From Crocinitomicaceae bacterium (lineage in GTDB: Bacteria > Bacteroidota > Bacteroidia > Flavobacteriales_D > Crocinitomicaceae), in NCBI GenBank assembly GCA_030833845.1, contig JAURGK010000007.1, forward strand, positions 24,739 to 88,738: DNA of 64,000 nucleotides. The letters are read 5' to 3'. Within the stretch, counting starts at the first letter, position 1; every line of letters begins with the position of its first letter. The notes below the pieces were generated by a model. That model was not told the DNA's origin. It did not search any database and was given only the letters and a program-made list of their open reading frames with translations. A program made the position numbers and the translations under genes. Below are positions 1 through 64,000 of this stretch, piece after piece.

Positions 1-1
1 G

Positions 2-478
2 GCACAAAATTTTGATACTCAAAAAATATACCTCACCCAAAGAAAACACCTTGACATTAACCGAATTAAATTTATAGGACCTCAAGAAAACCGAATGGTG
101 CTTGAAATCGGTTTTTCAGGAACAAAAAAAGGTAAGTTATACTTAACTGTGCTTCCTTATGTAGACGCATCACAACAGTTGAGAATTAAAGAGGTTGAAT
201 ATGAGGTGCAAAGCAAAAGTATATTATTGCATACAGCCAAATGGCTTTTAGACGACAAAATAAAACAACAAATTGAACAGGAGTTTTATTACGACGTGGG
301 GCCTATGCTTGAAGAAGTAAGAGAATCTGTTGAGCAAAGTGTTAATACCGAACTAGCGCCGGGTGTTTTTTTAAGTGGTTCTATTTCAAATATCTCTTTT
401 GATCAGTTGTTTTTGGTTTCAGATGCTGTTGTTTTAGATATTAGTCTAAGTGCTTTACTGCAACTAAAAGTAAAATAA
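2..478 (+). CDS. DUF4403-like protein, C-terminal part (5' truncated by window edge)
   Basis: Frame is open from base 2 to the stop at 478; the track ORF starts at an internal Met. Resembles the Bacteroidota DUF4403 family C-terminus. Confidence 0.6.
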   Translation, partial: AQNFDTQKIYLTQRKHLDINRIKFIGPQENRMVLEIGFSGTKKGKLYLTVLPYVDASQQLRIKEVEYEVQSKSILLHTAKWLLDDKIKQQIEQEFYYDVGPMLEEVRESVEQSVNTELAPGVFLSGSISNISFDQLFLVSDAVVLDISLSALLQLKVK

Positions 479-493
479 GTCGTATAAGGCTTG

Positions 494-1555
494 GTGAAAA
501 TTCTTCTTATTTTTCTCTTTTTCATTACTTGTACTTACGGACAAAAACATTCGTACAATACATGTGGTGGTGCGGTTTGGGCGCCCGTTCAAAGCGTTTT
601 TTCTTTGCCGTTTCTTGGCGATAAGCACAGCAATGATTTGTGGGTAAAGTACAATGCTCCACACGATGGTGAGCTCAAATTAGAACTACAATCCACCAAA
701 GAAGGATTTTCTCTTCAATTGAGTTATTTCATTACTGGAACAAATTCTTGTGAGCAAAACATGGGGACGACGAATGGCGGCCTGGTGCTTTCACCCCTAC
801 AAGAATTAGTCGTTTCATTAACTCAAAACCAAACGCTTGTAGTTCATTTAGTTGCTCCATTAAAATCAAAGGACCTCATTCATTTCAAAAGCACCTTTAC
901 CAAATACAACACCTATGAATCTACGGTGAATTTAATTTACAACGAAGATCTGCCAAAATATTCTTTGTTAATTAGAGATAAGGCCTCAGGAGAGCCCGTT
1001 GTGAGTAAGATTTTTCTATTGGGGTCAAGCGATCTCACAGGAACCTATTTCGCATCACATTTAAAGATCAATTTGAAACAAAAAATTAAAAGTGGTGGTA
1101 TAAAAGTTGAAGCACCTGGTTACTTTCCTGTAGAATACATAGATCGTTCAATCCCAATCAATGATTCATATATTGACACTATTTATTTACAAAAATTCGA
1201 GGTGGGGACACTAAGCAAGCTTGAAAAGCTATATTTCAATGCTGGTTTGGCAGAAATTACAGAAGAATCCTATCCGCAATTAAATAGCTTGCGAGATTTA
1301 ATGGTACTCAATCCAAATATTTCTATTGAGATTCATGGTCATGTGAATTTAGATGAAAACAGCGCTAAGAAAGCACAAAAATTATCCAAACAAAGGGCCA
1401 TTATGGTTAAACAATACCTAGTAGACAACGGTATAGCTCCTGAGCGTTTGTATCCGGTAGGTTTTGGTTCCACTAAGCCTGTGTTTGCAAAGCCACAGGA
1501 TGAAAATCAAAAAGAAGCGAACAGAAGGGTTGAAATTCTAATTAGGAGCAACTAA
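494..1555 (+). CDS. OmpA-family outer membrane/peptidoglycan-associated protein
   Basis: C-terminal OmpA-like domain (LYFNAG...IEIHGHVN...SKQRAIMVKQYLVDNGIAPERLYPVGFGSTKP...NRRVEILI); N-terminal signal peptide. Start at TTG491 or GTG494. Confidence 0.85.
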   Translation: MKILLIFLFFITCTYGQKHSYNTCGGAVWAPVQSVFSLPFLGDKHSNDLWVKYNAPHDGELKLELQSTKEGFSLQLSYFITGTNSCEQNMGTTNGGLVLSPLQELVVSLTQNQTLVVHLVAPLKSKDLIHFKSTFTKYNTYESTVNLIYNEDLPKYSLLIRDKASGEPVVSKIFLLGSSDLTGTYFASHLKINLKQKIKSGGIKVEAPGYFPVEYIDRSIPINDSYIDTIYLQKFEVGTLSKLEKLYFNAGLAEITEESYPQLNSLRDLMVLNPNISIEIHGHVNLDENSAKKAQKLSKQRAIMVKQYLVDNGIAPERLYPVGFGSTKPVFAKPQDENQKEANRRVEILIRSN

Positions 1556-1980
1556 CACGGTATTTTAGCCACCCTATTGGCGTGTCGGCCCCCTTCAAAA
1601 GCTGTATTTAAAAAAACTTCAACCATATCTTTGGCTTCCTCTTCAGAAATAAATCGTGCGGGCAAGGCAATTATATTGGCGTTGTTATGTTGTCTGGCCA
1701 ATGAAGCTATTTCTTTGGTCCAACAAAGCGCACAGCGAATCTCTTGGTGTTTGTTAGCTGTCATACTAATTCCATTACCGGATCCACAAAGTAAAATTCC
1801 TAAGGTTCCTGGGTGCTCTATGATATCTTGCGCAACGGGGTGAGCATAGTCTGGATAATCAATACTTGCCTCTGAATAACAACCATAATCTACTACTTCG
1901 TGGCCTAACAATTGTAGTTGTTCAACAAGAATTGCTTTGGTTTGGAATCCGGCATGATCTGAACCTATTGGAATGCGCAT
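1552..1980 (-). CDS. rpiB: Ribose-5-phosphate isomerase B
   Basis: MRIPIGSDHAGFQTK..., LLCGSGNGISMTANKH, RCALCWTKEIASLARQHNNANIIALPAR: classic RpiB/LacAB motifs. Confidence 0.95.
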   Translation of the reverse strand: MRIPIGSDHAGFQTKAILVEQLQLLGHEVVDYGCYSEASIDYPDYAHPVAQDIIEHPGTLGILLCGSGNGISMTANKHQEIRCALCWTKEIASLARQHNNANIIALPARFISEEEAKDMVEVFLNTAFEGGRHANRVAKIPC

Positions 1981-2462
1981 AGCTATGAAATGTGATTTTA
2001 CTTATGAACAAAGTTAATACAATCAGCCCTAGAAGTCAATAAAATCGAATTGGTTTTAAACAAGCTTTCTCTCGCTGTTGTGAATTACATGTTTAAAAGA
2101 AGTAATAATGTTATTTGTAGAATAAAAATTATTTCATAAGCCAAAAAACTTACGACATAAGTGGTCTTTTTTATCCTTTTTTTTAAGTGAGTTTTTCACT
2201 AATGGTTGAACATAATAAATAGGTTGGTACATATATATTTTTAAACAAGTTGATCTAAATTATAAATGTTTAAAACTATTTAATTATCTCATTAATAAAT
2301 CGTTATAATTTATCTGTGCTTAATAAAGTGTTGACAAAAACAGGTTTTTATATTTTATTGAATATGAGCAAATATTTTATACACATATCAACAGCTTTAA
2401 TAATAGTAACAAATTTTTTAAAATTTTATTTAAATCTATTTTATAATTAATTAGCAAATTGG

Positions 2463-2507
2463 CTTTTGGTTCTATTTTTGTACCAAAAGAATGAAATATT
2501 AGCTTTG
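2463..2507 (+). promoter_or_regulatory. Bacteroidota-type promoter plus inverted repeat upstream of the DUF4175-like gene
   Basis: TTTG (2477-2480)-N19-TAGCTTTG (2500-2507) matches TTTG/TAnnTTTG; perfect 8-bp inverted repeat CTTTTGGT (2463-2470)/ACCAAAAG (2482-2489) surrounds the -33 element. Confidence 0.6.
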
Positions 2508-2511
2508 TTTT

Positions 2512-5500
2512 ATGATTCATCCCTATAATTCACTTCTTGATCAGATAAATGCTTTCATACGAAAGTACTATCTCAATATGATTTTGAAGGGTGTAATTTT
2601 ATTCACCGTATTTTTTTGTCTTGCCTTCCTACTTACCTCAACACTAGCTTTTGTATGGTTATTCCCTATATGGGTGCGGGCAATTTTGTTTTTTGGTTTC
2701 ATTGTACTGCAAAGTTCTTTATTTATTCACTACATCGGTATTCCAATAAGTCGATTAATGGCATACGGCAAACGTATTTCAAACATTCAAGCGGCAGAAA
2801 TTATAGGTTCGTTTTTTCCTGAAATTGCTGATAAACTAAAAAATACCTTACAATTAAACAATGCTCGAGAAGCAAACCTGGGTTCATTAGATTTGATTGA
2901 AGCTAGTATCGCTCAAAAATCAAGTCAACTAAATAGAATTTCCTTTACAGATGCTATTCAATTTAAGCAACAAAAGCAATACTTGAAATACCTCATACCT
3001 GTATTGTTAGGTTTTGTAGCTTTAGCATTATGGATGCCGCAAATTTTTACTCAAGGTACGACCAGAATTATTCAATACAATACAAATCTTAAAGAACCTA
3101 ATCCATACCTTTTTAAGTTTATTGGATTTTCAGATCAATATGAAGAAGGAGCTAGTCCAAAGATAGAAGTTCAAGTCTTGCCAGCGCCTGGATTTAGTAC
3201 CATTCCTAAACAAGTATATATTGTTTCAAAGCAAGGAAAGTTTCTTATGAAACAGAAAAAACGTAATGTTTTTCTCTATCAATTTCCGTCACTCAATGAA
3301 AGCACGTCGTTTTATCTTACCACCAATGAGTTCAATAGCTCGACAAAAAAAATAAATATAACAGGCAAAGCGGTCTTAGGTAAATTAAAAGCGCATTGTT
3401 ATTTTCCAAAATATTTAAACAAAAAGGATTGCATTTATAATCAAGTAAATGATCTCAATATTCCTGAAGGTACTGTTGTCAAATGGGAGCTTGCAGCAAA
3501 GAATACCAGTAAGCTTAGTGTGGTGTGGAACAATAAGCACCTTCGATTAAATCCTAATTATTGTGAATTCAAAAATGAATATACATCTAGTGTCAATCAA
3601 AAAATCATACTAACCAATCGATTTAATCTTAAAAAAGATACGATTCTCTCAGTAGTAAATGTAATTAAGGATGCACATCCAATTATTCAAGTCGAAGAAA
3701 ATCAAGACTCAATCAATCCAGCAAGGAAGTATTTTCAAGGTCAAGTCTCAGATGATTATGGGTTGAGTAAATTGAAGTTTGTTTATAATATAGAAGCGCC
3801 AAATGGTGTGAATCGCACACAACAACTAGAAGTAGAGCCGGTTTCTGGTACTCTTAAAAAATTTGATTTTGCTGTTGACTTCAGTCGCGAGAAACTCCAA
3901 TTAAATGATGTAATTACTTATTATTTTATTGTTTATGATAACGATGGTGTGAACGGTCATAAATGTACAAAAAGCAGTATTTATACCTATGAACTACCGA
4001 GTTTAGAAGAGTTAAATATTCAACGTAGAGAGGAGCAAGATAAGCAAATAAAAAACCTTGAGGATGTATTTGAAAAAACTCAACAATTTAATAAAGATGT
4101 ACAGCAATTAAAGAAAGAGAGCTTACAATCAAAATCATCTAATTGGAACAAATTAAATAAGGTAGAGCAATTACAGCAACAACAGCAAGAATTACAACAA
4201 CAAATTCAAGAAAATATTGATGAGTTAAAAGAAAGTACAAATCAAAAAAATCAATTAAGTCCGATAGACCAAGAATTATTAGAAAAACAGGCGTTGCTAG
4301 AGGAATTACTTAAAGAAGTAATGGATGATGAATTGAAATCATTACTTGATCAGCTTGAAGAATTATTAAAAGATCAAAACAAGGAGCAGTTAAAAGATAA
4401 AATCAATGAGTTAGAAATATCTACCCAAGATATGAATAAACAACTCGATAGAAGTTTAGAATTATTAAAGAAAATGCAAGTCAATGAGCGAATTGATGAC
4501 ATAGAAAAAGAACTTAATTCCTTAGCAAAAGAACAGGATGATTTATCAAAAAATTTAGAAAATTTAAGCAAGGAAGACTTACTTAAAAAACAAACTGAAC
4601 TCAATGAAAAATTTGAGAAACTAAAAAACGAACTCAGCGAACTACAGGAGTTAAACAAAGAACTAATGCATCCTTTAGATTTAGAGGGTTTAGATGAACT
4701 ACAAGATCAAATTAGCGATGATTTGAATGGGGCGAAAGAATCGATAAACGAAGGAAAAAACAAAAAAGCAGGTGAAAAACAAAAATCTGCAAGCGATGGA
4801 ATGAAATCTTTGGCTGCGCAATTAGACGCCAAACAAAGCAAATCCAACAAACAACAACAAGAAGAAGACATGGATAGTCTTCGGGCGGTTTTGGATGCAT
4901 TAATCACCCTAAGTATTGATCAAGAAACCAATCAAAAGCAATTTGTTAAGGTAAGTACGAAAGATCCTTATTACAAGAAACTAGGAAGAAGACAACAACG
5001 TATTGTCGATGACACAAAAATTATTAAAGACAGTTTGCTTGCGCTAGCAAAAAGACAGCCAAAAATTGCCACTTTTATTGATGGAGAGTTAGCTCTTATT
5101 GAATCTCACCAAAAATTAGCGATAGAGGCAATTGATGATCACCAAAAGAAAGAGCTAGAGAAACACCAACAAAAAGTAATGACCTCCTATAATAATTTAG
5201 CCTTATTATTAAATGAAGCCTTGCAATCCATGCAGCAACAAATGAACGCAGAGATGCAAGGAAATGGTAGTTGTGATAACCCAGGTAAAGGGCGCCCTAA
5301 ATCTGGTCAATCGATGTCTTCACAAGACATGAAAGAAATGCTAAAAAAGCAACTTGAACAAATGCAAAAAGGGGCCAACCCAGGAGGAAACAAACCAGGT
5401 GAAAAACCGGGTAATACTCCTGGTAAAGATGGTAAGCCGGGTCAAGGTTTGCCGGGGTTAGGAACTAAGGAATTGGCGCGTATGGCTGCCGAACAAACGG

Positions 5501-5877
5501 CAATAAGACAAAGGCTGGAGCAACTAAAGCAAGAACTAAATAAGGAAGGTAAAGGGTTAGGAAACCAACTCAACCCGCTGCTCAAAGAATTGGAGGAACA
5601 GGAAAAAGAGTTGTTACAAAAAAGAGTCAATCCACAAACCATACAAAGGCAAAAAGAAATACTAACGCGATTATTAGAAAGTGAAAAAGCCTTGATGCAA
5701 AGAGGTTATGAAGAAAAGCGTGAATCAAATAGCGGAAAAGACATAGAAAAAGGTAACCAAATAAGATTTGAATCGTACAAAAAGTCGAAATGGAACGAAA
5801 TTGAACAGATCAAGGCTTTAGACCCCGCTCTACAACTCTATTATAAGCAAAGGGCCGACAGCTATCTGAATCAATGA
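2512..5877 (+). CDS. Large DUF4175-like membrane protein with long coiled coil
   Basis: 1121 aa, three N-terminal hydrophobic segments, very long E/K/Q coiled coil, Gly/Pro-rich linker (GANPGGNKPGEKPGNTPGKDGKPGQGLPGLG). Placed before the HATPase-ybeY-mnmG genes as in many Bacteroidota. Confidence 0.7.
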   Translation: MIHPYNSLLDQINAFIRKYYLNMILKGVILFTVFFCLAFLLTSTLAFVWLFPIWVRAILFFGFIVLQSSLFIHYIGIPISRLMAYGKRISNIQAAEIIGSFFPEIADKLKNTLQLNNAREANLGSLDLIEASIAQKSSQLNRISFTDAIQFKQQKQYLKYLIPVLLGFVALALWMPQIFTQGTTRIIQYNTNLKEPNPYLFKFIGFSDQYEEGASPKIEVQVLPAPGFSTIPKQVYIVSKQGKFLMKQKKRNVFLYQFPSLNESTSFYLTTNEFNSSTKKINITGKAVLGKLKAHCYFPKYLNKKDCIYNQVNDLNIPEGTVVKWELAAKNTSKLSVVWNNKHLRLNPNYCEFKNEYTSSVNQKIILTNRFNLKKDTILSVVNVIKDAHPIIQVEENQDSINPARKYFQGQVSDDYGLSKLKFVYNIEAPNGVNRTQQLEVEPVSGTLKKFDFAVDFSREKLQLNDVITYYFIVYDNDGVNGHKCTKSSIYTYELPSLEELNIQRREEQDKQIKNLEDVFEKTQQFNKDVQQLKKESLQSKSSNWNKLNKVEQLQQQQQELQQQIQENIDELKESTNQKNQLSPIDQELLEKQALLEELLKEVMDDELKSLLDQLEELLKDQNKEQLKDKINELEISTQDMNKQLDRSLELLKKMQVNERIDDIEKELNSLAKEQDDLSKNLENLSKEDLLKKQTELNEKFEKLKNELSELQELNKELMHPLDLEGLDELQDQISDDLNGAKESINEGKNKKAGEKQKSASDGMKSLAAQLDAKQSKSNKQQQEEDMDSLRAVLDALITLSIDQETNQKQFVKVSTKDPYYKKLGRRQQRIVDDTKIIKDSLLALAKRQPKIATFIDGELALIESHQKLAIEAIDDHQKKELEKHQQKVMTSYNNLALLLNEALQSMQQQMNAEMQGNGSCDNPGKGRPKSGQSMSSQDMKEMLKKQLEQMQKGANPGGNKPGEKPGNTPGKDGKPGQGLPGLGTKELARMAAEQTAIRQRLEQLKQELNKEGKGLGNQLNPLLKELEEQEKELLQKRVNPQTIQRQKEILTRLLESEKALMQRGYEEKRESNSGKDIEKGNQIRFESYKKSKWNEIEQIKALDPALQLYYKQRADSYLNQ

Positions 5878-5895
5878 TTTACAGAAAATGTAGAT

Positions 5896-6309
5896 ATGAA
5901 AGAAGATTTTACCGTGGTTAAAGAATTAACATTATCATCTGATTATCAATCACTTATAGAGGTTGAAAGTCTCGTTAATTCTGTTTGTGACGAGTTTGGA
6001 ATACAAACAGATGTGTTTGGTAACATTCTTATAGCTGTATCAGAAGCGGTAAACAATGCTATTCAACACGGTAATAAGGATAACCAGGAGGCAAAAGTGT
6101 TTTTGCAAGTCGGAACGGCGCCAAATCACTTTTATATTCAAGTAAAAGATGAAGGGGCGGGTTTTTCGTTTGAAGACCTTCCTGATCCTACAGCACCAGA
6201 GAATTTATTAAAAGATAGCGGCCGAGGTGTGTTTTTAATGCGAAATCTTGCAGATGAGGTGGAATTTTTACACTCGGGAAACACCGTTAATCTATATTTT
6301 AATAAATGA
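5896..6309 (+). CDS. ATP-binding protein, anti-sigma-factor kinase-like (HATPase_c_2)
   Basis: ISEAVNNAIQHGNK, VKDEGAGF, GRGVFLMRNLADEVEF: N, G1 and G2 boxes of RsbW/SpoIIAB-like ATPases. Confidence 0.85.
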   Translation: MKEDFTVVKELTLSSDYQSLIEVESLVNSVCDEFGIQTDVFGNILIAVSEAVNNAIQHGNKDNQEAKVFLQVGTAPNHFYIQVKDEGAGFSFEDLPDPTAPENLLKDSGRGVFLMRNLADEVEFLHSGNTVNLYFNK

Positions 6310-6743
6310 CTTCTGTAGTTAATTTAGGCACAAATTTGCCCAACTTTCTAAAAAAGAACGACCTCAAAAGATTTGCTAAGGAAATTTGTCTGAATGAAGG
6401 TAAGCGTTTAGGTGACTTAAGCTACGTCTTTACCAATGATGACTATTTGCTTGAAGTAAATCAGCAGTTTTTACAGCACGATTATTACACAGATGTAATT
6501 ACCTTTGATTATTCAATAGAAGGCGTTGTGTCTGGTGACGTAATGATTTCTTTAGATCGTGTGATGGATAACGCGCAAGCCTTGAATGTATCTTTCGAAC
6601 AGGAGTTTTTTAGGGTTTGTTTTCATGGCTTATTACATTTGTGTGGTTATAAAGATAAGTCTCCAGCCGAGGGGTTGTTGATGAGATCAAAGGAAAACCA
6701 ATATTTGGCGTTGTATGTTTCACGTGAAACAAAAAACGCATAA
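6306..6743 (+). CDS. ybeY: Endoribonuclease YbeY (rRNA maturation)
   Basis: VITFDYS...GDVMISLDRV...FHGLLHLCGYKDK: UPF0054 zinc-binding motif. Confidence 0.93.
   Translation: MTSVVNLGTNLPNFLKKNDLKRFAKEICLNEGKRLGDLSYVFTNDDYLLEVNQQFLQHDYYTDVITFDYSIEGVVSGDVMISLDRVMDNAQALNVSFEQEFFRVCFHGLLHLCGYKDKSPAEGLLMRSKENQYLALYVSRETKNA
6716..6731. promoter_or_regulatory. parS: parS centromere-like site 1 (within the 3' end of ybeY)
   Basis: TGTTTCACGTGAAACA, 16/16 match to the canonical ParB-binding palindrome. Confidence 0.9.
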
Positions 6744-6749
6744 CCTCAT

Positions 6750-6765
6750 TGTTTCACGTGAAACA
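6750..6765. promoter_or_regulatory. parS: parS centromere-like site 2 (just upstream of mnmG)
   Basis: Second perfect TGTTTCACGTGAAACA, 34 bp centre-to-centre from site 1. Confidence 0.9.
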
Positions 6766-6774
6766 GAATAAAAA

Positions 6775-8646
6775 ATGTTAGCAAAGTACGATGTAATTGT
6801 TGTTGGAGCAGGACACGCGGGCTGCGAGGCCGCAAATGCCGCGGCTAAAATGGGCAGCAGGGTTTTGCTTGTTACTATGAACATGAACACAATTGCACAA
6901 ATGAGTTGCAACCCAGCGATGGGGGGTGTTGCTAAAGGACAAATAGTTAGGGAAATAGACGCCCTTGGTGGTGGCTCTGGGATTGTGAGCGATAAGAGCG
7001 CAATACAGTTTCGAATGCTTAATTTATCGAAAGGCCCCGCAATGTGGTCTCCGAGAACACAGAATGATCGCGTGCTGTTTTCATTGGAGTGGCGGTATTT
7101 ATTGGAAAAAAACCCCAATGTTGATTTTTGGCAAGACATGTGTATAGGCATAATTGTAGAGAACAATTGTGTAGTAGGAGTGGAGCTAGGAATGGGAACT
7201 AAAGTGTTTGCAACCACTGTGGTCTTAACAAACGGCACTTTTTTAAACGGACTTATTCACCTAGGTGAAAAGCAATTTGGAGGAGGAAGGGCCGGAGAAA
7301 AGGCAGCTACCGGCCTTACAGAAAGCTTGGTTCAGCACGGCTTTATTGCCGGCCGCATGAAAACAGGAACCCCCCCAAGGGTAGACGGCCGCAGCCTGAA
7401 TTATGCTTTAATGGAGGCGCAGCAAGGCGACCAAAACCCATCAAAGTTTAGTTATTCCGATACTGCGCCTTTAACCAAACAACTCGCCTGTCATATAACT
7501 TATACAAATGAGCACACCCATGATTTATTGCGAACGGGTTTCGACAGATCGCCAATGTTTAATGGGGCCATTAAAAGTACAGGGCCTAGGTATTGTCCAA
7601 GTATTGAAGATAAAATTTCTCGTTTTGCCGACAGAGAGCGCCATCAAATTTTTGTAGAGCCAGAGGGTTGGAACACCGTAGAGATTTATGTAAATGGTTT
7701 CAGCACCTCTTTGCCAGAAGAAGTACAATACGCCGCAATGAAAACTATTCCTGGCTTTGAAAATGTAAAAATGTTCCGCCCTGGCTATGCAATTGAGTAT
7801 GATTATTTTCCCCCTACTCAATTGAAACACACCTTGGAAACCAAATTGGTTGAAAATCTTTTCTTTGCGGGCCAAATCAATGGCACCACAGGATACGAGG
7901 AAGCGGCTTGTCAGGGTTTAATGGCGGGCATCAACGCGCACCAAAAAACCCACAACAAAGATCCTTTTGTTTTGTCTAGAAGCGATGCATATATTGGTGT
8001 TTTGATAGATGATTTAATAACCAAAGGCACCAATGAACCATACCGCATGTTTACAAGCCGTGCTGAATTTCGCATCTTGTTAAGACAAGACAATGCCGAC
8101 GAAAGACTAACACACTTAGGTTATCAACTTGGTTTGGCTGATGATACAGCACTTCAAAAAGTTGAGAAAAAAACCCAACTTACTGAAGCGCTTAAGCAAT
8201 CCCTAAGACAAATAGGTATTACCCCTGCCGAGGCCAATCGCGTGCTTCAAACAAAAGGATCTTCAGAGATTACCCAACAAGTCAAGGCCAGCACAATTCT
8301 TACTCGCCCCCATATTGCCCTTGATGATTTAATGATTATGAGCGATAAGGTGAAAGAAGCGGTTAAGCAAATTGAAAGCCAAAACCCGCTTGCTGTAGAA
8401 CAAGCAGAGATACTATTGAAATACGAGGGTTACATTGAGCGCGAACAAGAACAGGTTGATAAACTTCAACGACTAGAGGCGCTCGTGCTCTCGCCAACAA
8501 TCGACTACTCAGAAATTAAAAATCTAAGCATAGAGTCTAAAGAAAAGCTAAATAAGATCAAGCCCGCAACCTTAGGTCAGGCAGCTAGGGTATCAGGGGT
8601 TTCGCCTAGTGACATTTCAGTGCTTTTAGTTCATTTGGGTCGCTAA
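6775..8646 (+). CDS. mnmG: tRNA uridine 5-carboxymethylaminomethyl modification enzyme MnmG
   Basis: [15 protein letters not shown]...[24 protein letters not shown]...[15 protein letters not shown]; full-length GidA family. Confidence 0.98.
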
Positions 8647-8793
8647 AAAGCCCTTTTAAGGCGATTTAACAGCGTTTCACACACCCCAACAACAAAACAC
8701 CAAAGACACCCCGAGAAGTGCGCTTAGAAAGAGCTAAAAAATGGGGTTTTCTTAAAAACACAAGCTCAATTTTAAAATGACTAACTTTATTGC

Positions 8794-9744
8794 ATGCAAA
8801 AAGGTAAGGTTATTTTTATTGATAGTATTCATCCTATTTTAGCCGATAGGCTTTCCGCCGCCGGCTTTGAATGTTCTTTCCAAACTAAAACGTCTTTTGA
8901 AGATTTGGTGCCCCACCTTTTTGATGCAATAGGAATCGTCATACGCTCTCGGTTTACAGTTGACAAAGAATTTTTAAAGCACTGTCCGGGTTTGCAATTT
9001 ATAGCCAGGTCTGGATCAGGATTAGAAAATATAGACACGGTCAGATGCGAGGAATTGAATATTCGCTTGTATAATTCTCCAGAAGGTAACAAAAACGCTG
9101 TGGCGGAACATGCCTTAGGCATGTTATTGAATTTAATGAACCGCATAAACAAGGCAGATCAAGAAGTTAGAAACGGATTGTGGCTACGCGAGGACAACCG
9201 CGGAGAGGAATTAGACGGCAAAACGGTTGGTATCATTGGTTATGGAAACAACGGCGCTGCGTTTGCAAAGAAACTGAGTGGTTTTGATATCAAACTCATG
9301 GCCTATGATAAATACAAAACGGGATTTGGAAATCATTTTGTTCAAGAATGTACCCTTGAGGCCATACAACAACAAGCTGATGTGCTAAGTTTTCACATTC
9401 CTCAAAATAATGAAACAAAAGGGTATTTTGACGAAAACTTTTTAGATTGTATGCAAAAACGTTTTTATTTACTCAATTTGTCTAGAGGCAAAATCGTTAG
9501 TACCAAGGCTTTGGTCTCTGGCCTGCAGTCCGGGAAAATTAAAGGCGCAGGTTTAGATGTTTTGGAATTTGAACAAAAAAGTTTTGAATCTTTTTTTGAA
9601 CAGGACCTACCCCAAGAGTTTGCCTATTTAATAGCGCAAAACAATGTATGTCTAACCCCACACATAGGCGGCTGGACCACAGAAAGTTATGTGGCTTTGA
9701 GCAGTGTTTTAGCCGATAAAATATTGGCTGATTTTTGTGATTAG
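8794..9744 (+). CDS. 2-hydroxyacid dehydrogenase (D-3-phosphoglycerate dehydrogenase-like)
   Basis: GKTVGIIGYGNNGAAFAKKL NAD-binding motif, FIARSGSGLENID, LTPHIGGWT. Confidence 0.88.
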   Translation: MQKGKVIFIDSIHPILADRLSAAGFECSFQTKTSFEDLVPHLFDAIGIVIRSRFTVDKEFLKHCPGLQFIARSGSGLENIDTVRCEELNIRLYNSPEGNKNAVAEHALGMLLNLMNRINKADQEVRNGLWLREDNRGEELDGKTVGIIGYGNNGAAFAKKLSGFDIKLMAYDKYKTGFGNHFVQECTLEAIQQQADVLSFHIPQNNETKGYFDENFLDCMQKRFYLLNLSRGKIVSTKALVSGLQSGKIKGAGLDVLEFEQKSFESFFEQDLPQEFAYLIAQNNVCLTPHIGGWTTESYVALSSVLADKILADFCD

Positions 9745-10121
9745 TCTTCTTGCCACTCCTCTAAAAAACGGTCCAATTCTCGGCGGTCTTTTTTGGTTGG
9801 CTTACCATCTGAATGTCGGTAGTTGTTTTGCGCTTGAAGGTACATTTTAAGCTTTTCTATTTCTTCGTCGCTGGTTAGGTCCAATAAATATTCCTTAACC
9901 AAAGGAGCCCCTACGCGCCTTTCCAACCCAGCAAGAACTTGATATTTGAATTTTGCGTTGTGTTTTAACACAGTTATCACATCTCCAACCTTAATCTCTC
10001 GCGAGGGTTTTATTAAAGCTTCATTGATGAGTACCTTTCCTTTGCTAATAGCTTCAGTTGCCAAAGACCGTGTCTTGAACAACCGAACAGCCCAGGTGTA
10101 TTTGTCAACGCGGATTGGCAT
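9741..10121 (-). CDS. S4-domain RNA-binding protein (Hsp15-like)
   Basis: MPIRVDKYTWAVRLFKTRSLATEAISKGKVLINEALIKPSREIKVGDVITV: S4 domain. Confidence 0.88.
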   Translation of the reverse strand: MPIRVDKYTWAVRLFKTRSLATEAISKGKVLINEALIKPSREIKVGDVITVLKHNAKFKYQVLAGLERRVGAPLVKEYLLDLTSDEEIEKLKMYLQAQNNYRHSDGKPTKKDRRELDRFLEEWQED

Positions 10122-10455
10122 CTTTTACTTTTTTTGGTAAGCCACTGTAAACTAATTCATAAGAGTGGTCAATTAGCTCCTTAATCAAGTGGTTATCCAC
10201 ATCCTGATTGAGCAATACGGTGTTCCAGTGTTTGTGATTCATATGAAAACCTGGACGCACAGCGCTGTACTGCTCTCTTAGAGCTTGTGCCCGCTCGGGG
10301 TTGCACTTTAGGTTGATGGAATCCGGCGTATCTACATCGATTAAGGCAAACATTTTACCGTACACCTTGAACACCAAAGTCTTGGTATCAAAAGGAAAAT
10401 GTTCGCTAACTCCGTTTTTCGCAGAACAAAAGAGATAAATCTCTTCTAAGGTCAT
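10105..10455 (-). CDS. MmcQ/YjbR family protein
   Basis: FPFDTKTLVFKVYGKMFALIDVD...NLKCNPERAQALREQYSAVRPGFHMNHKHWNTV: typical YjbR. Confidence 0.9.
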   Translation of the reverse strand: MTLEEIYLFCSAKNGVSEHFPFDTKTLVFKVYGKMFALIDVDTPDSINLKCNPERAQALREQYSAVRPGFHMNHKHWNTVLLNQDVDNHLIKELIDHSYELVYSGLPKKVKDANPR

Positions 10456-10458
10456 GAC

Positions 10459-11562
10459 TTAGGCAATGACTGGATTCGGCTTACCTAGGTTTTTGAGCAT
10501 TTTAGTGTGCTCAGAAAGCGCCTCTACAAAAGTTTTGTATGAATAATACGGCAGCTGGTATTCTTTTGCGGTTTGTTCAACAATTTGAGAGATTTTTTTG
10601 TAGTGGATATGACAAATAGAAGGAAATAAGTGGTGTTCCACCTGATAATTAAGCCCCCCAACATACCATGAAAACAACCTAGATTTTGGTGCAAAATTGG
10701 CTGTATTGAAAAGTTGGTTTACGGCCCAATCTGCCTCAACCACGCCAGAATCATTTGGAATGGGGTAGGTTGATGTTGGCACGACATGTGCGGGTTGAAA
10801 AATCATAGCCAAGATTAAGCCGCAAATAAATTGCATTAATAAAAATCCAAGCACATTGATTAGCCACGAAGCACCCCCAAAGTAGATAGGCAAGAACAAA
10901 AAGATGGCCGTGTAGATGAGTTTAAAAAGTATGATTCTAAACATGTGTTGGGCAAAAGTCACACCTTGGGCCTCAACTAGTCCCCTTTTCTGATACCTAA
11001 AAGCTTGTTGATAATCTTTGGTGAGGTACCAAAATAATGTCATCATGCCATAAAAAAACCAGGCATACAAATGTTGAAATCGGTGAATGGCATAGTATTT
11101 CGAATGCGGTGAAAAACGCAACATAAAGACAGGCGGATCAATGTCTTCGTCATGCTCGGCAACGTTGGTATAAGTGTGATGTAAAACGTTGTGTTGAATA
11201 CGCCAATTGCGCGCGCTTCCTCCAAGTAGAATCATTACGTTGCTCACCAGTACATTTACCCATTCTTTACGCGAGTAGGCACCGTGATTGGCGTCGTGCA
11301 TCACAGATAGGCCAACACCAGCCATTCCTAACCCCATTACGAACCACAGCCCAATATATGCAATAGCCGGTAGGTTTTGAAAGTATAAAAAACCGTAGGG
11401 AACTAAAAATAGAGCCAAGAGTGCAAATGTTTTAAAAACCATTGCGGCATTTGCGGTTTTGGCAATTTTGTTTTCCTTAAAGTATGCGTTGACTCGCGAT
11501 TTAAGCGTCTTGTAGAACTCAGAATTGTGTTCTTTGGAAAATTGTATTGTGTTGTTTTGCAT
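10459..11562 (-). CDS. Membrane fatty acid (acyl-CoA) desaturase
   Basis: Histidine boxes HDANHG, HNVLHH, QVEHHLF. Confidence 0.92.
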   Translation of the reverse strand: MQNNTIQFSKEHNSEFYKTLKSRVNAYFKENKIAKTANAAMVFKTFALLALFLVPYGFLYFQNLPAIAYIGLWFVMGLGMAGVGLSVMHDANHGAYSRKEWVNVLVSNVMILLGGSARNWRIQHNVLHHTYTNVAEHDEDIDPPVFMLRFSPHSKYYAIHRFQHLYAWFFYGMMTLFWYLTKDYQQAFRYQKRGLVEAQGVTFAQHMFRIILFKLIYTAIFLFLPIYFGGASWLINVLGFLLMQFICGLILAMIFQPAHVVPTSTYPIPNDSGVVEADWAVNQLFNTANFAPKSRLFSWYVGGLNYQVEHHLFPSICHIHYKKISQIVEQTAKEYQLPYYSYKTFVEALSEHTKMLKNLGKPNPVIA

Positions 11563-11628
11563 CGGCAGGTTTTAGGCTGTAAAGTTACACAATTAATGAT
11601 AGCCCACCTTAATAATACACGTTCCTCA

Positions 11629-13464
11629 TTATGACAGGCCCTGCAAGGCACAAAGCCGATGGTATAAACCCTTAGTAGCCATAAGAGTATCATGCGTTCC
11701 GCACTCAATTATTTTACCTTTAGACAAAACAATGATTTGATCAGCATTTCGAACCGTAGACAGGCGGTGTGCGATTACAAAAGAAGTACGATCTTTCATT
11801 AGATTCTCCAAGGCCTGTTGCACCAAGGTTTCAGATTCTGTGTCTAAGGCAGAGGTGGCTTCATCGAGTATTAAAATTGCGGGGTCTTTATAAATGGCCC
11901 TTGCGATCGCGATGCGCTGTTTTTGACCACCAGAAAGTTTGTTTCCGCGCTCACCGAGCAGTGAATCATAACCATCTTCTAGGGCGAGAATAAACTCATG
12001 CGCATTGGCTACTTTTGCCGCGTGAAGAACCCTTTCCATATCAATTAGTGTATCACCAAACGCAATGTTCTGGGCCGCCGTCATGTTGAACAAAAATGAT
12101 TCTTGACTAACCACACCGATAAGGCTGCGCAAAGATTCAAGATCGATATTTTGTATGTTTTGACCATCAATCTCTATAGCGCCGGTGCTTACATCATGAA
12201 AGCGTAACAGTAAATCCATCAAGGTTGACTTGCCACTTCCCGACTCTCCAACAATGGCAACAAGCTTGCCTTTTTGAACCTTCCAGTTGATTTGTTCCAA
12301 CACCGCATGATCGTTATATGCAAAACCTACATTGTCGAAGGAAACTTGATCTTTGAAGCTCTTTATTGAAGGAGCATTAGGTGCGTTGACAAGCGGGTTT
12401 GGTGCGTTGAGCAGGCTGTTGATTCGGTCTTGAGAGGCTTGTGCTTTATTCATGTTGGCCATGTTGTTGGAAACACTTTGAATTGGCCGCAAAAACTGTG
12501 AAAAAACAATGATATAAGTAAGGAAAACTTCACCCGTAAGACCGATCTCTGTCCCGTTCAAAATCAATCGCCCCCCAAAAAACACCAAAGCAAGCAAAAC
12601 CCCTGCACCTAAGGTTTCGTTGACTAAGGGAGAAAGGTCTTTTTTTCTAAACACCCTCGTGGCCAATTTTTGGTGTTGGTCGTTTTGTTTGCTAAACTGC
12701 TCCACAACAACCCTGACCGCATTAAATGCTTTAATTACCCGCACACCCCCTAGGTTTTCATCCATAGAGGCATACAAGAATCCTAGTTGTTCTTGTGTTT
12801 TTTTTGCAGTGCGTTTGAGGCTTTTTCCAATTCTAGAGATAACAAAGGCTGACACCGGAAGAAGAAGTAGAGCGGTTAAAGTTAGACCAGGGCTCATGTA
12901 AATCAAGGTGATTAAGTTAATCAGTATAGCAAGCGGCTCGCGGAAAATGAGCTCAAGAAGACTCACCACCGCCACTTCAATTTCATTAACATCGCTATTC
13001 ATTCTTGCCATAAGATCCCCTTTCTTTTCATTGCTGTGATAAGCCAAGGGCAATTCGAGAGACTTTTTAAAAAGCAATAAGCGAATGTCTCTTACTACCG
13101 ATATTCGTAATTGAGATTGTGTCCAGACAGCGCCATAGCGAAATATATTTTTGAGAAGAAAAGCAATAAAAACACTTACACAAACATATAGCAATGCTGA
13201 TTTGGGATCAGATTTAACAAGCAAATATAATTCATGATTGTATGCATCTTGAATGTAATGAATTAAATTGCCAAAACCCTTCCACTCAGGCTTAGCCACC
13301 TTTTGCAATTCTTCAGGCTTTTTAAAAATGAGTTGCAATACAGGAATAAAAAGCACCAGCGAAAGCAAATTGAATATAACGAAGAGCAGATTGAACAAGA
13401 TTGTAGCCCAAGCAAGACCTCTGTATTTAAATGTATAGTGGTATATTTCTTTGTAATAAGACAT
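11629..13464 (-). CDS. ABC exporter, permease-ATPase fusion (MsbA-like)
   Basis: Walker A GESGSGKS, signature LSGGQKQRIAIARA, Walker B ILILDEATSALD; start MSYYKEIYHYTFKYRGLAW preferred over the longer track ORF. Confidence 0.92.
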   Translation of the reverse strand: MSYYKEIYHYTFKYRGLAWATILFNLLFVIFNLLSLVLFIPVLQLIFKKPEELQKVAKPEWKGFGNLIHYIQDAYNHELYLLVKSDPKSALLYVCVSVFIAFLLKNIFRYGAVWTQSQLRISVVRDIRLLLFKKSLELPLAYHSNEKKGDLMARMNSDVNEIEVAVVSLLELIFREPLAILINLITLIYMSPGLTLTALLLLPVSAFVISRIGKSLKRTAKKTQEQLGFLYASMDENLGGVRVIKAFNAVRVVVEQFSKQNDQHQKLATRVFRKKDLSPLVNETLGAGVLLALVFFGGRLILNGTEIGLTGEVFLTYIIVFSQFLRPIQSVSNNMANMNKAQASQDRINSLLNAPNPLVNAPNAPSIKSFKDQVSFDNVGFAYNDHAVLEQINWKVQKGKLVAIVGESGSGKSTLMDLLLRFHDVSTGAIEIDGQNIQNIDLESLRSLIGVVSQESFLFNMTAAQNIAFGDTLIDMERVLHAAKVANAHEFILALEDGYDSLLGERGNKLSGGQKQRIAIARAIYKDPAILILDEATSALDTESETLVQQALENLMKDRTSFVIAHRLSTVRNADQIIVLSKGKIIECGTHDTLMATKGLYHRLCALQGLS

Positions 13465-13528
13465 TGATACAAAGATACATTTTTGTTGACAAGGGGGGTA
13501 GCAGAGCAAGTATTCTTACCTTTGCATC

Positions 13529-13864
13529 ATGAGTTCAATAAGACAGCAAAAAATTGAAGCAGTAATTCAAGCAGAATTGGCTATCTTTTTTCAACGACAT
13601 GCCAGCGACATTTGTTTGGGGTCAATGGTGTCAGTAACTGTGGTGCGCATTACCTCTGATTTAAGCTTGGCGCGGGTTTATCTGAGCATTTTTGCTGGTC
13701 CCGATAAAAAAACGGTGTTGGAACACATCCAAGAGCATCGTGGTAAAATCCGTTTGGAAGTAGGGAAAAGATTAAAAAATCTTCGCAAAATCCCAGATTT
13801 AATGTTTCATATCGATGACTCCCTCGATTATGCTCATCAAATCGACGAACTTCTCAAGAAATAG
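13529..13864 (+). CDS. rbfA: Ribosome-binding factor A
   Basis: RQQKIEAVIQAELAIFFQR...VTVVRITSDLSLARVYLSIF...RLEVGKRLKNLRKIPDLMFHIDDSLDYAHQIDELL. Confidence 0.95.
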   Translation: MSSIRQQKIEAVIQAELAIFFQRHASDICLGSMVSVTVVRITSDLSLARVYLSIFAGPDKKTVLEHIQEHRGKIRLEVGKRLKNLRKIPDLMFHIDDSLDYAHQIDELLKK

Positions 13865-13867
13865 CAA

Positions 13868-15070
13868 ATCAATACCCCACTCTACATAGCAAAAAGATAT
13901 TTATTCAATCGGTCTAAAAAATCGATTGTACGTGTAATTTCGAGAATTTCTGTTGTGGGTATAGCGGTTTGTGTGGCGGCGATGGTCATACTACTTTCGG
14001 CGTTTAACGGTATAGAACACATGGTCTCTAAGTTGTATACAGCGTTTGATGCACCGCTGACAATTCAACATAAAAGTCGAAAAACATTCTTTGTAAGTCA
14101 GTTGGATTTAAAGACAATCCAACAAATGAAAGGCATAAAATCCATTAGCAAGGAAAGAGAAGAGCTGGTGGTTTTGAGAAAGAATAAACGATGGATCAAC
14201 GCCAATATACACGCTGTTGATCATATTTTTATTCGAGAGGCCAAGGTTAAGAATCATTTAATTAATGGTTTTGGTTCGGAGCGTTTAAATCAAGAAAACA
14301 GCGTTTTCTTAGGGGCAGAAGTTTTTTCGAAACTAAAATTAGGATTAGGCTCCGAGCAAAACGACATTGTTATTTATGCCCCCAAAAATAATTTAAGGTT
14401 ACGGCCTGGCTCTAGCCCCTTTAAAACAGCTTCTCTGGATGTTGCCGGCGCGCTCAATTACAATCAAGAATTGAATGGCACGGTGGTTTTATGTAATCTT
14501 AATTTAGTTGCTACTTTGTTTGATCAACCTGATGCCCTGTCTAGGGTGAACATATATCTTGAGCCCGGCGCTAGTGAGAGGCTTGTAAGTGAGCAAATAA
14601 AAAAGATAACAGGCGCAGCCTTTAAGGTAAAGACACAGTTTGAGAAAAATGAGTTGATTTATAAAACAAGCAAATCTGAGCGCTTGGTAGTTTTTATTAT
14701 TTTGTTGTTTGTATTTGTTTTGGCTTCATTTAATCTAATTGCCGCACTTACAATGCTCACCCATGAAAAAAGAGAAAACCTCACCATCATGAAGGCCATG
14801 GGAATGAGTGCAAAAGATAGGTTTATGGTTTTCTTTTTAGAAGGTCAATTACTTGTTGTGTTTGGGGTGTCTTTAGGTTTAGGTTTGGGACTTCTTATTT
14901 GTTGGTCTCAGCAAACAATAGGCTGGTTAATTGTTCCGGGCGCTAATGTGCCATTTCCAATTGTGTTTCAAGCACGTGATTTTTTATACATTCTACTCGC
15001 CTCTAGCGCCTTAGGTTTTTTATTTACCTATTTCCCTTTAAGGATTTTATTGAATAAGTCAGCGCAATAA
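13868..15070 (+). CDS. FtsX-like ABC transporter permease (LolC/E type); N-terminus probably upstream of the annotated GTG
   Basis: FtsX domain (LIAALTMLTHEKRENLTIMKAMGMS). In-frame upstream codons encode INTPLYIAKRYLFNRSKKSIVRVISRISV, matching the usual family N-terminus. Track start is 13955. Confidence 0.8.
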   Translation: MNTPLYIAKRYLFNRSKKSIVRVISRISVVGIAVCVAAMVILLSAFNGIEHMVSKLYTAFDAPLTIQHKSRKTFFVSQLDLKTIQQMKGIKSISKEREELVVLRKNKRWINANIHAVDHIFIREAKVKNHLINGFGSERLNQENSVFLGAEVFSKLKLGLGSEQNDIVIYAPKNNLRLRPGSSPFKTASLDVAGALNYNQELNGTVVLCNLNLVATLFDQPDALSRVNIYLEPGASERLVSEQIKKITGAAFKVKTQFEKNELIYKTSKSERLVVFIILLFVFVLASFNLIAALTMLTHEKRENLTIMKAMGMSAKDRFMVFFLEGQLLVVFGVSLGLGLGLLICWSQQTIGWLIVPGANVPFPIVFQARDFLYILLASSALGFLFTYFPLRILLNKSAQ

Positions 15071-15094
15071 TTTCGCAAATTATTTTGATTCTGA

Positions 15095-16651
<1,557 letters not shown>

Positions 16652-16652
16652 T

Positions 16653-16922
16653 ATGTTATTAGAAATCATTACTCCAGAGGCGAGTCTTTTCAAAGGAGAA
16701 GTCAATAGCGTGAGCCTGCCTGGCACCGACGGTGTTTTTCAGGTATTAAACAACCACGCGCCAATCATTTCCTCACTCAAAGCTGGTGAACTAATTTTTG
16801 AAACAAGCGCAGCTGTTGCTCCAAGTGATCACATAGTGGTTTCAGGTAATACAGGCCGAGTTCAAATCAAAGGCGGAGTTGCTGAATTGAATAACCAGAA
16901 GCTAATCGTATTGGCTGAATAA
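16653..16922 (+). CDS. atpC: F1Fo ATP synthase epsilon subunit
   Basis: MLLEIITPEASLFKGEVNSVSLPGTDGVFQVLNNHAPIISSLKAG; directly after atpD. Confidence 0.95.
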   Translation: MLLEIITPEASLFKGEVNSVSLPGTDGVFQVLNNHAPIISSLKAGELIFETSAAVAPSDHIVVSGNTGRVQIKGGVAELNNQKLIVLAE

Positions 16923-16944
16923 GAAATTGAATAGTTAAACATCA

Positions 16945-16976
16945 AAAGGGAGAGGTAATACCAATCCCTTTTTTTA
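16945..16976 (+). terminator. Rho-independent terminator after atpC
   Basis: AAAAGGGA-loop-TCCCTTTTTTT. Confidence 0.75.
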
Positions 16977-17016
16977 TGAGGTTTTCCCAAAAGATTATGT
17001 ATTTTCGTTGCTCCAA

Positions 17017-17769
17017 ATGACCGAGGCCCCACCCATAGATTTAAACAACATTCCTAAGCATATTGCTTTAATTATGGATGGCAATGGCAGGTGGGCCAAA
17101 AATCAAGGACAACACCGCCTTTTTGGGCATGCTGCAGGAGTTGAATCTGTTAAAGACATCATCAAGACTTCCCGAGAGTTGGGTGTTACCTACCTCACGC
17201 TGTATGCATTTTCTACCGAAAATTGGTCAAGACCAAGTGAAGAGGTGGAGGGGTTAATGAACTTATTGGTAGAAGCCATTTCAAATGAAGTAGATGAAAT
17301 GCACGCCAATAACGTTAGATTACTAACCATCGGAAACATCAAGGGTTTGCCCGGCAACTGTTATGAATCCCTTTGTAAGGCAATGGATAGAACAAAAAAT
17401 AACACTGCCCTCACACTGGTGTTGGCTTTAAACTATTCGGGGCGGCAAGAGATAATAAACGCTTCGCTTCGCGCGCATGAATTAATGCAGCAATCGAAAA
17501 TATCCCCTGAAGAACTTACAGAAGAGACCTTTGCATCATTGCTACAAACCAAAGAAATTCCAGATCCAGAATTATTGATTCGAACAAGTGGTGAGTGCCG
17601 GATTAGTAACTTTTTGCTTTGGCAATTGTCTTACACAGAGTTACTGTTTACAGACACACACTGGCCAGATTTTCGACGCGATGAATTTATTGATGCCATT
17701 GCTCAATATCAAAAAAGAGAACGTCGTTTTGGTAAAGTGTCTGAACAAATTAAACAACCAAATGAATAA
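17017..17769 (+). CDS. uppS: Isoprenyl transferase (undecaprenyl diphosphate synthase)
   Basis: PKHIALIMDGNGRWAKNQGQHRLFGHAAGVE...TLYAFSTENWSRP...LLIRTSGECRISNFLLWQLSYTEL. Confidence 0.96.
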   Translation: MTEAPPIDLNNIPKHIALIMDGNGRWAKNQGQHRLFGHAAGVESVKDIIKTSRELGVTYLTLYAFSTENWSRPSEEVEGLMNLLVEAISNEVDEMHANNVRLLTIGNIKGLPGNCYESLCKAMDRTKNNTALTLVLALNYSGRQEIINASLRAHELMQQSKISPEELTEETFASLLQTKEIPDPELLIRTSGECRISNFLLWQLSYTELLFTDTHWPDFRRDEFIDAIAQYQKRERRFGKVSEQIKQPNE

Positions 17770-20320
17770 ATTATTTTTCATTTTTGTCTTTAGCTTGACA
17801 AATGTCATTTGGGCGCAAAGCCCAAGCAGTTTGGGCGCATTGAGCTTTGATTATTCAAACCCTCAAACATTCGAAATCGGGCCTATTCGCGTAATAGGTG
17901 CCGACAACTATGACCACCAAGCTATAAAGTTGATTGCGGGCCTACGTACCGGACAAAAGATCACCTTGCCAAGCCAACAAATAAATAAGGCCATCCAACA
18001 ACTTTGGGCGGAGGGTTTGTTTTCGGATGTTGCTATTTATGCCGAAAAAGAAATTGGCGGCGTTGTTTATATGGTCATAGAGTTGTCTCCTAGACCTAAA
18101 CTCTCCAAGTTTAGGTTTGAAGGTGTAAACAAACGTGAAGCAGATAAACTTCGCGAAGAAATCAGTTTGTATGCAGGCAAAACAATTACTGAAAATTTAG
18201 TATTCGAAACCAAAAGCAAGATACGTAGCTATTACCGCGACAAAGGGTTTTTTTATGCCAAGGTTCAAATCAATCGCCAACTAGACACCCTGATAAACAA
18301 TTCAGAAATCTTTGTCATTCAAATTGACAAAGGCATCAAAGTTGGTATCAAGGAAATTGAATTTGTTGGCGTTACGGCTGTTCCGGTTTGGAAACTTCGT
18401 ATGTCCATGAAAGACACCAAGCAAAAAGGCCCTCAGAGAATTTTCAAGCGCTCTAAATACACGGAGAGCAGCTATGCGACAGATAAAAAAGCCTTATTAG
18501 CAAAGTTCAACGCCGAAGGCCTTAGAGACGCTACGATAACCCATGACACTGTTTTTATGTTGGATGAAAAGAACATGAAAATACGCATTGAAATCAGCGA
18601 AGGGGAAAAATATTATTTTGGAGATATTGAATGGATAGGCAATGCCAAATACCGCTCAAGTTTTTTAGATACTGTGTTGGGCATTAAGCCCGGCGATTTA
18701 TACAATAAAGATTTGTTTAGTCAGCGACTTTATGGTAATGGCGACGGCCGCGATATTTCCTCGCTTTACATGGATCGCGGGTATTTGTTTTTTCAAATTC
18801 AGCCTGTAGAAACGGGTGTGGCTGATAATAAAATTAATCACCAAATTCGCATCATTGAGGGCAAAGAGGCGCACATTGGAACAGTGACGGTACGTGGAAA
18901 TACCAAAACCAATGACCATGTAATTTTAAGGGAAATTCGCACTAAACCTGGCGATTTATTCAACAAGGCCGATATCATGCGTACTCAAAGAGAATTGGCC
19001 CAACTTGGATTCTTTGACGAACAAGGTTTTCAAGTGAATCCACAACCCAATCCGGCTAATGGTACTGTCGACATAGAATACGTAGTTGTAGAAAAGTCAA
19101 GTGACCAGATTGAGCTTTCAGGTGGTTACGGTGGTGCAGGACCAAACACCTCAGGTAGGGTGATCGGCACACTGGGCCTTTCGTTCAATAATTTTTCTAC
19201 GAAGAATTTTTTCAAAAAAGAAGCCTGGAGCCCACTTCCAGGTGGTGACGGCCAAAGACTGACAATTAGGGCTCAATCTACAGGGCGTTTTTATCAGGGC
19301 TACAATTTCTCTTTTACCGAGCCATGGCTGGGGGGTAAAAAACCAAACTCACTAACTTTTTACATTACCAACTCATCGATTTCAACCAATGGTTTATTGC
19401 GCTCGAACCCGAGCTACAACGGTATTTCAATTTCTGGTGCAGGGGTGGCTATGGGGCGCCGTAAAAAGTGGCCGGATGATTATTTTGTAGCCAACTATGA
19501 GTTGTCATATATGTATTATGACGTGCAGAAATATTCGTTCTTCCCCTTGTTTCAAAATGGATATGCAAATGACATCTCTCTGAAATACACATTACAGCGA
19601 AGCTCAGTAAGCGCACCGATTTATCCGCAAAATGGATCTAATTTTATGTTTTCCGCAAAAGCGACGGCGCCATATTCTTTGTTTGAAAAAGACAAGGACT
19701 ATTCTTCGCTTACCACCCAGGAACGCTACAAATATTTAGAGTACTTCAAATTAAAGTTCACAGGAGAGTGGTTTACCCCCCTTAGCGCCGATAAAAAGCT
19801 TGTGTTGATGTCTCGCTTTGGTTTTGGCTACATGGGGGCCTATAACAAAGCCAAAGGAGTTTCGCCGTTCGATAGATTTATAATGGGCGGAAGCGGCCTT
19901 ACAGGAATGGGCGCAAATCAGATTGGAGGCCGAGAAATTATTGCACTTCGTGGTTATGAAGACCAAACGGTTTCTTCGCCGGGCGGCGACCCTATTGTGG
20001 CCAAATACACGCTCGAACTCAGATACCCGATTTCCTTAAATCCACAGGCAACGTTTTATGCGCTTTCATTTCTTGAGGCAGGAAACACTTATCCTAGTTT
20101 TGACAAGTTCAATCCATTCAACGTAAAACGCACTGCTGGAGTGGGAATAAGGGTGTTTTTACCGATGTTTGGTATGCTTGGCCTAGATTATGGATTAGGC
20201 TTCGATCAGCTCGATAGTTGGTCTTCAGGTTTTGGAAAAGGCTCGGATTTGGATATAAAAACCAAAGGGTATTATCCGAAATTGACCTTTACAATTGGCA
20301 TGAATCTTGGAGAATTGTAG
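17762..20320 (+). CDS. bamA: Outer membrane assembly factor BamA
   Basis: Signal peptide MNKLFFIFVFSLTNVIWAQ, POTRA domains, C-terminal Omp85 barrel. Track ORF start at 17588 is too early; ATG 17762 overlaps the uppS stop. Confidence 0.93.
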   Translation: MNKLFFIFVFSLTNVIWAQSPSSLGALSFDYSNPQTFEIGPIRVIGADNYDHQAIKLIAGLRTGQKITLPSQQINKAIQQLWAEGLFSDVAIYAEKEIGGVVYMVIELSPRPKLSKFRFEGVNKREADKLREEISLYAGKTITENLVFETKSKIRSYYRDKGFFYAKVQINRQLDTLINNSEIFVIQIDKGIKVGIKEIEFVGVTAVPVWKLRMSMKDTKQKGPQRIFKRSKYTESSYATDKKALLAKFNAEGLRDATITHDTVFMLDEKNMKIRIEISEGEKYYFGDIEWIGNAKYRSSFLDTVLGIKPGDLYNKDLFSQRLYGNGDGRDISSLYMDRGYLFFQIQPVETGVADNKINHQIRIIEGKEAHIGTVTVRGNTKTNDHVILREIRTKPGDLFNKADIMRTQRELAQLGFFDEQGFQVNPQPNPANGTVDIEYVVVEKSSDQIELSGGYGGAGPNTSGRVIGTLGLSFNNFSTKNFFKKEAWSPLPGGDGQRLTIRAQSTGRFYQGYNFSFTEPWLGGKKPNSLTFYITNSSISTNGLLRSNPSYNGISISGAGVAMGRRKKWPDDYFVANYELSYMYYDVQKYSFFPLFQNGYANDISLKYTLQRSSVSAPIYPQNGSNFMFSAKATAPYSLFEKDKDYSSLTTQERYKYLEYFKLKFTGEWFTPLSADKKLVLMSRFGFGYMGAYNKAKGVSPFDRFIMGGSGLTGMGANQIGGREIIALRGYEDQTVSSPGGDPIVAKYTLELRYPISLNPQATFYALSFLEAGNTYPSFDKFNPFNVKRTAGVGIRVFLPMFGMLGLDYGLGFDQLDSWSSGFGKGSDLDIKTKGYYPKLTFTIGMNLGEL

Positions 20321-20362
20321 TATTGACAATAAATTGGTAACTTCGTCGTTCTTAGCAGGCAA

Positions 20363-20881
20363 ATGAAATACATGAAACACCTTCTGCTCCTTTTGTTGGT
20401 TTTTGGCATGCGCTTTGCTTATGCTCAAGAATTCGCTTTTATAGATTCAGACTACATTTTAGAGAATGTTCCCGAATATACAGAAGCCAAAGAGCGACTT
20501 GATAAAATGGCAGAGCGTTGGACTAAAGAAATAGAGGATCGCTACGCTACGATCAAAGAATTGAAAAGTAAATATGATCGAGAAGAGGTCTTGTTGCCCA
20601 AAGAAGAAAGAGAAAAGCGTAAGCAGGAAATTGAAAAACTCGAGCAGGAGGCCATTGATTTGCAAACAAAGCACTTTGGAGCGAATGGAGATTATTTTCA
20701 AAAACGACAAGAATTGATTAAGCCCATACAGGATCGTGTATTTACGGCTATGAAAAAAGTTGCAAAAAGAGAGGGCTATGCGTTTGTTTTTGACAAAGCA
20801 AACCAAAGCAATTTACTCTATGCAGAAAAAGAATTCGACATATCAGAAGAAGTGCTCGAAGAAATGGGAATCACTAATTAA
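20363..20881 (+). CDS. OmpH/Skp family periplasmic chaperone
   Basis: Signal peptide, FAFIDSDYILENVPEY...KEREKRKQEIEKLEQEA...AMKKVAKREGYAFVFDKA. Confidence 0.88.
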   Translation: MKYMKHLLLLLLVFGMRFAYAQEFAFIDSDYILENVPEYTEAKERLDKMAERWTKEIEDRYATIKELKSKYDREEVLLPKEEREKRKQEIEKLEQEAIDLQTKHFGANGDYFQKRQELIKPIQDRVFTAMKKVAKREGYAFVFDKANQSNLLYAEKEFDISEEVLEEMGITN

Positions 20882-20890
20882 ACTTTAAAA

Positions 20891-21400
20891 ATGAAAAATG
20901 TAATACTTAGTTTGTTTGTAGTTGTTGGTTTTAGCGCATTTGCACAAACTAAAATTGGTCACGTAGACTCCAAAAAACTTTTAGACACGCTACCTTCGCG
21001 CAAAATAGCTATCAATAAGCTTGACTCTATGCAAACATCTGGCATGCAAGAGTTGCAATTGCTAGATGCAGAGTTTCAAAAACAATACCAAGCTTATATC
21101 CAGGACCAAGTAAATAAATCCCCAGCAGAGCGCCAAATCATAGAAGGAAGGCTGATGCAAAAGCAGCAAAATCTTGAAGCCACACAAGCGGCATTAGAAG
21201 AGGGCCTGCAAATCATGAGCGAAGAATTGAACAAACCAATCCTTGAGCGCATTCAAAAAGCCATTGATATTGTAGCGGAACGCAAAAAACTCAATTATGT
21301 TTTAGACGTAACAGCAACGATGTATTCTAAAGGTGGTATTGATATCACAGATGAGGTTATTGTTGAGTTGCTCTTGCTTGACGCGGCAGCCAAAAAATAA
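20891..21400 (+). CDS. OmpH/Skp family periplasmic chaperone (paralogue)
   Basis: Signal peptide, KIGHVDSKKLLDTLPSR...IQKAIDIVAERKKLNYVLDVT. Confidence 0.88.
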   Translation: MKNVILSLFVVVGFSAFAQTKIGHVDSKKLLDTLPSRKIAINKLDSMQTSGMQELQLLDAEFQKQYQAYIQDQVNKSPAERQIIEGRLMQKQQNLEATQAALEEGLQIMSEELNKPILERIQKAIDIVAERKKLNYVLDVTATMYSKGGIDITDEVIVELLLLDAAAKK

Positions 21401-21419
21401 AAACAAGAAACACAATCTC

Positions 21420-21447
21420 AAAGGGCAACACATCGTTGCCCTTTTTT
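21420..21447 (+). terminator. Rho-independent terminator
   Basis: AAAGGGCAAC-acatc-GTTGCCCTTTTTT. Confidence 0.85.
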
Positions 21448-21462
21448 CGTTAGTTTTGATAC

Positions 21463-22287
21463 GTGCAAACAACAGGACCAATAGGTGTTTTTGACTCCGG
21501 TTACGGAGGGTTAACGGTATTAAAAGCACTGAGAAAAAAATTACCAAACCACGACTTTATATACTTTGGCGACAACGCCAGGGCACCTTACGGAAACAGG
21601 TCGTTCGATGTGGTCTATGAGTTCACACTTGAGGCCGTGAAATTTCTTTTTGAACAGGGCTGCCCATTGGTGATTTTGGCATGCAATACGGCCTCGGCAA
21701 AAGCACTTCGTACCATTCAGCAAAAAGACCTGCCCCAATTGGCCCCAAACAACCGCGTGCTCGGTGTAATTCGCCCAAGCGCCGAAGTGCTCAAAGAAAG
21801 CACTAAAAGCGGCTGTGTGGGCATTTTGGGAACAAACGGAACCATCAACTCCAATTCTTACCCCATCGAACTGCAAAAATTTGCTCCAAACCTTAAGGTA
21901 TTCCAGCACGCTTGTCCAATGTGGGTTCCTTTGATAGAGAATCAAAAACACTTACACTCTGCCGGCGAACAATTCATCGCTGAAGATCTTGCTGTTTTGA
22001 TGGCTCAACAAAGAGAAATTGATTCGATTTTATTAGCTTGTACACATTATCCGGTTCTAAAGAAACAAATTGAAAAGATAGTGGGGCCGAATGTAAAAGT
22101 AGTTCCTCAAGGTCCGATAGTTGCAAAAAAATTACAGGCTTATTTGCAAGCCCACACCGAGATGAACAATCGCTTATCTAAAAATGGAAGCGTCACTTAT
22201 TTTAGTTCTGAAACCCCAGTGGTTTTTAATGAAAAAGCGGGATATTTTCTGGGCACCAAAGTAGAGGCCCGACATCACAGCTTTTAG
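21463..22287 (+). CDS. murI: Glutamate racemase (GTG start)
   Basis: GPIGVFDSGYGGLTVLKAL, YFGDNARAPYG, LACNTASAKAL, LLACTHYPVL. Confidence 0.96.
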   Translation: MQTTGPIGVFDSGYGGLTVLKALRKKLPNHDFIYFGDNARAPYGNRSFDVVYEFTLEAVKFLFEQGCPLVILACNTASAKALRTIQQKDLPQLAPNNRVLGVIRPSAEVLKESTKSGCVGILGTNGTINSNSYPIELQKFAPNLKVFQHACPMWVPLIENQKHLHSAGEQFIAEDLAVLMAQQREIDSILLACTHYPVLKKQIEKIVGPNVKVVPQGPIVAKKLQAYLQAHTEMNNRLSKNGSVTYFSSETPVVFNEKAGYFLGTKVEARHHSF

Positions 22288-22288
22288 T

Positions 22289-22612
22289 CTAAGGTATCTT
22301 TCTGCTTAAGCTGATCAAAAGCTGATCATTGAGCTCTTTTTGGAGGTCGGGGTGGCTGGCATAATATTTAAGGCTTTTCTCAAAAATTTTGCGCGTTGTT
22401 TTGTATTTATGAAGTATCAAATCAACGCTTTTTTGAAGCGCCTCCTTATACTGGGTAGGGACGCCAAATTTACTTTGGTAATGGGTTTCGATCAAGGTAA
22501 TTTCTTCTACAAGCCCACACATTTCTTTGGGCTCAATGATCCCATTTGGAATTGTTTTTTGTTCGCATGAACAAAATAGACAAAGCAAAATGATCAATCC
22601 AATGACTTTCAT
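22289..22612 (-). CDS. DUF4296-like lipoprotein
   Basis: Lipobox LFCSC; GIIEPKEMCGLVEEITLIETHYQ...KYKTTRKIFEKSLKYYASHPD. Confidence 0.65.
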   Translation of the reverse strand: MKVIGLIILLCLFCSCEQKTIPNGIIEPKEMCGLVEEITLIETHYQSKFGVPTQYKEALQKSVDLILHKYKTTRKIFEKSLKYYASHPDLQKELNDQLLISLSRKIP

Positions 22613-23958
22613 CGGGCCTCAAAATGTAGTCGTTGCCCTAATTGACCCTCAATGATTTGGCCTTGTGAATACACACAATGTCCATTGACGTAAGTGCTAT
22701 GAATTTGGTGAGAAAAGGTGGTGCCTTCAAAAGGAGACCAGCCGCATTTGTACAACAAGTTGGATTTATCGACTGTTGCTCCAGAGGTGGGCGATACTAA
22801 AACAAGGTCTGCTGCATAGCCCTCTCTGATGTATCCACGATTTTTTATACGAAAAAGAGTTGCTGGCGCATGGGCCATCTTTTCTACAATGCGCTCTAAT
22901 GTTATTTGTCCTTCTTTGGCTTTTTCTAACATTGCCAGCAGGGCGTGCTGAACGAGCGGCCCGCCAGAAGGGGCAGTAGTGTAAGGGTTGTTTTTTTCTT
23001 CTAGGGTATGGGGCGCATGGTCTGTAGCGATAACATCTATGCGATTGTCTAATAGGGCCTCCCAAATACCACTTCGGTCAGCTGCAGATTTAATGGCGGG
23101 ATTCCACTTAATAAAGTTTCCCTTTTGTGCATAATCTGCATCTGAAAACCATAAGTGATGCACACAGGCCTCTGCAGTAATTAGTTTTTGTTCGAGCGGA
23201 AGGGTGTTTTCAAATAGCTCTGTTTCTTTTGCGGTAGAAATGTGAAGTACATGCAGCCTTGCGCGGTATTTTTTGGCCAAGGAAACCGCTTTGGATGAAG
23301 ATAAATAGCAAGCTTCTTCATTGCGAATGAGCGGATGTGCGCTTACGGGTATGTTTTGCCCATATGTTTCTTGAAATTGTGCTAAGTTGGCGCGCACCGT
23401 GCTTTCGTCTTCACAATGTGTGGCAATGAGCATTCCTACACGAGAAAACAAGCCTTCTAACACACTTTCCTTGTCTACAAGCATATTTCCTGTAGATGAG
23501 CCCATAAACACCTTTATACCGCAAATATTTGCGGCGTTGGTTTTCAATACTTCTTCAAGGTTGTCATTAGATGCGCCCATAAAAAAGGAATAGTTTGCAA
23601 TTGCATTTTGGGCTGCGATTTGGTACTTTTCTTCCAACAAATCTTGTGTGAGTGCATTGGGCACGGTATTGGGCATTTCCATAAAACTCGTAATGCCTCC
23701 CGCAACAGCAGCACGAGATTCAGAATAAATATTTCCTTTGTGTGTCAGGCCGGGTTCTCTAAAGTGCACTTGATCATCAATACAGCCCGGCAAAATAAAT
23801 AATCCAGATGCATCTATTTCTCGCACTCTTTGATCTGTATCTATATGGCTCGCTATTTTTTGAATCAAGCCATCAGCAATGAGCACATCAGCAACAAATT
23901 GTTTGCCTTCGTTAATGATGGTGCCATTTTTAACTAAGGTTTTCATTTTCATTTCCAT
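22609..23958 (-). CDS. pyrC: Dihydroorotase
   Basis: GCIDDQVHFREPGLTHKGNI...GGITSFMEMPNT...VIATDHAPHT. Confidence 0.93.
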   Translation of the reverse strand: MEMKMKTLVKNGTIINEGKQFVADVLIADGLIQKIASHIDTDQRVREIDASGLFILPGCIDDQVHFREPGLTHKGNIYSESRAAVAGGITSFMEMPNTVPNALTQDLLEEKYQIAAQNAIANYSFFMGASNDNLEEVLKTNAANICGIKVFMGSSTGNMLVDKESVLEGLFSRVGMLIATHCEDESTVRANLAQFQETYGQNIPVSAHPLIRNEEACYLSSSKAVSLAKKYRARLHVLHISTAKETELFENTLPLEQKLITAEACVHHLWFSDADYAQKGNFIKWNPAIKSAADRSGIWEALLDNRIDVIATDHAPHTLEEKNNPYTTAPSGGPLVQHALLAMLEKAKEGQITLERIVEKMAHAPATLFRIKNRGYIREGYAADLVLVSPTSGATVDKSNLLYKCGWSPFEGTTFSHQIHSTYVNGHCVYSQGQIIEGQLGQRLHFEAR

Positions 23959-24665
23959 TTCATTTTACGCATTTGCCAAACACCAAAAAAAGCTTCTTTA
24001 AAAATACCTGTTGACATTTTAGATTCACCAGCCACCCTATCAATAAAAGTGATGGGAATTTCTTTTACCTTAAATCCAAGTTTTAGAGCCGCATATTTCA
24101 TACAGATTTGAAAAGCGTATCCTTTAAATGGAATGTTCTTTAGTGGAATCGTTTTCAATACTTCACTTCTGTAACACTTAAACCCCGCTGTGGTATCTTT
24201 GATCCCGATCATTAGAATCATTCGTACATAAACACTAGCAAAATAACTCATAAGAATGCGCTTAAACGGCCAATTCTTTACCTTTCCTCCGCGCACATAC
24301 CTTGAACCAATGGCAAAATCAGCGCCATCTTCACAGGCCTTTACGAGCCTAGGAAGGTCAGTGGGGTTGTGTGAAAAGTCACAATCCATTTCAATCACAA
24401 ATCCGTAGCCCCTTTCAATTGCCCATTGGAATCCATGAATATAGGCGGTGCCAAGACCAAGCTTCCCAGCTCTTTTTTCAAGGAACACCTCGGGGTGCTT
24501 TTTCATGAGCAAGGCTATTTGATCGGCTGTTCCATCGGGTGAGTTGTCGTCGATAAATAGTATATGATAACCTAGATTTAAGTCCAGCACTGCGCTCACC
24601 ATTTTGGATACGTTGTCACGCTCGTTGTATGTGGGTATGATGATGAGTGTTTGTGTGTGCGCCAT
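23949..24665 (-). CDS. Polyprenol monophosphomannose synthase-like GT2 glycosyltransferase
   Basis: IIPTYNERDNVSKMV, FIDDNSPDGTAD, EMDCDFSHNPTDLP. Confidence 0.9.
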   Translation of the reverse strand: MAHTQTLIIIPTYNERDNVSKMVSAVLDLNLGYHILFIDDNSPDGTADQIALLMKKHPEVFLEKRAGKLGLGTAYIHGFQWAIERGYGFVIEMDCDFSHNPTDLPRLVKACEDGADFAIGSRYVRGGKVKNWPFKRILMSYFASVYVRMILMIGIKDTTAGFKCYRSEVLKTIPLKNIPFKGYAFQICMKYAALKLGFKVKEIPITFIDRVAGESKMSTGIFKEAFFGVWQMRKMKWK

Positions 24666-24705
24666 GTCTAGTGAGAACGAAATTAGCGAAGAAAAGTGAC
24701 AAAAA

Positions 24706-24726
24706 AAACCGCCACAGGGGCGGTTT
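24706..24726 (-). terminator. Terminator after rplY
   Basis: AAACCGCC-acagg-GGCGGTTT; followed on the minus strand by a T-tract. Confidence 0.8.
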
Positions 24727-24748
24727 AGTTAAATAATGTTTATGAAGT

Positions 24749-25336
24749 TTATGCTTCTTCTTCTTCGTCAGCAGCATCGGCACCTTTAACAGCACCACGA
24801 GCCATTTTGACTGCAACCACAACCGCATTGGTTGGGTCTAAGAATTTAACACCAGGGATTTCTACACTTCCTACACGGATAGCATCACCGATGCGTAATT
24901 TAGTAATATCAAGGGTAATTTCGTCTGGTAATGCGCCAGGCAAACCAACACATTGAAGGTGTCTGAACACAATCATTAATTTACCACCCGCCATTACACC
25001 ACGAGAAGAACCTGTGATGCGCACTGGCAATTTAACACGCACCTCTTTACTTTCATTGAGTTCGTAGAAATCTACGTGCTGAATGGTGTCTTTGGTTGGG
25101 TGTTGTTGCAACTCACGGATAATGCCTACCGCTTTTTTACCTTCAATATCGAGTGCTACCTGAAATACATCAGGAGAAAAAACGATTTTGTCAATAGCTG
25201 TTCGCTTTACTGCGAAGTGAGTTTGCTCACCTTGACCGTAAAGCACACAAGGAACTAGGCCAGCGTTACGCAAAGCCGCAGCATCCTTCTTCCCTACGTT
25301 CGCTCGGAGCGAACCGCTCAAATGTGCTGTTTTCAT
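24749..25336 (-). CDS. rplY: 50S ribosomal protein L25/general stress protein Ctc
   Basis: LRANVGKKDAAALRNAGLVPCVLYG... and L25 C-terminal domain. Confidence 0.93.
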   Translation of the reverse strand: MKTAHLSGSLRANVGKKDAAALRNAGLVPCVLYGQGEQTHFAVKRTAIDKIVFSPDVFQVALDIEGKKAVGIIRELQQHPTKDTIQHVDFYELNESKEVRVKLPVRITGSSRGVMAGGKLMIVFRHLQCVGLPGALPDEITLDITKLRIGDAIRVGSVEIPGVKFLDPTNAVVVAVKMARGAVKGADAADEEEEA

Positions 25337-25349
25337 GTTATATATTAAT

Positions 25350-26279
25350 TTAAGAGATTACAAAATGTGAACTAATCGATTCGTTGTTTACCAGGCGTTT
25401 TATGACATCGGCAAATAAATTTGCCACGCTCAAAACGCGTATTTTCTCGCTTTGTTTTTGAAGCGGTATGGTATCAGTAACAATCAGTTCGGTTAATTTA
25501 GAGGCTGCGATTCGTTCAAAAGCAGGGCCGCTCAGAACAGCATGTGTTGTGAAAGCGCGTACGCTTTTTGCTCCTTTTTCGATAAGCAAATCTGCGGCTG
25601 TAGTTAGGGTTCCGGCTGTATCACACATGTCATCGATGATCACAACGTCTTTTCCCATTACATCACCAATCACAGTCATTTCGGCAATTTCATTTGCTTT
25701 TTTACGGTGTTTATGGCAAAGTGCTAAACCACAGTTTAAATTTTTGGCATACGAATTTGCGCGCTTGGCCCCACCAGCGTCTGGAGCAGCAACAACCAGA
25801 TTTTGCCTATCGTAGTTCTCGATTTCTTTGAAGAACAGGGTAGAGGCAAATAGGTGATCAACCGGCACTTCAAAGAAGCCTTGAATTTGGTCAGCATGGA
25901 GGTCCATTGTCATGACGCGGTCAACACCAGCAGCCATGAGCATGTTGGCGACAAGTTTAGCGCCAATAGCAACCCTTGGCTTGTCTTTGCGGTCTTGACG
26001 GGCAAATCCGAAATAAGGAATGACGGCAATAATTTTTCTTGCCGATGCGCGTCTTGCTGCATCTACAAGCAAAAGTAGCTCGAAAAGATTTTCGGTAGGA
26101 GGCATCGTAGATTGGACAATAAAAACATCTTGTCCGCGAACCGTTTCTTCAAAAGAAGGTTGAAATTCACCATCAGAGAAAACACTAACCTTGACATCTC
26201 CTAAAGACGCACCAAATGATTTGGCTATTTGTCCGGCCAGTTGTTCTGAAGCTCTTCCTGCAAAGATTTTTACACCCAC
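25350..26279 (-). CDS. prs: Ribose-phosphate pyrophosphokinase (likely GTG start at 26279)
   Basis: KIFAGRASEQLAGQIAKSFG...YFGFARQDRKDKPR...VVIIDDMCDTAGTL. Confidence 0.97.
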   Translation of the reverse strand: MGVKIFAGRASEQLAGQIAKSFGASLGDVKVSVFSDGEFQPSFEETVRGQDVFIVQSTMPPTENLFELLLLVDAARRASARKIIAVIPYFGFARQDRKDKPRVAIGAKLVANMLMAAGVDRVMTMDLHADQIQGFFEVPVDHLFASTLFFKEIENYDRQNLVVAAPDAGGAKRANSYAKNLNCGLALCHKHRKKANEIAEMTVIGDVMGKDVVIIDDMCDTAGTLTTAADLLIEKGAKSVRAFTTHAVLSGPAFERIAASKLTELIVTDTIPLQKQSEKIRVLSVANLFADVIKRLVNNESISSHFVIS

Positions 26280-26333
26280 GATACTGAAAATTGAATGCAA
26301 AGGTAAGGAATTAAGAACTAATTTTGTAATACA

Positions 26334-28097
26334 ATGAGTCAAAAGCTACAATTTTCCTTGTTCAAGCGCCTATTAGGCTTGATTAAACCCTATCGTAAAT
26401 TGTTGTTTTTGGCTGCGGCTGCCACGATACTACTAGCAGCATTATCCCCAACGCGCCCCTATGTCATAGGTCAAATTATCGACCGATATTTGCTCCGAGA
26501 TAAAGATCCAAATATGCTGTTGATGGGCTCTATATTGGTTTTGATCATGTTGGTGTCAGAAGCAATATTACAGGTCGTTGGCACGTATTTTTCTAATTTA
26601 TTGGCGCAGTCTGTCATTCGAGACTTGCGACAAAAAGTAATTAGACATTTCATGCAGCTGCGCATTTCGTATTTTGATAAAAATCCGGTTGGGGCCATGG
26701 TGACGCGTGTGGTTTCGGATGTAGAGGCCATTACAGAAGTGTTTTCTTCAGGCATCATGGATATAGCTGCCGATCTGTTGTCATTGGTATTGATAGTCTT
26801 GTTTATGTTTCTAACAGATTGGCAATTGGCACTCATGACTTTAATCCCTGTTCCGATACTGGTGTATGCGACCCGAATTTTTGCCAAAGCGATGAAGTCT
26901 TCTTTTCAACAAGAACGACAAGCCGTGACCAAACTCAACACATTTGTTCAAGAACGACTCACCGGAATGAGTTTGGTACAATTGTTTAATCGTCAAAAGA
27001 AAGAAGCCGCGCAATTTGAACAGATCAATGCAGAGCACCGTGCCGCTCATATCAAAGCAGTTTGGGCGAACTCTATCTTTTTTCCTTTTGTTGAGCTGTT
27101 GAGCTCTTTATCGGTGGCGGCGCTACTTGTTTGGGGCGCCTTGCAAGCTTCAGGCAAATCAGAGCAAGAGGTGAGCAATATGTTTGGGCAATTATTTGCT
27201 TTTGTTTTTTGGATCAGTCAACTCTACAGGCCTATTCGAATGTTGGCAGATAAATTCAATGTATTACAGCGTGGCACCGTAAGGGCAGAAAGAATTTTTG
27301 CAGTACTGGACGAACACACCGATGTGCAAGCAGAGGGAAACCTAACTGAGATCGACTTTAATAAAGATTTGATTTTCAAGGAGGTAAATTTTGCCTATGT
27401 CGAAGACCAACCCGTGATCAGATCATTGAACTTAACTATAAAACACGGCCAAACTATTGCAATAGTTGGTGCTACGGGCTCAGGAAAGACGACATTAGTA
27501 AATTTATTGGGCCGTTTTTATGAACATCAGTCTGGTCAAATTTTAATTGGTGATACGCCTATTGAAGCCATTGATTTAAAAACACTTCGCAGGCATATTG
27601 CCATCGTTTTACAAGATGTGTTCTTGTTTTCGGACACGGTGTTAAATAACATTACGCTAGGCGACCCTTCTATTAGCCTTCAACAAGTTATTGCTGCAGC
27701 AAAGGAAGTGGGGGCCCATGAATTTATAAGCGCACTACCCGATCAGTATGGCCATCAAATAGGTGAGAGAGGCGGGTCCTTATCTACAGGCCAAAGACAG
27801 TTGTTGTCTTTTATACGAGCATACGTATACCAACCTGATTTGCTTATCCTAGATGAGGCAACTTCAAGTGTAGATACTGAGAGTGAATTTTTAATTCAAC
27901 AAGCCACAGAAAAGTTAACCAAAGGCCGCACCTCTATAGTTATTGCACACCGCTTGTCAACAATAAGAAGTTCCGATAGGATCATTGTAATGGAAAGAGG
28001 CCAAATCATAGAACAAGGGAGCCACGAAGAGCTTTTGGCCATGAATGGGCATTACAAGAATTTATTCGACAGACAATATTTCAATCAAGGATTATGA
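26334..28097 (+). CDS. ABC exporter, permease-ATPase fusion
   Basis: Walker A GATGSGKT, LSTGQRQLLSFIRA, LLILDEATSSVD. Confidence 0.92.
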   Translation: MSQKLQFSLFKRLLGLIKPYRKLLFLAAAATILLAALSPTRPYVIGQIIDRYLLRDKDPNMLLMGSILVLIMLVSEAILQVVGTYFSNLLAQSVIRDLRQKVIRHFMQLRISYFDKNPVGAMVTRVVSDVEAITEVFSSGIMDIAADLLSLVLIVLFMFLTDWQLALMTLIPVPILVYATRIFAKAMKSSFQQERQAVTKLNTFVQERLTGMSLVQLFNRQKKEAAQFEQINAEHRAAHIKAVWANSIFFPFVELLSSLSVAALLVWGALQASGKSEQEVSNMFGQLFAFVFWISQLYRPIRMLADKFNVLQRGTVRAERIFAVLDEHTDVQAEGNLTEIDFNKDLIFKEVNFAYVEDQPVIRSLNLTIKHGQTIAIVGATGSGKTTLVNLLGRFYEHQSGQILIGDTPIEAIDLKTLRRHIAIVLQDVFLFSDTVLNNITLGDPSISLQQVIAAAKEVGAHEFISALPDQYGHQIGERGGSLSTGQRQLLSFIRAYVYQPDLLILDEATSSVDTESEFLIQQATEKLTKGRTSIVIAHRLSTIRSSDRIIVMERGQIIEQGSHEELLAMNGHYKNLFDRQYFNQGL

Positions 28098-28951
28098 GGA
28101 GATTAAAAATAGGTGGGGTCCCAGAACATTTTAATCTACCATGGCGTCTGGCTATCGAAGAAGGCCTGTTTTCTGATATAGGCGCTGAATTGCACTGGTC
28201 GGACATGAATGGCGGAACCGGACAAATGATCAAGGGCTTACAAGTGGGAAGCTTGGATATTGCTGTGTTACTCACCGAAGGAATTACCAGAGCTATTTTA
28301 AAAGGACTTGAAGCAAAAATTATCGCAGTATATGTACAGAGCCCGCTTTGTTGGGGGGTGCATGTTGCAAATAACAATGCTGTGCAGCGCATAAAGGACC
28401 TAGATGGCTCTGTCTTTGCTATTTCAAGAGAAGGCTCGGGGTCTCATTTGATGAGTTACGTTTTGGCACAAAGAGAAGGCTGGGAGCCTAGCTCACTTTC
28501 ATTCAACGTAGTAGGGGATATTTATGGCGGTCTATGGGCACTCAATCATGGAGAGGCCGAAGGTTTTTTATGGGAAAAATATACCACACAGCCATTTGTA
28601 GACCAAGGAAAACTCAAACGGATTGCAGAAGTTTATACGCCATGGCCGTGCTTTGTAATTGCCGTACGCAATGAGGTGTTGGCCGCCGATAAAGACCTAC
28701 TTAGCTCAATAATTCAAATCATACAAAAACGAGCCCATGAGTTAAAAAATGCAGCAGACGCTTCAGAGGAATTTGCTTGGCGCTATGGGCTTCAAAGCAA
28801 ACAAGTAGAGGCTTGGTTAGCACAAACCGAATGGGCTAGTCAACTAGAAATAGAACAGAAAGATTTGCTAAAAACAGTGGAAACACTTCAAGAATTGAGC
28901 CTCATTACAGCAGATGAAGCTTCAAACTGGCAATTAAAACTGCTTCCATGA
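28094..28951 (+). CDS. Substrate-binding (PBP2/TauA-like) protein without signal peptide
   Basis: MRRLKIGGVPEHFNLPWRLAIEEGLFSDIGAELHWSDMNGGTGQMIKGLQVGSLDIAVLLTEG: PBP type 2 fold signature, no leader; overlaps the upstream ABC gene by 4 nt. Confidence 0.75.
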   Translation: MRRLKIGGVPEHFNLPWRLAIEEGLFSDIGAELHWSDMNGGTGQMIKGLQVGSLDIAVLLTEGITRAILKGLEAKIIAVYVQSPLCWGVHVANNNAVQRIKDLDGSVFAISREGSGSHLMSYVLAQREGWEPSSLSFNVVGDIYGGLWALNHGEAEGFLWEKYTTQPFVDQGKLKRIAEVYTPWPCFVIAVRNEVLAADKDLLSSIIQIIQKRAHELKNAADASEEFAWRYGLQSKQVEAWLAQTEWASQLEIEQKDLLKTVETLQELSLITADEASNWQLKLLP

Positions 28952-30069
28952 ATCGTTTAGTCTTTGCGTTTTTGGTCTTTCATTGTGGGTATGGCTCCGC
29001 CCAAGGATTGGACTTGGGGACCATTTCTTACTCGCCGCAATTTATTTCTAATCTGAGCGCCAACTGCAATGAAACTTCAGGATTAGTATATGACAACGAC
29101 ACCATTTTTTCCATTAATGATGGTGGCAACCCTGCAGCTATACAGGCCTTTAGCGCATCCAACGGTCAACCAATCAATGAGTGGCAAGTAGGGAATGCAC
29201 AAAATTTTGATTGGGAGGCGCTCACCCTCAACGACTCTGTTCTTTTTATTGCCGATATCGGCAATAATGCAGGAACAAGAAATGTATTTGACATATATCG
29301 CGTGCTGCGTCAGGATCTGGTAGCTTCAGTACAAACAGTTGCATCCGTCAAACAATCTTTTCGCTTTTTAGATCAGCCCACCTTGCCTTTAACAGTAAAT
29401 GCGCACAATTACGATGCCGAGGCTATTTTTTATTTTCAGGACTCTTTGCACGTTTTAACCAAAAACTGGGAGAATCTTTGGACGCGTCATTATGTGCTGC
29501 CTTGTATTTGGCAAGACACCCTACTTATTAGTCCGCGAGATTCATTTTATGTCAATGGATTGGTGACAGATGCAGCATACTCAGCTCAAGATAATAAGCT
29601 CTACTTACTTGGCTATAAAAAAGAACCAAGTGGCCTATACAGCTCTTTTATGTATCGATTTACTGATTTTAACGGTGAAATATTAGCTTCGGATTACCAA
29701 CGCATTGAATTAGGCTCAACGCTCAGCTTAGCCCAGACAGAAGGCCTTTGTATTGCAGGCCCAGAGATGCTTTTTATATCGGGAGAACAAATCGCTTCAA
29801 TAATAACGATTGCTCCAAAGTTGCATTTTATTAATTTTTTTGAACTACTTGGCAATACTAAAAATAGCGCAAAAAAAATTTATTTTCACGACAACACATT
29901 ATTCATTCCAAAGGACGCACTGCCTGATTTTTTACTCCTAGACGCTAACGGCAAGGAGGCGATTGAATGGGTTTTAAATAAGAATCAACAAGATCTGTCC
30001 GCCCTTGCTCCAGGCACCTATTACCTTATTGGGCCAACACACAGGCAAACCTGGATCAAACGGTATTAA
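28948..30069 (+). CDS. Secreted protein of unknown function, beta-propeller-like
   Basis: Signal peptide; ETSGLVYDNDTIFSINDGGNPAAIQAF...FDWEALTLNDSVLFIADIGNNAGTR; overlaps previous CDS by 4 nt. Confidence 0.6.
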   Translation: MNRLVFAFLVFHCGYGSAQGLDLGTISYSPQFISNLSANCNETSGLVYDNDTIFSINDGGNPAAIQAFSASNGQPINEWQVGNAQNFDWEALTLNDSVLFIADIGNNAGTRNVFDIYRVLRQDLVASVQTVASVKQSFRFLDQPTLPLTVNAHNYDAEAIFYFQDSLHVLTKNWENLWTRHYVLPCIWQDTLLISPRDSFYVNGLVTDAAYSAQDNKLYLLGYKKEPSGLYSSFMYRFTDFNGEILASDYQRIELGSTLSLAQTEGLCIAGPEMLFISGEQIASIITIAPKLHFINFFELLGNTKNSAKKIYFHDNTLFIPKDALPDFLLLDANGKEAIEWVLNKNQQDLSALAPGTYYLIGPTHRQTWIKRY

Positions 30070-30072
30070 ATT

Positions 30073-30166
30073 CAAAGTATTATTCTTTGTGCGTCTGCGC
30101 TTGTTCGCTAACAAGCCCTATATGTTCATTTAGGGCATTATGAATACCTAAAAGGTTTATATTCAT
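30073..30166. other. Cluster of consecutive inverted repeats/hairpins in an intergenic region
   Basis: CAAAG/CTTTG (30073-30089); GCTTGTT-cgct-AACAAGC (30099-30116); GCCCTA/TAGGGC (30115-30136); ATGAATA/TATTCAT (30140-30166). Confidence 0.6.
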
Positions 30167-30183
30167 AGTATTAAACACGCAGT

Positions 30184-30294
30184 ATGATACCACTAGTACC
30201 GGCATTTGATTCGAATTTTTGGTGGGCTGTTGCAGCGGTTTTGGCGATTCTTACAATTATTTTTGCTGTTTTTTTAACAGATAAAAAAAATTAA
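30184..30294 (+). CDS. Candidate 36-aa single-TM microprotein
   Basis: ATG...TAA encodes MIPLVPAFDSNFWWAVAAVLAILTIIFAVFLTDKKN; below the track length cutoff; its stop overlaps the convergent S41 protease stop. Confidence 0.5.
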   Translation: MIPLVPAFDSNFWWAVAAVLAILTIIFAVFLTDKKN

Positions 30295-31859
30295 AAAGAG
30301 GCCAACGCTCTTTTAAGCTCGACATCACGGTTATTTATAACTCGATAATAACCATTTTCTAAAAAGAGATGTCTAGCAATTTCAGCCTTCAGCAGCAAAC
30401 CTATCCTTTCTTTGCTGTGCCTAAATTCATTTGGCTGCAGCTCAACGTCAAATTCGGCTTTGGCAAATGAAGTAAACCGATTGAGTAGGGCGTCTGTAAT
30501 TTGAAACTTCGCAATGAAATCATTGAGGTTCATGGTCAATTCATTGTGATTTAAATAATCAAAAACAAAAGCGTTAAAAACCCCATTCCATTGCAACTCT
30601 GATAGATATAATGAGGCACCGGTGGTATCTCCAGGGACAAACACATCGGGCATGATCCCACCCCCTCCATAGACAATTCTACCCTTTCTGGTTTTATATC
30701 TTAAAGAATCAACAAAAATGCTGGAGTCTGGCTTGAAATATTCTTCAGCATAAGCCTTTTGTTCATCTTCTTTGTATGCATCATAACCATTGTTATATGG
30801 TCGTTGAATGGATCGTCCAGAAGGCGTATAATAGCGGGCCACTGTTATGCGTAAATTACTTCCGTCTTTGAGTTTTTTATCTTGTTGAATCAATCCTTTG
30901 CCATAAGAACGTCTTCCAACAATTGTTGCCCGATCGTTATCTTGAAGGGCGCCAGCAAGGATTTCGCTAGCCGATGCTGATTGCGCGTCTATAAGCACCA
31001 CCACCTTCGTCTTTTCTAAAATTCCTGAGCTGGTGGCGTAGTACTTTTGTTCTTTGCTATGCTGCCCCTTAGAGCTAAGTATTAAATAGCCTTTAGGTAA
31101 GAATTCATCGGCAATTTGAATGGCTCCGTCCATGGTTCCTCCTCCGTTACCGCGAAGATCTAAAACAAGTTTGCGCATGCCTTTATTGAGTAACTGCAAA
31201 GCTGATTGATGAAATTCTTGTGCTGTTGGCAAAGAAAATTGCGCGATTTGAATATAACCCGTCGAAGGGTTGATCATATAAGAACAAGGAACAGTTGCAA
31301 TAGGGATGGTATTGCGTGTTAAAGTTTTATGTAGTTTTTTGCCTTTGCGCTCAATTGTGACCTTAACTTTTGTGTTTGGCGCCCCTTTGAGCCTGTCCAT
31401 TACCTTCTCGTTGGTAATTTTTTTACCGGTTGCAGACTTTCCATTGATTTCAATGATGCGATCACCGCGTTTAAGCCCTCCATTAAATGCAGGAGAATTC
31501 ACATTGACATGGGTTATGCAAATGGTGTCTCTAAAAAGCAAGAAGCGCACCCCAATACCCCCAAAAGACGCATTGGTTTGTTCTTCGAGAAGTTTTAGGT
31601 CTTTGGCTGCAATGTAATTACTGTGAGGATCTAGTCGATGCAACATTTCAGAAATCGTTTGTTCAAAGATTTCTTCTTTGTTTATTTTATCAACGTATTC
31701 GTTGTCAAGCAATTCAAAGATTTGTGTGAGTTTTTGCAATTCTTTGGTGCCTTCTTTTGAACCTCCTAGCAAAGAACTGCCCACATAGACACCTAGCGCC
31801 GCTATGGCTGCAAGCAAGGTAGGTAACCAAAATAATTTTTTGTTGGATTCTTCAGACAT
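30291..31859 (-). CDS. S41 family C-terminal processing peptidase with PDZ domain
   Basis: GGIGVRF PDZ region, VLDLRGNGGGTMDGAIQIADEF, IDAQSASASEILAGALQDNDRA...GRRSYGKGLIQ. Confidence 0.92.
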   Translation of the reverse strand: MSEESNKKLFWLPTLLAAIAALGVYVGSSLLGGSKEGTKELQKLTQIFELLDNEYVDKINKEEIFEQTISEMLHRLDPHSNYIAAKDLKLLEEQTNASFGGIGVRFLLFRDTICITHVNVNSPAFNGGLKRGDRIIEINGKSATGKKITNEKVMDRLKGAPNTKVKVTIERKGKKLHKTLTRNTIPIATVPCSYMINPSTGYIQIAQFSLPTAQEFHQSALQLLNKGMRKLVLDLRGNGGGTMDGAIQIADEFLPKGYLILSSKGQHSKEQKYYATSSGILEKTKVVVLIDAQSASASEILAGALQDNDRATIVGRRSYGKGLIQQDKKLKDGSNLRITVARYYTPSGRSIQRPYNNGYDAYKEDEQKAYAEEYFKPDSSIFVDSLRYKTRKGRIVYGGGGIMPDVFVPGDTTGASLYLSELQWNGVFNAFVFDYLNHNELTMNLNDFIAKFQITDALLNRFTSFAKAEFDVELQPNEFRHSKERIGLLLKAEIARHLFLENGYYRVINNRDVELKRALASF

Positions 31860-32298
31860 CATCAATATTTTCAATTTGAAGAACTTCTAATCCGGCAGAC
31901 TCTAAGAAATGCACCCCCGAGAGGTCTTTATAGGCCTCCTGATAAACAAGTCTTTTGATGCCCGATTGTAACACCAACTTACTGCAATCTTTACACGGTG
32001 AATGAGTGAGGTAAAGGGTGGCGTCTTTACAATTGTTTGTAGAGCGGGCCACTTTTAGAATGGCATTTGCCTCAGCATGCAAGACATACCAATGAGTTTC
32101 ATTGTTCTCATCTTCGCAGCAGTTATCAAAACCAGCCGGTGTGCCATTGTAGCCATCGGAAATAATGATTGCATCTTTTACAATGATAGCACCCACTTGT
32201 TTGCGTTTACAATGAGAAAGTCTTGCCCAACTTGCAGCTAAACGCAGGTATGCCTTGTCGTAGCGAGCTTGTTTTGTGGATGATTGATTATGCCCCAT
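31852..32298 (-). CDS. dCMP/deoxycytidylate deaminase family protein
   Basis: HAEANAILKVARS, SPCKDCSKLVLQSGIKRLVY; start MGHNQSS preferred. Confidence 0.9.
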   Translation of the reverse strand: MGHNQSSTKQARYDKAYLRLAASWARLSHCKRKQVGAIIVKDAIIISDGYNGTPAGFDNCCEDENNETHWYVLHAEANAILKVARSTNNCKDATLYLTHSPCKDCSKLVLQSGIKRLVYQEAYKDLSGVHFLESAGLEVLQIENIDDV

Positions 32299-32713
32299 GT
32301 CTGATGTGTCCGCCCAAATAGCCCGTAAAAGCGAAAAGGATAAAAGCAATTATCCCTACAACCAGGGCGCCGATTTGTATTCTGCGCGCACTGGCCCATT
32401 CAGACTTTTCAGCCCAAAGCCCAATGACGGCAAGGGCAGTGAGTGCGAATATAAAAAACAAGGTGTTTTCAGCCATTTCTTCGTGAATATGAATCACCTT
32501 ATGTGATATGCCCTTGATACGCTCAGCCTCATGTTCGGCGGAGCCTCCCGAAACATAGGCAATGAGGCCTCCTATACCTGAAATCACCATAACTACATAA
32601 GCGCTAATTGCAGATTTGAAATCAGGCTTAAATAGCGCGAAAAGCAATAAAACAAGACCAAGAAAAGTCCCTACAATGGGGAGGTGGTTACTGAGTAAAT
32701 GAAAATTTGCCAT
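32288..32713 (-). CDS. Hypothetical 4-TM membrane protein
   Basis: MANFHLLSNHLPIVGTFLGLVLLLFALF...; hydrophobic, His-containing. Confidence 0.6.
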   Translation of the reverse strand: MANFHLLSNHLPIVGTFLGLVLLLFALFKPDFKSAISAYVVMVISGIGGLIAYVSGGSAEHEAERIKGISHKVIHIHEEMAENTLFFIFALTALAVIGLWAEKSEWASARRIQIGALVVGIIAFILFAFTGYLGGHIRHGA

Positions 32714-32749
32714 AAAATATAAAGTGTTGACAATCTAAGTTAAAGAATT

Positions 32750-33349
32750 TTAATGATTGTAGTACGGCGAAATCATTAAATAAACTACAACACCTGTAAT
32801 TGCAACATATAACCAAATAGGAAAGGCGTATTTGGCCCATTTTTTATGTTTTTGATAATTTCCTTCCCAAGCATGTAAATAGGTGAACAACACCACTGGA
32901 ATAACGGCAACGCTCAAAAAAATGTGTGACAGCAGCAATAAAACATAAGCAAAGCGAGAGGTTCCAACCAAGTTGAGTTCCTCAATGGACAATTTACCAT
33001 TATGATCAAGATCACCGTATTTGGTAGAATCAGAGGTCATGTGGTATGCAACGTAGCACAAAAGGAACATGACGCTCAAAACAAGAGCCAATTGAATGGT
33101 TTTTTGGTGCTGTTGTATCTTTCCATTTTTTATAAAAAGCAGCGCCAAGATAAGCAGCGTTGCAGTTAGGCCATTGATCGTGGCATAAATAGGTGGTAGA
33201 AACGAAAAGTCAACACCTTCGATTTTAATTCCAAAAAGGGCAGCTACTGCCAATGGAATAACTATTGAGATGGCCACGACCCATTTGCGCAAGTTTGTTT
33301 TAGGAGCTGTGTTTGTGTTATTCATGGTTGAAAAGGGTTTTAACATCAT
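32750..33349 (-). CDS. DUF420-family membrane protein with EF-hand-like insert
   Basis: DUF420-type TM pattern (INGLTATLLILALLFIKNGKIQQHQ...CYVAYHMTSDSTKYG...HKKWAKYAFPIWLYVAITGVVVYLM); contains DLDHNGKLSIEE. Confidence 0.85.
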   Translation of the reverse strand: MMLKPFSTMNNTNTAPKTNLRKWVVAISIVIPLAVAALFGIKIEGVDFSFLPPIYATINGLTATLLILALLFIKNGKIQQHQKTIQLALVLSVMFLLCYVAYHMTSDSTKYGDLDHNGKLSIEELNLVGTSRFAYVLLLLSHIFLSVAVIPVVLFTYLHAWEGNYQKHKKWAKYAFPIWLYVAITGVVVYLMISPYYNH

Positions 33350-33980
33350 TGATTAACCGCTGAAATTCTTTTTTGTTGACACTTAGGTCTGGCTGGACAA
33401 CTTCGTATACGCCTCTTACGTATCCTTTTTTATCGACTAGGGTAAAAGCCCCGGAGTGTGCATAACCCCCTAGCGCTTCATTTTCTTTACCTGCGAAAAT
33501 TAGAAAGTGTTCTATTCCGAGCTTGTGAGTAAAGGCTTCATTCCCGGTTAAAAACGCCCAATTATTTTGCTTAATCCCAAGGCTTTTTTTATGCAATTTA
33601 AGTTTACTCGGGGTGTCGTTGGTAGGGTCTATGGTAAATGATAAGTATTGTATTTGCGAATCGTACCTTTTGAGCGCCTTCTCTACATTTTTAAGCTGCG
33701 TATTCATGATTGGGCAAATACTCGGACAACTTGCAAAGAAAAATTCTGTAATCCACACCTTATTAGCAAAAGTTTTATTGCTAACTATAACGGAATCTTC
33801 ATTGAAAAACGAAAAATTTGGAATTTGCTGGTAAATCGTGTCGGTAATGGTTTTTCCGTTTTTTGTTTGGTAAACCACATCGTAGTTACCAAGAAAGGGC
33901 AAGCGGCGTTGTGGTGTGTCCTTACAAGCAAATAATAACAAACCAAATAAAGTTAGCCAGCTATTTGTCTTTTTGAGCAC
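33318..33980 (-). CDS. SCO1/SenC family copper-binding protein
   Basis: WITEFFFASCPSICPIMNTQL: CxxxC; lipoprotein-like N-terminus. Confidence 0.9.
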   Translation of the reverse strand: MLKKTNSWLTLFGLLLFACKDTPQRRLPFLGNYDVVYQTKNGKTITDTIYQQIPNFSFFNEDSVIVSNKTFANKVWITEFFFASCPSICPIMNTQLKNVEKALKRYDSQIQYLSFTIDPTNDTPSKLKLHKKSLGIKQNNWAFLTGNEAFTHKLGIEHFLIFAGKENEALGGYAHSGAFTLVDKKGYVRGVYEVVQPDLSVNKKEFQRLINDVKTLFNHE

Positions 33981-34671
33981 GTTCTTTGTCGTATTGTTTC
34001 ATTAGTAGAGCCAAGTGCTCCTTCATTTTGCGGATCATTCCTTCAGTATGGCCATTGAGTGCCATTCGCAGGTGGTTTTTCTTGTCAATTAATAAAATCA
34101 ATTCATTGTATGATACCCCACCAAAATACTTTTTGTCTTTGACGATTAGATTTTGCCCATTGTTGGTAATATTGAAGAAATCATGAGGATCTGCATTGAT
34201 GAGCTGCCAAAGTTCGGGGTCAAAACCTTCTACCTTGGAGCGCAACATGTCTTGCACGTCCAAAAGGGCAGCTTCTGAAACAGGTTGGCCTAAAGAGTCG
34301 ACTACAATAGACAGCATGCGCACTTGTTTTAGTTTCTTGCGTTTGTTGGTCCGAAGATCTTTATAGATGTTTTGTGTCAGTGGGAAAAATGCCAATCCGC
34401 ATTGGTATGGACAAGTGATTTGTATGGTATTGATAATGACAACTTGGTCTTGGTAATCTTGGAGAGATTTTTTTTGCTTGCCCAGGTGATTGTATACAGA
34501 AAAGGTTGGTGTTTTCACCAACCCATAATCTGATAATTGTTTGAAGCGATGATCACAACCTCTAGTGGCCATGAAAATCAAAAAAAGTGCCGGGCCAAAA
34601 ACAAGGGTCAGGGCCAGTATGGAGCGCCCCCGATGTGGTTTAGCTACTTTTTGCTGCATTGTTATTGCCAC
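33961..34671 (-). CDS. Second SCO1/SenC-like protein
   Basis: VVIINTIQITCPYQCGLAFFPL: CxxxC thioredoxin-like; N-terminal TM. Confidence 0.8.
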   Translation of the reverse strand: MAITMQQKVAKPHRGRSILALTLVFGPALFLIFMATRGCDHRFKQLSDYGLVKTPTFSVYNHLGKQKKSLQDYQDQVVIINTIQITCPYQCGLAFFPLTQNIYKDLRTNKRKKLKQVRMLSIVVDSLGQPVSEAALLDVQDMLRSKVEGFDPELWQLINADPHDFFNITNNGQNLIVKDKKYFGGVSYNELILLIDKKNHLRMALNGHTEGMIRKMKEHLALLMKQYDKERAQKDK

Positions 34672-35030
34672 ATTGCGTCCCAGACACCCCCAATTGCAGT
34701 GCCTTCGTATAGGGCAATGAAAATAAGGTAAAGGACAAAAATAAAGTACGGGATAAGAATAACGTTACGTAAGTAACGACGCTCATCACCAAGATGCATG
34801 AAAACCATGACGATGTAGCCTGCTTTCAATAAGGTTAGAAGGATAAAGATTACTTTGACGGCAGTCCACCAATCAGATGATTGCTTGATGCTGGCACCAA
34901 TAAAAACTTCAATAACCGTAACTATTGTAAGCAATAAAGTGACTTTGTATATTTTTTGGCGAATTTGTTTGCCTTTAGCTTCGTCGTGATGAGCGTGAAG
35001 TGAGTATTCAATGAGGTCGTCTCTTTCCAT
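34662..35030 (-). CDS. Cytochrome c oxidase subunit IV family protein
   Basis: Three TM, FILLTLLKAGYIVMVFMHLGDERRYLRNVILIPYF. Confidence 0.88.
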   Translation of the reverse strand: MERDDLIEYSLHAHHDEAKGKQIRQKIYKVTLLLTIVTVIEVFIGASIKQSSDWWTAVKVIFILLTLLKAGYIVMVFMHLGDERRYLRNVILIPYFIFVLYLIFIALYEGTAIGGVWDAMWQ

Positions 35031-35051
35031 GATGAGTTGTGTTTAAGAGAA

Positions 35052-36077
35052 TTACAATAAATAAAAGAAGGTGAACACGAAAACCCAAACAAGGTCAACG
35101 AAGTGCCAGTAGAGCCCGGTTTTTTCAACCATTTCGTAGTGGCCACGCTTGTGGTAAGTGCCTGCTAACACACCTAGAAGTATCAAAATATTGATGATTA
35201 CACCAGAAAATACGTGAAAACCGTGAAAACCTGTGATGAAGAAAAAGAACTGGGCATATTGCTGTGGTCCATATTCGTTTTGTTTCATATTTGCACCATA
35301 AATGACGCGGTTCTTTTCGCCTGCATAAAGGGCCTCGTAGTAAAGATTTTCTGCTTTTTTACCTGTGATTTCTTCCCCCCCCACTTTGTAGGTATTCCCA
35401 TCACGCTTGATGATTAGTTTTAAGTCGTGGTCATGGGCTTTATTGATTTTTGCAACTGCACCATCTGAAAGATGAATAAAGCCGTTTTCGATATGGCCTT
35501 GTTCTGCGGCATGCTGGAATTGGTGCATTAAATCATCTTTAATTACTGCGCCAACTTTGTGTTCTGAACCCGCTTTTGTAACTGTAAAGTTTTGAATTTC
35601 ACCAAAATGACCCTTAACGATGGCTTGTGAACCATCTGAAAGTTCAATTTTACCAAATTCAGAACCGTGGATAAAGTGAGACCATTCCCAAGCTTGAGAT
35701 CCTAAGAAAAAGAAACCACCAATGATAGTGGCAATCATCCATTTAGTTACGCCTTTACGATCCATTCGGTGACCTGCCTCAACAGCAAGCACCATGGTTA
35801 CCGAAGAAACAATCAAAATGAAAGTCATCAGGGCTACGTAAAGCAATGGATATCCATGGCCTAAAAAAGGCATGGAATTGAAGGTCTCTTCACCAATTGG
35901 CCATGCATCTTGAGCATCGTGGCGAGTAAAACCATAGGCAATTAATAAACCGCTGAAAGTGAGGGCATCCGAAACGAGGAAGAACCACATCATTAGTTTG
36001 CCATAACTTGTTTGAAAAGGGGATTCTTTTCCTCCCCATAATGTTTTGGCGTCTAGTTGTGCAGAGTGTCCGGCCAT
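35052..36077 (-). CDS. Cytochrome c oxidase subunit III with large soluble insert
   Basis: CoxIII TM pattern (MWFFLVSDALTFSGLLIAY; FFFITGFHGFHVFSG; GLYWHFVDLVWVFVFTFFYLL), about 115-aa hydrophilic insert. Confidence 0.9.
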   Translation of the reverse strand: MAGHSAQLDAKTLWGGKESPFQTSYGKLMMWFFLVSDALTFSGLLIAYGFTRHDAQDAWPIGEETFNSMPFLGHGYPLLYVALMTFILIVSSVTMVLAVEAGHRMDRKGVTKWMIATIIGGFFFLGSQAWEWSHFIHGSEFGKIELSDGSQAIVKGHFGEIQNFTVTKAGSEHKVGAVIKDDLMHQFQHAAEQGHIENGFIHLSDGAVAKINKAHDHDLKLIIKRDGNTYKVGGEEITGKKAENLYYEALYAGEKNRVIYGANMKQNEYGPQQYAQFFFFITGFHGFHVFSGVIINILILLGVLAGTYHKRGHYEMVEKTGLYWHFVDLVWVFVFTFFYLL

Positions 36078-36101
36078 TTTAAGAAAAATTTTTGTGCAAG
36101 T

Positions 36102-37151
36102 TTAGTGAATAAAAATCAAAAACACGAGTAAATACAGCCATAAAAGCCCTAAAAAGTGCCAGAAGATACTGCTCAATCTGAGTGACAAGGTATTTTGAGA
36201 ATTGAACTTACCTGTGAATGAGGCAATTGCAACTTTTACAAGATATAAAAGTGCAATTAGCACATGTAACAAGTGCACGAAGCTAATTAGGTACAAATAA
36301 GCAGAGGCGGTATCTGCAGATTGCATGGCCGAAAGCTGCATATGCGGCTTGAGCGGAATGCCGTTATAGAGAAGTGAACGGTTTTTATATTGAAGTTCCT
36401 TTCCTGCATAGTAAATAGTAAAGTCTTTTCCATAGGTGCCGTGCGCAAAGAAATCGCCGCGTTTGTCACGGATATTCACAGCTAATTCACTCAAGCGCAG
36501 CTCATCTGTGTAGGTGAATTGAGTGCTATCGTTGACATACAGGCGACTGTTTTTTATGAGCACGGGGCTGCCATTGTAAAATAATTCAATGTCTTGGTTT
36601 TGGACATTGATCTGCTTGGCCTTGGTTCGGGATAATTTTTCAAACTGTTTGAAATAATTTTGAATTTTTTGAAATTCAGCATCTTGAATTTCCTGGCCAT
36701 TAATGAGGTAATTATTTCCATCCACCGCAACAAGGGCCCCTTTGTACTTAAATTCAAAGTACTCACCATAGCGACCATTCGTTACCAAGATGTCATTTAC
36801 TGGATTAACCCCTTTATCTACTAGCTGACCATAACCAACAAATTGATAATAAATGAAACCAGCTCCAAAAATAAGCGTGGCTAACATCGCTCCTTTCAGC
36901 TGGCCTTGTTTGTCTTTTTTGGCGCTTTGAATGGCAAACCAAAAACTTAGTGAGCTTAGCGCAATAAAGAGTGTGCTTAGATAAAAACCATTTGGCAGCG
37001 GGTATTTGAGCCAAAATGATTTGCCCATTGAGACATAATAACCAGAAGTAAGTCCGGCAAAGAGCATGACAATACTGAAAATACCTACGTAAACGAGGTT
37101 TTTTTTCATTTTTTCTTTGAGCTCTGGGCTCATTTCATTTTCACGATTCAT
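36102..37151 (-). CDS. Second cytochrome c oxidase subunit III-like protein with large insert
   Basis: LVYVGIFSIVMLFAGLTSGYYVSMGKSFW...FVHLLHVLIALLYLV...SSIFWHFLGLLWLYLLVFLIFIH. Confidence 0.85.
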   Translation of the reverse strand: MNRENEMSPELKEKMKKNLVYVGIFSIVMLFAGLTSGYYVSMGKSFWLKYPLPNGFYLSTLFIALSSLSFWFAIQSAKKDKQGQLKGAMLATLIFGAGFIYYQFVGYGQLVDKGVNPVNDILVTNGRYGEYFEFKYKGALVAVDGNNYLINGQEIQDAEFQKIQNYFKQFEKLSRTKAKQINVQNQDIELFYNGSPVLIKNSRLYVNDSTQFTYTDELRLSELAVNIRDKRGDFFAHGTYGKDFTIYYAGKELQYKNRSLLYNGIPLKPHMQLSAMQSADTASAYLYLISFVHLLHVLIALLYLVKVAIASFTGKFNSQNTLSLRLSSIFWHFLGLLWLYLLVFLIFIH

Positions 37152-37152
37152 A

Positions 37153-38049
37153 CTAGAATTTTAATATTTTAAAAAAATAGTCACTACGATCAATCACATA
37201 AATAAATTGTATGATTGGTAAATAAACAAAAGAAGCAAACATTAGTTTTCGCGCATCAGCAGTGGCACAACTGTGGTACAACTTATAAGAGAGGTAAAAG
37301 AACCAAACCCCCATGAAGCTGCCAATAACAAGCGTGATGAGCCCTGTCCAGCCAAGAATCCACGGCATCAGACTAAATGGGATCAGAGCTAACGAATAAA
37401 CCATGATTTGAAATGCTGAGGCCTTGCTTTTTCCTGTTGCTGAGGGCAGCAAGGAGAAACCAGCTTTTTTGTAATCGTCATAAAGCACCCAGGCAATGGC
37501 CCAAAAGTGTGGAAATTGCCATGTGAACTGCACAAAAAATAAGATGCCAGGTATAAATCCAAATTGATCTGTGGCAGCAATAGCCCCTAAAAACGGTGGT
37601 ATGGCACCCGGGAAGGCACCAATAAAGACAGCCCAAGGGGTTTTTCGTTTAAGGGGAGTGTAGGCAAATACGTAACTAACAAATGCGAATAAGCCAAGCA
37701 GCGCGCTTTTAAAGTTGATCAGATAGAGCAAATACGTTCCGATAGTTAAAAATAAAAGGACAATAATGTAGGCCTCTTTTAATTGCATTTGCCCGGTTGG
37801 TAGTGGCCGTTGGTTGGTGCGGTTCATAATTTGGTCGAGCTCGCGCTCCCAGATTTGATTAGCACCATTCGACGCGCCGGTTACGAGTGTTCCACCTAAT
37901 AGGAGTAAAAGTATTTCATACCAGTTTTTCCCACCGGCAAATAAGTAACCACTAAGGGCAGATAAAATGACGAGAAAGGAAAGGCGAAACTTAGTAAAAA
38001 CCAAGTAGGTTTTAAGCAGGGAAGGAGGCTGTTGGTTAACTTCAGACAT
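37153..38049 (-). CDS. ctaB: Protoheme IX farnesyltransferase
   Basis: GASNGANQIWERELDQIMNRTNQRPLPTGQM; UbiA family heme O synthase. Confidence 0.95.
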   Translation of the reverse strand: MSEVNQQPPSLLKTYLVFTKFRLSFLVILSALSGYLFAGGKNWYEILLLLLGGTLVTGASNGANQIWERELDQIMNRTNQRPLPTGQMQLKEAYIIVLLFLTIGTYLLYLINFKSALLGLFAFVSYVFAYTPLKRKTPWAVFIGAFPGAIPPFLGAIAATDQFGFIPGILFFVQFTWQFPHFWAIAWVLYDDYKKAGFSLLPSATGKSKASAFQIMVYSLALIPFSLMPWILGWTGLITLVIGSFMGVWFFYLSYKLYHSCATADARKLMFASFVYLPIIQFIYVIDRSDYFFKILKF

Positions 38050-38051
38050 CG

Positions 38052-38612
38052 TTACAAAATTACACTAAAAAGTCCTTGAAGTAAAGATAAAATAAGCCAA
38101 ATCAGCACAAAAACTAAGCCAAAAGCAAGAAGCAAAGCCCCAATGGTGTCTACGATGATGCCACCAATGAAAAATAGCACAACACCAAAAACCAAACATA
38201 CAACAGCACAGAGACCAATAAAAAAGCGCGTGCTGCTCACAATGCCATTGGGCTGGGCTATTTTTACTTGAGAATGATTGTGATTGATGAATAATTCCTT
38301 GCTAACTTGTCTTGGTTTTCTAACGACTGAAGGATGATATGAGTTTTCTGACTGGTGCGAAATTGAATCATGAGGAGTGCCAATTGAAATATTGGTTTCT
38401 TCCTCTATGTGCGCATGCGGATTGTTGTGCGCTGTAGTTGGATTTAAAACAGAGGCTGCACGACTTTCTGTTTTTTTGACATTGCTTAGATCTTGCGCTT
38501 CTTCTATTTGAAAAGCGTTTTGTGTTTTACTATTTCTGAGCACCACCTCGGTCGGATGGCAGGAGGCAAGTAGCAAGATTAATAAACTAAGGCGTTTCAT
38601 GGTAATATTCAT
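38052..38612 (-). CDS. Hypothetical lipoprotein with C-terminal TM segments
   Basis: Lipobox LLASC; C-terminal hydrophobic pair. Confidence 0.55.
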   Translation of the reverse strand: MNITMKRLSLLILLLASCHPTEVVLRNSKTQNAFQIEEAQDLSNVKKTESRAASVLNPTTAHNNPHAHIEEETNISIGTPHDSISHQSENSYHPSVVRKPRQVSKELFINHNHSQVKIAQPNGIVSSTRFFIGLCAVVCLVFGVVLFFIGGIIVDTIGALLLAFGLVFVLIWLILSLLQGLFSVIL

Positions 38613-38940
38613 TTTTAATGAAGTATTCCAAGAGGGCTTCTTTAAGCAGGTGTTGTTGTTGTTGGTGGTCTAAAGGCGGAAGTGCTTGATTTAGGGAGAA
38701 ATGAGGCCACATATCTGCATCTCGACCTTCGAATGTATAATAGCCATAGGGTTCGAGTAGCGTGCAAATGGCAATGTGCATGAGCTCCATTTTTTGTTGT
38801 TTTGAAAAAGTTTGGTGCCCCATGCCAAGTTCATTGACGCCAACCAAAAAAAGAAAGGTAGACATGTCCATTCCTGGGCCAAAATCTTTTTCAAGATGCT
38901 TTTGGAGTTGTTGAAAACGCAATTCAATGTCGTGATCCAT
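38587..38940 (-). CDS. Conserved hypothetical protein
   Basis: MDHDIELRFQQLQKHLEKDFGPGMDMSTFLFLVGVNELGMGHQTFSKQQKMELMHIAICTLLEPYGYY; start after a -7 element at 38945-38952. Confidence 0.6.
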   Translation of the reverse strand: MDHDIELRFQQLQKHLEKDFGPGMDMSTFLFLVGVNELGMGHQTFSKQQKMELMHIAICTLLEPYGYYTFEGRDADMWPHFSLNQALPPLDHQQQQHLLKEALLEYFIKNEYYHETP

Positions 38941-38977
38941 AGTGCAAAAATACGTATACAAGACCGATAATAGGCAC

Positions 38978-39006
38978 AAAAAAAGGGGCCTCTTTCGAAA
39001 GCCCCT
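38978..39006 (-). terminator. Terminator after the T9SS repeat protein
   Basis: On the minus strand AGGGGC-tttcgaaagag-GCCCCTTTTTTT. Confidence 0.85.
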
Positions 39007-39026
39007 CCTTTTCATCAATCAACTTC

Positions 39027-40493
39027 TTATTTTTTCACAAATTGTTTGCTGCTGTTACCAGCCGCTGTTTCAATTTGGATTGTGTAGATACCTGCTTTGA
39101 GGTCTTCTACATTGATTTCTTGTGTAATGCCATTGCCATTGTACTCAGCAACAACTTTGCCTGTAAGGTCAACGATACGAATTGCGTTCATAGATTCAGT
39201 AGCTGAAACAGTCAATATTGTATTTACTGGATTTGGGTAAACAGCAACGGTGTTGTTGTTTTCGTTCAATCCAGTTGTACAATCTTCACAACTTTCCCAA
39301 CATACTTCACCAATGGTAGCTGCACCTGTAACTGTGTAAGAACGGTTTGTAAATTGCCCACTTGGATCTGTAATTGTACAAGCTTCGCCACCTGCAAATT
39401 GTTCAGAAACGTTCCATCCGTCAATAGTGAATTTGTATTCAATTGCACCAGCTGGAATAGCTACAGTTACATCCCATACGTTGTCCATGTTGGCATCGGT
39501 CATAGGAGTACAAGTACCACACCAGCCGTTGAAGTTACCATTCAAGAATACACCTGCAGTTGTAGAACCACCGCCTGCAATGTAATCATTCATGTCTACG
39601 GCAAAAGAAACATCGTTCGTACAAACATCACAACTTGCAAAACAAACGTTAGGCAATGTAATGTCTCCAGCTACAGCATGAAAACGGTTTGTATACTGTC
39701 CGCTTGGATCAGTAACTGTACAAGATTCTCCACCAACGAATTCTTCTTGTGCATTCCAACCATCAATAGTGAATTTGTACTCAATTCCACCTGGAGGCAA
39801 AGGCAAAGTAGTTTCCCACATACCGTTACCCATATCAGTCATTGGGTTACAAGTACCACACCAACCATTAAATGTACCGTTAACAAATACACCACCAGCT
39901 AATGAACCACTGTATTGTGACATGTCTACGCGGAAAGTAACGTCATAGTCTTGAACAGCAAGTGGAACAGTGCGCTCATAAACAAAACGCCACCATCCTG
40001 GACCAAAATTGATATCAGCAGTTAGGGTGTTACCGCCATTTGAGATAGCAACGTTGTAAGTAATTGAACTTGCTGCTGCAGCAGGGCTGGCAATTTCAGC
40101 ACCGTTGATTACTTTAGCCAAACCAATATGAGCACCAAGGCCGTTCACTGTAAGTGTACCAGCGGCTGCATCATAGCTGTATGTTGCTGCGCCACCAACG
40201 TGTGGAGCAACGGGAGTGCCACAACCTTCTGGCGCACCTTGCCAAGCTTCTAGCCATGTAGAGCCGTCCATGTAGTGTGTCATGGTGCCATTGGCTTCAA
40301 ATTTAATTGAGTCGTCAAATAAACAAGCACGCGTAGTAACATCACCAGCGCCATTAGACCACCAGCTCATGTCGCCTGGGCCTGAAGGACCAACGCCCAA
40401 TGCAGCTGCTTGTGGCGCTAATTTCCAAGTGCCTTCAATCTGAGCAGAAAGACTCAAGATTGGAGCAAAAAGTAAAAAGTACAGTTTTTTCAT
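39027..40493 (-). CDS. Secreted protein with two tandem putative glucan-binding modules and T9SS type A sorting domain
   Basis: Signal peptide; two ~110-aa repeats (FRVDMSQYSG..VFVNGTFNGWCGTCNPMTD..YKFTIDGWNAQEEFVGGESCTVTDPSGQYTNR and FAVDMNDYIAGG..VFLNGNFNGWCGTCTPMTD..YKFTIDGWNVSEQFAGGEACTITDPSGQFTNR); C-terminal VYPNPVNTILTVSA...GIYTIQIETAAGNSSKQFVKK. Confidence 0.8.
   Translation of the reverse strand: MKKLYFLLFAPILSLSAQIEGTWKLAPQAAALGVGPSGPGDMSWWSNGAGDVTTRACLFDDSIKFEANGTMTHYMDGSTWLEAWQGAPEGCGTPVAPHVGGAATYSYDAAAGTLTVNGLGAHIGLAKVINGAEIASPAAAASSITYNVAISNGGNTLTADINFGPGWWRFVYERTVPLAVQDYDVTFRVDMSQYSGSLAGGVFVNGTFNGWCGTCNPMTDMGNGMWETTLPLPPGGIEYKFTIDGWNAQEEFVGGESCTVTDPSGQYTNRFHAVAGDITLPNVCFASCDVCTNDVSFAVDMNDYIAGGGSTTAGVFLNGNFNGWCGTCTPMTDANMDNVWDVTVAIPAGAIEYKFTIDGWNVSEQFAGGEACTITDPSGQFTNRSYTVTGAATIGEVCWESCEDCTTGLNENNNTVAVYPNPVNTILTVSATESMNAIRIVDLTGKVVAEYNGNGITQEINVEDLKAGIYTIQIETAAGNSSKQFVKK
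39260..39950 (-). repeat. Two in-frame tandem repeats coding for ~110-aa modules (boundaries approximate)
   Basis: High protein and partial DNA identity, e.g. aatagtgaatttgta(t/c)tcaatt(g/c)cacc appears in both copies. Confidence 0.8.
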
Positions 40494-40518
40494 TTTGTTA
40501 AGTATTAGAGGTTATTGT

Positions 40519-40540
40519 GTTCATAGTTTGACCTATGAAC
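40519..40540 (-). other. 5'-UTR hairpin of the T9SS repeat protein gene
   Basis: Perfect 8-bp inverted repeat GTTCATAG-tttgac-CTATGAAC. Confidence 0.5.
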
Positions 40541-40547
40541 GGGTTAA

Positions 40548-40568
40548 ATATAGTAAAAAATACAATAA
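40548..40568. promoter_or_regulatory. Putative PUL operator site (imperfect)
   Basis: ATATAGT-aaaaaat-ACAATAA; left arm 5/7, right arm 7/7 of TTATTGT-N7-ACAATAA. Confidence 0.5.
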
Positions 40569-40586
40569 GCAAAAAATGAGCTCAAT

Positions 40587-42890
40587 TTATTCAACAATAA
40601 TATCATCAAAAAGTTCAAATGCAATCTTGTGTGTTCCACATAAAATTTCAAAAGTACCTTTTTCCGCTCGCCATTTGCCATCGGCACTTATGCGTTTGAG
40701 GGTGTTTGCATCAAAACTAAATTCAAGTGTCTTGTTTTCTCCCGGACGCAGAGAAACCTTGTAAAAATCAATCAATCTTTTGTTTTCTGGAGTGGTACTG
40801 GCATATAAATCACTCAAATAAATGGGCACAACCATTTTTATATGAGTGTTGTTAGGGTTGCTTACATTCACTTCAATGTCAAAAGTCCCTTTGTTTTCGT
40901 CTTTGTGGGCAAATCTGACCCCATTGATCATACCCATAGCATAGGATAGCCCAAAACCGAAATCCCATTGTGGATTGTATGCATTGAACTGTCCAGATTT
41001 TGCTCTAGCAACACTACCGGGGTGGTCATAAAATTCTATCACCCCATCGTATCGAGGATAGGTGTAAGGCAATCTACCACTAAAATCTGCATCTCCAGAA
41101 AGTAAAAGAGCCAATGCATCACCGCCAAAGTCTCCGGGTAAATATGCCTGAATAATTGCGTCGCAGAGTGGTTCAATGTCATTGATTATTCTCGGCCTTG
41201 CTTCTAATAATACCAAAACAACCTTCTTATTTGCCGACTTAGCTAAGCGCACTAACTCCTTTTGTTTTTCATCGAGCTGAAGACTATGAATATCACCAGG
41301 TTTTTCTGTGGATGGCAACTCTCCTAAGCAGAGCACGACAACGTCACTTTTCTTAATAGCCTTTTGGTAAGCCTTTAAGTTGTCGAAGCGAGAGGCTTCA
41401 AAATCGTTCTCCATGAAGAGCTCCACTCCTTTTTGATAATCGACCATGCCGGGCGTAGGAAAGAGACGTTGTACAGCGCGGTAAATGGTTTCTTCCCGAG
41501 AATTGAAATTGGTATCTAAGCCCTGCCATGTGTGCGTCCAGGCGCCATTGAGCATATTGAGATTATCTGCCCCTGGGCCCGCAATTAAAATGTGCTGCTT
41601 TGCGTTTAATGGCAATACACCACCTTCATTTTTTAGCAAGGTGATTGATTCCAGTGCGGCATTTCTGGCTATTGATTTAAATGCGTTACTTCCAAATTTT
41701 GTGTATGAGTCCATGTCTGGCATCGGATTTTGGAAAAGCCCAAGCTTATTCTTAACATAAAGAATGCGGCGCACTGCATCGTTGAGGCGCTCCATGGAGA
41801 TTTTACCATCCTGTACTGCTTGAATCATGTCTTGACAGTAGGTTTTGTATTGCGGATTGGAAGGCACCATACTCATATCTACTCCGGCATTAAAGGCCTG
41901 AATCGCTGCTTCGGATAGTGAAGCGGCAGTATGATGCACGGTATGGAGCATAATAAAATCTTCCCAATCAGAGACTACAAAACCTTTGAAGCCCCAATCT
42001 TTTTTAAGCGTTTGGGTAAGTAGTTGGTAATTGGCATGGCCCGGTATGCCATTAACTACACCAGAATTGATCATTAGTGTCAGCGCCCCTTGTTCAACAG
42101 CGGCTTTGAATGTAGGGAGGTACAATTCTTGCAAGTATTTCTCAGGAATGAAAGCAGGTGTGCGGTCACGGCCTGAAAAACTTGCACTATAACCTACAAA
42201 GTGTTTGAGACACGCGGCAACGTGGAATTGGTCTACGTCGCCCTTCGGCCCTTGATAGCCTTCAACAAGTGCAACACCCATTTTAGTAGCTAAAACTGGA
42301 TCTTCACCTAGGGTTTCGAAGTGTCTTGACCAAAGTGGTTGACGACCAAGATCAAGCACCGGTGAAAAATTCCAAGGAATACCAGACGCTCTGCATTCAT
42401 AGGCCGTTACTTCGCCCATTTGCTTGGCAAATTCAGGATTCCATGTTGCTGCTAGTCCAATTTCTTGGGGGAATAAAGTACCACCAACGGTATAGTTCAC
42501 CCCGTGTATGGCATCTATGCCATAAAGCAATGGGATATTTTGTTCGTGTTTGAGGTATGGTGCATGAATATCCGACATCACAGATTTCCACTCTTCAAGT
42601 TTTAAAGTGTGCCAGCCCACGTTCAGCACCGAACCAACGTGATAAACCTCTAGTGCCTCTTTAAGTTTGGCTTCGTCAATTTGCTCTGGTATAAGCGCTT
42701 GTCCTTTTTGGTCCGTCTTGTGAATTGCGTCAAGAGTTATTTGGCAAGTTTGACCCACCTTTTCTTCAATTGTCATATTGGCAATGAGCGCCTCGATGTC
42801 ATTTTCAGTAGGATGGGTAAAATACAATTTATCAATATCGCTAGCGCTAAAAAGCAAAGCAACTAATAAAGAGAATGCAATAAATTTCAT
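40587..42890 (-). CDS. Glycoside hydrolase family 3 beta-glucosidase
   Basis: NIPLLYGIDAIHGVNYTVGGTLFPQEIGLAATWNPE...KGFVVSDWEDFIML nucleophile region...GFGLSYAM. Confidence 0.95.
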   Translation of the reverse strand: MKFIAFSLLVALLFSASDIDKLYFTHPTENDIEALIANMTIEEKVGQTCQITLDAIHKTDQKGQALIPEQIDEAKLKEALEVYHVGSVLNVGWHTLKLEEWKSVMSDIHAPYLKHEQNIPLLYGIDAIHGVNYTVGGTLFPQEIGLAATWNPEFAKQMGEVTAYECRASGIPWNFSPVLDLGRQPLWSRHFETLGEDPVLATKMGVALVEGYQGPKGDVDQFHVAACLKHFVGYSASFSGRDRTPAFIPEKYLQELYLPTFKAAVEQGALTLMINSGVVNGIPGHANYQLLTQTLKKDWGFKGFVVSDWEDFIMLHTVHHTAASLSEAAIQAFNAGVDMSMVPSNPQYKTYCQDMIQAVQDGKISMERLNDAVRRILYVKNKLGLFQNPMPDMDSYTKFGSNAFKSIARNAALESITLLKNEGGVLPLNAKQHILIAGPGADNLNMLNGAWTHTWQGLDTNFNSREETIYRAVQRLFPTPGMVDYQKGVELFMENDFEASRFDNLKAYQKAIKKSDVVVLCLGELPSTEKPGDIHSLQLDEKQKELVRLAKSANKKVVLVLLEARPRIINDIEPLCDAIIQAYLPGDFGGDALALLLSGDADFSGRLPYTYPRYDGVIEFYDHPGSVARAKSGQFNAYNPQWDFGFGLSYAMGMINGVRFAHKDENKGTFDIEVNVSNPNNTHIKMVVPIYLSDLYASTTPENKRLIDFYKVSLRPGENKTLEFSFDANTLKRISADGKWRAEKGTFEILCGTHKIAFELFDDIIVE

Positions 42891-42899
42891 GGGGTATTA

Positions 42900-43985
42900 T
42901 TATTGAAATACGCGTACGTAATCGACAAACATTTTTTGTGGGAAGCTTGTACTGGCATCCGGAGATCCTGGCCAATTACCCCCAACGGCAACATTGAGAA
43001 TGATAAAAAACTTTTCCCGAAATTCAGACAATTCTGCTGGGCTTGTATCAATAGAATGATACTCAACATCGTCTAAAAGCCAATGAATGGAGTTGGCATC
43101 CCAGATGATAGAAAAGACATGGAATTCATCTGCAAACTTACCGGAGCTAAGAGACTTGCTACCACCAAACTGCGCATGAGACCCGGCGTTGCTCCAGTGA
43201 ACAGTACCGTGAATGGTTCTGTCATTGGCACCAGCGCCGCCAATTAATTCCATGATGTCAATTTCACCACATTCTGGCCAACCGACTGAAGTAATATTGT
43301 CGCCAAGCATCCAAATAGCAGGCCATAGCCCTTGCCCATAGGGTAGTGCAGCACGAACATCAATACGACCATATTTCCATGATTTGATACCTTGGGTTTT
43401 AATTCGGCTCGAGGTATAGTTAGATGTATTGAAAGTTTCGTTTTTTGCTGTAATAGTTAATAAGCCATCCGACACTACAGCGTTGTCTTGCTTGTAATAT
43501 TGTAATTCGTTATTTCCCCAACCCCAATTGCCTGTTCCAATATCGTAGGTCCAGTCTGAGGAAAGGCTTGCGCCATTGAATTCATCGTGCCAAACAAGTG
43601 TCATGTTGGGATAAGACAAGGGACTTATAAATCCAGAGCTTGGTGCGCCTGTATTTCCTGAACTTATTTCAATTACAACCTCTTCTGTTTTCTCAATGAA
43701 GGAAGTCTGAAGGGTGTGTGCTCGTGTACGAATAGTGTAGGTGCCAGAAGAGTTAAATACATGCGTTGCCTCGCCATCTTGTGTTTCAACGGTAATGCTA
43801 TCGTTGTTGTCAAAGAAAGTTATGGTATAGAAATTTACACTGTCGGCACTTGCTTGTACATGGACTTCGCCATTGGTAATAGTCAGTTGCGTTTGTAAAT
43901 TACTTGGCAGCCCGGGTGTTTTAGGCTCGTCTGGATCACAACTAAATAATGATAAGCTGAGGAATATTAGTGTTAAGAACTTCAT
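42900..43985 (-). CDS. Glycoside hydrolase family 16 laminarinase/beta-glucanase lipoprotein
   Basis: Lipobox LFSCD; catalytic motif GEIDIMELIG; WHDEFNGASLSSDWTYDIGTGNWGWGNNELQYY. Confidence 0.95.
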   Translation of the reverse strand: MKFLTLIFLSLSLFSCDPDEPKTPGLPSNLQTQLTITNGEVHVQASADSVNFYTITFFDNNDSITVETQDGEATHVFNSSGTYTIRTRAHTLQTSFIEKTEEVVIEISSGNTGAPSSGFISPLSYPNMTLVWHDEFNGASLSSDWTYDIGTGNWGWGNNELQYYKQDNAVVSDGLLTITAKNETFNTSNYTSSRIKTQGIKSWKYGRIDVRAALPYGQGLWPAIWMLGDNITSVGWPECGEIDIMELIGGAGANDRTIHGTVHWSNAGSHAQFGGSKSLSSGKFADEFHVFSIIWDANSIHWLLDDVEYHSIDTSPAELSEFREKFFIILNVAVGGNWPGSPDASTSFPQKMFVDYVRVFQ

Positions 43986-43995
43986 TTTTTAGAAT

Positions 43996-44847
43996 TTATT
44001 GGGTCTTGAGTTTTAAATACCACTTAAGACCGCCTTCGTGGTGTCCGTATTGTAAATGCAAAGTAGAATCAGTGGCTGACAAAATTCGGTATACACGTGG
44101 GCCGGTGTAAAAACCCAGAAAGGCATTGCCCGAGATGGTTATAGTCGGGTCTCCGTCTTCTGTGAGCAACCAGCTTTCGTTCATTTGGTTATCAAATGGA
44201 GCAGTAAAGTCGCCTAAGTTTTGGTAAGAGCCAGGAAAAGAAGCGGCAAGAGAATTGTGTAGATAAACGTCTCCGTTGGTGATCATATCGAATTTAAATC
44301 CATTCAAATGGAACACATATTGGTCATTATACAATCCACATCCTGGTTTTTCGTTCGGGCCTGCTGCCCACCATTCTGGAGTTGGGCCCAACGCGCTTTC
44401 TGGGTCTGGGCCCACACCCATGTGGCCAGAAGCGGCAGAGTCAACGACCCAAACCTTGAACCCGGGGCCGCTGATGCCTCCGGTCAGAATAGTGTAGTAA
44501 GGGTTGTTGAGAAGGCCAAAGTCGTCATTGGCAATCGTTACTTGCTGGCTAGAACTTCTGCTTCCGCCCTTTCCAAAAACGGTTAATTTAATGGTGTAGG
44601 TACCTGCATAAGGGTAAGACGCCGAAACATTGGCCCCTTGAGCCTTTGACCCATTTCCAAAGTCCCAAACACATTGAATATTTGGATTGTTGGCACTTAA
44701 TTCTATAATATTTTCGTTGGCTGCAGATACAGTCATCGTAAATTCAGCATCGGCAGCTGAAGGCGCCGGGCCAAGAGTTGGCTCATATTTATTACATGCA
44801 ACAAGTGCAAGACCAATGCTAAGAATGCTAAGCAAAATTGTTTTCAT
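43996..44847 (-). CDS. PKD-domain surface glycan-binding lipoprotein (SusE/F position)
   Basis: Lipobox LVACN; PKD-like NIQCVWDFGNGSKAQGANVSASYPYAGTYTIKLTVFGKGG. Confidence 0.82.
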   Translation of the reverse strand: MKTILLSILSIGLALVACNKYEPTLGPAPSAADAEFTMTVSAANENIIELSANNPNIQCVWDFGNGSKAQGANVSASYPYAGTYTIKLTVFGKGGSRSSSQQVTIANDDFGLLNNPYYTILTGGISGPGFKVWVVDSAASGHMGVGPDPESALGPTPEWWAAGPNEKPGCGLYNDQYVFHLNGFKFDMITNGDVYLHNSLAASFPGSYQNLGDFTAPFDNQMNESWLLTEDGDPTITISGNAFLGFYTGPRVYRILSATDSTLHLQYGHHEGGLKWYLKLKTQ

Positions 44848-44864
44848 GGTTTTGGTTTTAGTGA

Positions 44865-46325
44865 TTAATAACCAGGGTTTTGTGTCCAATTACCCCCTGC
44901 AAGGTCAATCTCTACTTGTGGAATAGGAAATAATTCATGTTTGCCTACAACAAATCCAGGGATATATTGTGCGGCTTGGCCAGTGCGAACCAGGTCAAAA
45001 AACCGCAAGCCTTCTCCGGACAACTCCATTCGGCGCTCATTGTAGACTTTCTGAATATTATTGATAGATGCTCCAGGGACACCTGCGCGTGAACGCACCT
45101 GATTGACAAGTTGGGTAGCGCGTGATGCATTGCCAATCTGGTAATTAGCTTCTGCAGCCATCAGTAGAACGTCGGCATATCGAAGCACTCTGTAATTAAC
45201 CGGGCTAGTAAGGTCATTGTCTGGCAAGCCAATTTCACCTTGACGCTTGATGTATTTGTTGTTGTAATATCCTGTATGGCCTCCCGCTCCTATTGCATAG
45301 GTGATTGATGCTGCGTTTGGTTGAGAAGCAATAAAGGCATCTATGTCCAATACGGTAGCATCTCGGCGCACATCGATAGGGGAGAACGCGGCGTAAAGCT
45401 CCTGAGTAGGAAGGTTATAGGAGTTTCCATCTCCGTAAACTGGGCCGGTATACTGACGAATGCCTTGGAAACCAACCGCGGCGTTGCCCTCAAGACAGAT
45501 CAAACAGCCGTAGCTTCCGCCTTCAAGTCCTGTATATTCGATATCAAAGATAGTTTCTGGATTGCCTTCGGCAGCCACACTAAATAGTTGCGTATAGTCT
45601 TGGTAAAGGCTGTATTGCCCAGAAGCGATGACTTCTTCTAGAATTTCAGCCGCTTGGGTAAATTTGTTTTGATATAAATACACCTTGCCAAGCAAAGACT
45701 TAGCAGCGCCTTGTGTGGCACGCCCTTTTTGAGCTGCAATCGGATTAAGCACAGCAGCAGCAGCGCTTAAATCAGCCTCGATTTGGGCATATACTTCTTC
45801 TTTTGGTGATCGAGGAATGGTGCGTGCTTCTTCAATTCCAATGCGCTTATCTAAAATGAGCGGAACGTCGCCAAAGAATTTGACAAGCTCAAAATAATAA
45901 TAGGCACGAAGGAATTTGGCTTCTGCAATGATGTGTGCTTTTCCCGGAAAATCAATATTGTCTTGATGTTCAAGGATATAGTTTGCTCGGGTGATTCCCG
46001 TATAATTCCAACGAAACACACTGCGCAATTCTGCATTGACACCACCGTGGGTCATGTTGTCAATGTCGTGTAGACCTTTAGAATCATTGACGCTTTCTCC
46101 TCCGGCAATAGCGTTGTCTGAGGCAATTTCACCAATCCAAAGTGTAAGAAAGGAACCTTGAAGTAAGTCATAGGCACCAACAAGGGCGCGCTCGAAATCT
46201 TCGGGGGTTTGAAAGAAATTCTCTGCATCTTGTGCATATGGCGGATCTACAGAGAGAAATTTTTCACATGAAGGCAAAGCAAGAATGCCTACAAAAGCGA
46301 TTAAGGTATAAAGTAGTTTTTTCAT
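44865..46325 (-). CDS. SusD/RagB-family nutrient-binding lipoprotein
   Basis: LPSCEKFLSVDPP...AEAKFLRAYYYFELVKFFGDVPLI...LLMAAEANYQIGNASRATQLVNQVRSRAG. Confidence 0.95.
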   Translation of the reverse strand: MKKLLYTLIAFVGILALPSCEKFLSVDPPYAQDAENFFQTPEDFERALVGAYDLLQGSFLTLWIGEIASDNAIAGGESVNDSKGLHDIDNMTHGGVNAELRSVFRWNYTGITRANYILEHQDNIDFPGKAHIIAEAKFLRAYYYFELVKFFGDVPLILDKRIGIEEARTIPRSPKEEVYAQIEADLSAAAAVLNPIAAQKGRATQGAAKSLLGKVYLYQNKFTQAAEILEEVIASGQYSLYQDYTQLFSVAAEGNPETIFDIEYTGLEGGSYGCLICLEGNAAVGFQGIRQYTGPVYGDGNSYNLPTQELYAAFSPIDVRRDATVLDIDAFIASQPNAASITYAIGAGGHTGYYNNKYIKRQGEIGLPDNDLTSPVNYRVLRYADVLLMAAEANYQIGNASRATQLVNQVRSRAGVPGASINNIQKVYNERRMELSGEGLRFFDLVRTGQAAQYIPGFVVGKHELFPIPQVEIDLAGGNWTQNPGY

Positions 46326-46336
46326 GGCTTTGTTAC

Positions 46337-49300
46337 TTAAAATTTGATTTGAATACCGCTCATTAATGAACGCGCTTGTGGGTACATACCATAATCTACC
46401 CCTGCTGACAATACATTTGATGCGCCTAGATCAGGATCGAAGCCCATGTAGCGGGTCAGGGTGATGAGATTGTTAGTAGCTACATAAATACGTAATGATT
46501 CGATATTTATTTTTCGCAATGCACTAGCTGGCAGTGTATAACCAAATTGAAGGTTACGCAAACGCACAAATGAGCCGTCCTCGACGTAATAATCAGAAAA
46601 TAGATTATTGTTGGTTGGTCCGGTGGTGAGGCGTGGGTGCTCATTGGTAGATCCTGGGCCGGTCCAACGGTCTATGACATAAGCCAATTGATTGGCATAG
46701 GGTTGCTGGCGCTCGTAGTTGCGAATGATTTCTTGGCCAAGTGCAGCATAAACATTACCTGAGAGGTCAAATCCATGGAGTCTGAAATTAAAAGCAAAGC
46801 CCATTGTAAAGTCAGGTATAGCTGAACCAAGGTATGTTTTGTCTGAGTCATCAGAAAAATTGATTTTACCGTCGCCATTCTGATCAACAAAAATCAAATC
46901 TCCGGGCTGCGCGCCTTCTTGAACTACTGCAGCATTGTCTATTTCTTCTTGTGTTTGGAACACTCCGGCTGTTTGATAACCAAAGAAATAACCAATTTCA
47001 TAACCTTGTTCGAAGCGCGTTGCTACATCACCACCCACACTGAAAGCAGCTCCGGGAATATACTGAATGCCCTCGGGTACACTTACAACTTTATTATTAA
47101 TGGTGGTAAAGTTAAAATTGAGGTTAGTTTGTAATAATTTTTTGCGATCGGATTGATAAGCCACCTCAAATTCCCAACCTTTGTTAGATACGTCACCGGC
47201 ATTGATAATTGGCGGGTAACCCCCAGGGCCATAAGAACCCAATAATGCCGAAACATCTGGCTGGAAGAGTAAATCATTGGTGTTTTTGATGAAGTAGTTC
47301 GTTGTGAAATTGAGCACTTTTAACCATGTAAGGTCTACTCCCACATTGAGTTGACGTGTAGTTTCCCATTTGAGATCTGGGTTGGCAGGTCGGCCAATAG
47401 CAACACCTTGTGTGATGAGGTCATTGAAAACATATACCCCTTCTCCGTTAAGTAGGGCGCGGTAGGCAAAGTTTGGGATTTGGTCGTTACCAGAAACCCC
47501 ATAACTCAAACGAAGTTTAAGAAAATCAATGGTTTTGCTCTTAAAAAAGTCTTCTTCTGAAAGCAACCACCCACCTGAAATTGTTGGGAAAATACCCCAA
47601 CGGCTATTGGGGCCAAATTTACTCGAGCCGTCTCTACGAAGAATACCCGAAACCAAGTATTTTTCTTTGTAGGCATATTCTGCACGGGCAAACGAAGACA
47701 ATAAACGCTCTTTAAATTCCCATGAATTCACATTGTTTAAGAATCCTCCTTGAGCGGTATTGGCAGAAATGTCTGCATAGTCCAAAGAGTTATTTGGGAT
47801 ACCAAATGCCACCCCATTCAATGATTGACCTTTGCGTTCAAAGACAGATGCACCAAGAGTTCCTTTGATTTTATGGTCTTCATTCCAAGTTTTCTCATAA
47901 TTCAAAAAGGACTCAAAAGTAAGGTCTAAAAAGCTAGATCTTTCTTCGTAAACGGCCGCCCCTCTTTCGATGAAAACGCTGTCTGCGATTTCTACTTGTG
48001 GAGATTCTAGAGCGGAATTGGCAGCCGTGTTGGCGTATTTGCCATCTCCGTACCACACAAGTGGCGAAAAGACTTTACTGTCAACGTTGGCGTAATTGTA
48101 ATTGAATCGATTAGTGAAAGAAAGATTTTCATTGAATTCATAAATAAACTCCTCTTTACCAACAAATTTGTTTGCAGTGCTCCAATTGTACTGATTCATC
48201 ATTTGGGCAATTGGATTGATGATATCGCTTACCTCTTCCATGTATGAGAAGGTGCCAGGGCTGCTGTAAATGGGTTCATTCGGGAAGGCATTGATTGTAT
48301 TGTATAATACTGAGCCAATGCCATTTTCAGGCAAGGTGCTGCGCATATCAGAAGAGAAGAGCAATACAGAATTGAGTTTGAGTTTTTCTGACATATCTGT
48401 AGCAAAATTCAAACGCGCATTGTAGCGCCCAAAGTTGGCTTTGTCTGCACCAACAATACCTTCTTGGTTAAAATACCCAAGGCCAATAGAATACCTTGTG
48501 TTGAGCGTTCCGCCGTTCAATGATAAATTGTGGCTTTGTACAGGCGCATTGCTAAAAACAGAATCTTGCCAGTTGGTGCCGGTGCCTAGATTGGTATTGG
48601 CAAATGGCATGCTTTGGCCTCCAAAAGCAAAGGCTTCATTTTTAATTACAGCATATTCCTCGGCAGTAAGCAAGTCGAGTTTACGAGCTGTTTGTTGAAT
48701 GCCGTAATACCCGTTATATTCGAGACTAGGCTTGCGGTTAATGGCGCCATTTTTAGTTTCTACAATAATTACACCATTGGCAGCGCGCACACCGTAAATA
48801 CCCGCAGTGGCATCCTTAAGTACGTTGATTGACTTGATATCTGATGGATTGAGCGCGTTGAGCCCCTCAGAGTCGTATACTACGCCATCTACCAAAATCA
48901 AGGGGTCGTTGTCACCGAAGGTGGAAAGTCCGCGAATGCGAATGTTTGAAGAGCCGCCAGGCGAACCCGAATTGCTTGAAATAGTAACACCCGAAACTTG
49001 CCCTTGTAAGGCCTGGTCCATACGGGTCATATTCATCTTTTCCAAATCTTCACCCTTTACTTTTGAAGTGGCGCCGGTGAGTTCTTTGGATTTGGCAGTG
49101 CCGTAACCCACAACTACCACATCTTTGGTATCTTGAGACAATTCTTGCAGGGTTACACTAACTACGGACTTCCCTTCTAGAGGAAATTCGAGTTTTTCAT
49201 AGCCCATCGCACTAAAAATGAGCACCGCAGAGTCTAAATTGCCAACTTGAATTTCAAATTGACCCTTACCGTCAGACAAAAAAAGTTTTTTGGTGTTTTT

Positions 49301-49426
49301 CACAGTGATTTTTACATAAGGAACAGCTTCCGCACGTTCATTTAGTATAGTACCACTGACAGACTGTCCATAGACTTGCGAGACGCCTATTAATAAAAAT
49401 AGGGTCATGACGAGTTTTTTGATCAT
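46337..49426 (-). CDS. SusC/RagA-family TonB-dependent receptor
   Basis: CarboxypepD_reg-like N-terminus, VVVVGYGTAKSKELTGA plug, SNIRIRGLSTFGDNDPLILVDGV. Confidence 0.96.
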   Translation of the reverse strand: MIKKLVMTLFLLIGVSQVYGQSVSGTILNERAEAVPYVKITVKNTKKLFLSDGKGQFEIQVGNLDSAVLIFSAMGYEKLEFPLEGKSVVSVTLQELSQDTKDVVVVGYGTAKSKELTGATSKVKGEDLEKMNMTRMDQALQGQVSGVTISSNSGSPGGSSNIRIRGLSTFGDNDPLILVDGVVYDSEGLNALNPSDIKSINVLKDATAGIYGVRAANGVIIVETKNGAINRKPSLEYNGYYGIQQTARKLDLLTAEEYAVIKNEAFAFGGQSMPFANTNLGTGTNWQDSVFSNAPVQSHNLSLNGGTLNTRYSIGLGYFNQEGIVGADKANFGRYNARLNFATDMSEKLKLNSVLLFSSDMRSTLPENGIGSVLYNTINAFPNEPIYSSPGTFSYMEEVSDIINPIAQMMNQYNWSTANKFVGKEEFIYEFNENLSFTNRFNYNYANVDSKVFSPLVWYGDGKYANTAANSALESPQVEIADSVFIERGAAVYEERSSFLDLTFESFLNYEKTWNEDHKIKGTLGASVFERKGQSLNGVAFGIPNNSLDYADISANTAQGGFLNNVNSWEFKERLLSSFARAEYAYKEKYLVSGILRRDGSSKFGPNSRWGIFPTISGGWLLSEEDFFKSKTIDFLKLRLSYGVSGNDQIPNFAYRALLNGEGVYVFNDLITQGVAIGRPANPDLKWETTRQLNVGVDLTWLKVLNFTTNYFIKNTNDLLFQPDVSALLGSYGPGGYPPIINAGDVSNKGWEFEVAYQSDRKKLLQTNLNFNFTTINNKVVSVPEGIQYIPGAAFSVGGDVATRFEQGYEIGYFFGYQTAGVFQTQEEIDNAAVVQEGAQPGDLIFVDQNGDGKINFSDDSDKTYLGSAIPDFTMGFAFNFRLHGFDLSGNVYAALGQEIIRNYERQQPYANQLAYVIDRWTGPGSTNEHPRLTTGPTNNNLFSDYYVEDGSFVRLRNLQFGYTLPASALRKINIESLRIYVATNNLITLTRYMGFDPDLGASNVLSAGVDYGMYPQARSLMSGIQIKF

Positions 49427-49447
49427 GTTTATAGTTTTAGAGTGGGT

Positions 49448-49480
49448 TAAATATAACTAAAAATTAAATTATTGTACAAA
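49448..49480 (-). promoter_or_regulatory. susC promoter
   Basis: On the minus strand TTTG (49480-49477)-N21-TATATTTA (49455-49448); the -33 element lies in the spacer of the operator-like palindrome. Confidence 0.5.
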
Positions 49481-49489
49481 TAACAATAA
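49469..49489. promoter_or_regulatory. Putative PUL operator site (perfect arms), proximal to susC
   Basis: TTATTGT-acaaata-ACAATAA. Confidence 0.65.
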
Positions 49490-49526
49490 CTTTTGAAAAG
49501 AGTTCAAGGGCAATTTTGTTAAAAAA

Positions 49527-49552
49527 GAAACGGAGACACTCTTCTCCGTTTC
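49527..49552 (-). terminator. Terminator of the MFS-Nudix regulator operon
   Basis: GAAACGGAGA-6 nt-TCTCCGTTTC, 10-bp perfect stem followed by TTTTTT on the minus strand. Confidence 0.9.
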
Positions 49553-49616
49553 AATTGATTATTAACCTGTATGACGCTTCAAATTCGAGTGAAAGCGCAA
49601 GTCGAAGATACAAACA

Positions 49617-49637
49617 TTATTGTAAAAAATACAATAA
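49617..49637. promoter_or_regulatory. Putative PUL operator site (perfect arms), distal
   Basis: TTATTGT-aaaaaat-ACAATAA. Confidence 0.65.
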
Positions 49638-49648
49638 GTAGTAAAAAT

Positions 49649-50344
49649 TTACATTTTAAATGTATAATCTCCGTTAATGAGCTGTTTTTGATAGCTTTCT
49701 CTATCAAACTTATAAAGTTTGGCTGGCCGATGCTTGACATTTTTTTGTTTTTCTTCAAGGCCAATTAATGGTATGTATTTGATTTTTTTACGAAAATTTG
49801 CTTTGTCTAGTTCTTGTTCAAAAGCAAATTCGTAAAGTTGCTGAAATTCATGAAGCGTAAAGCGCTCTGCAAGCAAGTCAAAACAGACGGGCTCATGATG
49901 CAATTTTTGTTTCAGTATTTCATAGGTGCTTTCAAGGATATGGTTGTGGTCAAATGCCAGAGTTGGCAAAGCATTGATGGGTACCCAGCTGATTTCTTCT
50001 GCAAATGAGGATGCCTTCACATGTAATGCATCAATACGAACCAAGGCGAAGTAGCTTATGGTAATTACGCGCCCCTGAGGGTGTCTTTTGGGGTGTCCAA
50101 AAGTTTGAGATTGGTGCATGGGAATATGGTCAAGACCGGTGAGCTCTTTGAGCACCCTTTCAGCCGCCACAGGGAGGTCTTCGTCAGGGTAAACCAAATC
50201 TCCAGGGATGGCCCAATAATTATTATAGGGCTCCATAGCTCGCTTGATTACAAGGGCTTTAATTTGCCCTGCTTCGTAGCCAAAAATAATACAGTCAACA
50301 GAAAAAGCTGCATTAAAAAAGTCGTGAAATTCTATCTTGTACAT
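49649..50344 (-). CDS. Nudix-domain + winged-helix transcriptional regulator (NrtR/AraR-like)
   Basis: N-terminal Nudix fold (VDCIIFGYEAGQIKALVIKRAMEPYNNYWAIPGDLVYPDEDLPVAAERVLKELTGL) with a C-terminal wHTH-like region (FTLHEFQQLYEFAFEQELDKANFRKKIKYIPLIGL). Confidence 0.88.
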   Translation of the reverse strand: MYKIEFHDFFNAAFSVDCIIFGYEAGQIKALVIKRAMEPYNNYWAIPGDLVYPDEDLPVAAERVLKELTGLDHIPMHQSQTFGHPKRHPQGRVITISYFALVRIDALHVKASSFAEEISWVPINALPTLAFDHNHILESTYEILKQKLHHEPVCFDLLAERFTLHEFQQLYEFAFEQELDKANFRKKIKYIPLIGLEEKQKNVKHRPAKLYKFDRESYQKQLINGDYTFKM

Positions 50345-50349
50345 TCTGT

Positions 50350-51774
50350 TTAGTGTCCGCTAGCAGGGGCATCAAAGGTATCAATGCCTTTGTTTTTAAG
50401 AATAGTTTTGGTACGAATAGCAAAGTAAGCAAGATATATAAAGCACACCACGCCAACCCAATAGGATTGTTGAATCCCAAGGAGTTTTTCGTCGGCTAAA
50501 GCTCCTTGTGCCAATGAAATAAAACCACCGCCCATGATCATAAGGATCAAAAGGCTTGAGGCAGTATTGGTGCGTTTACCTAGACCAGCAATGCCCAAGG
50601 TAAAGATGCACGGCCAAAGCGTTGAACAGAATAAACCTACAGAAATAAAGGCAAAAACACTCACATTGCCAGCGCTAAAAATTCCAACAAGTAAGGCCAC
50701 TATTCCTAAGGATGAATAAATGACGATTTGTCTAACTGGATTGCCGCTTGAAATAAAATCTGCTGCAATAAGCACAAAGACCAAGCCTAGATATGGAATA
50801 AATGAAGAAATATCCGATCCACCTATTGTATTGGCGAGGGCAAATATTCCGAAGGCAACCAGAGGCAATACCACTCCCATTATACGATTGAAAATTTTAG
50901 ATTTTTCAAAAACACCTGCTGCTGATGCCCAACGGCCAATCATCATAGATGCCCAAAACAGACTGACAAATGGAGCTACCTCGTCTTCACTTGTGCCTAT
51001 TTTTTGTTTCATAAATTCAGGCAGGTTACTTGCTGTGGCAACTTCCACACCCACATACAAGAAGATGGCTATCATGGCTAAAATGACTTGTGGTTCGCGG
51101 AGCGTGCTTAAGACTTGTCCTGGTTCGTTTTGGCTATCGTCGCCAATGGAATCAGGAACCGATGAAAACTTAAAGAATAAGGCTGCTAACACGAAAGTGG
51201 CGCCTAGAATTAGGTAAGGCCCCTGAACTGCTGTCAAATCAAGGCTGGTTTCTCCTTTGGGCAAACCACCAAAAATGGCAAACGATACAATGACAGGCCC
51301 TATGGTGGTGCCTAAATTATTGATGCCGCCCGCCATGCTGAGCCGGGCGTTGCCTTTCGCTGGGTCTCCCATCTGAATAGCCAAGGGATTGGCGGCAGTT
51401 TGCTGCAATGAAAAGCCAAGGCCTACAATGAAGAGTCCGCTAAGTAAAAGTGGAAATGAACCCCCGTTGGTAGATGCCGGGATGAATAGAAGGGTGCCTG
51501 CGGCAGAAATCAAGAGCCCAAGGGCAAGACCGTTTCTATAACCCAATTTGTTGAGAATATCTTGTTTGAGTAAGCCAGAAATACCAAAATAGATTAAGGA
51601 CCCCACAGTGTAAGCCACATAGAAGGCAAAAGCTATGAGCTGTGATTCAAATTGACTCAGATCAAGCGCTTTTTTAAAAACAGGAATGAGGATGTCGTTT
51701 GATGCAGCTACAAATCCCCAGAAAAAAAAGATGACAATAAGTGTCCCGAAGGCACTGTAGTTAGTTTTTTGCAT
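50350..51774 (-). CDS. Sugar MFS transporter (FucP/GluP-like)
   Basis: FGTLIVIFFFWGFVAASNDILIPVFKKALDLSQFESQLIAFAFYVAYTVGS...QQTAANPLAIQMGDP. Confidence 0.92.
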   Translation of the reverse strand: MQKTNYSAFGTLIVIFFFWGFVAASNDILIPVFKKALDLSQFESQLIAFAFYVAYTVGSLIYFGISGLLKQDILNKLGYRNGLALGLLISAAGTLLFIPASTNGGSFPLLLSGLFIVGLGFSLQQTAANPLAIQMGDPAKGNARLSMAGGINNLGTTIGPVIVSFAIFGGLPKGETSLDLTAVQGPYLILGATFVLAALFFKFSSVPDSIGDDSQNEPGQVLSTLREPQVILAMIAIFLYVGVEVATASNLPEFMKQKIGTSEDEVAPFVSLFWASMMIGRWASAAGVFEKSKIFNRIMGVVLPLVAFGIFALANTIGGSDISSFIPYLGLVFVLIAADFISSGNPVRQIVIYSSLGIVALLVGIFSAGNVSVFAFISVGLFCSTLWPCIFTLGIAGLGKRTNTASSLLILMIMGGGFISLAQGALADEKLLGIQQSYWVGVVCFIYLAYFAIRTKTILKNKGIDTFDAPASGH

Positions 51775-51788
51775 GGTAGTCGTTAAAG

Positions 51789-51809
51789 TTTTGGTCCAAA
51801 TTACAATAA
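51789..51809. promoter_or_regulatory. Putative PUL operator site (imperfect) upstream of the MFS transporter
   Basis: TTTTGGT-ccaaatt-ACAATAA; left arm 5/7, right arm 7/7. Confidence 0.45.
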
Positions 51810-51816
51810 TTTGGTT

Positions 51817-53775
51817 TTAACCGACGTGTTGCTGCAGAAATTTTTCTTGCTCTAGACCAAAAATAGTAGATATTGTTCGTACGATTGATTGGGCATCAAA
51901 GCCACAATCTGCCCACAATTCTTCTTGTGTTCCGTGGTGAATGTACTCGTCGGGAATGCCCAGACGGGTAACTTCTGCTTGGTATTTTTGGTCAATCATG
52001 AATTCAAGTACTGCTGAGCCAAAGCCCCCCATCAAACAACCGTCTTCAACGGTAATGACTTTATTGAATTTACTGAATATTTCATGTAAAAGCAGGGTGT
52101 CTAGTGGTTTGACAAAGCGCATGTCATAATGCGCTATTGAGACACCAGAACCCTTAAGTTGTTCAATTGCGCTTTGTGCAAAATTTCCTGGATGGCCTAT
52201 AGTTAAAATGGCAATATCTTCACCAGAAGTTACTTTTCGCCCTTGGCCAACTTTTATTTCTTTAAATGGCGTTTTCCATTCAGGCATCACCCCATTGCCT
52301 CGCGGATAGCGAATCGAGAAGGGCCCTTGATTGGGCAATTGAGCTGTATACATCAGGTTGCGAAGCTCTTCTTCATTCATTGGGGCCGAAACCACCATGT
52401 TGGGAATCATGCGCATGTAAGCCAAATCATAGGCACCATGATGAGTGGCGCCATCTGCACCAACCAAACCACCGCGATCCAAACAAAAAACAACATTGAG
52501 ATTTTGAAGGGCAACATCGTGTAGCACCTGATCAAAAGCCCGTTGCATGAATGAGGAATAAATATTACAATAAGGCACCAAGTCTTGAGTAGCAAGCCCG
52601 GCGCTAAAAGTAACGGCGTGTTGCTCTGCAATACCAACATCGAAAGCGCGTTTGGGCATGGCTTGCATCATGATGTTCAATGAGCAACCAGAAGGCATAG
52701 CCGGGGTGACCCCCATAATTTTATCGTTTTTTTCAGCAAGTTCTACAATGCTGTGTCCAAATACATCCTGATATTTTGGAGCTTGCGGTGATTTAGGCAC
52801 CACTTTTACAATTTCACCGGTTTCTTTGTTAAAAACCCCCGGGGCATGCCATTTGGTTGGATTACCTTCTTCAGAAAACTTATATCCGGCTCCTTTGCGA
52901 GTGATGCAATGCAATATTTTTGGCCCAGGAATGTCTTTGAGGTCAGCAAGCACCTTGGCCAGTCCAATGACATCGTGGCCATCAACAGGGCCAAAATACC
53001 TGAAATTTAAAGCTTCAAAAAGATTGGATTGTTTGAGGAGTGTGCCTTTAAGGGCGTGTGAAACTTTTGAAACAATCGTTTGAGCATCTGGACCAAACTT
53101 TGATACTTTGCCAAGCAATTTCCACACTTCATCCTTGACTTTGTTGTAGGTGTGTGAGGTGGTGATGTCAGTAAGATATTCTTTGAGCGCGCCAACATTG
53201 GGGTCAATTGACATGCAGTTGTCATTGAGGATCACCAACAAATTGGCATCCTTTTCAAAGCCTGCATGATTGAGCCCTTCAAAAGCCAAGCCAGCGGTCA
53301 TAGCGCCGTCGCCAATTACTGCAATATGCTGACGCTGCGTTTCACCTTTGTATTGATTGGCCACAGCCATACCCAGCGCCGCAGAAATTGAGGTGGAGGA
53401 ATGCCCCACGCCAAAAGTATCGTACTCACTTTCGGATCGTTTTGGAAACCCTGAAATACCACCCTTGAGGCGGTTGGTATGAAAGCGCTCACGGCGTCCG
53501 GTAAGAATTTTATGGCCATAGGCTTGGTGACCAACATCCCAGACAAGTTGATCGTCGGGAGTATTAAATGCATAATGTAAAGCAACTGTTAGTTCTACAA
53601 CTCCTAAGGAAGCACCAAAATGTGAATTGCCAATTTCTGAAATAACATCCACGATATATTGGCGCAGTTCTTGCGCTATTTGAGGAAGTTGCTCTTCACT
53701 AAATTGCGTGCGCAAGTCTTCTGGAACAGTAATTTGTGATAAAAGTGGACCAGGGTTATAAGAATGACTTGACAT
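51817..53775 (-). CDS. dxs: 1-deoxy-D-xylulose-5-phosphate synthase
   Basis: HYAFNTPDDQLVWDVGHQAYGHKILTGR...VIGDGAMTAGLAFEGLNHAG...CLDRGGLVGADGATHHGAYDLAYMR. Confidence 0.97.
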   Translation of the reverse strand: MSSHSYNPGPLLSQITVPEDLRTQFSEEQLPQIAQELRQYIVDVISEIGNSHFGASLGVVELTVALHYAFNTPDDQLVWDVGHQAYGHKILTGRRERFHTNRLKGGISGFPKRSESEYDTFGVGHSSTSISAALGMAVANQYKGETQRQHIAVIGDGAMTAGLAFEGLNHAGFEKDANLLVILNDNCMSIDPNVGALKEYLTDITTSHTYNKVKDEVWKLLGKVSKFGPDAQTIVSKVSHALKGTLLKQSNLFEALNFRYFGPVDGHDVIGLAKVLADLKDIPGPKILHCITRKGAGYKFSEEGNPTKWHAPGVFNKETGEIVKVVPKSPQAPKYQDVFGHSIVELAEKNDKIMGVTPAMPSGCSLNIMMQAMPKRAFDVGIAEQHAVTFSAGLATQDLVPYCNIYSSFMQRAFDQVLHDVALQNLNVVFCLDRGGLVGADGATHHGAYDLAYMRMIPNMVVSAPMNEEELRNLMYTAQLPNQGPFSIRYPRGNGVMPEWKTPFKEIKVGQGRKVTSGEDIAILTIGHPGNFAQSAIEQLKGSGVSIAHYDMRFVKPLDTLLLHEIFSKFNKVITVEDGCLMGGFGSAVLEFMIDQKYQAEVTRLGIPDEYIHHGTQEELWADCGFDAQSIVRTISTIFGLEQEKFLQQHVG

Positions 53776-53834
53776 AGTGGCAAAGTTAGGGGATTCGGTA
53801 GCTATTCAAACAACCAAACGGCAGTTTTGTTTAA

Positions 53835-55307
53835 TTAGTGTGTTCGTGGACCAAAAAGGTAAGACTTTTCCATCACAAAGGCAAAACCAATAAATACGAG
53901 CACCAATACATTGCGCAAGAAAAGCTTTAAGGGTGTATTGTCAAAATTTATGAGGCTACCTACCCAGAACAACAACAAACTAAGCCCGAGATAAAGAAAG
54001 AATTTCTTCAGGTTGTAGGGAATCGGATACATGCGTTGTCCTAAAATATAGGACAGCACCATTTGGGTGGCATATACAATCAAGGTTGCCCAAGCACTAG
54101 CCATGTATTGGTATTGAGGAATGTAATAAACATTAATAGCAATGGTAAGTATAGCTCCTACAATGGTGATATACGCACCATATTGGGTTTTGCCGCTCAG
54201 TTTGTACCAAATGCTTTGGTTGTAATAGATTCCCAAGAACACATTGGCTAAAAGCAAAATAGGCACAACTCGCAAGCCTTCCCAATAGGCTTCTTTTTGA
54301 ATAAAATGTTTAAAAATGTCCAAATTCAAGCTTACTATCAGAAAAACAGCACAAACCATTGCAATAAAAATATTCATTACCCGCACATAAACGGTATTGC
54401 GATCTTGGTTTTGCATTTGTTTAAAGAAGAAGGGTTCCGCAGCGTAACGGTAAGCTTGTAAGATAATTGTCACGAGCATCGCTAGTTTATAGCAGGCGCT
54501 GTAGATACCTACTTGTGCTTCAGCAAAATTTAATGATTGCGGTATTTCAGGGTCATAAAGCAGGTGTTTGAGTAAAATTCTATCAAAAGTTTCATTGATA
54601 ATTCCAGCAAACCCGGCTATTACCAATGGAATAGCATAGCGCCACATGCGTTTGTAAAGCCCCCAATCTTTTATAAATACAACATTAAATATTCTATCAT
54701 ATAACAACAAGGGCTTCGCAAGAGAGGCAATTAAATTGGCTAAAAGAATAAATAAAATCCCCTCCTCAGGACGTTCTGCACTGAAAAAAAAGACCATTGC
54801 CACTACATTTAGCACAATATTGATGCCAATGCTGGTCATTTGAATGGCCGCAAAGCGTAGCGCCTTTTCCTCCATGCGAAGACGCGCAAGCGGCAGTGCC
54901 GTAAGGGCGTCAATCATTACAATGGTGCCCAGCAATACGATATATTCGTTGTGCCCCTCGAAGAGCAGCGCAGTGGAAAGGTCGTTGCTGAAATAGAGTA
55001 TGAATAAGTAAAACAAGCTGTTGATGCCCACCACAGACCAAAATGCAGCGCTATATGCTTTCTCTTTATCACTCTCGTTTTGAAGAAACCTAAAAAAGGC
55101 CGTTTCCATACCAAAAGTGAGCAATACAATTAAAAAGGCAACCCAAGCGTATAATTCAGAGATAACTCCATAATCAGAGGCCTGAGCAAAATAATACGTG
55201 TGTAGAGGAACTAGTAAATAGTTCAGCAAGCGCCCCAATATGGAGGGCAAACCATAAATGGCCGTTTGGCCAACTAATTTGCGTAGGGGACTACTCATGT
55301 TAGTCAC
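53835..55307 (-). CDS. Polysaccharide biosynthesis/oligosaccharide flippase family protein
   Basis: Multi-TM protein, VGQTAIYGLPSILGRLLNYLLVPLHTYYFAQASDYGVISELYAW. Confidence 0.88.
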   Translation of the reverse strand: MTNMSSPLRKLVGQTAIYGLPSILGRLLNYLLVPLHTYYFAQASDYGVISELYAWVAFLIVLLTFGMETAFFRFLQNESDKEKAYSAAFWSVVGINSLFYLFILYFSNDLSTALLFEGHNEYIVLLGTIVMIDALTALPLARLRMEEKALRFAAIQMTSIGINIVLNVVAMVFFFSAERPEEGILFILLANLIASLAKPLLLYDRIFNVVFIKDWGLYKRMWRYAIPLVIAGFAGIINETFDRILLKHLLYDPEIPQSLNFAEAQVGIYSACYKLAMLVTIILQAYRYAAEPFFFKQMQNQDRNTVYVRVMNIFIAMVCAVFLIVSLNLDIFKHFIQKEAYWEGLRVVPILLLANVFLGIYYNQSIWYKLSGKTQYGAYITIVGAILTIAINVYYIPQYQYMASAWATLIVYATQMVLSYILGQRMYPIPYNLKKFFLYLGLSLLLFWVGSLINFDNTPLKLFLRNVLVLVFIGFAFVMEKSYLFGPRTH

Positions 55308-56076
55308 GGAATTGGGGCTTGCGCTTTTCTAAAAAAGCCTGCGTGCCCTCTTTAAAATCTTTAGTGCCAAAACACATGCCAAACTCCTTAATTTCTTGAT
55401 GGTACCCGTTGAGTGAATGGTCAAAACCCGCATTTACACTCCTTATGGCAGCGGCAATAGCCATGGGGGAGTTGTTTAATATTTTTTGTGCCATAGCTTC
55501 AGCCGTTTCGATCAACACCTCTTGTTCTACCACAGCATTGACTAAGCCCCACTGAAGAGCTTCATCTGCTTTGAGCATACCGGCCGTAAAAATGAGTTCA
55601 TTAGCCTTTCCTTTTCCAACAAGCTGAGCCAAACGTTGTGTGCCCCCGTAGCCAGGAATGACACCCAATGAGGTTTCAGGAAGGCCCATTTTGGCATTGC
55701 TGCTAGCGATGCGTATATGACAAGCCATGGCCAACTCGAGGCCGCCACCAAGAGCAAAGCCATTTACAGCTGCAATTACAGGTGTGTGTAGTTGTTCTAT
55801 AAAGTCAAATAGAAGTTTTTGGCCATTTTGAGCCATCATTCCACCCTCAGCAATATTGTAGTTGGCAAATTCTTTGATATCTGCGCCTGCCACAAAAGCT
55901 TTCTGGCCGCTTCCGGTTAGAATAATGACCCCAACCTCAGGGTTGTCATTGGCTTGACTTAACGCCAAATGCAGCGCCTCAATGGTCGCTTTGTTGAGCG
56001 CATTGAGTTGTTGCGGACGGTTGATGGTTAAAAAGGCAATGTGATTGCGAATTTCGGTAAGAATAAGCGCTTCCAT
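55300..56076 (-). CDS. Enoyl-CoA hydratase/isomerase family protein
   Basis: FVAGADIKEFA, NGFALGGGLELAMACHIRIAS, LPETSLGVIPGYGGTQRL. Confidence 0.95.
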   Translation of the reverse strand: MEALILTEIRNHIAFLTINRPQQLNALNKATIEALHLALSQANDNPEVGVIILTGSGQKAFVAGADIKEFANYNIAEGGMMAQNGQKLLFDFIEQLHTPVIAAVNGFALGGGLELAMACHIRIASSNAKMGLPETSLGVIPGYGGTQRLAQLVGKGKANELIFTAGMLKADEALQWGLVNAVVEQEVLIETAEAMAQKILNNSPMAIAAAIRSVNAGFDHSLNGYHQEIKEFGMCFGTKDFKEGTQAFLEKRKPQFRD

Positions 56077-56126
56077 AGGTAGTACAATGATTTGCTAAAG
56101 ATAGGTAGAATTATCTTGCCGCCGAG

Positions 56127-57653
56127 TCAATGCGGTATGCTGATTCGAAATGTAGTGCCTTTATCTGGGGCAGACTGCAAAACAAAGACTTTTCCTTTAT
56201 GGTATTCCTCAACAATGCGCTTCACCAAGGTGAGCCCCAAGCCCCAACCTCTCTTTTTGGTTGAATATCCAGGCTCAAAAATAGTTTTGAATTGCTTGGG
56301 TGAGAGGCCTTTTCCTGTGTCGGAAATATCGATATGCACCCATTCGGCCACTTCATTGATTTGAATTTTAAGCGTGCCGATACCTTCCATGGCATCTACG
56401 GCATTTTTACAGATGTTTTCTACAACCCATTCTATCAATGAGGCATTGTGCAGTACCATTAATGGTTTTTCACCCCGGAGTTCAAATTGCATTTCTACTT
56501 TTTGAGACAAGCGGGCTTTTAGATATTTCAAGTTGTTTTCGATAGTTTCAGCCAAATCGGCTTCTATAAGTTTTGCCCCCGAGCCAATTTTGGAAAAGCG
56601 ATCTGTAATTTTCTCCAAACGCTCTAAATCTTTGTGCATTTCGGATGGAATCATGGGGTCTATTTGCTGTTGCTCTAGATGTGCTACCCAAGCCATTAGT
56701 GACGAAAGTGGTGTGCCGAGCTGGTGTGCTGTTTCTTTGGCCATTCCGGCCCAAACCTGATTTTGTTCTGCCTTACGGTACATAGAAAACAACAAATATC
56801 CAATAAGTACAATGAGCCCTAGGACGCCAAATTGTAAATATGGCTGCCAAAAAAGTTGTTGTACCTCTTCTGAATCCTTGAGGTAAAGAAGTTTTTGTTC
56901 ACCATTGTAGCGCAATTCTATAGGCGCATACTGCTTGGCCATTTCCGAAATTGTTTTGTCGATCTTTTTTTTAGTCAATGCTTTTGCCTCAAGGTTGCTA
57001 GCAACAACTGTCTTGTTTTTTGCATCGTATAATAAAACAGGCACTAAGTTTTTTTGGTCCGTTAGATCGGAATTAAAGGATTGAATGAGCGAGTCTGAAT
57101 GGGCCTGAAGGCGCAAAAGTTCTTTTGAAAAACCATAACAAAGTGTCATGTACATATCTTCAAAAACCTGTATTTTATAAAAACGCTTCGAGGCAATCCA
57201 TGAGTTGGCGAGTTGTTTAATGGAATCAGTCTTCATGTTTACACCAAACGATTCACTTTCATTGGGTCCTAAATTTCTGTATTGTGAAATGATGCCATCA
57301 TCGTTAAGAAGGATAAAAGGAATGTCTTTGTTGGCCTCAATGATTTGGAGCGCAAAATATATATCTTGACTCATGCTCAGATCCGAGATGCCTAATATGG
57401 TGCGATGGGCATTTACGACCAATTCCATTTTTTGCCGTTCTTTTTGCTGAAGAGCGCTAAATATCTGACTACTTAAATCTACAAGTTCTGCTTTTTTGCG
57501 TAGCGCAAGGGCCCATTGTTTGGCTTTATTTCGCTCTCGGACGCCAATTTTTCGGATACTTTGGTTAGAATAAAACAAACTCGCCCCTACGATAAGTAGT
57601 GCCAAAATAATGAGTAAGAATTTCCAACGTTGTTTGGAGGTGTATAAGTCCAT
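56127..57653 (-). CDS. Membrane sensor histidine kinase
   Basis: H-box MAKETAHQLGTPLSSL, N-box NICKNAVDAMEG, DTGKGL, KRGWGLGLTLVKRI. Confidence 0.93.
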   Translation of the reverse strand: MDLYTSKQRWKFLLIILALLIVGASLFYSNQSIRKIGVRERNKAKQWALALRKKAELVDLSSQIFSALQQKERQKMELVVNAHRTILGISDLSMSQDIYFALQIIEANKDIPFILLNDDGIISQYRNLGPNESESFGVNMKTDSIKQLANSWIASKRFYKIQVFEDMYMTLCYGFSKELLRLQAHSDSLIQSFNSDLTDQKNLVPVLLYDAKNKTVVASNLEAKALTKKKIDKTISEMAKQYAPIELRYNGEQKLLYLKDSEEVQQLFWQPYLQFGVLGLIVLIGYLLFSMYRKAEQNQVWAGMAKETAHQLGTPLSSLMAWVAHLEQQQIDPMIPSEMHKDLERLEKITDRFSKIGSGAKLIEADLAETIENNLKYLKARLSQKVEMQFELRGEKPLMVLHNASLIEWVVENICKNAVDAMEGIGTLKIQINEVAEWVHIDISDTGKGLSPKQFKTIFEPGYSTKKRGWGLGLTLVKRIVEEYHKGKVFVLQSAPDKGTTFRISIPH

Positions 57654-57680
57654 TGGAACGAAATTACAAAATGCGGGCGG

Positions 57681-58766
57681 TTAATTGAGTAAAGTTTGTT
57701 CTACTAGTGTACAAACGTTATCAAAATTAAAATGTTGTTCGAAGTCTGATTGAACGATTGAAGGAAAATGCTCGGCTTTGATCCTATCAATGCAAGCATT
57801 GAGTGATTTATCATCCTTTGCTTCATAGCAAAGGCCACCACCATATTGTTCAATAAGCGCTTTGCTGCCTCCATTATTGACACCCACTACAGGGCACCCA
57901 TGTTGCAGGGCTTCAAGGGTGGCCATGCCAACAGTTTCATATTCGGAAGCCATAATCATTATATCGGCCGCAGCGTAAACGGCCCGCATGTTGTGCTGAA
58001 AACCGGCAAAAAGTATTTGCTCCTTTTTGGCAGAGGAGCCCACCTTTTGTTGTAGTGAAGTAAAATAATCTGAAGGTTCATCCAAGGTGCTTTCTCCAAC
58101 AAAAAGGAGCATTTCATCGGGGTTTTGTCTTTTGAGAAACATCTCAAAGACAAATTCTTGTCGTTTTTTAGGATCTATGCGCCCCACCATAACTAACAAA
58201 GTAACGTTTTGTGGCCAACCCAGAAGTTCTCGTGCATCATTTTTAGTGTATGGTGCTTCATTCAAAGATTCAATACCGGAAGGAATGACATGCACTTTTT
58301 TTGCAGAGAATTTGGTTAATTCTAAGACTTGATCTTTAAGGTAGGGCAGGGGGCAGCACCAACTTGTGAAGAAACGATAACGCAAAGTTCGAAAAAATTG
58401 ATTGCGCTTTCCACCAAGCGCCATTTCCATAAAATAATGCACTTTAATTTTGCCTAAAGAAAGAAAAGCGATTGATGCCGCAATGCTCTGCTCTCGGTTA
58501 TTTCTAAAAAACAAATCGTTGTATCCTTGTTCTAATAAATACCGACTGAGTTTCCGTGCAAAAAACCATTGGTAGTGCTTTGTTTTTTGCTGCACTATAT
58601 ATAAAGGTATATTTTCTTGGGCGGCTCGCTGGGCAATAGCGCTGCTGCCATTTGCAATGATCAGCACTTTGTGCCCTCGCCTGTGCATAGCCAAAGCGTT
58701 GCGCAGCTGATTCATTTCTAAGCCTCCCCAGGCCTCAGATAAACTCAAATATGCGATTCGTTTCAT
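57681..58766 (-). CDS. Glycosyltransferase family 4 protein
   Basis: VHVIPSGIESLNEA, LLVMVGRIDPKKRQEFVFEMF, MASEYETVGMATLEALQHGCPVVGVNNGG. Confidence 0.9.
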   Translation of the reverse strand: MKRIAYLSLSEAWGGLEMNQLRNALAMHRRGHKVLIIANGSSAIAQRAAQENIPLYIVQQKTKHYQWFFARKLSRYLLEQGYNDLFFRNNREQSIAASIAFLSLGKIKVHYFMEMALGGKRNQFFRTLRYRFFTSWCCPLPYLKDQVLELTKFSAKKVHVIPSGIESLNEAPYTKNDARELLGWPQNVTLLVMVGRIDPKKRQEFVFEMFLKRQNPDEMLLFVGESTLDEPSDYFTSLQQKVGSSAKKEQILFAGFQHNMRAVYAAADIMIMASEYETVGMATLEALQHGCPVVGVNNGGSKALIEQYGGGLCYEAKDDKSLNACIDRIKAEHFPSIVQSDFEQHFNFDNVCTLVEQTLLN

Positions 58767-58807
58767 GCTTCAAGCGAAATTAGATAGAATTGACCTAACT
58801 TTGCCGT

Positions 58808-59128
58808 ATGGACCGATTCAAATCTCTTTTACTTAAGCCGTGGTTTGTGTTTTTCTTTACCTTTTTCTTAATAGGAGGCACCTTGGTTTTTTTAAGTCCT
58901 AATTTATTTGAAGGAGAAATTGTTTATGCTCAAAACGGCAAGCAATATGTGCTCGAGGCCCCCCTGAGTTTGGCGTATTTTTTAGGCTTGGGCTACGAAG
59001 CCTCAGAAATGACCAATGTCGTTGATTTTTACCTCACGCGCCGCGGCTACATGTTGGCCTTTAGTTTGCTTTTCGGATTTCCAATTTTATTGGCCTACCG
59101 CTCATTTTTGGCAACAAAGAACAAATAA
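58808..59128 (+). CDS. Conserved hypothetical membrane protein (2 TM)
   Basis: MDRFKSLLLKPWFVFFFTFFLIGGTLVFLSPNLFEGEIVYAQNGKQYVLEAPLSL; TAACTTTG 4 nt upstream of ATG. Confidence 0.65.
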   Translation: MDRFKSLLLKPWFVFFFTFFLIGGTLVFLSPNLFEGEIVYAQNGKQYVLEAPLSLAYFLGLGYEASEMTNVVDFYLTRRGYMLAFSLLFGFPILLAYRSFLATKNK

Positions 59129-59149
59129 GTTTAAGCTTCCTGGTAATAT

Positions 59150-59932
59150 TTACAAACTTTTGGTTCTGCCACCGTCGACAGGCACATTTATACCATTAAT
59201 GTATGATGCGCTATCTGAAGCCAAAAAAGCCACAGCAGCGGCTACTTCCTCTGGTTGGGCGATTCTTTTCATAGGGCTTTCTTGGCCCATTTCAGCAAGA
59301 ATTTCAGCTACACTTTCTCCGGTTTTCTCTGCCTTCACCTTGGCAATCTCAGTAAGGCGCTGCGTATTGGTGGCCCCTGGCAGCACATTATTGACTGTAA
59401 TTCCAAAGGCGCCTAATTCATTGGCTAAGGTTTTAGACCAACTTGCCACGGCCCCGCGAATAGTATTGGAAACCCCAAGGTTAGGCAAGGGTTGTTTGAC
59501 AGAAGTCGAAATGATATTGACAATGCGCCCAAAGCCTGCAGCTTTCATGCCCGGCACCACGGCTTGCATTAAAATGTGGTTACAAATCAGGTGCTGATTA
59601 AAGGCCGCTAAAAACTCAGTGGTGTCGGCATCTACTATGGGCCCGCTTTTTGGACCACCAGTATTGTTGATCAATATATGGATGCTGCCATGTTTTTCAA
59701 TAAATGCATTCACGGCATTTTTTACACTTTCGGGATTCGTGAAGTCTGAAACAAAATAATGATGCGTTTGCCCTTTGGAGGAGTCGAGCGATTGAAGTGA
59801 CACTTTGAGTTTTTCTTCATTTCTAGCTGTCAAGACAACTGAAAAACCATCAGCGGCCAATTTTTGTGCAATTGCCAAACCAATACCTTGGGTTGAGCCG
59901 CAAACGAGGGCTAAATGTTTAAAGTTTTTCAA
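59150..59932 (-). CDS. SDR family oxidoreductase (probable TTG start at 59932)
   Basis: LALVCGSTQGIGLAIAQKLAADG, ILINNTGGPKSG; the track ORF extends ~43 residues into non-homologous sequence. Confidence 0.88.
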   Translation of the reverse strand: MKNFKHLALVCGSTQGIGLAIAQKLAADGFSVVLTARNEEKLKVSLQSLDSSKGQTHHYFVSDFTNPESVKNAVNAFIEKHGSIHILINNTGGPKSGPIVDADTTEFLAAFNQHLICNHILMQAVVPGMKAAGFGRIVNIISTSVKQPLPNLGVSNTIRGAVASWSKTLANELGAFGITVNNVLPGATNTQRLTEIAKVKAEKTGESVAEILAEMGQESPMKRIAQPEEVAAAVAFLASDSASYINGINVPVDGGRTKSL

Positions 59933-59999
59933 AGAATAGTTTTTTTTTAGATTGAAATTATCGATATTTGGCGAAAATACAAATACTAAAGTTATTACT

Positions 60000-62900
60000 A
60001 TGAAAAGTTTTACGCGTTTTTTAAGTGTGATGTTTTCGGCAGTAGCGTTACTGTTTACCACGGCCCAGGCTCAGGTTTCAGTAAGTGCAACCGCAGGAAC
60101 AACCACCGGAACCTACGGAACAATCAGTGATGCATTTGGAGCGATCAATGCTGGTACTCACCAAGGTGATATCGTCATCTCCATTACCGCTAATATTACT
60201 GAACCAATGATTCCAAATGTTTTAGGGCCAAGTTCTGGTACTGCCAGTTATACTTCGGTTTTGATCAAACCAGTTGGTGACCGCACGGTCTCTCAAGTGC
60301 CGGTTGTGTTGGCTACTGCCAACTATCACAAGGCGATTATCATGATGGGTGGTGCAACGAATGTCACTATTGATGGTGATGACCCACTTACACCAGGAGT
60401 GAAGAACTTGACCTTGATGCAAGACAATTCATCTACATCAACTTCGCCTTACAGAACATGTGTAAGACTTGCTTCTGCCAATACTACTGCCTATTCAGGA
60501 TGTGAAAACATTACAGTAAAAAACACCATTATGTATGGTGCAAGAAATTCACTGACACATACAGGTGTAACCTATGGTGTTGCTGTTTGTCAGCCAACAT
60601 ATACTTACAGCGGTTCTAATGGAGGTAATAACATTACTATTCATAACAACGAGATTTACCGTGCACGCAACGGTATTTTTGTTTATGGTACATCTTCATA
60701 CACTGTTTCTAATGTTACGATAACCAACAACATTATTGGTGGTTCTGCAACAGGTGTAAACGGTATTGCTCTTTATGGCATTTACCTTTATTATGTAAAC
60801 GATGCCACCAATGATGGCTATCCATTGGTTGAGGGGAACCGCATCAAAGTGGGGTCCGATGACATCTCAACAGGTGGATTTACAACCACTTCATATTGTG
60901 TATACATGGCCTTAGGCGTTAAAGGCGCACGCATCCTACGCAACAACATGACTGCCTATCAGTCTTCAACAAGTGGATATGGTGCTTATGGTGTTTATAT
61001 TTCAAGCACAACCAATTCAGATAGTATTCGCATTCAAAACAACATGATCAATGTTGGTGCAACTAAATATTCGACTAGTGCAACAACAACTTATGTAGCA
61101 AATGCGATACGCTTTGCCGCTGGCGCTACTAATCAATTTGTGACCAACAACACAATGGTTGTTGAAGAAGCACAAGTGGGCTCCACAGCAAACTATACTA
61201 GTGCAGTCGTTTATATGGTGTCTGGTAATACCTTTGCGCAGTTCTACAACAACATCTTAGTTAACCTTAATCAGGGTTCAGGTACTTGGGGTGTATATAC
61301 TGCAAACCCCACGAATAACGTTTCTTCTGTTTGGAATAACAACAACTATTACGTGCCAAATGGCAATTTAGGTTATTATTCCGGAGCAGCTGTTTCAAAC
61401 CTTACCGCTTGGCAAGCAGCTACGGGTGTAGATATGAACAGTTTTGAGGTGAACCCCACGTTTGTAAGTGCAAATGATTTACACCTTACTACTGCCCCAA
61501 CACCATTAGAATCTGCTGGCCAGCCAGTTGCCATTACCGGCGTTTCTACAGACATTGACAATGACAACCGCCCGGGCCCAACGGGTTCATTGAACGGCGG
61601 CGGCTTGAATCCAGATATCGGAGCCGATGAAATGGATGCTACGCCAATTTTCCCTCCAACAGTCACATTTACGAGCATTACAGCTCATGATTGTAACAAC
61701 ACGATCGCACACACAGTTGTTGCCGACGCAACACCTGCTTCAGGAACGCTCAGCTCTGTAGTTATTGCATACAGTTTGGATGGAGTTGCTCAAACACCTA
61801 TTGCCATGACCAATACTTCTGGAAACACCTACTCTGGTGTAATTCCAGCCGCAGTTCCTGTGAATGCTGTCGTTGCGTGGTCAGTAGTGGCTACGAACTC
61901 TTATGGACTAGTAACTACCTACATTGGCACTCCATATCAAGATCAAAGTTTATTGGGAATTGTTGCAGCAGCAACTAATTCAGCTTCACCGGTTTGTTCA
62001 GGCGATGCTTCTAATTTAAGTGTTGTGCTCTCAGGTTTAAACGCACCTTCTTACACTACCCCAACAGTAACTTACCCTACTGCTGACGAAGATTTTGGAA
62101 ACATTACAATTTCACAAGGCGCTACGGTAGTATTGAACAACACGTCGACAATTAATAGTCTTACGGGAACCCTAGGAACAGCATCAGGTATAGCCGGAGG
62201 TTATTCTGACTTTACGAGTTTTGGTTCAACGACCCTCACAGCTGGTCAAACCTACGATATATCAGTTTCGTCTTTAACCACTGGCTTTGGGTACACCAAC
62301 CACATGCGTGTTTGGATCGACTACAACCGTAATGGTGTTTTTGAAGCAACGGAATGTGCGTTCAACACCCCTACTGGCGCGGGCGCCCACACAGAGGTTT
62401 CAACATTTACTGTTCCAGCAACTGCATACAACGGATTGACACGCATGCGTGTAATGGCTTATGAAAGTTCAGCCACTGCAACTGCTTATATCAATGCAAT
62501 TTCTTGGGGTGAGTATGAAGATTACATGATCAACTTGGTTTCTTCAAATGTTGGCGGTGGCTACACACCTGCTATTACAGCAGCTGTATGGTCTGATGGT
62601 GCAGCGACGGTTGTTGGCAACGGCACACCGGCTACTATCAACCCAACAGCTACAGCTACTTACACTGCACTAGTTACAGCAGCGGGTTGTACAGTGACTT
62701 CTTCATCAACAACGGTTGATGTTTTGGCATTGCCAGCAGCTCCTTCTACAACAGCGAGCTCTCAGTGTGGTGTGAATATTCCTACCGCTTCAGTTGCATC
62801 TGCAGCAGGTACTGCTGGAACTGGATCATTCTACTGGTATGATGCTGCTACAGCAGGAAACTTGATTCAATTACCTCCTGTGTCAAGCACATGGAGTACA

Positions 62901-64000
62901 TTCTACACTGCTGACTTCACTACTGGTGTAGCCACAGGAGCTTCGATTTTTGGTGCTGCCAACACAACTAACGTTGCAGGCTGGTTAGAGCTCACTGCTG
63001 CTGCAAACAGCTTGAATGGTGCAATTTCAGTAGATGCTGGTGTTGATGCGCCTGCATACAAAGTTGAATTTGATGTTCAAACAACTTCTGGTGGTGCTGA
63101 TGGTTTCTCATGGAGCTTTGCCCCAGATGCTGACCCAACAGCAACATCACCTGCCGCTGAAATGGGTACGGGTACTGGCGTTAAGATTTCGTTTGATGCC
63201 TATGGAGGCATGCCGAATGCAGCTGGAACTTATGTATTGTATAACTCTACTGCAACATCGTTCAGCAACACAACCGCTGGAGTGTTAGCTTATGATGCTT
63301 CAACTGCATGGTTAGGGTCAACTTCAGCGCACGTTACCATAACAATTAACGAAGCTGGCGAGTTGACATTGAATGTTGACGGTACAGATATCTTCACCAA
63401 CGTAGCCTTGCCTGCAGCTTACTTGTCAGCAAACAAGTCTTCTTGGAAACACGTAATTAAAGCGCGTACAGGTGGCTTGAATATGCAAACCGCTATTGAC
63501 AACCTTGCTATTCAATATAAGACTTATGCAGCTGGTTCTGCAACTTATTTATCTTCGATTCCAGTAACAACAACGTTCTACGTTACTGAACTCGGAACAA
63601 ACGGTTGTTACAGCCCATTGGCACCAGTTGTTGCTACAGTAGTAGATCCAAACCCAATTATTCTTACAAACGGCTTGAACCCAACTTATTGTGAAGGTGG
63701 TACTTATACTGAAACAGCAAGCTCTGCTGCTGTTCCGGCTTACACCTTTACTTGGGATGCTCAAGACGCTAACTCTGGATTGCCAGCAACTACAGCAGGT
63801 GCCTCAGTAACTACAACGCCAGTACCTGGTGTGTATACAATTTATGTAACAGGTACTAACGGTGTGTGTACGGCTACTGATACAGTAACCCTTACAATTA
63901 ACCCTAATCCTGTGATTTCATTGGCTTCGTCTACGCCAGCGGTTTGTACTGGCGACACAGTTCAATTGGTAGCGGAAAGTATTCCTGCTGTACCAGGCAC
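60000..64000 (+). CDS. Giant secreted surface protein: beta-helix + GEVED + lectin-like + Ig-like domains (3' truncated by window edge)
   Basis: ATG at 60000 (MKSFTRFLSVMFSAVALLFTTAQAQ) opens a frame I read through to the window end without a stop (>1333 codons); NNITIHNNEIYRARNGIFVYG beta-helix repeats, WGEYEDYMINL GEVED motif, SPVCSGD/STPAVCTGD Ig-like repeats. Not in the ORF track. Confidence 0.85.
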   Translation, partial: MKSFTRFLSVMFSAVALLFTTAQAQVSVSATAGTTTGTYGTISDAFGAINAGTHQGDIVISITANITEPMIPNVLGPSSGTASYTSVLIKPVGDRTVSQVPVVLATANYHKAIIMMGGATNVTIDGDDPLTPGVKNLTLMQDNSSTSTSPYRTCVRLASANTTAYSGCENITVKNTIMYGARNSLTHTGVTYGVAVCQPTYTYSGSNGGNNITIHNNEIYRARNGIFVYGTSSYTVSNVTITNNIIGGSATGVNGIALYGIYLYYVNDATNDGYPLVEGNRIKVGSDDISTGGFTTTSYCVYMALGVKGARILRNNMTAYQSSTSGYGAYGVYISSTTNSDSIRIQNNMINVGATKYSTSATTTYVANAIRFAAGATNQFVTNNTMVVEEAQVGSTANYTSAVVYMVSGNTFAQFYNNILVNLNQGSGTWGVYTANPTNNVSSVWNNNNYYVPNGNLGYYSGAAVSNLTAWQAATGVDMNSFEVNPTFVSANDLHLTTAPTPLESAGQPVAITGVSTDIDNDNRPGPTGSLNGGGLNPDIGADEMDATPIFPPTVTFTSITAHDCNNTIAHTVVADATPASGTLSSVVIAYSLDGVAQTPIAMTNTSGNTYSGVIPAAVPVNAVVAWSVVATNSYGLVTTYIGTPYQDQSLLGIVAAATNSASPVCSGDASNLSVVLSGLNAPSYTTPTVTYPTADEDFGNITISQGATVVLNNTSTINSLTGTLGTASGIAGGYSDFTSFGSTTLTAGQTYDISVSSLTTGFGYTNHMRVWIDYNRNGVFEATECAFNTPTGAGAHTEVSTFTVPATAYNGLTRMRVMAYESSATATAYINAISWGEYEDYMINLVSSNVGGGYTPAITAAVWSDGAATVVGNGTPATINPTATATYTALVTAAGCTVTSSSTTVDVLALPAAPSTTASSQCGVNIPTASVASAAGTAGTGSFYWYDAATAGNLIQLPPVSSTWSTFYTADFTTGVATGASIFGAANTTNVAGWLELTAAANSLNGAISVDAGVDAPAYKVEFDVQTTSGGADGFSWSFAPDADPTATSPAAEMGTGTGVKISFDAYGGMPNAAGTYVLYNSTATSFSNTTAGVLAYDASTAWLGSTSAHVTITINEAGELTLNVDGTDIFTNVALPAAYLSANKSSWKHVIKARTGGLNMQTAIDNLAIQYKTYAAGSATYLSSIPVTTTFYVTELGTNGCYSPLAPVVATVVDPNPIILTNGLNPTYCEGGTYTETASSAAVPAYTFTWDAQDANSGLPATTAGASVTTTPVPGVYTIYVTGTNGVCTATDTVTLTINPNPVISLASSTPAVCTGDTVQLVAESIPAVPG

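Follow-up and report, generated by a model that had tools for sequence, protein, structure and literature searches.

The NrtR family of Nudix regulators includes BtAraR (BT0354), the L-arabinose-responsive repressor of Bacteroides thetaiotaomicron, for which several structures are available (PDB 5bs6, 5dd4, 5ddg, and 5deq; PMC4666351). Its operator is a 21-bp semi-palindrome, represented by AGTGT-N7-ACACT in the EMSA probe and by AGTGT-N7-ACACC in the co-crystal. In that structure Lys179 recognises the first G and Arg180 is intercalated between T8 and G9; the bases opposite G9 and T10 are touched by Asp178 and Asn181, and Arg205 lies in the minor groove (PMC4666351). Six residues (K179, R180, N181, K184, K204, and R205) are reported to be absolutely conserved among the orthologs of AraR (PMC4666351). 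BtXylR (BT0791), the predicted xylose regulator, also belongs to the sugar-responsive Bacteroidetes branch of the family (PMC3878776), and the more distant SoNrtR (PDB 3gz5/3gz6) is an ADP-ribose-responsive regulator of NAD metabolism. At the RNA level, B. thetaiotaomicron possesses the sRNAs FopS and GibS, with FopS repressing susC translation (PMC11697453). The PUL regulators found in the literature that we surveyed are mostly hybrid two-component systems or SusR-like proteins, and our search retrieved no paper tying a Nudix regulator to laminarin PULs.

The window, that is, the entire 64,000-nt stretch of Crocinitomicaceae DNA that we analysed, contains a beta-glucan PUL with its own regulator of this family:

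50350..51774, minus strand: MFS sugar transporter of the GluP/NagP/FucP type (below the NCBIfam cut-offs), first gene of the regulator operon
49649..50344, minus strand: NrtR-family (AraR-like) Nudix regulator, 231 aa, presumed owner of the operators
46337..49426, minus strand: susC (TIGR04056, 784 bits)
44865..46325, minus strand: susD (PF07980, PF14322)
43996..44889, minus strand: PKD-domain surface protein gene (PF18911)
42900..43985, minus strand: GH16 endo-beta-glucanase gene (PF00722)
40587..42890, minus strand: GH3 beta-glucosidase-like gene (PF00933, PF01915)
39027..40493, minus strand: T9SS-exported protein with two CBM48-like domains (PF02922, PF18962)

The regulator matched PF21906 with 66.3 bits (cut-off 27), PF19368 (AraR_C) with 40 bits (cut-off 23.8), and PF00293. 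It combines a C-terminal NrtR winged helix with an N-terminal Nudix domain whose catalytic box is degenerate (GDLVYPDEDLPVAAERVLKELTG): the signature GX5EX7REUXEEXGU reads G-DLVYP-D-EDLPVAA-ER-V-L-KE, with loss of the catalytic Glu positions. Its best PDB match was BtAraR (5bs6, E 5e-45). In SoNrtR the domains are arranged in the same way (E 1e-22 for the PDB chain), but the similarity is lower and the effector and regulon are others; BtXylR, compared here by its published description, differs in regulating xylose genes (PMC3878776). The likeness to BtAraR comprises the two-domain Nudix and winged helix architecture, a 21-bp palindrome with an N7 centre and an arm-N7-arm geometry identical to that of the operator predicted in the window, tandem sites before the main operon, and the presence of susC/susD operons among the targets. 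Moreover, the equivalents of the base-contacting residues D178, K179, N181, R183, K184, and R205 are conserved, as are those of the sugar-contacting R34, R86, and H131 (R35, R87, and H133 in the window regulator).

However, several characters depart from those of BtAraR. Setting aside the ortholog rows L021, L027, L030, L031, L034, L038, and L043, the intercalating Arg180 is replaced by A182 and Lys204 by H205, in the window regulator and also in its orthologs, so that four of the six residues described as absolutely conserved in AraR are kept. The pocket carries F36M, G48D, and F49L. The geometry of the AraR operator is retained, with the half-site ATTGT instead of AGTGT (the first G is changed to T and the TGT core is kept). 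The locus consists of MFS, SusCD, GH16, GH3, and CBM48 genes rather than arabinose catabolic ones, and, whereas BtAraR is known from Bacteroides/Prevotella, the window regulator comes from a beta-glucan PUL of Flavobacteriales. Judging from these sequence characters, regulator and operator would represent a sugar-responsive NrtR regulator with 21-bp operators and not a true AraR. A sugar effector is likely because the three BtAraR residues that hydrogen-bond the sugar are conserved, and both the gene content (GH16, GH3, and a glucose/galactose-type MFS) and the pocket residues indicate that it is probably a glucose-type sugar.

The original prediction placed copies of the palindrome TTATTGT-N7-ACAATAA, as candidate operators of the Nudix regulator, at four positions, all of which proved correct:

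49469..49489, minus strand: predicted proximal susC operator, TTATTGTTATTTGTACAATAA, exact match to the palindrome
49617..49637, minus strand: predicted distal operator, TTATTGTATTTTTTACAATAA, exact match, starting 11 nt past the regulator stop codon
40548..40568, minus strand: predicted operator of the T9SS/CBM48 gene, TTATTGTATTTTTTACTATAT, 12 of 14 arm positions matched, right arm overlapping the -7 element TATATTTA
51789..51809, minus strand: predicted operator of the MFS-regulator operon, TTATTGTAATTTGGACCAAAA, 12 of 14 arm positions matched

The internal genes were correctly described as devoid of the motif, since no site with up to three mismatches precedes susD or the PKD, GH16, GH3, and regulator genes in the window. 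With the same tolerance, the window contained 16 matches against 9.4 ± 3.0 expected, a number reached in 2 of 100 shuffles. Across the 2.14-Mb genome, sites with zero or one mismatch occurred only at the two susC positions; the remaining 30 matches all had two mismatches, and the total of 32 compares with 27 for a reversed-pattern control. The genome-wide scan suggested with the prediction therefore singled out the exact susC pair as unique and left the two-mismatch matches at the level of chance given by the reversed control. Six two-mismatch sites outside the locus were inspected by eye as possible extra targets in the same genome, and none was convincing. By these window and genome counts the sites at 40548 and 51789 are not significant; they become credible only through their conservation in relatives.

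We compared the loci of regulator orthologs from within the genus and from elsewhere in the family. In 13 close relatives, the proximal susC operator had a mean pairwise identity of 0.95, against 0.62 in the neighbouring spacer, and 20 of the 21 columns of the distal operator were invariant; operator identities ranged from 0.95 to 0.99 compared with 0.46–0.62 in the adjoining spacers. Both susC sites are present in L046–L057 (77–84% regulator identity), exact except for a one-mismatch proximal copy in L056. Outside the genus the gene order of the locus differs, a common arrangement being GH3-regulator followed by a T9SS or GH16 gene, and sites occur both before GH3 and behind the regulator. 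The GH3 gene thus has a site in those genera in which it is the first gene of the operon, and none in the window: operators track the heads of transcription units, as predicted, even in rearranged loci. We found 36 sites with at most one mismatch, distributed in 18 of 24 loci from other genera, versus a mean of 0.7 and a maximum of 4 sites for permuted arms and 0–2 sites for any spacer of 3–12 other than 7; the other six loci had no such site within the stretch compared. The motif thus recurs in most orthologous loci, always with a spacer of 7.

The predicted operators lie close to the following elements:

49448..49455, minus strand: -7 element of the susC promoter P2, TATATTTA, of the Bacteroidetes TAnnTTTG type, with all 8 columns invariant across 13 relatives
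40544..40551, minus strand: -7 element of the T9SS gene, TATATTTA, overlapping the predicted operator
49603..49610, minus strand: -7-like element of the putative promoter P1, TATCTTCG, 6 nt past the distal operator, TA--TT-G invariant in 13 relatives
49527..49552, minus strand: intrinsic terminator hairpin between the susC operators, 25 of 26 columns invariant

Among the relatives compared, 12–14 nt separate the end of the proximal susC operator from an invariant -7 element TATATTT(A/G), and in L073 the -7 elements of susC and of the T9SS gene both read TATATTTG, the full TAnnTTTG consensus. A TTTG within the proximal site had been proposed as the -33 element, but it is not conserved, being absent in L056, L057, L070, and L072. 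The overlap proposed between the 40548 site and the -7 element of the T9SS gene does exist, and would explain why this site has an asymmetric arm. The predicted operators overlap or abut -7 elements, and their apparent location on -33/-7 regions is consistent with repression. The MFS gene could in addition be partly transcribed by read-through from dxs, which ends only 42 bp upstream in the window.

It has also been suggested that the two susC sites form a looped unit across the terminator, a mechanism that would be compatible with their being operators. The terminator (GAAACGGAGAAGAGTGTCTCCGTTTC-TTTTTT, 49552-49527, minus strand) does lie between them, both sites are conserved, and their spacing, 147–150 bp in one clade and 128–129 bp in another, differs by about two helical turns. 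However, the L177–L185 sub-clade has a site only at the distal position, and L071 and L073 only the susC-proximal one, so that the pair is dispensable, and in three clades the distal site has its own -7-like element behind it. In the L070/L072/L121 clade this is TATATTTA, 4 nt past the distal site, with a different terminator closing a stretch of ~70 nt, and in L177–L185 TATATTTA follows 6–7 nt after the single operator of the regulator-susC gap. Nothing beyond this possible coincidence of phase speaks for looping, which appears unlikely; more probably, each susC site serves as the operator of a separate promoter.

The presence of the motif follows that of the regulator. Among 118 genomes of the family, the exact site occurred in 30 of the 35 with the ortholog and in 8 of the 83 without it, whereas a reversed control pattern exhibited no such association (2 of 35 and 12 of 83, respectively). 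Restricting the comparison to the genus is fairer because many of its 27 ortholog-free genomes still carry a paralog, and here the exact site was found in 43 of 59 genomes with the ortholog versus 2 of 27 without it; since related genomes are not independent, the Fisher p values of 1e-15 (family) and 1e-8 (genus) overstate the certainty of both associations. Sixteen genus genomes have the ortholog without an exact site. Among the 15 whose loci were examined (all but G075), 13 had a site with one or two mismatches, either next to the regulator or where sites are usually found; in most cases this was a one-mismatch site between the regulator and susC. The other two, L182 (G178) and L189 (G171, a short contig), had none with up to two mismatches.

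Could the sites instead belong to another transcription factor that co-occurs with the locus, such as a second NrtR paralog or a Crp-type global regulator? The genome does contain a second NrtR-family gene (G000:C11:28614-29330), and in Bacteroides, AraR sites are found together with Crp-type sites (PMC3878776). However, nearly all of the ortholog-free genus genomes just mentioned, many of them with the paralog, lack the motif, and the published Bacteroides Crp-like motif, TATGTTnTAnAACATA, differs from it (PMC3878776). In addition, the paralog clade keeps the Arg180 of BtAraR and paralog-carrying genomes contain perfect TTAGTGT-N7-ACACTAA palindromes, which in G031 and G088 lie close to it; the paralog therefore probably reads AGTGT. 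Ownership by another factor is therefore highly improbable.

The pattern of Ala versus Arg180 and ATTGT versus AGTGT would fit a switch of DNA specificity, as a correlation with one possible exception. This is a distant NrtR relative in a Tannerella MAG (L060:7859), which has Arg180 but carries Ile at position 179, and which has a TTATTGT-like site, TTATTGTATTCACTACAATTT, just upstream of its own gene; we did not retain a simple rule pairing Arg180 with AGTGT. In the genome under study, perfect TTAGTGT-N7-ACACTAA palindromes, likely of the paralog operator type, occur at G000:C25:21872 (L099:9873) and G000:C34:38387 (L100:8388), and the genes behind them resemble, as read by eye, a FabH-like synthase and a dehydrogenase. 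The paralog itself (on G000:C11; L098:8091-11103) is divergent from genes that, also by eye, resemble a BadF-type kinase and a GH13 amylase, neighbours that suggest a second regulon, alpha-glucan or amino-sugar.

For the two imperfect sites, the relatives provide the missing argument. The T9SS site retains the form TTATTGTATTTTTTACTATAT in L065–L067, where the contig extends to the site; the same asymmetric site occurs in L065–L067 and L070–L073, and the form TTATTGT-N7-ACTATAT is kept in at least eight loci. The MFS site retains the form TTATTGTAATTTGGACCAAAA in L046–L057. At its position L070, L071, L072, and many congeners have an exact palindrome; this is often the case in congeners at 68–73% regulator identity, where dxs and MFS are then separated by 127–166 bp. 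The 51789 site would thus be a real operator, worn on one arm in the clade of the window. Although two-mismatch matches are at chance level genome-wide, this conservation of position and form makes a chance origin of both sites in AT-rich DNA, with the susC pair alone being real, highly improbable.

Conservation across species and genera, co-occurrence with the ortholog and not with the paralog, the strict 7-bp spacing, and the BtAraR-like 21-bp geometry all uphold the proposal of a Nudix-regulator operator; a 21-bp palindrome, of the size that NrtR dimers would be expected to bind, is present, conserved, and co-occurring with the regulator ortholog. We consider it very likely that the locus-encoded NrtR-family Nudix regulator has its operator in this palindrome, within a model of coordinated repression and sugar derepression, taken as a whole. 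Given the AraR precedent, in which the sugar frees the repressor, the simplest model is that the MFS-regulator operon, the susC operon, and the T9SS gene are repressed in concert. We infer binding, repression, and the identity of the effector as follows. A regulator dimer would set one winged helix on each ATTGT/ACAAT half-site, like BtAraR on AGTGT-N7-ACACT. The ligand-free protein would cover four promoters (those of MFS-regulator, P1, susC P2, and the T9SS gene) at their -33 or their -7 region and thereby repress them. When GH16 and GH3 break the glucan, a glucose-type sugar would reach the cytoplasm, probably via the MFS carrier, and enter the inactive Nudix pocket; the winged helices would then shift and all units would be derepressed together.

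The distal operator is followed by one more predicted feature:

49527..49602, minus strand: candidate short RNA or attenuated leader of ~80 nt, with a 5' hairpin CGCTT..AAGCG, the invariant CAGGTTAATAATCA, and the terminator hairpin (z = -3.0)

The stretch from the distal operator to the terminator is more conserved than any spacer, with a TAnnTTmG -7-like element, CGCTTTCACTC invariant in 11 of 11 columns, and CAGGTTAATAATCA in 14 of 14. The short stem CGCTT/RRGCG is intact in all 12 distinct sequences, where 15 of 15 pairs of the RNA hold and changes are one-sided only, which gives no covariation support from that set. In the more distant L120, the terminator stem has a compensatory change from A-U to G-C and the 5' stem is re-registered. 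The invariant loop sequences of the 5' hairpin (CACTC, 49587-49597) and of the terminator (GAGTG, 49527-49552) are complementary to each other and might form a kissing interaction. In L177–L185 (e.g., L177:8974-9100), a leader of ~95 nt with a compensated hairpin, GTGGGGAGGCAACTCCCCAC or GCAGGGAGGCAACTCCCTGC, directly precedes susC. A covariance model found a single copy of the RNA in the genome and detects L120 but misses the L070 and L177 clades, so that homology of the leaders across clades is unsupported.

Like FopS and GibS (PMC11697453), the candidate P1 RNA would be short, end in an intrinsic terminator, and be connected with the control of susC. It differs from them in its single copy, its location immediately before susC and behind an operator specific to the PUL, and the lack of any significant match in Rfam 15 that would assign it to a known RNA family such as that of FopS. 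Our search for targets by complementarity yielded no convincing candidate and no exact match longer than 10 nt. A duplex of 12–13 bp with the 3' end of susD and the start of the PKD gene, seen in three relatives, was discounted because it relies on G-U pairing and coincides with SusD codons that are themselves conserved (NPGY-stop). The conserved stretch and the -7-like elements behind the distal site across clades lead us to read this site as the operator of a promoter of its own, P1. We propose, tentatively and from sequence comparison, that the distal operator may control P1 and that its ~80-nt structured, terminated transcript might be either a small RNA specific to the PUL or a leader of susC subject to attenuation. 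This putative transcript is the least explained and most interesting part of the locus. If it exists, one sugar sensor would set both susC transcription, through P2, and an RNA-level brake or switch before susC, and in the sister clade the P1 transcript would run via a different structured leader straight into susC.

The ortholog and paralog clades, which differ at Arg180 and apparently in their half-sites, offer a natural test of the DNA specificity of the family. If our model is correct, a glucan PUL under the local control of a cytosolic NrtR-type sugar sensor, with a four-site regulon found in a clade of Flavobacteriales MAGs, would represent a simple feedback route outside Bacteroides.
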